Shown here piece after piece: positions 1-34,769 of a stretch of 34,769 bases of DNA. Position 1 is the first letter of the stretch; each line of letters begins with the position of its first letter. The DNA comes from Bacteroidia bacterium (GTDB lineage: Bacteria; Bacteroidota; Bacteroidia; B-17B0; Aurantibacillaceae). The DNA is taken from the NCBI GenBank assembly GCA_025451115.1, contig JANWKZ010000057.1, forward strand, positions 1-34,769. Reading direction: 5' to 3'. The notes below the pieces were generated by a model, which searched no databases, was not told the DNA's origin, and saw nothing but the letters and a program-made list of their open reading frames with translations. Position numbers and translations under genes: made by a program.

Positions 1-716
1 AAAGGGCGGCCGACCAGCAAAGGGCCCTTGATGACACCGAAAATAAATCGATATTATTTGCGCGTGGGGGTAATGGTATTATCCGGATCGTTGATAGAGT
101 AAATTTTAGTTCATTCAAGAAAAACCCGAAATGGCTGGTAGGATATAGCGATGTGACCATCCTGCATTCGCATTTGCAAAAGAATTTAGCCTGTGCGAGT
201 CTTCATGCGCACATGCTTAGTGTTTATGGCAAGAGTGCTGAGGCAACAGATAGTATCAGGAAATGCCTTTTCGGAGAGAAGGTAAAATACAATTTTGATC
301 CACAGAAACTAAACCGCTCGGGTAACGCGAAAGGGCTTTTGGTTGGAGGAAATATTTCCCTCTTGCATACTTTGACGGGTACTCCCGAAGATTTTGATAC
401 AACAGGAAAGATCCTTTTTATTGAGGACCTGGATGAGAACCTGCATCATCTCGACAGGATGATGATCCATTTCAGGCGGACGGGCAAGCTGGCAAAACTG
501 GCCGGTCTGGTTGTTGGCGGATTGAATGACATGAAGGATGATCCGGTTCCTTTTGGTATGTCGCCGGAAGAAATTGTTTGGGATGCGGTGAAAGAATACA
601 AATATCCTGTGGCCTTTGGCTTTCCGGCGGGGCATATTGACCGGAACCTGGCCTTGTATCTTGGAAAGGAAGCAAAATTGGAAATAACTGTTACCGAAAG
701 TACAATGACCTATTAA
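1..716 (+). CDS. ldcA: LD-carboxypeptidase (peptidase S66 / MccF-LdcA family), 5' end truncated by the window
   Basis: The frame is open from base 3 (RAADQQRALDDTENKSILFARGGNGIIRIVDRVNF...), so the listed start at 153 is internal. ARGGNG(I), GYSDVT and C-terminal GHIDRN motifs are typical of S66. Confidence 0.85.
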   Translation, partial: RAADQQRALDDTENKSILFARGGNGIIRIVDRVNFSSFKKNPKWLVGYSDVTILHSHLQKNLACASLHAHMLSVYGKSAEATDSIRKCLFGEKVKYNFDPQKLNRSGNAKGLLVGGNISLLHTLTGTPEDFDTTGKILFIEDLDENLHHLDRMMIHFRRTGKLAKLAGLVVGGLNDMKDDPVPFGMSPEEIVWDAVKEYKYPVAFGFPAGHIDRNLALYLGKEAKLEITVTESTMTY

Positions 717-2053
717 TGTTAACCGAATTTCAGAAATATATTGCTAAAGAAAAGCTCTTCACGCAAAAGCATAAATTGCTTGTGGCGGTGAGTGGAGGAA
801 ATGATTCTATGGCCTTGTGCGAGTTGCTGAAGGAGGGAGGGTTCAATTTTTCAGTGGCGCATTGCAATTTTACTTTGCGCGGAGCAGAGTCGGATGCGGA
901 CGCTTCTTTTGTGGAAGGATATTGCCTGCGCAATAAGATCAAATACTTTTACAATTCCTTCGATACGGCTGCCTGGGCAAAAAAGAACAAGGTCTCAACC
1001 CAAATGGCAGCCCGCGAATTACGTTACGAGTGGTTCGAACAGCTGATAAAAAAAAATAAATTCGATCATTTACTCACCGCGCATCACCTGAACGACAATA
1101 TCGAGACATTTTTCATCAATCTTCTCCGCGGGAGTGGCATCAATGGCTTAAAAGGCATAGAGCCAAAGAATGGCAAGAAGGTTCGCCCCCTGTTATTCGC
1201 TACCCGCGAACAGATCGAAAAATACATTCGCGCTAAGGGGATCATTTATCGTGAGGATAGCAGCAATAAAGAAGATAAATACCTGCGGAATAAACTAAGA
1301 CACTACCTGGTTCCGGAGCTGAAAACAATGAATCCATCCATTGAACAAACTATGGCTTCTGAATTGGAGATCCTGAGGCAGGTCAATAACATTGTCCGGT
1401 CCGAGATCGAGAAAAAGAAAAAAGCTATCGCTATTGTAAAAAAAGACCTCTGCAAAATTGATATCGAAAAATTAAAGAAGTCCGGCGCTCCTGAACTGTT
1501 TCTTTATGAGATCGTAAAGGACTATGGTTTCAATTCCATGCAGACGGCGAGCATTTGCGAGGCTATGGATGGTTTAACCGGCAAAATGTTCTTTAGCGAG
1601 ACGCACCAATTAGTGAAGGATCGTAAGCATCTTCTTATTCGTGATAAGTCGGAAGTAGAAGAGGAGGAGGTTGGTATTTTCAAAAAAACCGATAAGATCA
1701 AAGATCCCTTGAAGCTCGATATCTCTTATTATAAGATAAAAAAAGGTGAACCCGTTCGTGTCCCTTCTTTAAAGAACGTGGCTTATCTGGATGCGGATAA
1801 ACTGAAATTCCCGATGAAAGTAACGCGTTGGCAGAACGGCGATCGTTTTGTTCCGCTGGGCGTATGGCATTCCAAAAAGTTGAGTGATTTTTTCGTAAGC
1901 GAAAAAATGAGCCTTTTCGATAAGGATAATCAGTGGATACTACGCAATAAGGAAGCGATCGTTTGGGTGATCGGTCGGCGTATAGATGATCGGTTCAAGA
2001 TCACCAAGGACACCAAAAATGTTTGTATAATTGAATTGAAGGACGAAGCTTAG
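716..2053 (+). CDS. tilS: tRNA(Ile)-lysidine synthase
   Basis: PP-loop SGGNDSMAL, HCNFTLRG, TAHHLNDNIET and RREDSSN-like YREDSSN motifs; start overlaps the ldcA stop (TAATG). Confidence 0.93.
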   Translation: MLTEFQKYIAKEKLFTQKHKLLVAVSGGNDSMALCELLKEGGFNFSVAHCNFTLRGAESDADASFVEGYCLRNKIKYFYNSFDTAAWAKKNKVSTQMAARELRYEWFEQLIKKNKFDHLLTAHHLNDNIETFFINLLRGSGINGLKGIEPKNGKKVRPLLFATREQIEKYIRAKGIIYREDSSNKEDKYLRNKLRHYLVPELKTMNPSIEQTMASELEILRQVNNIVRSEIEKKKKAIAIVKKDLCKIDIEKLKKSGAPELFLYEIVKDYGFNSMQTASICEAMDGLTGKMFFSETHQLVKDRKHLLIRDKSEVEEEEVGIFKKTDKIKDPLKLDISYYKIKKGEPVRVPSLKNVAYLDADKLKFPMKVTRWQNGDRFVPLGVWHSKKLSDFFVSEKMSLFDKDNQWILRNKEAIVWVIGRRIDDRFKITKDTKNVCIIELKDEA

Positions 2054-2289
2054 TTCTTTTCCGTTGCACCTTTTAGCTGAAGGAACATTTCGTTGAAACG
2101 CGCCCGTACTGTCTCAATGAACTCCGCATTTATGATCTGTTTCAGGTGGTCCACTCCTTTTACTTCGGTGGCAGAGAATTTAAAAGCCTGTTCCATAGGG
2201 CCCGCCTCGAATTTTACGATAAACTTATCATTCATCTGGAAAATGCTGATGGTAATGGAAGGATGGGGTATGGAATCAATGATACGCAC
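2050..2289 (-). CDS. small conserved hypothetical protein (79 aa), GTG start
   Basis: Complete ORF packed between tilS and queD; its GTG start overlaps the queD TAG stop by 1 nt. Confidence 0.6.
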   Translation of the reverse strand: MRIIDSIPHPSITISIFQMNDKFIVKFEAGPMEQAFKFSATEVKGVDHLKQIINAEFIETVRARFNEMFLQLKGATEKN

Positions 2290-2699
2290 TAGCCGAAATA
2301 TTCTACGTAGTTATTCTCCGTCTCGTATAATTTAATGCAGTGGAGCTCTCCGCCCATAGGTTTTATCCGCGGTTTCAGAATGTCAAAAATGGCCACGGCC
2401 ACATTTTCGGTGCTGGGCATGATACCTTTCATGAAATCCACATCAAGGTTCATGTTCTTATGATCAAGCTTATCGCAAATTTCGGTGCGAATGAGTGTGC
2501 TGAGCTCTTTCAGGTTCACTAAAAAGCCGGTTTCGGGGTTTACGGTTCCTTTAACAGTTACGTAAAGCGTATAATTATGGCCATGCCAGTTGGGATTGGC
2601 GCATTTGCCGAATACTTCCGCGTTCTTCGCCTCGTTCCAGTCGTTGCGGTGCAATTTATGGGCGGCGTTAAAATGTTCTTTGCGTGTAATGAAAACCAT
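2289..2699 (-). CDS. queD: 6-carboxytetrahydropterin synthase / 6-pyruvoyl-tetrahydropterin synthase family
   Basis: HFNAAHKL, GKCANPNWHGHNY (HGHNY zinc-site motif), DHKNMNLD, PSTENVA, LYETENN. Start assigned to ATG at 2699 (MVFITRKEHFNAAHKL), shorter than the listed ORF. Confidence 0.9.
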   Translation of the reverse strand: MVFITRKEHFNAAHKLHRNDWNEAKNAEVFGKCANPNWHGHNYTLYVTVKGTVNPETGFLVNLKELSTLIRTEICDKLDHKNMNLDVDFMKGIMPSTENVAVAIFDILKPRIKPMGGELHCIKLYETENNYVEYFG

Positions 2700-2730
2700 A
2701 GTATATTTATTGCTGCAAATATAGCCAATA

Positions 2731-3369
2731 ATGAACATTCTGCTGGTATCGGCCACAAAACAGGAAATAGAGCCTTTTCTCTCTAAGATAGGGCCTGCGG
2801 TCGGCAATAGTGTGTTCAGTCCACATGTTTACAAAAATCACAACCTTTATGTATTGATAACGGGTGTAGGGATCTCGCAAACTTCGTTCTACCTGGGAAA
2901 ATACCTGAGCTCTAAATTCGACCTGGCCATCAATGCCGGCATTTGTGGTAGTTTTAATACGCATTTGCGCTTGGGTGAGGTTGTTGCCGTTACCGAGGAT
3001 TATTTTGCTGACCTGGGGGCCGAAGATGATGATAAGTTCATTTCTGTGAGCGAACTTGGACTTCCGGCTTCTTATTACGTTAAGAATGAAAATCCGTATT
3101 TACCCGAAAACCTGAAACAGGTGAGAGGCGTAACAGTGAATACCACGCATGGTAATGAGGATAGCATTAGAAAGTTCTCTTCACGCATCAAAGCGGATGT
3201 AGAGAGTATGGAAGGCGCTGCTTTTCTGTGGGCCTGCAACCAGGAACGAGTGAAATGTCTGCAAGTAAGGGCAATTTCCAATTACGTAGAGAAACGGGAT
3301 CGTTCTAAATGGCAAATTGGAGCCGCGGTAAAGAATCTGAACGAGGTTCTGGAAACGATCATTCCCTGA
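2731..3369 (+). CDS. mqnB: futalosine hydrolase (phosphorylase superfamily)
   Basis: MNILLVSATKQEI, LITGVG, NAGICGSF, DVESMEGAAF, VRAISNYVEKRD are typical MqnB-like nucleosidase motifs. Confidence 0.82.
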   Translation: MNILLVSATKQEIEPFLSKIGPAVGNSVFSPHVYKNHNLYVLITGVGISQTSFYLGKYLSSKFDLAINAGICGSFNTHLRLGEVVAVTEDYFADLGAEDDDKFISVSELGLPASYYVKNENPYLPENLKQVRGVTVNTTHGNEDSIRKFSSRIKADVESMEGAAFLWACNQERVKCLQVRAISNYVEKRDRSKWQIGAAVKNLNEVLETIIP

Positions 3370-4419
3370 TCACCACCATCTTTTTCTTTTGAAGTAAACT
3401 CCCATGCCTATCATAATGGTGAGCATGATACCCCAAAGTATCCAGTAAGCATAGGGCGATTGCAGTTCGGGCATATATTTGAAGTTCATTCCATAAACAC
3501 CTACAATGAAAGTTACGGGAATGAAGATCGAAGAGATCACTGTTAAAGCTTTCATGGCCTCGTTCATCTTAAACGAGTTATTACTCAGGTAAACATCCAT
3601 AATGCCCGCCAAAGTTTCCCGGAAACTCTCGATACTATCCAAAGCCCTGATGATGTGATCCTGTAAGTCGCGCAAGTAAGCGTCGTTGCTCTCTTTGATA
3701 AGGTCGGTTTCGTTACGTACTATATTGTTCACCATCTCACGGGCCGGGCCTAACTGTTTTCTCAGAAATACTACCTCACGCTTCAGATCGTGTATCTTTA
3801 AATTGGCCAAACGGTGTTTGTCGTAAATGATCTCTTCGTCCAACTGCTCTACCTTTTCACTTACTTTTTCTATAACACTGAAATAACAGTCTACCACAGC
3901 GTCGATCAAAGCATAGAACAGGTAATCCGCATGCATTTTCCGGATACGTCCTTTAGCCTGGCGTAATCGGTTGCGTATGATATCAAAAGCATCGCCCCCA
4001 TGGGGCTCCTGGAAAGAGATCACCGTATCTTCAAAAAGCACAATGCTCAAATGCTCGCTGTGCACATGGTTCTCGTAATACAACATTTTCATGATCGCTA
4101 CTACGTAATGACCATAGTCCTCGAACTTGGGCCTCGACTCCACATGCACAATATCCTCCAGTGTAAGCGGGTGAATGTTGTATTGCTTGCCCAGGTGCTC
4201 TATCAGTTCCAGCTTATGGATCCCGTCAATATTGATCCATTTAAGCAGGCCTTCCTTTTTGGCTTTTACCAGTTCAGAAAGGTCGTAGAAATCCTGTTCC
4301 AGGAATTCATTCTCGCTGTACTGGATGAGCGTGAGTTTCACGCGTCCTTCCTGTACCTTACCGCTGTAGTAAAGTTCGCCGGGTGGAGCCCCTACGTTAT
4401 GCTTCTTTTTCTTCCCCAT
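3370..4419 (-). CDS. corA: magnesium/cobalt transporter CorA
   Basis: C-terminal GMNF motif followed by a second transmembrane helix; HPLTLEDI motif; 349 aa. Confidence 0.92.
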   Translation of the reverse strand: MGKKKKHNVGAPPGELYYSGKVQEGRVKLTLIQYSENEFLEQDFYDLSELVKAKKEGLLKWINIDGIHKLELIEHLGKQYNIHPLTLEDIVHVESRPKFEDYGHYVVAIMKMLYYENHVHSEHLSIVLFEDTVISFQEPHGGDAFDIIRNRLRQAKGRIRKMHADYLFYALIDAVVDCYFSVIEKVSEKVEQLDEEIIYDKHRLANLKIHDLKREVVFLRKQLGPAREMVNNIVRNETDLIKESNDAYLRDLQDHIIRALDSIESFRETLAGIMDVYLSNNSFKMNEAMKALTVISSIFIPVTFIVGVYGMNFKYMPELQSPYAYWILWGIMLTIMIGMGVYFKRKRWW

Positions 4420-5101
4420 GTTTGGGCTTTTTCGATAAACCTTCTACAATAATAACAATTTCTCCCTTCACGGTCTTCTCCGAGAAGTATTTTGCCAGTT
4501 CGGCCAATGTTCCTCTTTTGTTCTCTTCGTATAGTTTGGTGAGCTCACGGGAAACGGATGCTTTTCTTTCTTCCCCAAGGTACGTTTTAAGTTCTTCAAG
4601 CGTCTTCACAAGCCGGAAGGGTGATTCGTATAGAACCATTGTGTGCTTTTCCTCAGCCAGCGACTTCAATTTGGTTTGTCTTCCCTTTTTCTGGGGCAGG
4701 AAGCCGATGAAGATAAAACTATCGCAGGGGATCCCGCTATTTACCAGGGCCGGCACAAAAGCGGTAGCTCCGGGCAGGGTCTCTATTTCGAGACCGGCCT
4801 GTATGGCTTCCCTCACGAGTAGAAAACCGGGATCGCTGATGCCGGGAGTTCCGGCGTCGCTCACAAGTGCCACTGTCTTTCCTTCATCAATGAGTACAAC
4901 GATCTCGCTTACGATCTTGTGTTCATTATGCATGTGGTAGGATCGCAAAGGTTTTTCAATAGAGAAGTGTTTTAACAGATGAACCGTGTTCCGCGTATCT
5001 TCCGCAAAGATCACGTCGCATTCCTTCAAAACCCGAATGGCCCGCAGGGTCATATCCTCGAGATTTCCAATGGGCGTTGGGACTACGAAAAGCTTAGCCA
5101 T
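4397..5101 (-). CDS. rsmI: 16S rRNA (cytidine(1402)-2'-O)-methyltransferase
   Basis: VVPTPIGNLEDMTLRAIRVL, AEDTRNT, ALVSDAGTPGISDPG, LPGATAFVPAL, FIGFLP. Confidence 0.95.
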   Translation of the reverse strand: MAKLFVVPTPIGNLEDMTLRAIRVLKECDVIFAEDTRNTVHLLKHFSIEKPLRSYHMHNEHKIVSEIVVLIDEGKTVALVSDAGTPGISDPGFLLVREAIQAGLEIETLPGATAFVPALVNSGIPCDSFIFIGFLPQKKGRQTKLKSLAEEKHTMVLYESPFRLVKTLEELKTYLGEERKASVSRELTKLYEENKRGTLAELAKYFSEKTVKGEIVIIVEGLSKKPKHGEEKEA

Positions 5102-6173
5102 TTTTCTTTACTTTCTGCCAAAAATTTTTGTCGTTCACAAAGTTATAAATAAGTCGCGCGTTTGTTGCGGGGTCGTCGGTCTGTGTTTCCACAACAAATA
5201 CATTTTCAAACTTTCTTTTCTCGTGGTTATGCTCATAGGCCTTGTCGTAATAGCGAAGCGTGATCTCGGCCACCTTGTCCATTTCGCCTTTTTCCAGGTG
5301 CTCAAGGGCTGTTTTGTGGTGCTGGGGGCCCAAGCGGGTCTTTATCGCCAGCAGCGGACGGCGCAGGGTTTCGATGGAGGTTTGGCCGTATTCGGCAACC
5401 AGTCGTTTTACCCTTAGATCGAAGGGAACCTTGAGGTTGATGATAGGTGCGGTTTTCATTTGGGTCCACAGATCGTAAGGAAGTTGTACGGTGCCTATGC
5501 TGTATGATTCATCTTCCAGCCAGGTTATTTTTTTAGGATCGGTCTTTTCGAGTTCCGCCGAAAGTTCGTTCTCGAATTGTTGCTGGGAGGGTTGTTTTTC
5601 CTGTCCTATGAAGCCGAAGGCAGATCCTTTGTGATGGGCAATTCCCTCGAGGTCTACTGCCTGTTCATTCAGTTTTGTTATTTCCTTCAGAACATCGGTC
5701 TTCCCGCTACCCGTAGAGCCGCCGAGCAGTACCAGGGTTCGTTTTTCCTTAAAAAGGTTCAGGGCTCTGTTTCGGTAGCTTTTGTAGCCTCCGTCCAGCT
5801 TGAAGGCCTGTAGCCCGGCTGTTTCCATGAGCCAGCAAAAGCTGCCGCTGCGCATTCCGCCTCTAAAACAATAGACATGAACTTTACCCGAATCGCCGCT
5901 TTTTTCCTTCACAGACCGAATGAAATCGGCCAGTTTAGGTGATACGATCTCGATACCTCTTACTACCGCTTCTTCTTTGCCTTTGATCTTGTAGAGCGTA
6001 CCTATCTCCGCCCGCTCATGATCATCAAAAAGTGGTATGTTTATTGCACCCAGAATGTGGCCGTTAGCGAATTCTCCTGGTGAGCGTACGTCTACCATTG
6101 TACCCGAAACGCCCTCCCGAAGGAAATTTTCTATCGACAAAACTTGAGATGTTATAGCTGTAGGATTTTGCAC
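5094..6173 (-). CDS. mnmH: tRNA 2-selenouridine synthase (rhodanese plus P-loop domains)
   Basis: Rhodanese VDVRSPGEFANGHI, catalytic YCFRGGMRSGS, P-loop GGSTGSGKT, HHKGSAFG. Start placed at GTG 6173 (MQNPTAITSQVLSIENFL, 359 aa); the listed ORF upstream to 6353 looks like read-through. Confidence 0.85.
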   Translation of the reverse strand: MQNPTAITSQVLSIENFLREGVSGTMVDVRSPGEFANGHILGAINIPLFDDHERAEIGTLYKIKGKEEAVVRGIEIVSPKLADFIRSVKEKSGDSGKVHVYCFRGGMRSGSFCWLMETAGLQAFKLDGGYKSYRNRALNLFKEKRTLVLLGGSTGSGKTDVLKEITKLNEQAVDLEGIAHHKGSAFGFIGQEKQPSQQQFENELSAELEKTDPKKITWLEDESYSIGTVQLPYDLWTQMKTAPIINLKVPFDLRVKRLVAEYGQTSIETLRRPLLAIKTRLGPQHHKTALEHLEKGEMDKVAEITLRYYDKAYEHNHEKRKFENVFVVETQTDDPATNARLIYNFVNDKNFWQKVKKNG

Positions 6174-6255
6174 GATTAATTGTTTAAAATTAAAGATATT
6201 TTCGTAACTTACCCTTTGAAAATCAGCAGAATTATTGATATTATTGTGGAATAAC

Positions 6256-6741
6256 ATGGGAAGGATCGCAGGTATATGGTTGTTGTTGGGGTTCTTATTC
6301 CTTCTCCCTGAATATTCTTCTGCCCAGAAAGCAAACAAGGAAAAAAGCTTCAAAGAGAATCATACCCCCTTCGGAAAACGCCGCAAAGAAAGAAAGAACC
6401 AGAAAGGTACTGCCGGCAAGATCTCGCGTGGTGGCGGCATGTCAATATTTAAAAAACGTCAGAAAAGTGCGGGTAACGCCGATGCTTTTGCCAGCAACAG
6501 CGCGCGTGGCGGACGTGGTTTTATGTACCGCATTTTCCATCCCAACAGCGGATCTCCCAAGAACGCGTCTTTGAGAAAGACCAAGCCGGGTAAGGTTCAG
6601 AACCGTGAGCAGCATAAGTTGTTCCATCGTTTATCTACCAAGAGTAAAATGAACCACGAACGCATCCAAAAGACCAACCGCAAGGAAAGATCGCGCAGAA
6701 GAAAGCGCGGTAACGACGTTTTTCCTGATAAAAAGCGTTAA
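6256..6741 (+). CDS. secreted, extremely basic small protein of unknown function (161 aa)
   Basis: ATG at 6256; signal-peptide-like MGRIAGIWLLLGFLFLLPEYSSAQ followed by a Lys/Arg/Gly-rich mature part (RRKERKNQK, RSRRRKRG). Confidence 0.65.
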   Translation: MGRIAGIWLLLGFLFLLPEYSSAQKANKEKSFKENHTPFGKRRKERKNQKGTAGKISRGGGMSIFKKRQKSAGNADAFASNSARGGRGFMYRIFHPNSGSPKNASLRKTKPGKVQNREQHKLFHRLSTKSKMNHERIQKTNRKERSRRRKRGNDVFPDKKR

Positions 6742-6767
6742 TTCACCAATTATTTTGTTTTATTGTA

Positions 6768-6797
6768 TTTGTATCAAATGTTAAATTGATACTTTTG
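6768..6797 (+). promoter_or_regulatory. Bacteroidota-type promoter (TTTG-N18-TACTTTTG)
   Basis: TTTG at 6768-6771 and TACTTTTG at 6790-6797, matching -33 TTTG / -7 TAnnTTTG spacing, 15 nt upstream of the ATG at 6813. Confidence 0.7.
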
Positions 6798-6812
6798 CGC
6801 ATATTTATTATT

Positions 6813-7943
6813 ATGAAAAAGATCTTCTTTGTTGCTCCACTTGCCGCCCTGCTTTTTGCGTGTGGCGGAAACGATACAGCTAAAAATACCGGTTTTGAAC
6901 TGAAAGGCACGCTAACCAACGCGGCCGGCGGAGAGACCATTTACCTGGAAGAACTTTCTCCTATCGGAAAAGTACTCCTCGATTCAACGAAGCTGGATGA
7001 GAAAGGAAATTTTGCCTTTACGCATGCAGCGCCCACTGCAGGTTTTTATCGCGTGATGATCACCGAAGCCAATTTCGCGATGCTGGTGCTCGATTCTACC
7101 CAAAAAATAGAACTGAAAGCCGATTTTAAAGACCTTGGAAATACCTACTCTGTAGAAGGCTCACCGGATACTAAGGTTTTCCTTGAACTGAACGATCTAA
7201 GTAAGGATGTCCAGGTAAGTTCCGACTCCCTGCAGCGCGCCTTCCAGGCCGCTATGGGCGTTATTAAAATGGATTCTATGAAGGTAGACTCGTTGAACAA
7301 AGTATTTGAGCCGGTGTATATGGGCATGATCGAAGCACATCAAAAAAATGTGTCTGACCTGGTTGGAAAGAATAGTTCCTCTCTCTCTGCGCTCGCCGGA
7401 ATTCAGCAATTGGATCCCGACAAATATCTCGACCTGTACAAACGTGTTTATGCTGATCTTTCGGCGAAATTTCCCAACAACAAATACCTGGGCAAACTGC
7501 AAAAGGACATCGATGCTTTCTCGAAACTGGCCGGCGGCAGCGAAGCTCCTGATTTCACTTTTAACACACCCGAAGGAAAGCCTTTAGCGCTTTCTTCTCT
7601 AAAAGGAAAGATCGTATTGGTTGATTTCTGGGCCAGTTGGTGCGGGCCTTGCCGCAAGGAGAATCCCAACGTGGTACGTATGTACAAAAAGTACCACGGC
7701 AAAGGTTTCGAAATTTTGGGTGTATCGCTCGATGAAGACAAGGACAAATGGTTATCTGCTATTAAGAAAGATGGCCTTGTTTGGAATCACGTGAGCGATC
7801 TCAAGGGTTGGCAGAGTTCAGTTTGTCCGCTTTATGGCATTGAGGCCATTCCTTTTGCTATCCTGCTGGATAAGGATGGTAAGATCATTGCCAAGAATCT
7901 TAGAGGCGCGGCACTTGAGCAAAAGCTCGAAGAGCTTTTCTAG
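6813..7943 (+). CDS. TlpA-like thioredoxin-fold lipoprotein with N-terminal DUF4369-like domain
   Basis: Lipobox LLFACGG, DUF4369-like [17 protein letters not shown], thioredoxin [16 protein letters not shown]. Confidence 0.88.
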
Positions 7944-10900
7944 TAATTAAGAATAGGCGACAGCCACCTTTCAGCTTCTTCAACAGAAAGTTTTTTGCGT
8001 CGGGCATAATCCTCCACTTGCTCTTTGGTGATCTTTCCAACCCCAAAATAATGTGATTCGGGGTGTGAGAAATACAATCCACTCACGGCTGCTGTTGGAT
8101 ACATGGCCATGCTCTCGGTGAGCTTGATGCCGGTGTTCTTTTCCACATCAAGTAATTTCCAAATGAGAGGTTTTTCTGTATGGTCAGGCTGGGCAGGATA
8201 ACCCGGTGCCGGGCGAATGCCTGCATACTCTTCCTTGATCAATTGCTCATTGCTCAGGTTCTCACTTTTTGCGTAGCCCCAGATCTCGGTACGGACTTTT
8301 TTGTGCATGAGCTCCGCGAAGGCCTCAGCCAAACGGTCGGCCAGCGCTTTCAGCATGATGGAACTATAATCATCATGGTCCTTTTCAAAACGCCTGATAT
8401 GTTCTTCAATTCCTGCCCCGGTAGTTAAGGCAAAAGCTCCGATGAAGTCGCTTGAGCTCAAAGAAAGTGATCCGTTCTTCGGTTTTACGAAATCAGAAAG
8501 CGCTACATTGTATTGTCCGGCCGGTTTTTTGGTCTGCTGGCGAATTGAATGGAACTTTCCAAGAACGTTCTTTACTTCTTTGTCGTAAACCTCAATATCA
8601 TCTTCAGTTGCCAAAGCCGGGTAAATACCAATTACAGCACGCGCCGTAAGCCATTTTTCAGCTATGACCTGCTCCAGCATCTTTTGCGCGTCGGCAAAAA
8701 GCTTTTTTGCCTCCGTGCCACGCTCTTTGTCCTCCAGTATTTTTGGGTAGGAACCCTTCATCTCCCACGAGTGGAAGAAAGGTGTCCAGTCAATGAATTC
8801 AGCGATCTCCGCTATAGAATAATTGTCAAATACCTTATTTCCGATGAACGCGGGTTTCGTTATTTGGGTTTTATTCCAATCAACAGGAAATTTATTTCCG
8901 CGCGCTTCCTGCAGGCTGATGAATTTATTCTGGCCCTGCGCATTCTTGTTCTGTTCGCGCACGCGTTCGTAATCTTTGTTCACTTCGGTCATAAACGCTC
9001 CGCGCAGCTCATTTGAGATAAGACTGCTTGCAACAGGCACAGATTTACTTGCGTCATTCACGTGCACAACGGCATGCGAATAGTGCGGCGCCACTTTAAC
9101 GGCAGTATGCACTTTCGAGGTTGTAGCACCGCCAATAAGCAGTGGGATCTTGAACCCCTGGCGCTCCATTTCCTTGGCCACATGCACCATTTCATCCAGA
9201 GATGGAGTGATGAGTCCGCTTAGGCCGATCACATCTACGTTATGGTGACGCGCCTGCTCCAGGATCTTATCGCAGGAAACCATCACGCCCAGGTCGATGA
9301 TCTCATAATTGTTACAAGCCAATACAACGCCCACGATGTTTTTACCAATATCGTGTACGTCGCCCTTTACGGTAGCCATTAATATTTTGCCGGCATTTCT
9401 TTGTACGCTGCCGCTTTTCTTTTTTTCTTCTTCCATGAAGGGCAGGAGGTAGGCCACCGCTTTTTTCATTACGCGGGCACTTTTTACTACCTGGGGCAGG
9501 AACATTTTTCCGGCACCAAAAAGATCTCCCACTATGTTCATTCCATCCATGAGTGGTCCTTCAATGATGTCCAGTGTTTTCGGATATTTTTGGCGACATT
9601 CCTCAACGTCGGCATCAATATGTTCTACGATCCCTTTTACTAATGCGTGGGCCAGTCGTTTTTCAACGGGTTCTTTCCTCCAGGCTTCATCTTTCTCGGT
9701 TTTTTCGGAGCTTATGCCTTTGAGTTTTTCAGCATGCGTGATCAGGCGCTCGGTAGCGTCATCGCGACGATCCAACAGAACGTCTTCTACTCTTTCAAGC
9801 AGTTCTTTTTCTATTTGATCGTACACCACCAATTGAGATGGATTCACAATGCCCATGTCCATTCCATTCTTAATGGCGTGGAATAAAAAGGCCGAGTGAA
9901 TAGCTTCACGTACGTGGTCATTTCCTCTGAAAGAGAAAGAAACGTTACTTACGCCACCGCTTACTTTGGCGTATGGAAGATTTTCTTTTATCCATTTGGT
10001 AGCATTGAAGAAATCCAAAGCGTTCAGGCGATGTTCTTCCATGCCGGTAGCAACCGGGAAGATGTTAGGGTCGAAAATAATATCCTGCGGAGGAAAACCC
10101 ACTTTGTTTACCAAAACATCATAAGCTCTTTTACAGATATCGATTCGGCGTTGTAGTGTATCCGCCTGGCCTGTTTCGTCAAAAGCCATTACGATCACCG
10201 CAGCGCCGTATTGTTTTACTTTGTTGGCCTGTTCAATGAATTTTTCTTCTCCTTCTTTCAAAGAAATGGAGTTCACGATAGCCTTACCCTGCACGCATTT
10301 CAATCCCGCTTCAATGATCGGCCATTTGGAAGAATCGATCATGATCGGAACACGCGAAATATCAGGCTCCGAAGCGATCAGGTTCAGGAATTTGGTCATG
10401 GCGGCCTCGCCATCCAGCATTCCTTCGTCCATATTCACGTCGATCACCTGTGCGCCTCCTTCCACCTGCTCACGGGCTATCGAAAGGGCTTCATCGTAAT
10501 TGTTTTCTTTGATCAAGCGTAAGAATTTCTTGGATCCGGTAACATTTGTACGCTCACCCACGTTCATGAAATTACTTTCCGGACGCAGGGTTACGGGTTC
10601 TAATCCGCTTAAGTGCATCAAAGTATCCGGTTCCGGTTTTTTACGCGGCGCTGCGGTTTTGGCCAGCTCCGCAATACGCTTGATGTGCGAAGGTGTGGTT
10701 CCGCAACAACCTCCCACAATATTCAGGAAACCTGCTTTTAAAAAATCTTCTATCTGGTGGCCCATGGTATGGGCATCCTCATCATATTCTCCAAACTGGT
10801 TTGGCAGACCGGCGTTTGGATAGGCACTTACGTAAAAGGGCGCTTTTGTAGACAGCTCCTCAAGGTACGGACGCATATCTTTTGCTCCAAGGGCGCAGTT

Positions 10901-11626
10901 CAGTCCAACACTTAATAGGTTAACGTGAGAAACAGATTTCAAAAATGCTTCGGTAGTTTGCCCCGATAAAGTCCTTCCGCTTGCATCAGTAATAGTTCCT
11001 GATACCATCACCGGCATTTTCTTATTGATCTTTTCGCAATGGTTCTGGATGGCGAAAAGCGCTGCCTTCGCATTCAGTGTATCGAAAATAGTTTCTATCA
11101 ATAAAAGATCAGCCCCACCATCGATCAGTCCCCGTACTTGTTCTTCGTAAGCGGTAACCATCTCATCAAAGGTCACAGCACGGAAGCCGGGATCATTTAC
11201 GTTCGGAGATAAAGAGAGAGTTCTGTTGGTTGGACCAATAGCTCCGGCCACATATTTGGGCACAGTGTTACCTGTTTCCTTATTGAATTCAACGATAGCT
11301 TCCTTGGCAACCTTTGCCGATTCAACATTCAGTTCATAAGCCAGTTCCTGCATGTCATAATCGGCCATGGCAATGGTGGTGGCGCTGAAGGTATTGGTTT
11401 CGATGATATCGGCACCTGCTTTCAGATATTCTTTGTGAATGGCTTTGATGACATCCGGACGGGTAATAGACAGCAGGTCGTTGTTGCCCTTCACATCCTT
11501 GTGCCAGTCGGCAAAGCGTTTCCCGCGGTAATCCTTTTCCTCCAGCTTGTATTGCTGGATCATGGTGCCCATCGCGCCATCGATCACCAGTACTCTTTTC
11601 TCTAATTCTTTTTCGATCGTGCTCAT
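7940..11626 (-). CDS. metH: cobalamin-dependent methionine synthase, full-length multidomain
   Basis: [30 protein letters not shown]12 [14 protein letters not shown], activation-domain [13 protein letters not shown] and [12 protein letters not shown]; 1228 aa. Confidence 0.97.
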
Positions 11627-11629
11627 AAA

Positions 11630-12412
11630 CTAATTCAGTATTCCGTAATAGATTTTGGTATCATAATCCAGCCGAACTCTTCCGTTCTCCTGGTAACGCA
11701 TGAAGATCTTCTTCAGCGTGTAGATCATAAATTCGTAATCTGCGTGTCCCTCACCGGGCATGTAGGAAGAAGAAAGTACCCTGCCTTTCAATCCTGCAAA
11801 ATCCACGTCCTGGTAATTGTAGAAACTTTTTTCGTGGAATTCTCCGCCAAAGAACGGGGCAAATACACTTTTATCCTGCACGTTCTTATGATTCACAACC
11901 TTGTAATCGGTGCCAAACATCTGCAGGAAATCCTCATACACTTTTAGGAAATCGGTGGTATCGGTGCGACGGTCGTTCCACATCAGAACCACATTCCCGT
12001 TTGTTTTTAGTATGCGTTTGAATTCTTTTTTACTTTTCTCTTTGTCGAACCAATGAAAAGCCTGTCCGGCTAAAACCAGGTCGACCGAATGGTTCGATAA
12101 CTCCGTATGCTCCGCGATGCCTTCAATGCTTTTGAAATTCTGATAAGCTTCAAGAAATTTCTCAGCGGCTTCCCGCATTTCCCGGTTTGGTTCAATGCCT
12201 TTTACTTCATAGCCACGTTTCAGTAAAGGTTCTGCCGAAATTCCGGTCCCCGAGCCAATATCCGTGATTACAGCTCCTTTTGCGATCAAACCTTCGGTTT
12301 CCAGAAAGTCGAACACCTCCGCAGGGTAATGCGGACGGTACTTCACGTAGTTTTCTACTCGGTCGGAGAATCTATGTAGCGTGTCCTTGCTCACTGTTCT
12401 ATGTTTTGTCAC
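11630..12412 (-). CDS. class I SAM-dependent methyltransferase
   Basis: DIGSGTGISAEPLLKRG (motif I), GIAEHTELSNHSVDLVLAGQAFHWFD. The called GTG at 12412 lies inside a repeat element; GTG at 12394 (MSKDTLHRFSDRV) is an alternative start. Confidence 0.82.
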   Translation of the reverse strand: MTKHRTVSKDTLHRFSDRVENYVKYRPHYPAEVFDFLETEGLIAKGAVITDIGSGTGISAEPLLKRGYEVKGIEPNREMREAAEKFLEAYQNFKSIEGIAEHTELSNHSVDLVLAGQAFHWFDKEKSKKEFKRILKTNGNVVLMWNDRRTDTTDFLKVYEDFLQMFGTDYKVVNHKNVQDKSVFAPFFGGEFHEKSFYNYQDVDFAGLKGRVLSSSYMPGEGHADYEFMIYTLKKIFMRYQENGRVRLDYDTKIYYGILN

Positions 12413-12483
12413 ACTGAGCGTAGTCGAAGTGCTTGTACAAACTACCAGGGTAGTACACGTGTCTCGACTTCGCTCGACATGAC
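12408..12483. repeat. REP/MITE-like imperfect inverted repeat with a short nested hairpin
   Basis: Left arm GTCACACTGAGCGTAGTCGAAGTG, right arm TCTCGACTTCGCTCGACATGAC (reverse complement GTCATGTCGAGCGAAGTCGAGA); internal ACTAC-CAGG-GTAGT hairpin. Confidence 0.75.
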
Positions 12484-12651
12484 GGCGATTGTCATAAAAT
12501 AAAAAATCCCTTCAAGCTTTAGCCGGAAGAGATCAGGTGTTTTTGCATCTATATCATCCGACTTATCTTGTCCGCTTTAACGGAACGAATTCCCACCTTC
12601 TTATAAAAGTTAGAAGTTATAAGTTAAAAATTATAAGGCTGTTACCTTCTG

Positions 12652-12676
12652 ACTTTTGACTTGCGACTTTTGACTT
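12652..12676. repeat. short direct repeat ACTTTTGACTT x2
   Basis: ACTTTTGACTT at 12652-12662 and 12666-12676, in an A/T-rich intergenic tract. Confidence 0.6.
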
Positions 12677-12816
12677 CTACCAGGGTTGGTAAGGCTTCAT
12701 TGGGCGTATCCCTCGGCCTTTCTTGATAAGTAGCTTGAAAGAACTGACGTAAAATTACGAATTATTGGTCAATCTGCAAAATGAGGTTTTCTTACCCCGA
12801 ATGGACATTTAGACCA

Positions 12817-12877
12817 AGTATAAGGAGTAAGTATAAGTAAGGGCGCATCAAGGCCACCTCTCCTTACTCCTTATACT
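12817..12877. repeat. perfect 15-bp inverted repeat, 31-nt spacer
   Basis: AGTATAAGGAGTAAG (12817-12831) and CTTACTCCTTATACT (12863-12877), 20 nt past the stop of the minus-strand LigT-like gene. Confidence 0.8.
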
Positions 12878-12896
12878 GTCTCCTTATACCGGCTGT

Positions 12897-13445
12897 TTAG
12901 GAACGGGTGAACTCAAAGGTTCGATAAACCTCCCATTTCCCGGGCGTGTGTTTCAGTAGCTGGAAATCGTGGGCGATGAAGGAACCCTGGTATTTTTGGG
13001 TCTTAAAATGTTCCCAGGCTTGACGGAATTTGGGTTTTGAGAGGTCGCGAAAAGCGATGGTGGCATGGGGGTGGAAACCGCGCATGTTCTCCGCTTCGTT
13101 AAAAAGATGGAGATTTTGTTTTACATGTTGCACGAGTTCTTTTTGTAAACGATCAAGCGTTTCATTTTTAACTACATCTACATACACAACTCTTGGTTCA
13201 AAACAGTTGAAGTCTTTTAGCTCAACACGTATCTCTTCCGGAAATTTAAAGTCAGCCAGTGTTTTTATTAAAATCTCTTCTTTAGAATCTTTCCATTCAA
13301 AAGGCATGTGTAAGGTAATATGAGCGGGCGAGCGGAGTGCAGCCTTGCTTTCGAAATGTTCCCTTACATATTCTTTTAACGCCATCACCTGGTTCTGGTA
13401 AGGCTCGGGTAATACGATGGCCAAAAAAAATTTGCTTACGCTCAT
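12897..13445 (-). CDS. 2'-5' RNA ligase / LigT-like 2H phosphoesterase
   Basis: Paired HxT-type motifs AHITLHMPF and HPHATIAF; 182 aa. Confidence 0.85.
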   Translation of the reverse strand: MSVSKFFLAIVLPEPYQNQVMALKEYVREHFESKAALRSPAHITLHMPFEWKDSKEEILIKTLADFKFPEEIRVELKDFNCFEPRVVYVDVVKNETLDRLQKELVQHVKQNLHLFNEAENMRGFHPHATIAFRDLSKPKFRQAWEHFKTQKYQGSFIAHDFQLLKHTPGKWEVYRTFEFTRS

Positions 13446-13491
13446 GCAGGGTTAAAGATAATTGCGTAACTTTAAATAAAAAATAAAATCT

Positions 13492-14010
13492 ATGTTATCG
13501 AAAAAAGTAACCGAGGCACTTAACAAGCAAATTGAACTGGAAGCAGCCTCTTCCCAATATTATTTAGCCATGGCCTCCTGGGCCGAAACACAAGGTTTAA
13601 AAGGCGTATCTGCTTTTCTTTATAAGCATGCCGACGAAGAGCGTATGCACATGCTCAAGCTCATCAGGTTTGTGAACGAGCGCGGAGCGCACGGATTGGT
13701 TCCGGCCCTTAAACAGCCCCCTGCGAACTTTAAATCGGTATCTAAAATATTTGACGAAGTGCTGCACCACGAAGTAAAAGTGACCGAAGAGATCAACAAA
13801 CTGGTTGATATTACACTGAAAGAAAAGGACTATACCACGCATAATTTCCTGCAGTGGTACGTTAGCGAACAAATAGAAGAAGAGGCTTTGGCGCGTGAGT
13901 TGGTTGACAAACTGAAAATGGTTGGCGACGACAAAGGCGGACTTTATTTCTTCGACCGCGACCTGCAAGGTATTGCCGGCGCAGCGGGTGGGGGAAAGGC
14001 TGAAGCTTAA
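13492..14010 (+). CDS. ftnA: ferritin (non-heme)
   Basis: NKQIELEAASSQYYLAMASWAE, HADEERMHMLKL, FLQWYVSEQIEEE are ferritin ferroxidase motifs. Confidence 0.94.
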   Translation: MLSKKVTEALNKQIELEAASSQYYLAMASWAETQGLKGVSAFLYKHADEERMHMLKLIRFVNERGAHGLVPALKQPPANFKSVSKIFDEVLHHEVKVTEEINKLVDITLKEKDYTTHNFLQWYVSEQIEEEALARELVDKLKMVGDDKGGLYFFDRDLQGIAGAAGGGKAEA

Positions 14011-16655
14011 AAATCCCCGTCGTCTTCGTCTTCCGGCTTTTTCTTATCGTCTTTCTTGGGCTGATTGAAGTCTATTTTGAATTTCTGATCTGACTTTTTA
14101 TCGTCATTCTTCTTGTTGAGGGTGCTGTCTTTTTTGAACCAACCGAACTCGTCGTTTAAGATCTTCTTAAGGTTTGTTTTTTCTTCCTTGATATCTTCCC
14201 TGATCTTTTGTTTCATGGCCTTGCGGTCGTAGCTTATGATGGGTTTATCCAGTGTGCCGGTCATTTTTAAGAACACGCAGCGTTTGTTATCCGGGTCGTT
14301 CTCGCTTTCCATGAGTTCTTCGTCCAGCTGTTTGTTCTTGCCCGGCCTTTTGGCCAGCCAATCGCTCAGGCGCAGTTTTACGTGGTAATCGATGGCGTAA
14401 TCAAAAGTTTGCCAACCTGATATTTCGAGGTCGAGAGCCGAATTTTTAACTGATGTTTTTGAGATATATACCTTCTCGTCTTCTATTTCCACATGTGTTT
14501 GCAGGGTAGAGAACTTCACGTGTTTTAATTCTTTCAGGTCGACATACTCGGCAAGCACTTCCAGGATCTTGTAGTCTACGAGCTCTCCATTGTTTATGGT
14601 GAGATCTGTGCTGGCCTTGATGCTTTTTAGGTCGCAATTAAGGTTATTGTCCCAACTGGCGCTAAAGTCAACCTGTGTAGTAGCTTTGCCGTTCAGGTTC
14701 TGCGCTTCGATGGCACTTTGACCAAAATTATTTAGCTGGGTAAACATCTGGCGCATGTTCACATCTACAAGATTCGTGCTTCCTTTAATGTCGAGGCGGT
14801 CACTTTTGCTTACATCGGCCACGCCGGTTAAAGTAATGTCTCCGTTAAAGGCTTCGAAGGAAAGGTTCTTGGTCATCAGTTTTTGGTTGCGTATCTCCAA
14901 AGAACCCTGCAGGTCTTTTGCCTTGAACGTGCGGAATACCACATCTTTCACATCGAGTTTTAAACTGGCCGTGATATTGTCCTGCAGGTTGAAAGCGTTC
15001 TCTCCTTTGGCAACGGGCTCTTTGGTTTTAGAACCGGCGGGCTCAGGTAAAACAAAATCGTCTACATCAATGAATGGCGACTTCACATCGAGATCGACCA
15101 CAAGTGGCTGATCGGGTTTCAAAATGTAGTTCAAAAAATTAGTGGCTTTCCCGCTCACTTCTAAAGATGATTTTCCATGGATCACAACCAGGTTCTTTGT
15201 TTCCAGGTTTTCGTTCTCTACAATTACCTGTCCGCCGGGAACCTGCAAGGTGTGTTCGTTCTTAAAGACCAGCTCCACTTCTTTCAGATCGATCTTTCCT
15301 TTCATAGAGCTCGTACCAATTTGTTTTGCACGCGCGTCGTTCAAATTAATATTTCCTTCAACGTTGAAATCAACCAATCCCTTGGCCGACTTCAAAGTGT
15401 CTAAAGGAACGAGTGCGAAGAAATCAGTAAGATTATAGTTTCCTTGAGCATTGAACTTGAGATAGGGACTAGCAAAATTGCTCAGCGTAAACTCACCCGC
15501 TACAAAGTTCAGCCCCTGGTGCGCTTTAATGTCTTTCAGTTCCAGTTTTTCGGGACTGAATTTTTCCTTTACAAACGTTCCTGTAAAACTAACATCGGTC
15601 AACGTAGTCTTGGTGGGGACATACGTCAGGGCAGCTTTTGTAGTCCCGAATTTGGAATTTATATCGAGTGAATTGTAGTCGCCGAGGTTTCCTTTTAAGC
15701 TCAGGTCGCTGTAGAAAATGCCTTCGCTTTCGTAATCCTTTATTTTATCGTGTTGCTCTTCGGGTAACCAGGATAAGATCGACTGGATATCGATGTTCTT
15801 TCCTTTGAAATTGATCTCGGCCGGGGTTTCGGTTTCCTTAGTGCTCACCCAGCCATCGGCGGTAAAGAATAATTTGTTGAGCCCGATCTCCGCCCGTGTG
15901 ATCGTGTAGGTAATGTCCTTTACCTGTGCGGCAATTTCAGCAACCAGTTTTTTATTCTTGATAAGAGTGCGCTTATTTGTCTTGATGTATTGCAGAAAGC
16001 CATCGGCTTGTACTTCCAGCAAATATTCTTTGTCTGTAAAATTCCCGGAGAAGGTCACTTCCTTAAAGGTCCCGGCAGTTTTGATCTTGCTCTGGCTGTT
16101 CTTGTAGGAAAGGTTGAAATCATCAAAATGAACGCGGCTCAGTTTGAACGAGGTGCTCTTTTCGTTCTTTGCCAGGCTGTCGGTGGTCTCTTCCCAGATA
16201 TCGTAATTGTTAAAGCCGTTCTTATCGGTCTGTAAACTGATCCTGGATTCACGCACCTCTATCTCCTGGATCTCGTATTTTTTGTTCCAGAGGTCCCTGG
16301 CGTTAAAAAGGAGGTAAATAGACCGGGCATGGAGCAGGGTGTCGTTCTTTTGCTCCTCCAGGGCACCCATAACCGTAACGTCTTTGAACACCAAACCGGC
16401 CTTAGGGAAGGTGCTGATAATGGTGAGGTCGATGTTTTCGGGGTCAATATATACCTTCGCCTTGAGGTGGGTATTGATCTCGGTAATTATGGCGTTCTTT
16501 ATTTCTTTTTCATAGACGAATACAAGAATGATGGGGATGAGCACTAAAAGAAGGGCTACCCCTAGTATCCAGAAAAGGGCTTTTAAAAGCCTTCTGAGCC
16601 ACGATTTTCGGGGTTTTTGGGGTATTTCGGCGGGTATCTGCCCTTGGGGGTCCAT
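14007..16655 (-). CDS. AsmA family inner-membrane protein
   Basis: N-terminal transmembrane helix, long beta-repeat body, AsmA-like C-terminal region (MSGTLDKP-like KMTGTLDKPIISYD), acidic/lysine-rich tail; 882 aa. Confidence 0.82.
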   Translation of the reverse strand: MDPQGQIPAEIPQKPRKSWLRRLLKALFWILGVALLLVLIPIILVFVYEKEIKNAIITEINTHLKAKVYIDPENIDLTIISTFPKAGLVFKDVTVMGALEEQKNDTLLHARSIYLLFNARDLWNKKYEIQEIEVRESRISLQTDKNGFNNYDIWEETTDSLAKNEKSTSFKLSRVHFDDFNLSYKNSQSKIKTAGTFKEVTFSGNFTDKEYLLEVQADGFLQYIKTNKRTLIKNKKLVAEIAAQVKDITYTITRAEIGLNKLFFTADGWVSTKETETPAEINFKGKNIDIQSILSWLPEEQHDKIKDYESEGIFYSDLSLKGNLGDYNSLDINSKFGTTKAALTYVPTKTTLTDVSFTGTFVKEKFSPEKLELKDIKAHQGLNFVAGEFTLSNFASPYLKFNAQGNYNLTDFFALVPLDTLKSAKGLVDFNVEGNINLNDARAKQIGTSSMKGKIDLKEVELVFKNEHTLQVPGGQVIVENENLETKNLVVIHGKSSLEVSGKATNFLNYILKPDQPLVVDLDVKSPFIDVDDFVLPEPAGSKTKEPVAKGENAFNLQDNITASLKLDVKDVVFRTFKAKDLQGSLEIRNQKLMTKNLSFEAFNGDITLTGVADVSKSDRLDIKGSTNLVDVNMRQMFTQLNNFGQSAIEAQNLNGKATTQVDFSASWDNNLNCDLKSIKASTDLTINNGELVDYKILEVLAEYVDLKELKHVKFSTLQTHVEIEDEKVYISKTSVKNSALDLEISGWQTFDYAIDYHVKLRLSDWLAKRPGKNKQLDEELMESENDPDNKRCVFLKMTGTLDKPIISYDRKAMKQKIREDIKEEKTNLKKILNDEFGWFKKDSTLNKKNDDKKSDQKFKIDFNQPKKDDKKKPEDEDDGDF

Positions 16656-16745
16656 TAGCTGTAAAATTCGGCTTTAAAGCCCTATAAATACCTAGTAACG
16701 TGGGTATTTAGCTAACAGTATGATTTTAATATTTTTTAGTTTTTT

Positions 16746-16776
16746 TTTGGTCAAGTTGTAAAAACCCATAATTTTG
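16746..16776 (+). promoter_or_regulatory. Bacteroidota-type promoter (TTTG-N19-TAATTTTG)
   Basis: TTTG 16746-16749, exactly 19 nt, TAATTTTG 16769-16776; 27 nt upstream of the lipoprotein ATG. Confidence 0.82.
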
Positions 16777-16803
16777 CCCCCAAATTAAAAACTAAAAACA
16801 ACC

Positions 16804-17073
16804 ATGAAAAAAGTTCTATCATTTATCGCTGTAGCTACTTTAGTAGTTGCTTGCGGTCCTAGCAAAGCTGAGTTAGAGAAAAAAGCTAAAGATGCTGCTG
16901 ATTCTGCACGCGCTGCTTTTGTTGCTGATTCAACCATGCAGGCTGCAAAACAAGATTCTATCAACAACGCTGCAAAAGCTGCTGAAGAAGCTGCTGCTGT
17001 ACGTGCGAAAGTTGTTGCTGATTCTTTGCACCAGGATTCTATCACAAGGAAACTGATCAAAGTAAAAAAGTAA
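16804..17073 (+). CDS. small Ala-rich, probably coiled-coil lipoprotein (89 aa)
   Basis: MKKVLSFIAVATLVVACG lipobox; repeated ADS/QDS units and AAKAAEEAAAVRAK helix; strong promoter and own terminator. Confidence 0.8.
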   Translation: MKKVLSFIAVATLVVACGPSKAELEKKAKDAADSARAAFVADSTMQAAKQDSINNAAKAAEEAAAVRAKVVADSLHQDSITRKLIKVKK

Positions 17074-17094
17074 TCTAACGATCTTTTATAAAAG

Positions 17095-17124
17095 AGCCTC
17101 TCCCAACCGGAGGGGCTTTTTTAT
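17095..17124 (+). terminator. rho-independent terminator of the small lipoprotein gene
   Basis: AGCCTCTCC-caacc-GGAGGGGCT stem (one G-T pair) followed by TTTTTTATT. Confidence 0.88.
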
Positions 17125-17204
17125 TGCTTTTACCACTTTCCGCCCGGTTTCCGCCACTTACCAAATTTTCGACTTTGAGGGGCATTTTTCCGTAAATTGG
17201 CTGT

Positions 17205-19469
17205 GTGAAAAAGCCACTTTTTTACATTCTTTTCAGCCTGACCTTTACGGCCTCTTTCGCGCAGCCAAATATGCAGCGCGACAGCAGTTTTTTAGTGAAC
17301 ATAGCCGGTACCCAACTCAAATTCCCATGGGCCGGAGGCTTCAATTTCACCAATTGGGGAATGATGGACCTGGACTTTGATGGCTTTAAGGACCTGGTTG
17401 TATACGATAAATCGGGAGGTAAGATCCGCACTTTTATTAATGATAAACAAGCCGGACAGGCATCCTTTACCCATAACCCGTATTACCAGGCTAACTGGCC
17501 GGTTTTGAACAACTGGATGGCTCTCCACGATTATAATTGTGATGGCAAGGAAGATATTTTTACCTATTCGAGCGGAACAGGGGGGATCTTGGTATATCGG
17601 AATATTTCAACACCCGGTAATTTTCAGTTTGCTGTCATTGGTCATTATGATACTTCTTTGGGCTTGTATTACCTGGCCAGCGACTACACACCTTTGGGCA
17701 TTCCGGGCGGGCCTTTCAATATACCGGTGAACCAGGTAGCCTTGCCGGGCGTGAGCGATCTGGATGGGGATGGCGACCTCGATATTATAGTCTTCAACGC
17801 ACAAGGCTACCAGATAGAATATCACCAGAATCAATCGAAAGAACTGGGCTTTAATTGCGACAGTCTTATTTTCCAGGCTATTGATAATTGCTGGGGCGAT
17901 ATCAGCGAAAGTACCTGTACGGTGAATATGAATGTTTGCAGTTTCCCGAAGATATTGAACGATCTCAATAATGCTTTGGAAAAAAATGCGGAGCGCCATT
18001 CGGGATCTTGTATTATGTGTTTTGACGCGGATGGAAATTCATTGCCTGATGTTTTATTAGGCGATGTGGCCTGCGACTCGGTGATCTACCTGCATAATTC
18101 AGGTTTTATAAATAACGCGCATGTGGATGGTCACACAGCATCCTATCCGCCCGGCAAGCCTATTGGCATGAGTATTTTTCCTTGCACCTATTACCTCGAT
18201 GTAAATAATGATGCTAAACGCGATCTTGTTGCTGCGCCGGCATTGCAGGGAAGTGAAAATGTGGATCAACTTTGGTTATACACAAACAGTAACACGGATA
18301 ACAGCCCGGTTCTGAACTACCAGCAGAATGATTTCCTTCAGGAGAACATGATAGATCTTGGAGAAGGCGCTTATCCAACCTTATTCGACCAGGATGGTGA
18401 TGGCGACCTCGATATGCTGGTGGGTAATTTCGGGTATTACGGAACCACTTACCTTTCTAAGATCGCTTTCTTTAAGAATATCGGAACTTCTTCTGTCCCT
18501 TCTTTTACTTTGGTAACTGACGACATCTCCAATCTCTCCACGAATCCTATTGTGAACATGATCCCGGCTACGGGTGACCTTGATGGCGATGGAGACATTG
18601 ACCTTTTGGTAGGTGATAACGGGGGGCGTTTTTCATTTTTCCCGAATACGGCGGGCGCCGGTAATCCGGTGGTCTTTGCTTCTATAGCAACTGCGAATTT
18701 CGGGAATGGCTTTTTGGCCGGAATGGATGTGGGCCTGAAAGCTGCACCGCAGATCATAGATCTCGATAAAGATGGTTTGCTAGATATCATCGCCGGAAAC
18801 CAGGCAGGTAAAGTGCTTTACTATCGCAATACCGGAACTGCCACTGCCCCAACTTTCACCTTGTTAAGCAATGCACTGGGCGGTGTGAATGTTTTGCAAA
18901 GCCTATGCAGCACTTTGGGAAATGCAATGCCATTTGTTTTCACAGATAACGGCTCTTACAAAATGCTGTTGGGAAGCGAGTGCGGAAATTTATTTCTATA
19001 TGATAATATTGACGGAAATCTCGGGGGCACATTTTCTTTAGTGAGTTCAAATACCTTCGGTATTTATGAAGGAGCTCATACTGCCCCCTGCCTGGGGGAT
19101 CTCACAAATGATGGACGCCTCGATATGGTCATAGGTAATTACAGCGGCGGATTGGGTTTTTATCGCGGGCTGTCAACGAGCTTCGGAATTGAGGAAACAG
19201 CGCGGTATGATGAATTATCGGTTTATCCGAATCCAACGGCAGGATCGCTTACAGTTAAATTCAATGCTTTCAATAATTCCTCGAAGAAATTGCAGCTTAT
19301 GGATATTTCAGGTCGTTCGGTGAAAGTTATTACTACAAAAGGTAATGAAACGCAATTCGATCTGTCGGATATCTCCTCCGGAGTTTATTTCCTGAATATT
19401 CAGCAAGTGGACCTCGGGGGAACTATCAAAAAAATAAACACACAAAAAATAATTGTGCAGCATGACTAG
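17205..19469 (+). CDS. FG-GAP/VCBS repeat protein with T9SS type A C-terminal sorting domain, GTG start
   Basis: Multiple DLDGDGDLDI-type repeats; C-terminus SVYPNPTAGSLTVKF...LMDISGRSVK...DLSDISSGVYFLNIQ; signal peptide MKKPLFYILFSLTFTASFAQ. Confidence 0.92.
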   Translation: MKKPLFYILFSLTFTASFAQPNMQRDSSFLVNIAGTQLKFPWAGGFNFTNWGMMDLDFDGFKDLVVYDKSGGKIRTFINDKQAGQASFTHNPYYQANWPVLNNWMALHDYNCDGKEDIFTYSSGTGGILVYRNISTPGNFQFAVIGHYDTSLGLYYLASDYTPLGIPGGPFNIPVNQVALPGVSDLDGDGDLDIIVFNAQGYQIEYHQNQSKELGFNCDSLIFQAIDNCWGDISESTCTVNMNVCSFPKILNDLNNALEKNAERHSGSCIMCFDADGNSLPDVLLGDVACDSVIYLHNSGFINNAHVDGHTASYPPGKPIGMSIFPCTYYLDVNNDAKRDLVAAPALQGSENVDQLWLYTNSNTDNSPVLNYQQNDFLQENMIDLGEGAYPTLFDQDGDGDLDMLVGNFGYYGTTYLSKIAFFKNIGTSSVPSFTLVTDDISNLSTNPIVNMIPATGDLDGDGDIDLLVGDNGGRFSFFPNTAGAGNPVVFASIATANFGNGFLAGMDVGLKAAPQIIDLDKDGLLDIIAGNQAGKVLYYRNTGTATAPTFTLLSNALGGVNVLQSLCSTLGNAMPFVFTDNGSYKMLLGSECGNLFLYDNIDGNLGGTFSLVSSNTFGIYEGAHTAPCLGDLTNDGRLDMVIGNYSGGLGFYRGLSTSFGIEETARYDELSVYPNPTAGSLTVKFNAFNNSSKKLQLMDISGRSVKVITTKGNETQFDLSDISSGVYFLNIQQVDLGGTIKKINTQKIIVQHD

Positions 19470-20967
19470 ATACAAACTGCTTTTTCTCTGCATTCTTTGT
19501 TCGTTGGTTCTTACTAATTCCTGTAAGCGCGATGAATTGATCATTACCGAGACAGATTATCCGAAGGATATCGCGTATATCATGCTTACTAAATGCGCTA
19601 CTAAAAATTGCCATACCACAGAAGGTTACGATGGTAACCATGGTCACGGAGGCCATGGAGATGATGAGGCAGCGCACGGATTGGATCTTTCCTCCTGGGC
19701 CAAAATGTTTGAGGGTTCACATCACACAGGCGCAGCAGTAATTCCGTTTCGTGCGGATTTCAGTAGCCTCATGTATTTCGTGAACAGCTATCCTGATCTC
19801 GGTCAGATAGATGAGCCGCGGATGCCACTGGATAAGCCGGCGCTTACCCGTGATGAGGTTATTAAGTTAAAAGAATGGATCAATGCCGGAGCACCCGATG
19901 CAAAAGGCAATGTTAAGTTCTCCGGCAATCCTAACCGTAAAAAATATTACGTTATCAACCAGGGTTGTCGCGTTGTAACGGTTTTTGACGCGGAGACCAA
20001 TTTACCGATGCGTTATATAGATATTGCGGATGCAACAGAACAAACTACATCGCCACACCAGGTGCGCGTCTCTCCCGATGGTCAGTATTGGTACACTTGT
20101 TACATTGGCGGCTCTTATGTGAAACGTTACCGTACAACCGATGATATGTACGATGGAAAGATCTTTGTAGGTAATGCCAATTGGAACACGATGGCATTTA
20201 CTCCCGATAGTAAATTCTTATTCGTTGTCGACTGGGCTCCGGGTGGGGGAGGTAAGGTAAAAAAATGTGACCTTACTTCGATGTTGGTTATAGATTCTAC
20301 CCAGCTTTCCGATTCGCCGCACGGCAGTTGTGTTTCACCCGATGGAAAATTCGTTTATATAACTGCCACTGGCGGGAATTACGTTTATAAAATTGATGTC
20401 GATAGCCTCTCGAAGCCTGCGAGCTATGAGTATGTTGATTTTAATGGCATGGGACCAACGCCGTCTAACCAATACAATCCACACGAAATGTTGTATTCGG
20501 CGGATGGTACAAAATACTACGTGACCTGCCAGGGAAATAATAATGTGGGCGATCTTTCGGTGAAGGTTTTCAATGCTTCGAATGATGTTTTGATCACATC
20601 GGTCACACTTCCTTCGGGTGCATTCGAGATGAGTATCTCGCAAACCAGGAACCTGATGTTTGTGAGTTCTTACGAACCAACCACTTTGTTTCCGCACGGA
20701 CAAGTTATGGTCATTGATCTTGCTTCGAATACCTTTGTCACGGGCATTGAAACGGGAACCCAGCCGCACGGCATCCAGGTGGATGACGCGGCCGGACTTG
20801 TTTATGTAGCTAACCGGAATGTTTCAAGCGCCACGCCGCCTCATCACTCCAGCCTTTGTGGAGGAACCAATGGTAGCCTTGTCCTGATCAATTTGAACAC
20901 CTTGCAGCTTGAAGAACACGAAGCTATTCTTTCCCGAGATCCGTATTTTATCAGCATCCGTTATTGA
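19462..20967 (+). CDS. lipoprotein with cytochrome c-like N-terminal region (CX4CH) and YVTN-type beta-propeller
   Basis: LVLTNSCKRD lipobox; CATKNCH at 19594-19614; MPLDKPALTRDEVIKLKEWINAGAP, as in small cytochrome c domains; propeller blades SPDGQYWYTCYIGGSYV, SPDGKFVYITATGGNYVYKID, SADGTKYYVTCQGNN. Confidence 0.75.
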   Translation: MTRYKLLFLCILCSLVLTNSCKRDELIITETDYPKDIAYIMLTKCATKNCHTTEGYDGNHGHGGHGDDEAAHGLDLSSWAKMFEGSHHTGAAVIPFRADFSSLMYFVNSYPDLGQIDEPRMPLDKPALTRDEVIKLKEWINAGAPDAKGNVKFSGNPNRKKYYVINQGCRVVTVFDAETNLPMRYIDIADATEQTTSPHQVRVSPDGQYWYTCYIGGSYVKRYRTTDDMYDGKIFVGNANWNTMAFTPDSKFLFVVDWAPGGGGKVKKCDLTSMLVIDSTQLSDSPHGSCVSPDGKFVYITATGGNYVYKIDVDSLSKPASYEYVDFNGMGPTPSNQYNPHEMLYSADGTKYYVTCQGNNNVGDLSVKVFNASNDVLITSVTLPSGAFEMSISQTRNLMFVSSYEPTTLFPHGQVMVIDLASNTFVTGIETGTQPHGIQVDDAAGLVYVANRNVSSATPPHHSSLCGGTNGSLVLINLNTLQLEEHEAILSRDPYFISIRY

Positions 20968-21365
20968 GAGAGGTTAAGGACATATTGTTCTATGATGGCG
21001 ACTGTGCTCTCTGCAATCGTTGTGTACGTTACGTTACTTCGCATGAAAAGAACGATGAGCTTTTCTTTTCTTCGTTGCAGAGCGAATTTGCCCGGAAAGA
21101 GTTGGCTAAATTCAATTATAATTTCTCCAGCCCGGATACACTCGTACTTGTAAGGGATGGAAAAGTGTATTACCGCAGTACTGCTGCTATTGATCTTTGT
21201 AAATACCTTAAGGCGCCGTACAGTTGGGGAATCGCTCTGAAAATATTCCCGCGTTTCTTGAGAGACTGGGTCTATGGTATTGTGGCGCGCAACCGCAAAA
21301 AGTGGTGGAAGAAGGAATATTGTTTTTTGCCACCGCCCGAAATGAAAAAGCGGTTTATTGACTAA
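20964..21365 (+). CDS. DCC family thiol-disulfide oxidoreductase (DUF393), probable TTG start
   Basis: ILFYDGDCALCNRCVRYV contains the DCC signature (DGDCxLC); no ATG lies upstream of the motif in frame near the start; TTG overlaps the upstream TGA. Confidence 0.88.
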   Translation: MREVKDILFYDGDCALCNRCVRYVTSHEKNDELFFSSLQSEFARKELAKFNYNFSSPDTLVLVRDGKVYYRSTAAIDLCKYLKAPYSWGIALKIFPRFLRDWVYGIVARNRKKWWKKEYCFLPPPEMKKRFID

Positions 21366-21892
21366 TCGTAGTAAGGATAATCCTTATCAAAGTAATTGAT
21401 CTTTACCAGGAAGTGGTATTCTCCTTTTCCTCCCATGAAAGTAAATTCAACGCTTATCTTCATTCCTTTGTAATTTTTCCATCGTGCTTCTAATACATCG
21501 TAACCCCAATGGTGTGTTTTTACGGGATCTATGAATTTGGTATTCCCTTTTTTGATCTCATCGGGTTTTCCAAATGCTTTTGTATAGGCAGCTATTATTT
21601 TTTGAGTGGCTTCCAGGCATTTTTTAAAGTTGGCATCTGTAAGCGTATCGGTGTATTTGTCGAAATGGATCCAGTTAAGTGAATCGTTCTGGTAACGATA
21701 ACCCCATTCTCCTTTTATGCCATACAGGTTTTCCATGCGCGTGTACACCACGGTGTTTTCGCTTGGGAAGATCATTTTCTTTAGCTCGCCATAGACCTTT
21801 TTGAGGGAATCCTGGTTCGTTCCTATTGAAACTTTGGTTTGGCTTTGGACAGTAAGGGTTCCAAATAGAAGTATAAATGAAAGTAAGCGCAT
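21362..21892 (-). CDS. hypothetical secreted protein (176 aa)
   Basis: Signal-peptide-like MRLLSFILLFGTLTVQSQ; no recognised motif. Confidence 0.65.
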   Translation of the reverse strand: MRLLSFILLFGTLTVQSQTKVSIGTNQDSLKKVYGELKKMIFPSENTVVYTRMENLYGIKGEWGYRYQNDSLNWIHFDKYTDTLTDANFKKCLEATQKIIAAYTKAFGKPDEIKKGNTKFIDPVKTHHWGYDVLEARWKNYKGMKISVEFTFMGGKGEYHFLVKINYFDKDYPYYD

Positions 21893-21928
21893 AGATCAAA
21901 TATACGGAATTCCTTCCTGTATTTATAA

Positions 21929-23509
21929 CTAGAATTCACTTTTGAAGAAGAACTGGACCTTAGGGAATTTCTCCTGTGCCATTTGTAAGAGCCAGGCTGA
22001 TTCTGCTAAGAACACAGGGCGACCTTCTTTATCGTAAGCGATATGATTGGCGCGGTCCTGCATGAAATTATCGAGTTCCTTTTTATCGTCGGATGCTATC
22101 CAGCAGGCTTTGTGAAGCTGTATCTGCTCGAAGCCGCAGGATGCATTGTATTCGCTTTTCAGGCGATGTTGTAGTACTTCGAATTGTAAAGCTCCCACTG
22201 TACCAAGAATTTTTCGGCCGTCCTGTTTTTTTGTAAAGAGCTGGGCAACGCCTTCGTCAGTCAATTGCTCGAGTCCTTTCTGAAGCTGTTTGCTCTTCAT
22301 GGGGTCCATGTTCACCACATAACGGAAAAGCTCGGGCGAGAAGCTTGGGATGCCTTTAAAATGAAGGATCTCTCCTTCGCTCAGCGTATCGCCAATTTTG
22401 AAATTCCCTGAATCATATAAACCCACAATATCACCGGGATAAGCTTCGTCAATTACTGATTTTGACTGAGCAAGAAAGGCCGTCGGGTTGCTGAAACGCA
22501 CTTCCTTTTTCTCGCGGTTGTGGAAATAATATTTGTTTCGCTCAAATTTCCCCGAGCAAATGCGCAGGAACGCGATACGGTCGCGGTGCCTTGGATCTAT
22601 ATTGGCGAAAATTTTAAAAATGAAACCGCTGAACTTGGGCTCGAAAGGATCTACGATCCTTTCTTCCGTTTCACGCTTAAGCGGGTAGGGGGCAATATCA
22701 ACGAAACAGTTCAATAATTCGCGTACGCCAAAATTATTTACCGCCGAACCAAAGAACACGGGACAAATATCGCCCTTCAGGTAATCTTCACTTTTAAATT
22801 CAGGGTAAACAGTTTCAACCACCTCAATGTCTTCCAGTAATTGCTTCGAAAAATCTTCACTTAAGTATTCTTCCAAAACTTCCTGGTTCAATTTCTTTAT
22901 CTCAACTGAATCAGCAATGGTTTGCTTTTCGTCGCCGGTGAATAAATTCAACGACTTCTCGTATACGTTATAAACTCCTTTAAAGCTCTTACCAATACCG
23001 ATAGGCCAGCTGAGCGGACGAACCTTGATCTTCAGTTCCTTCTCCAGTTCATCCATCAGGTCAAAAGCGTCGCGACCCTCGCGGTCCATTTTATTTACGA
23101 AAACGATCACCGGGGTTTTGCGCATGCGGCAAACTTCAAGGAGTTTGCGTGTTTGCGGCTCCACACCCTTTACGCAATCTATCACCATTATCACACTGTC
23201 AACCGCCGTAAGCGTACGGTAAGTATCTTCCGCGAAGTCCTCGTGGCCCGGCGTATCTAAAATATTAACTTCTTTTCCTTTGAACTCAAATGCCATCACT
23301 GAGGTAGAAACCGAGATCCCACGTTGTCTTTCTATCTCTAAAAAGTCGGAAGCAGTGGTCTTTTTGATCTTGTTCGATTTAACGGCACCGGCGATCTGTA
23401 TAGCTCCCCCAAAGAGAAGTAATTTCTCTGTAAGCGTAGTTTTACCGGCATCGGGGTGGGCAATGATAGCAAACGTTCTTCGGCGCTTTATCTCTTCTTC
23501 GGTGGTCAT
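21929..23509 (-). CDS. prfC: peptide chain release factor 3
   Basis: GTPase motifs [51 protein letters not shown]; 526 aa. Confidence 0.95.
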
Positions 23510-23551
23510 GAATTAAGGGTGCAAAAATAGCTAAATACTTGCATTAACACG

Positions 23552-24181
23552 CTATTTCCCCGTCTTAAAACGGAGCAGGATCCCGCCCTGTACAAGGGAA
23601 GCTTTGTCCCAGCCGATCTCCATATAGGCGCCAAAGTTAGGCACAAAATAATACCGGAAACCAAGGCCTATATTGAAGTGAAAAGTAGAGATACCGGGCT
23701 TTGGATATTTATCCTCCCACGGACTATCATCAGAATACGAAAGTTTATTTCCCGACCATCCTCCGCCGAGGCCAAAATAAAGGTCTTTTTTTTCACTATT
23801 GGCAAAATGGAAATTGAACCGCAATCCTGCCGAAGGACTTGTCCAGGTTATTTTAGCGTGATAATCTATTTCTTTTGTCTGTGTAACATCCACATCTCTA
23901 AAAGTATAACCCACGTTCATCGTGCTATATCCTGCTGCGAAGCCTATGCCTATGCTCTTGCTTAGGCCGTATTCGCCGCGCGCCAATACCGGGCCCATGC
24001 TGGAAAAAGAAACATCCGTGTACTTAGCAATTTTGTATACTACCCGAAAGGGCGCAGCGATCAGGTTCGGAACTCCATAACCCGCCGAGATCACAACCGT
24101 ACCTTTATCAAATGACTGCGCGTGAACAGCAGAAGAAATAAGTAAGGTTAACAAGAGAAATGATAGGAGGATCTTTTTCAT
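23552..24181 (-). CDS. putative outer-membrane beta-barrel protein (209 aa)
   Basis: Signal peptide MKKILLSFLLLTLLISSAVHAQ; alternating aromatic/Gly strands (LRFNFHFAN, FHFNIGLGFRYYFVPNFGAYMEIGWDKA). Confidence 0.65.
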   Translation of the reverse strand: MKKILLSFLLLTLLISSAVHAQSFDKGTVVISAGYGVPNLIAAPFRVVYKIAKYTDVSFSSMGPVLARGEYGLSKSIGIGFAAGYSTMNVGYTFRDVDVTQTKEIDYHAKITWTSPSAGLRFNFHFANSEKKDLYFGLGGGWSGNKLSYSDDSPWEDKYPKPGISTFHFNIGLGFRYYFVPNFGAYMEIGWDKASLVQGGILLRFKTGK

Positions 24182-24190
24182 GAATTAAAA

Positions 24191-24463
24191 TTATTTCTTT
24201 ATCTCAAAGTTACGAAAATGCGCTAATTCCTTTTCCTCAGCCTGCACTTCAGTCACTTCTGCCGCCGGAGGGCCGATATAACACCATTCAATGAGTTTAT
24301 TGATGTTCTCTTCCTTTCCTTCCGCCTCAATAAAAACATCGCCGTTATGCAGGTTCTTTACATAGCCCGTAAGCCCCAGTTTATGGGCTTTGCGCAAAGT
24401 GGCAAAACGGTAAGAAACTCCATGTACCTTTCCTTTTACAGTGATATTGTAATGGTGAAGCAT
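24191..24463 (-). CDS. acyP: acylphosphatase
   Basis: KGKVHGVSYRFATLRKAHKLGLTGYVKNLHNGDVFIEAEG; ATG start at 24463. Confidence 0.9.
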   Translation of the reverse strand: MLHHYNITVKGKVHGVSYRFATLRKAHKLGLTGYVKNLHNGDVFIEAEGKEENINKLIEWCYIGPPAAEVTEVQAEEKELAHFRNFEIKK

Positions 24464-24469
24464 CAAAGC

Positions 24470-25456
24470 CTATTTATTCAACTTTTCCAGGTCGCGGTGC
24501 TCGGTCTTGAACAGTTCTTCTTTGGGCAATGACCTAAAGTAGTCGTAGGTGATCTTCAGTCCTTCGGCGCGGCTCACTTTAGGTTCCCACTTGAGTATGT
24601 TTTGGGCTTTGGTAATATCGGGGCGACGCTGTTTTGGATCGTCTTTAGGCAATGGAAGTGAAATAAGTTTTTGGTTGGCGCCGGTAAGCTTCAGGATCTC
24701 TTCGCCAAATTCTTTTATCGTGATCTCGCTCGGGTTACCTACGTTCATCGGCAAGTAATAGTCGCTGAAAAGCAGTCGGTAAATTCCTTCTACCAGGTCA
24801 TCCACATAGCAGAAACTGCGTGTTTGACTTCCGTCGCCGAACATCGTAAGATCTTCGCCGCGTAGAGCTTGCCCTATAAATGCCGGTAACACGCGTCCGT
24901 CGTTCAGTCGCATACGTGGACCATAGGTGTTAAATATGCGTACAATACGTGTTTCAACTTTGTGTGTTTCGTGGTAGGCCATGGTGATGGCTTCCATGAA
25001 ACGTTTCGCTTCATCGTAGCAACCGCGCGGTCCAACCGGGTTTACGTTGCCCCAGTATTCTTCGGGCTGCGGATGTACGGTTGGATCTCCATAAACTTCG
25101 CTTGTAGAAGCAACCAGCACACGCGCTTTTTTAACGCGGGCCAGTCCAAGTACATTATGTGTTCCTAATGAACTTACCTTAAGTGTTTGGATGGGGATCT
25201 TTAAATAATCGATCGGACTTGCAGGAGAAGCAAAGTGCATGATATAATGCAGCTCGCCGCTGATGTTGATGTGTTTGGTTACATCATGAAGCTGGAACTC
25301 GAAGTTCGGGTTCTGCATCAGGTGGTCGATATTGCGCAGATCGCCGGTGATCAGGTTGTCCATGGCGATCACAAAAAATCCTTCCTTGATGAAACGATCA
25401 CACAGGTGTGAACCTAAAAATCCCGCGGCGCCTGTTATTAAAACTCTTTTTTGCAT
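24470..25456 (-). CDS. uxs: UDP-glucuronate decarboxylase (SDR family)
   Basis: [75 protein letters not shown]. Confidence 0.9.
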
Positions 25457-25457
25457 G

Positions 25458-25976
25458 TTATTTTTTCTTTGGGACCTTAAATCCGATCTTTTTTATTGGT
25501 TTCTTTCGCTCTCTCTTTTCAGGCTTTGATAGTAAAAATTCGATCAATTCATTAATGTTTTCAATTTTTCTACTGAATCGTGCTTCAAGTTCATCAATTC
25601 TTTTTTGAAGAAGCCTAAAATTGTTATTATACTGTTTTAAAAGTATAAAAGCCCTTACAATCGAGAGGTTAACATCAATAGCAGTTTGACTTTTTAGCAC
25701 CCCTGAAAGCATGGTTATACCGTGTTCAGTAAAAGCATAAGGCAAATACTTAGAATGTTCCCCTTTCTTTAAGGTCACAAATTGTGACCTTAGAGAATCA
25801 TACTCATCTTTTGTCAGTTGAAACATGAAGTCATTTGGAAATCGCCTGTCATTTCTACGTACAGCCTGGTTCAAATGCTTGGTTGTTACGCTGTAAAGCT
25901 CAGCCAGGTCCTTATCTAACATTACCCGTTGTCCGCGTATTTCAAAGATCTTTTTTTGTATAATCTGAAGTTCCAT
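25458..25976 (-). CDS. ORF6N domain-containing (phage antirepressor-like) DNA-binding protein
   Basis: [46 protein letters not shown] and [20 protein letters not shown] are ORF6N hallmarks; ATG at 25976; basic C-terminus. Confidence 0.9.
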
Positions 25977-25985
25977 ATGCCGGTT

Positions 25986-26010
25986 TTGAGGTTTCAATTT
26001 GAAACCTCAA
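25986..26010. promoter_or_regulatory. 25-nt palindrome (12-bp arms, 1-nt centre), candidate operator or RNA hairpin
   Basis: TTGAGGTTTCAA-T-TTGAAACCTCAA, between the ugd stop (26018) and the ORF6N ATG (25976); no T-run follows it on the transcribed strand. Confidence 0.7.
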
Positions 26011-26017
26011 GTTTAGT

Positions 26018-27328
26018 TCATTTCACCACTTCCCTTCCGATACTTGAATAATAATAACCTAATTTTTTCATCTGGTCTAACCCGTAAAGGTTCCTTCCGT
26101 CAAAGATCACTTTGTGTTTCAGGCTGGAAGAAACTCTATCGAAATCAGGTGTGCGGAACAGGGCCCACTCGGTGGCGATGATCAGTGCGTCGGCATTTTG
26201 CAGCGCTGAATAAGGATCGGAAGCGTACTTTATTTTGTCGCCATAGATCTTTTTTACATTCTCCATCGCTTCCGGATCATGAGCCGTAACGGAAGCACCG
26301 GCTTTCAGTAATTCATCAATAACATAAAGCGCGGGAGCCTCGCGAATATCATCTGTATCGGGCTTAAAGGCCAATCCCCACAGGGCAAAATGCCTGCCTT
26401 TTAAATTTCCATTAAAATAAGAATTGATCTTCGGAACGATAATGGTCTTTTGATTTTCGTTCACTTCCATCACTGAGTGAAGGATACGGAAATCATATTT
26501 TACTTCATCCGCAGATTTAGCTAAGGCCTGTACATCTTTAGGGAAACAACTTCCGCCATATCCAATGCCGGGGAAAAGAAAACGTTTACCAATACGGTCG
26601 TCGCTGCCTATGCCTATACGCACCATGTCTACATCCGCGCCCAGTTTTTCACACAGGTTGGCGATCTCGTTCATGAAAGTGATCTTCGTCGCAAGGAAAG
26701 CGTTGGCGGCGTACTTAGTAAGTTCGGCCGATTTTTCGTCCATGAAAACGATAGGATTACCCTGGCGTACGTAAGGTTTGTAAAGTTCTTCCATCGTTTT
26801 ACGGGCGCGATCGCTGCTCGCGCCGATCACCACACGATCCGGTTTCAGAAAATCATCCACCGCGAATCCCTCGCGCAGGAATTCAGGATTTGAAACAACA
26901 TCAAATTCAACTTTCGCGTTCTTGGCCATGGCCGCACGAACTTTATCGGCGGTTCCCACAGGCACAGTACTCTTATCGACAATAACTTTGTAATCTTTGA
27001 TGATCTTTCCGAGTTCATCAGCCACACCTAAAACGTAACTCAGATCCGCGCTACCATCTTCACCGGGAGGAGTAGGCAGGGCAAGGAAAATAATAGCAGA
27101 GTGCTCGATCGCTTCTTTCAGGTTGGTGGTAAAGGAAAGTCGGCCGGCTTTAATATTTCTATGAAAAAGTGTGTCGAGGTGCGGTTCGTAAATAGGCACA
27201 ACGCCTTCCTGCATCTTCTTTACTTTTTCCTGGTTAATATCTACGCAAATAACGGTATTGCCGGTCTCAGCCAGGCAAGTGCCCGTTACCAATCCAACAT
27301 AACCTGTTCCTACTACGGTAATTTTCAT
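26018..27328 (-). CDS. ugd: UDP-glucose 6-dehydrogenase
   Basis: VVGTGYVGLVTGTCLAETGN, LPTPPGEDGSADLSYV, SNPEFLREG, GIGYGGSCFPKDVQAL, GLAFKPDTDDIREAP. Confidence 0.95.
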   Translation of the reverse strand: MKITVVGTGYVGLVTGTCLAETGNTVICVDINQEKVKKMQEGVVPIYEPHLDTLFHRNIKAGRLSFTTNLKEAIEHSAIIFLALPTPPGEDGSADLSYVLGVADELGKIIKDYKVIVDKSTVPVGTADKVRAAMAKNAKVEFDVVSNPEFLREGFAVDDFLKPDRVVIGASSDRARKTMEELYKPYVRQGNPIVFMDEKSAELTKYAANAFLATKITFMNEIANLCEKLGADVDMVRIGIGSDDRIGKRFLFPGIGYGGSCFPKDVQALAKSADEVKYDFRILHSVMEVNENQKTIIVPKINSYFNGNLKGRHFALWGLAFKPDTDDIREAPALYVIDELLKAGASVTAHDPEAMENVKKIYGDKIKYASDPYSALQNADALIIATEWALFRTPDFDRVSSSLKHKVIFDGRNLYGLDQMKKLGYYYSSIGREVVK

Positions 27329-27334
27329 AAAGGT

Positions 27335-28477
27335 TTATTTACAGAATTCTAAAACGGATGTACTGATGTAACTTAATGTTTGTTCGTCTAATTCGGTATG
27401 CATAGGCAGCGATAATACGCTAGCACAAAGTTTCTCGGTAACAGGAAAATCACCTTCCTTGTAAAGCGGACTGGCATAAGCCTTTTGCATGTGCAGCGGA
27501 ATAGGATAATAGATCATGCTCGGAATATCCTTGCTTGCCAGGAACTCGCGCAGTTTATTGCGGTCAATTCCGGTTAGCTGCAAAGTATATTGGTGGAAAA
27601 CGTGTGTTGAGCTTTTGGAGCGGAAAGGAGTTTTTATTTTTGCATGGCCTGCAAATGCTTTGTCGTAATGCGCGGCGGCCCTGTTGCGGGCGGCGGCGTA
27701 CTCATCCAGGCGCTTCAGTTTTACTTTCAGGATTGCGGCCTGCAGGGTATCTAAACGGGAGTTCACACCTAAAACATCGTGTACATACTGTACACTCTGT
27801 CCATGATGCGCGATCATTTTACATTTTTTTGCCAACTCTTCGTCATTGGTGTAGATCGCTCCACCGTCTCCGTAACAACCTAAGTTTTTACTGGGGAAAA
27901 ACGAAGTGCAACCGATCGTTCCAACAGTTCCGGCTTTCACTTTTGTACCATTTGCAAACGTGTAGTCTGCTCCGATGGCCTGTGCCACATCTTCAATAAC
28001 AGCCAAATTATGTTTTTTGGCAACCTGCATGATGGCTTCCATATCGGCACACTGGCCGAACAAATGCACGGGTACAATAGCTTTTGTTTTGGGAGTGATG
28101 GCTTTCTCCATCGCTTTTACGTCAATGCAAAAAGTATCGGGGTAAACGTCAACCAACACAGGTGTTAGTCCGAGGAGACCGATCACTTCTGCCGTGGCTA
28201 CATAGGTAAAGCTGGCCGTGATCACTTCATCGCCGGGCTTTAGTCCAAGCGCCATCATGGCTATCTGCAGGGCGTCGGTACCGTTTGCGCAGGGAATTAC
28301 GTGTTTTACACCCAGGTAGGCCTCCAGGTCGGCCTGGAATTCCTTCACGGCGGGGCCGTTGATGAAGGCCGTATTATTTATAACTTCCTGTATACCTGCG
28401 TCTACTTCGGTCTTGATCTTCTGGTACTGGCCTTTCAGGTCGACCATTTGGATTTTTTTGGAACTCACTGTGCTCAT
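27335..28477 (-). CDS. DegT/DnrJ/EryC1/StrS family aminotransferase
   Basis: MVDLKGQYQKI, ANGTDALQIAMMALGLKPGDEV, VHLFGQCADMEAI, SFFPSKNLGCYGDGGA (PLP Lys). ATG at 28477. Confidence 0.93.
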   Translation of the reverse strand: MSTVSSKKIQMVDLKGQYQKIKTEVDAGIQEVINNTAFINGPAVKEFQADLEAYLGVKHVIPCANGTDALQIAMMALGLKPGDEVITASFTYVATAEVIGLLGLTPVLVDVYPDTFCIDVKAMEKAITPKTKAIVPVHLFGQCADMEAIMQVAKKHNLAVIEDVAQAIGADYTFANGTKVKAGTVGTIGCTSFFPSKNLGCYGDGGAIYTNDEELAKKCKMIAHHGQSVQYVHDVLGVNSRLDTLQAAILKVKLKRLDEYAAARNRAAAHYDKAFAGHAKIKTPFRSKSSTHVFHQYTLQLTGIDRNKLREFLASKDIPSMIYYPIPLHMQKAYASPLYKEGDFPVTEKLCASVLSLPMHTELDEQTLSYISTSVLEFCK

Positions 28478-28489
28478 AAAAAAGAAAGG

Positions 28490-28497
28490 CAAATATA
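28490..28497 (-). promoter_or_regulatory. -7 box TATATTTG upstream of degT
   Basis: Plus-strand CAAATATA, 12 nt upstream of the minus-strand ATG; no clear -33 element. Confidence 0.4.
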
Positions 28498-28577
28498 AGG
28501 ATTTGCCCCATAAAAAGCGGCTTTTTTCGAAAGCTAAAAGTATTGACATCAAGGAGGTTAAAGCAAAAACTTATAGC

Positions 28578-28585
28578 TATCTTTG
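28578..28585 (+). promoter_or_regulatory. -7 box TATCTTTG just upstream of hutH
   Basis: Matches TAnnTTTG; ends 5 nt before the ATG at 28591; -33 element not clear. Confidence 0.45.
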
Positions 28586-28590
28586 TACCC

Positions 28591-30078
28591 ATGTTTTTAT
28601 TGGACCCCGGGAAGTATTTTACCCTTGAAGAATTAGAGCGGGTTGTGAGGTCGGGCGAGTCTTTGGCCTTTTCGCCCGCTGCCCTTAAAAATATTAAGAA
28701 TTGCCGCGCTTATCTCGATAAAAAGATCGCTTCGCAGAAAGAACCTGTGTATGGTGTGAACACCGGTTTTGGTTCTTTGTGCAATGTGGTGATCCCCGCC
28801 AAAGACCTTCAGCAATTACAGGAGAACCTAGTGAAATCGCACGCCTGTGGAATGGGGGAGGAAGTGCCGCGCGATGTGGTGAAGATCATGCTGCTGCTAA
28901 AGATCCGCAATTTCATTTATGGCAAATCTGCTGTAAGTATTGAAACTGCCGAACGCATGTTGTTCTTCTACAACAACGATATCCTTCCGGTTATTTATCA
29001 GCAAGGCTCTTTAGGTGCTTCGGGCGATCTCGCGCCTTTGGCACACTTAACATTGCCTTTGCTTGGACTGGGAGAAGTTTACCACGAAGGAAAAAAGACA
29101 AACACGTCAGATCTTTATAAAAAACTCAAATTAAAACCGGTTGCGTTGCAATCTAAAGAAGGACTCGCTTTATTGAACGGGACGCAGTTCATGAGCGCTT
29201 ACGCAGCCTGGTGTTTGATGAGATCGAACCACATGAATAAGCTGGCGGATCTCACCGGGGCGCTTGCTCTCGATGCTTTTTTGGGAAGAACGGACCCTTT
29301 CAGTGACGGAATTCAGAACGTACGTCCGCATAAGGGACAGATTGAAACAGCAAAGGCTGTAAAAGGATTTTTAAAAGGAAGTAAGATCGCGGCAAAGAAA
29401 AAAGAAGCTGTGCAGGACCCATATTCCTTCCGCTGTATTCCACAAGTGCATGGTGCTACAAAAGATGTTGTGAGGCACGTTGCATCGGTTATTGAAACTG
29501 AAATAAATTCTGTTACAGATAACCCCACTGTTTTTCCGGAGACCGATGAGATCATTTCAGGCGGAAATTTTCACGGCCAGCCTTTAGCGCTTGCAATGGA
29601 TTATTTAGCGATGGGTATTGCCGAATTAGGCAGTATCTCTGAAAGAAGAACGTATCAATTGATCTCGGGAACAAGAAAACTGCCTCCTTTCCTGGTGGCA
29701 AAACCGGGTATCAACTCCGGTTTCATGATCCCGCAGTATACCGCAGCTTCTATTGTAAGCCAGAACAAACAATTATGTTCGCCCGCTTCGGTGGATAGCA
29801 TTGTTTCTTCAAATGGACAAGAAGATCATGTGAGCATGGGAGCGAATGCCGCTACCAAATGTTATAAGGTAGTGGAAAATACTTATAAAGTGTTGGCCAT
29901 CGAGTTCATGAACGCCGCGCAGGCTTTGGAATTCCGCAGGCCGCTCACATCTTCACCGATGATCGAAAAAACAGTGAAAGAATTCCGTAAGAAAGTAGCT
30001 TTCATTGAACAGGATAAAGTAATGTTCACCGAAATAGATAATACGCTTAAATTTGTTAAAACTTTGGATTTAAAATAA
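28591..30078 (+). CDS. hutH: aromatic amino acid lyase, best read as histidine ammonia-lyase
   Basis: MIO-forming GSLGASGDLAPLAH; VNTGFGSL; VKSHACGMG (Ser-His pair as in HAL); QEDHVSMGANAA; 495 aa from ATG 28591. Confidence 0.88.
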   Translation: MFLLDPGKYFTLEELERVVRSGESLAFSPAALKNIKNCRAYLDKKIASQKEPVYGVNTGFGSLCNVVIPAKDLQQLQENLVKSHACGMGEEVPRDVVKIMLLLKIRNFIYGKSAVSIETAERMLFFYNNDILPVIYQQGSLGASGDLAPLAHLTLPLLGLGEVYHEGKKTNTSDLYKKLKLKPVALQSKEGLALLNGTQFMSAYAAWCLMRSNHMNKLADLTGALALDAFLGRTDPFSDGIQNVRPHKGQIETAKAVKGFLKGSKIAAKKKEAVQDPYSFRCIPQVHGATKDVVRHVASVIETEINSVTDNPTVFPETDEIISGGNFHGQPLALAMDYLAMGIAELGSISERRTYQLISGTRKLPPFLVAKPGINSGFMIPQYTAASIVSQNKQLCSPASVDSIVSSNGQEDHVSMGANAATKCYKVVENTYKVLAIEFMNAAQALEFRRPLTSSPMIEKTVKEFRKKVAFIEQDKVMFTEIDNTLKFVKTLDLK

Positions 30079-30088
30079 TGTTGTATTT

Positions 30089-30227
30089 GCGTTAAGGATA
30101 CAAAAGGCCCGAAGGGGTTCTTTTTTGAGCCGCCTGTATTTGCGGATCAAAAAAAACGGAACCCTTTTGTAGCCTGGCCCCGCACGTAATGATTCACTGA
30201 AAGAAAATTACCAACGCGGGGAAACGC
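30089..30227 (+). ncRNA. candidate structured RNA / repeat element upstream of the cysteine desulfurase
   Basis: Closing stem GCGTT(30089-30093)/AACGC(30223-30227). Hairpin 1: ACAAAAGG(30100-30107)/CCTTTTGT(30163-30170), GGTTC/GAACC, TTTTTTGA(30121-30128)/TCAAAAAA(30147-30154), CCGC/GCGG. Hairpin 2: CCCCGC(30178-30183)/GCGGGG(30216-30221), GTAAT/ATTAC. Confidence 0.6.
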
Positions 30228-30242
30228 CCAAAACACCAAAAA

Positions 30243-31385
30243 ATGAAAGTTTATTTAGATAACGCCGCCACCACGAAACTTGATGAGGAAGTTCTGAACG
30301 CCATGCTTCCTTATATGAAGGAAGAGTTTGGAAACCCGTCTTCCATTCACGGTTTTGGTCGCAAAACGCGCTCGGCCATTGAAACGGCGCGTAAAACGGT
30401 TTCAAAACTGTTGAATGTAACACCTGCCGAGATCTTTTTTACTTCGGGCGGAACGGAGGCCGATAACATGGCTATTGTAAAGACCATTGAGACTTTTGGT
30501 ATTAAGCACGCCATCACTTCCAAAATAGAACACCACGCAGTTGAGCATACGCTCCAGGAGATGGAAAAGGAAGGAAAGATCAAATTGAGCTGGGTGAACC
30601 TCGATAAAAAAGGAAATGTAGACCTGGCCCACCTGGAAGAATTGCTGAAGGCAAACCCAAAGTCATTGGTTTCATTGATGCATGCCAACAACGAGGTGGG
30701 GACTCTGCTTCCGATAAATAAAGTGGGTGAAATTTGCGAGAAATACGATGCTATTTTCCATAGTGATACAGTACAAACTATGGGACATTTCGCCATGGAC
30801 CTCCGCGCGATGAAAGTGCACATGGTTACCTGCGCAGCGCATAAATTCCATGGACCGAAAGGCGTTGGTTTTCTTTATGTTAATAATACTTTGAAATTGA
30901 AACCGCTTATTCACGGCGGCGCACAGGAGCGCAACATGCGTGGAGGAACGGAGAACGTTTATGGAATTGTGGGTCTTGCCAAAGCCTTCGAGATCTGCAA
31001 CCGCGAGATGCAGGAACACCAGGATCATATACGTGGTTTGAAGAACTACATGCGCGAACAACTGCAAAAAAATGTTCCGGGTGTTGAATTTAACGGAGAA
31101 ACGGACGAACATAGTTTATATACCGTATTGAACGTATTACTTCCACCAAGCGAGGACGGAGAAATGTTGTTGTTCAACCTCGATATACAAGGTATAGCCG
31201 CTTCGGGTGGAAGCGCTTGCTCATCGGGCAGCAACCAGGGCTCGCATGTATTGCGCGGTCTGGATGTGGATATGTCGAGACCATCAGTTCGTTTTTCCTT
31301 TTGCAAATACAATACAAAAGAGGAGATCGATTATGCTATTGGCAAATTAGTGGAGATATTAAAAATTAAAGTTACGGCAAAATAA
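30243..31385 (+). CDS. cysteine desulfurase (NifS/IscS-type)
   Basis: YLDNAATTKLDEEV, GNPSSIHGFGRK, TSGGTEADN, AAHKFHGPKGVGFLY, SGGSACSSGS. Confidence 0.95.
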   Translation: MKVYLDNAATTKLDEEVLNAMLPYMKEEFGNPSSIHGFGRKTRSAIETARKTVSKLLNVTPAEIFFTSGGTEADNMAIVKTIETFGIKHAITSKIEHHAVEHTLQEMEKEGKIKLSWVNLDKKGNVDLAHLEELLKANPKSLVSLMHANNEVGTLLPINKVGEICEKYDAIFHSDTVQTMGHFAMDLRAMKVHMVTCAAHKFHGPKGVGFLYVNNTLKLKPLIHGGAQERNMRGGTENVYGIVGLAKAFEICNREMQEHQDHIRGLKNYMREQLQKNVPGVEFNGETDEHSLYTVLNVLLPPSEDGEMLLFNLDIQGIAASGGSACSSGSNQGSHVLRGLDVDMSRPSVRFSFCKYNTKEEIDYAIGKLVEILKIKVTAK

Positions 31386-31522
31386 TGTTACTGGCAGCGG
31401 CGCAAAAAAATACGATGTACGAGTTTGGAGGAAGTGAGATCTTCATCCTGTTCATTGTGGCTATTATTTTTGGCCTTGGCATTTATACTTTATTGAAATT
31501 CCGTAAGAGTAAAAATTCGTGA
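31385..31522 (+). CDS. 45-aa single-transmembrane protein with TatA-N-terminus-like sequence
   Basis: Manual translation MLLAAAQKNTMYEFGGSEIFILFIVAIIFGLGIYTLLKFRKSKNS*; ATG overlaps the upstream TAA (TAATG) and the stop is 1 nt before the tatA ATG. Not in the ORF track (below 60 aa). Confidence 0.6.
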   Translation: MLLAAAQKNTMYEFGGSEIFILFIVAIIFGLGIYTLLKFRKSKNS

Positions 31523-31523
31523 G

Positions 31524-31787
31524 ATGAAGACCGTGTTGTTGTTATTTGATTTTTTGGGTGGGGGAGAGCTCTTCATTGTGTTCCTGGCCATCCTGCTTTT
31601 ATTTGGAGGTAAAGGTATGCCAACCGTTATGCGTAACCTGGGCCGCGGCATCCGCCAGTTCAAGGACGCCACCGCCGGTATACAACGTGATATACAGGAA
31701 AGCACCAATAACATCAAGAAGGAAATTGAGAAGCAGGCCAACGTGATAGAGGAGAAAGCCAAAGAAACTTCTAAAGAACTCGAATAA
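31524..31787 (+). CDS. tatA: Sec-independent protein translocase TatA/Hcf106 family
   Basis: GGGELFIVFLAILLLFGGKGMPTVMRNLGRGIRQFKDA: TM helix, FGxK/P hinge, amphipathic helix. Confidence 0.88.
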   Translation: MKTVLLLFDFLGGGELFIVFLAILLLFGGKGMPTVMRNLGRGIRQFKDATAGIQRDIQESTNNIKKEIEKQANVIEEKAKETSKELE

Positions 31788-31797
31788 TTTCCCGCTC

Positions 31798-33174
31798 ATG
31801 AAATGGCTGAAAAATACTTTTTTTCTTTTTTCAGCGCTTATTTTATTTTCCTGTGGCGATCCGGGAGAGAAAACCTCTGAAAAGACTCCTGTAAACACCA
31901 ACGTAAACTTCGCGGAACATGTTGCTCCGATCGTTTTTAAGAACTGCACGCCTTGTCACCGCCCCGGTGAGGCGGGCCCTTTTACTTTGCTTTCTTATTA
32001 TGACGCGAAGAAGAATGCCAACAAGATCAAATTCGTAACGCAGGTGCGCTACATGCCGCCCTGGCCGGCTGATAAAAGCTATACGCATTTTGCCAAGGAA
32101 CGCGGATTAAGCGGCGAAGAGATCGCGCTCATCAAAGATTGGGTGGAGCAGGGTTGTAAGCCCGGCGACACGTCTAAGTTATCTCCGCCTGAGTTCTTCA
32201 CAGGCTCTTTCTTCGGCAAGCCCGACATGGTCATTCCTTTTCACGAAGCGGTTCCAATAAAAGGCAACGGTACCGATCATTTCTATATGGTAAAGGCTCC
32301 CTATGAAATGAAGAGTGATACGTTTGTTCGGTTCTACGAATTTGTTCCGCATAAAAGAAAACTCGTGCATCACGTGAATGGACACCTGATAGGATTTGAG
32401 GATGGCAAAAAGAAAAATGCCTATGCAGGGAAATCTTATTGGCAGGACGACCCTAAACTGAGCAATGATGTTTACAAGGAAATGGGGCTGGCTAACGATG
32501 ATGGTACTTTTCCGCCTATGTTGGCCAATACGGTTTATTACTTGCCTGGTTATTCGGCGCAGGTGTTCCCGGATGGGATAGGAGGGTATTTCATGAAGAA
32601 GAAGGGCGCTATTCTCTTAAAGAACCTGCATTATGGTCCTTCTGCTATCGATACCAAGGATTCTTCTGTTATCAATGTGTTCTTTGGTCCGCCACCAAAA
32701 CGGCCAGTGCAGGAGTTACAATTAGGAACATTTGGGATCGCGCCCATAGTACCAAAATTTGATATTCCGGCGAACAAGGTGAGCACTTTCTCAAGTAGGT
32801 GGACCGTTCCCCAGGATATTTCAATTCTTTCTGTGAATCCACACATGCATTTAATCGGAAAGACTTTCCTTGCTTACGCGCTTACTCCGAATGGCGATAC
32901 GATCAGGTTAATTCGTATCAACAAATGGGATTTTAAATGGCAATACTATTACACCTACAAGCATCCGGTTAAAATTCCGGCGGGAAGTACAATGGTAGCA
33001 ATTGGTATTTACGATAATACTGATAAGAACCCCAACAATCCTTTCCATCCGCCGCGCGACATAAAGGAGCGTAATGACATGTTCAGCATGGGTACTACAG
33101 AGGAAATGTTCCAGTTCATCTTTACTTATTTCCCGTATCAGCCAGGGGATGAGAGTTTGGATTTGGAGAATTAA
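31798..33174 (+). CDS. lipoprotein with N-terminal cytochrome c motif and C-terminal type II copper monooxygenase (PHM/DBH)-like region
   Basis: Lipobox ILFSCGD; CTPCH (31945-31959); LVHHVNGHLIGF; NPHMHLIGKTF; GTTEEMFQFIFTYFPY. Confidence 0.75.
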   Translation: MKWLKNTFFLFSALILFSCGDPGEKTSEKTPVNTNVNFAEHVAPIVFKNCTPCHRPGEAGPFTLLSYYDAKKNANKIKFVTQVRYMPPWPADKSYTHFAKERGLSGEEIALIKDWVEQGCKPGDTSKLSPPEFFTGSFFGKPDMVIPFHEAVPIKGNGTDHFYMVKAPYEMKSDTFVRFYEFVPHKRKLVHHVNGHLIGFEDGKKKNAYAGKSYWQDDPKLSNDVYKEMGLANDDGTFPPMLANTVYYLPGYSAQVFPDGIGGYFMKKKGAILLKNLHYGPSAIDTKDSSVINVFFGPPPKRPVQELQLGTFGIAPIVPKFDIPANKVSTFSSRWTVPQDISILSVNPHMHLIGKTFLAYALTPNGDTIRLIRINKWDFKWQYYYTYKHPVKIPAGSTMVAIGIYDNTDKNPNNPFHPPRDIKERNDMFSMGTTEEMFQFIFTYFPYQPGDESLDLEN

Positions 33175-33713
33175 TTCACCACAGTCCCCAACTGTATAAG
33201 CTGGCTTGAGATCTTCAATTGGTGCTGCTCGATCTCTTTTTTGTTGATGTCGAATTTCAGAGCATCATCGTCAAGTGTAACGAAACTAAGTGCGGCCCCT
33301 TTTCTGGCAAGACCTTCGCGCTCGCCAACGATCAGGATAGGTTTGTCCTTCATCTGCTCTTTAAGCGTTTTTACAACTGAGCTCTTGGAAGAAGTTACAT
33401 ACATGAGCTGGCAGCCCACCGCGTCTTCGGGTTTCGATAAGCTCTTCACCACAATATTTCTTCCCTTTAGTTTTTTACTCGAAGCCAGGACTTGCAATTC
33501 CTTTTGAATAGGAGAATCACCATAAATGCCCACTACAAAATCTCCTTTGCTTTGCGCTTCGGGCCACTCTATGTATTTCATGAAATTGTAAACGAAGAGC
33601 GTATAAGCCTTGTAATCTACATCCTGCGCCAGTCCATTACTCTTAAAACAAAGCAGGAACACCAACAGCAAAAGCAACCGGCATTTATAAGCTATGTTCT
33701 TTATCTTCTTCAC
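33171..33713 (-). CDS. YfiR family (DUF4154) periplasmic protein, GTG start
   Basis: YKAYTLFVYNFMKYIEWPEA, FVVGIYGDSPI, LIVGEREGLARKGAALSFVTLDDDALKFDIN. Confidence 0.87.
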   Translation of the reverse strand: MKKIKNIAYKCRLLLLLVFLLCFKSNGLAQDVDYKAYTLFVYNFMKYIEWPEAQSKGDFVVGIYGDSPIQKELQVLASSKKLKGRNIVVKSLSKPEDAVGCQLMYVTSSKSSVVKTLKEQMKDKPILIVGEREGLARKGAALSFVTLDDDALKFDINKKEIEQHQLKISSQLIQLGTVVN

Positions 33714-34769
33714 TTTTTCTTAAAGCTCAGGTCGTAATGTATTCTCAGGACAAATTCTCTTGATGGCGACGGCAACGGAGCGTGACCGGGTGTAAGGGCA
33801 TTGCTGTAAGGCTGAATGAAATTGTATTTCGCGTCGAGGACATCAAATACTCCGAAACCGATACTGAGCCCTTTTACAGGAGCATCGTACTTAGCAAAAA
33901 TATTCAGGAGGAATACCGGATCGAGTTTCTCGTGTATGGGAACATAAGCAGTATCAACGGATGTATATCCATTCCGCGCGCCATAGAAAGTTCCGGTTAC
34001 GTTGAAAGAAAGTCTTTTTCCAAGTTTAATGGAAGCATAAAGATTGATCTTGTGATTCGCAAAACCAAGTAGCGCAGACGAATCATCCGGCACGCGGTAA
34101 GCATTGATGCGGTCTTTGCCGAGGGTTGTGTAATAAGAATAATTCAGGCCAAAATAACCCCAACGCGCTTTGATCTTGTATTCGGCCTCAAGACCGGTGG
34201 TACCCGTGCTTTTCTCATTCAGGTATGCATCGGTGTTCGCGTTGGCATCAAAAAAGTAAACAATGGGATTACGCGTGGTGATGTCATAGAAATTGAGCGT
34301 AAAAATGGATTTACGTGTAACCTGGTAACCCATTTCCAACTCGGCTACCTGTGTTTTCTCAGGCGATAAAGTGCCTGTTAATGAATAATTGATGTTCTCA
34401 ATGGCCGGCGCACGGAACGAATTGCTGTATAGGGCTTTGAAATGGAAACGGAAGAATTTCTTCGTCAAACCCACGCGCGGCACAAAAGCATCGCCATAAA
34501 CATTATGCTTATCATAACGCGCACCCAAAATAATGTTTACAAATCTTGTCTTTACCAATCCTTGGGCAAAAGCCGCGACGTTATTGAAATCAACAGTGTT
34601 CGTCCCATTGTAAAAAGTGTCAACCTGGTCGGTAGCAAAGTCGCGGTAGAATTCTCCGCCGGCTACTACGTTAATGTTACGATTGTGCGTATAAGACGCG
34701 GTAAGATTGGCGGTAGATCGACTTGCGACCTTCACATACTCAGCGTTCAAAGAATCACCATCGGGAGTT
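33710..34769 (-). CDS. TonB-dependent receptor, C-terminal part (5' end beyond the window)
   Basis: Beta-barrel repeats (FYNGTNTVDFNNVAAFAQGLVKTRFVNIILGARYDKH, SNSFRAPAIENI...EKTQVAELEMGYQ), terminal aromatic strand FVLRIHYDLSFKKK; the frame stays open to the window edge. Confidence 0.85.
   Translation of the reverse strand, partial: TPDGDSLNAEYVKVASRSTANLTASYTHNRNINVVAGGEFYRDFATDQVDTFYNGTNTVDFNNVAAFAQGLVKTRFVNIILGARYDKHNVYGDAFVPRVGLTKKFFRFHFKALYSNSFRAPAIENINYSLTGTLSPEKTQVAELEMGYQVTRKSIFTLNFYDITTRNPIVYFFDANANTDAYLNEKSTGTTGLEAEYKIKARWGYFGLNYSYYTTLGKDRINAYRVPDDSSALLGFANHKINLYASIKLGKRLSFNVTGTFYGARNGYTSVDTAYVPIHEKLDPVFLLNIFAKYDAPVKGLSIGFGVFDVLDAKYNFIQPYSNALTPGHAPLPSPSREFVLRIHYDLSFKKK

Follow-up and report, generated by a model that had tools for sequence, protein, structure and literature searches.

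The structured element between hutH and a cysteine desulfurase gene in the window that we analyzed (34,769 nucleotides of contig JANWKZ010000057.1 from Bacteroidia bacterium assembly GCA_025451115.1) belongs, as one copy, to a dispersed family of non-coding repeats that fold. We consider it probable that the family is a non-autonomous mobile DNA repeat, in which a T-shaped three-way junction is formed by the strand that reads 5' GCGTTAGGG. The initial annotation, made from the sequence of this one locus, had offered three readings: a cis-regulatory RNA serving Fe-S or cysteine homeostasis, an independent small RNA, and a copy of a structured repeat family dispersed in Bacteroidota. The last is confirmed, with a range that extends to Treponema and Fibrobacter; the first is contradicted by the high copy number beside unrelated genes and by a gap that is empty or reversed in relatives, and the second is disfavored by a pairing pattern that does not resemble that of RNA, so that the interpretation as a whole is partly supported.

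The closing stem GCGTT/AACGC and the stems of both hairpins that had been described were all found at their positions (Table 1), and the element does end, at 30227, 15 nt before the desulfurase ATG at 30243. Folding of 30080-30242, which had been proposed as a check, gave -54.2 kcal/mol (z -3.37), and none of 200 shuffled sequences folded as well; the opposite strand folds equally well and also beats 200 shuffles, so energy alone gives no guide to strand. The conserved unit is a little longer than the stretch first delimited, since it takes in the tail CCAAA (30228-30232), which hardly varies throughout the family. In the window copy, the interrupted long stem spans 30095-30175 and contains two additional pairs, G30117-C30157 and T30118-A30156, the second of which covaries. 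The optional mini-hairpin is retained in own-genome copies in the form CCC-GNA-GGG, and the apical part of arm 1 is unrelated from copy to copy.

Table 1. Parts of the element and its neighboring genes, with positions in the window
Feature	Position	Strand	Basis
Whole element (conserved unit)	about 30087..30232	+ (strand of the folded form)	Family alignment; information content of the flanks
P1 5' side, GCGTT (partner 30223-30227)	30089..30093	+	Sequence; P1 covariation in the family
P2 5' side, RGG (partner CCY 30173-30175), then the A30098.G30172 mismatch	30095..30097	+	Family counts
Arm 1 lower stem (partner 30163-30171)	30099..30107	+	Both-side changes in own-genome copies
CCC-GAA-GGG mini-hairpin (GNA triloop) of the own-genome subfamily	30108..30116	+	
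Arm 1 upper stem-loop	30117..30157	+	T30118-A30156 covaries to C-G
Core AGCCTGGC (family AGCCYGAC): P2 3' side, two-base linker, first base of arm 2	30171..30178	+	
Arm 2 (P4), CCCCGC/GCGGGG plus GTAAT/ATTAC	30178..30221	+	Covariation; compensatory changes
Arm 2 outer stem sides	CCCCGC 30178-30183 with GCGGGG 30216-30221	+	
P1 3' side AACGC (30223-30227) and tail CCAAA (30228-30232)	30223..30232	+	Near-invariant
hutH, histidine ammonia-lyase (upstream neighbor, apparent bystander)	28543..30078	+	TIGR01225, 611 bits
NifS/IscS-type cysteine desulfurase (downstream neighbor, apparent bystander)	30243..31385	+	TIGR03402, 423 bits, below the equivalog cut-off

Comparison of copies within the genome, a draft assembly of 2.75 Mb in 235 contigs (74% complete), provides evidence for the structure. 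A DNA search returned many partial matches, the significant ones at about 74-100% identity, and a covariance model built from ten own-genome copies (R1) recovered 16 strong copies and one weak copy, which answers the question of same-genome copy number raised with the initial annotation. Compensatory change, the other test then envisaged, is abundant: among the ten copies 98.6% of pair cells are paired, and 8 pairs and 29 cells are changed on both sides, compared with a mean of 9.4 cells after shuffling and no value as high in 500 trials. Six pairs with both-side changes in own-genome copies belong to the P2/P3 helix, and individual examples include left TACAAAAGG with right CCTTTTGTA, left TGCAGCGGG with right CCCGCAGCA, and left CACAGAGGG with right CCCTCAGTG. 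The covariation score of 0.272 for these ten copies falls to 0.112 or less when the partner is slid by 1 to 3 columns, and the signal is lost. It is comparison, beyond the computed fold, that gives the firm evidence for the structure. Other dispersed palindromes of the same genome (CCCGATAGCTATCGGG; CCTGCCCGCC...GGCAGGCGGG) sit inside or beside element copies at L011, L015, L020, and L021.

R1 also matched relatives from other families of the class, and the core AGCCCGAC-N(20-50)-GGAACGCCCAAA, used as a search pattern on GTDB representatives, occurred in at least 120 stretches; the 5' end GCGTTAGGGAT lay at the right distance in about 110 of the 120 stretches listed. Carriers among the matches listed include Flavobacteriales, Bacteroidales, Sphingobacteriales, Chitinophagales, several Treponema metagenome-assembled genomes (MAGs), and Fibrobacter intestinalis; matches in Phycisphaerae, Gemmatimonadota, and Synechococcus do not have the 5' core and appear to be chance hits. 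A broad covariance model (R2) was built from 41 sequences; because the core pattern had served to pick part of this alignment set, P1 and AGCCCGAC look more invariant in it than they are. With this model, copies numbered 104, 68, and 67 in three MAGs of the same genus and 36 in G027. Counts elsewhere were 101 (a termite-gut Bacteroidales MAG), 82 (a Flavobacterium MAG), 43 (a Pedobacter genome), 21 (F. intestinalis), and 6 (a Treponema genome), and R2 found none in G011, G015-G019, G021-G023, G025, and G029. In an even sample of Bacteroidota, at least 51 of 299 genomes carry the family, a lower bound obtained with strict filters.

Copies are typically 85-240 nt long and share a three-way junction plan consisting of P1, P2, a variable arm 1, the core AGCCYGAC, a variable arm 2, and the tail ACGCCCAAA. 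The GCGTT/AACGC of P1 is replaced in step by GCGTG/CACGC in 22 of 187 copies; a single A links P1 to P2, where the variable pair of RGG/CCY is G-C in 170 of 187 copies, A-T in 15, and G-T in 2. Arm 1 opens with an A.G mismatch in 187 of 187 copies, followed by a T-A pair and then by a freely covarying pair (T-A 102, G-C 39, A-T 31); next comes, in most members, a GNA/GNA internal loop, in place of which the subfamily represented in the window has a stem, and then two further covarying pairs. The linker between P2 and arm 2 is usually GA, and the first pair of arm 2 is always C-G, whereas any Watson-Crick pair can stand in second and third place. One base separates arm 2 from P1, after which the tail CCAAA follows directly. 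The arm interiors are wholly different between subfamilies. In the flanks of 214 copies, pyrimidines are enriched at -2 and -1 on the 5' side and the 3' side is AT rich, with nothing else conserved.

Departures from pairing bear on which molecule folds. In helices kept as RNA, G.U is expected to be the commonest departure and A.C to be rare. At arm 2 positions flanked by Watson-Crick pairs, we counted 763 Watson-Crick pairs, 13 G.T, and 15 A.C, whereas tRNA control stems from the same loci, counted in the same manner, gave 255 Watson-Crick pairs, 15 G.U, and no A.C (Fisher p = 0.0004, only indicative since the copies are related); the way of counting itself leans slightly towards G.T, which makes the result a conservative one. 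With G.T no commoner than A.C, the pairing looks to be kept at the DNA level. On the top strand, A.G and G.A mismatches total 31, compared with 3 for C.T and T.C; purine-purine mismatches are thus tolerated and pyrimidine ones are not. Together with the invariant A.G of arm 1, this suggests that the folding strand is the top one. To judge from these base counts, recognition of folded single-stranded DNA is favored, although not proved: equal numbers of G.T and A.C are also unlike what is expected of stably folded single-stranded DNA, and decaying copies may be the cause. A structured RNA family, with copies representing small RNA genes or spreading in SINE-like fashion through RNA copied back into DNA, would account for the rich covariation and for purine mismatches of the sort usual in RNA internal loops, but we regard it as unlikely: the lack of preference for G.U over A.C is at odds with the tRNAs from the same loci, the flanks are devoid of a conserved promoter or terminator, and reverse transcriptase is missing from the copy-rich genomes G001, G031, and G034. 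The Rfam covariance search suggested with the initial annotation produced no family match at the element; nothing reached gathering score, and a relaxed threshold gave only chance-level matches.

Near-identical copies at different sites (97% identity in G031 and 98-100% in a Pedobacter genome) indicate recent amplification. In the mobile-repeat model that we favor, a trans-acting enzyme would recognize the folded single strand through the junction, the A.G mismatch, the purine mismatches of GNA/GNA, and the ACGCCCAAA tail, and the same putative enzyme would move the element without target duplication and mostly into intergenic DNA. At most 6 of 212 copies have repeats of 4 or more nucleotides at any of 100 offset combinations (1.6 after shuffling), and no gene-bearing relative with the same ends was found in 3.3 Mb of loci around copies; L165, considered as a gene-carrying version, has only a long arm. 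Neither the window copy nor a Salinimicrobium copy had a BLAST match in plasmids or phages. Two observations count against a mobile repeat of this kind. No mobilizing enzyme was found among the candidates examined, and single-strand transposition often shows replication-strand bias, but no link was found in two complete genomes (pooled 9+/13- versus 15+/18-). A blocky orientation of copies in G235 and G207 was discounted, as GC3 skew places the replichores elsewhere. In the Pedobacter genome, L287 9493-10252 holds three near-identical copies in a tandem array with units of about 330 bp, the spacer of which contains a further foldable repeat that shares the arm motif AACGAAAAGCCC...GAGGACTTGGAGTGATAG.

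The presence or absence of Y1/RAYT transposases, IS91 Y2 transposases, reverse transcriptases, and integron integrases does not follow copy number. A dispersed, intergenic, folded repeat without target duplication is what a miniature IS200/IS605-type or RAYT (Y1) derivative of REP type would look like, and Y1 genes are present in some carriers; such an origin is nevertheless highly unlikely, since PF01797 is absent from the copy-rich genomes G006 (100% complete), G027 (98%), G008 (96%), and G009 (93%) and occurs in genomes without copies, the 214 copies share neither a GT[AG]G nor a CGTC foot, and no recurrent Y1 neighbor appears among the neighbor clusters listed, which were not annotated family by family. 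We attach a similarly low probability to a MITE whose short terminal inverted repeats are moved by the DDE transposase of an insertion sequence: its ends would be the inverted repeats GCGTT/AACGC and the copy bursts in some genomes would be in keeping with it, but target duplication is absent at every boundary offset tested, the 3.3 Mb of surrounding loci hold no gene-bearing relative with these ends, and a DDE enzyme has no need of internal covariation. Integron attC sites combine conserved ends and a variable folded interior with strand-specific recognition; with its own conserved ends, variable arms, and folding strand, the element is built on the same principle, and IntI-like recombinases occur in some of its carriers. 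An attC-like site moved by an integron-type tyrosine recombinase is nonetheless extremely improbable: none of 20 genomes had a match above the TIGR02249 cut-off, IntI-like matches in split form occur in copy-free genomes too and are missing from the copy-rich genomes G031, G033, and G035, no cassette arrays were seen, and the box order is opposite, with GTT on the 5' side and AAC on the 3' side, so that the element runs GCGTTAGGG ... AACGCCC and not RYYYAAC ... GTTRRRY. An IS91 (Y2) derivative was rejected, PF04986 being absent from all copy-rich genomes and present only in the copy-free G019 and G021. Tyrosine recombinases of about 360-430 aa are encoded at G006:C43, G027:C45, G034:C3, G021:C38, and G001:C278; the integron integrase model matches them in two strong blocks, each below cut-off, with the middle unmatched.

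The surroundings of the copies show no preference for orientation. Among 178 copies with clear neighbors under simple ORF calling, tandem gaps hold 50 same-sense and 54 antisense copies, and the tandem, divergent, and convergent totals of 104, 41, and 33 match in proportion the 376, 131, and 107 counted for background intergenic regions of the same loci. Neighbors are mostly unrelated housekeeping genes, together with one lineage-specific context in rumen Bacteroidales; the fixed position, sense orientation, and single functional gene class of a riboswitch or leader were not found. The lack of orientation preference and the unrelated neighbors exclude a cis-acting leader as the function of the family. 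In the rumen context, subfamily copies at L126, L128, L146, L167, L176, L177, L195, L204, and L207 keep, across several MAGs, one common setting near small unidentified genes and a dnaG-like primase, unlike the dispersed copies elsewhere.

The window copy fits this picture. In G004 and G006, genomes of the same genus, about 13 and 18 nt separate hutH from the desulfurase gene, with no element in the gap; the gap in G002 is about 430 nt, likewise without the element, and G001 has a different element there in opposite orientation. No hutH was found beside the desulfurase gene in G003 and G005. An empty or reversed gap in relatives identifies the window copy as a lineage-specific insertion, the empty sites being those of related species and not of strains, with precise excision not observed. 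From orientation and subfamily we infer that the gap was probably hit at least twice independently. The copy appears to be a bystander between hutH and the desulfurase gene, not controlling the latter, and any effect on the desulfurase would be accidental co-option. That it could be a leader RNA of the desulfurase, as its sense orientation and position immediately before the ATG might suggest, has a negligible probability given that no element precedes the orthologous gene in G004, G006, and G002, that the element in G001 is reversed, and that other copies adjoin unrelated genes in both orientations.

Several known repeat classes resemble the family in part. ERIC, RUP, and Correia-type repeats are MITE-like, dispersed, non-coding, and foldable, with lengths of about 100-150 bp, and are linked to insertion sequence ends and target duplication; their sequence differs from that of the element, in which target duplication was not seen. 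Copies in the Treponema MAGs L103, L111, L112, and L122 lie in frame within a MetH-like gene, and this in-frame insertion recalls the in-gene palindromic elements of Rickettsia, although the sequences are unrelated and most copies of the element are intergenic; at L111 the copy occupies residues 619-658, between the Pterin_bind and B12-binding_2 domains, with the core reading ALGI...GTPK. REP and REPIN sequences with RAYT (TnpA-REP) are likewise high-copy intergenic palindromes of patchy distribution that are thought to be moved as folded single strands. REPs are single hairpins of 20-65 nt whose foot is GT[AG]G and which have a cognate Y1 gene (PMC6006769, PMC3733652), whereas the element is a three-way junction, typically of 85-240 nt, and without the foot or a linked Y1 gene. 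CGTC-tagged REPs, which occur in Bacteroidetes, Spirochaetes, and other phyla with no dedicated transposase, have an 8-9-bp stem, a 4-5-nt loop, and a CGTC tag (PMC3733652, PMC6006769); the element differs in its 5-bp P1, its two long arms, and its core.

In the openly accessible literature we found no relevant paper that prints the core or describes the family; subscription papers were mostly not covered, and a prior description there is possible. We put forward only tentatively, as a minority expectation, that the element represents a previously unrecognized class of single-strand recombination or transposition site, a T-shaped three-way junction of invariant core and interchangeable arms, spread over at least three phyla and served by an enzyme outside the known mobilizer families. 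If the mobile-repeat reading is right, a very common intergenic feature of genomes of the Flavobacterium, Pedobacter, and Bacteroidales type has gone unannotated, and a near-invariant core across three phyla, with arms alike only in their pairing, would imply a conserved recognizer for which searches can be made. The family would also caution against taking such elements for riboregulators of adjoining genes, and it would be a confounder for covariation-based RNA discovery.

Elsewhere in the window, a SAM riboswitch (RF00162, 57.8 bits) lies at 12560-12732 on the - strand, with a methyltransferase-like ORF (11630-12412) and metH (7940-11626) downstream; these plausibly constitute a methionine operon.
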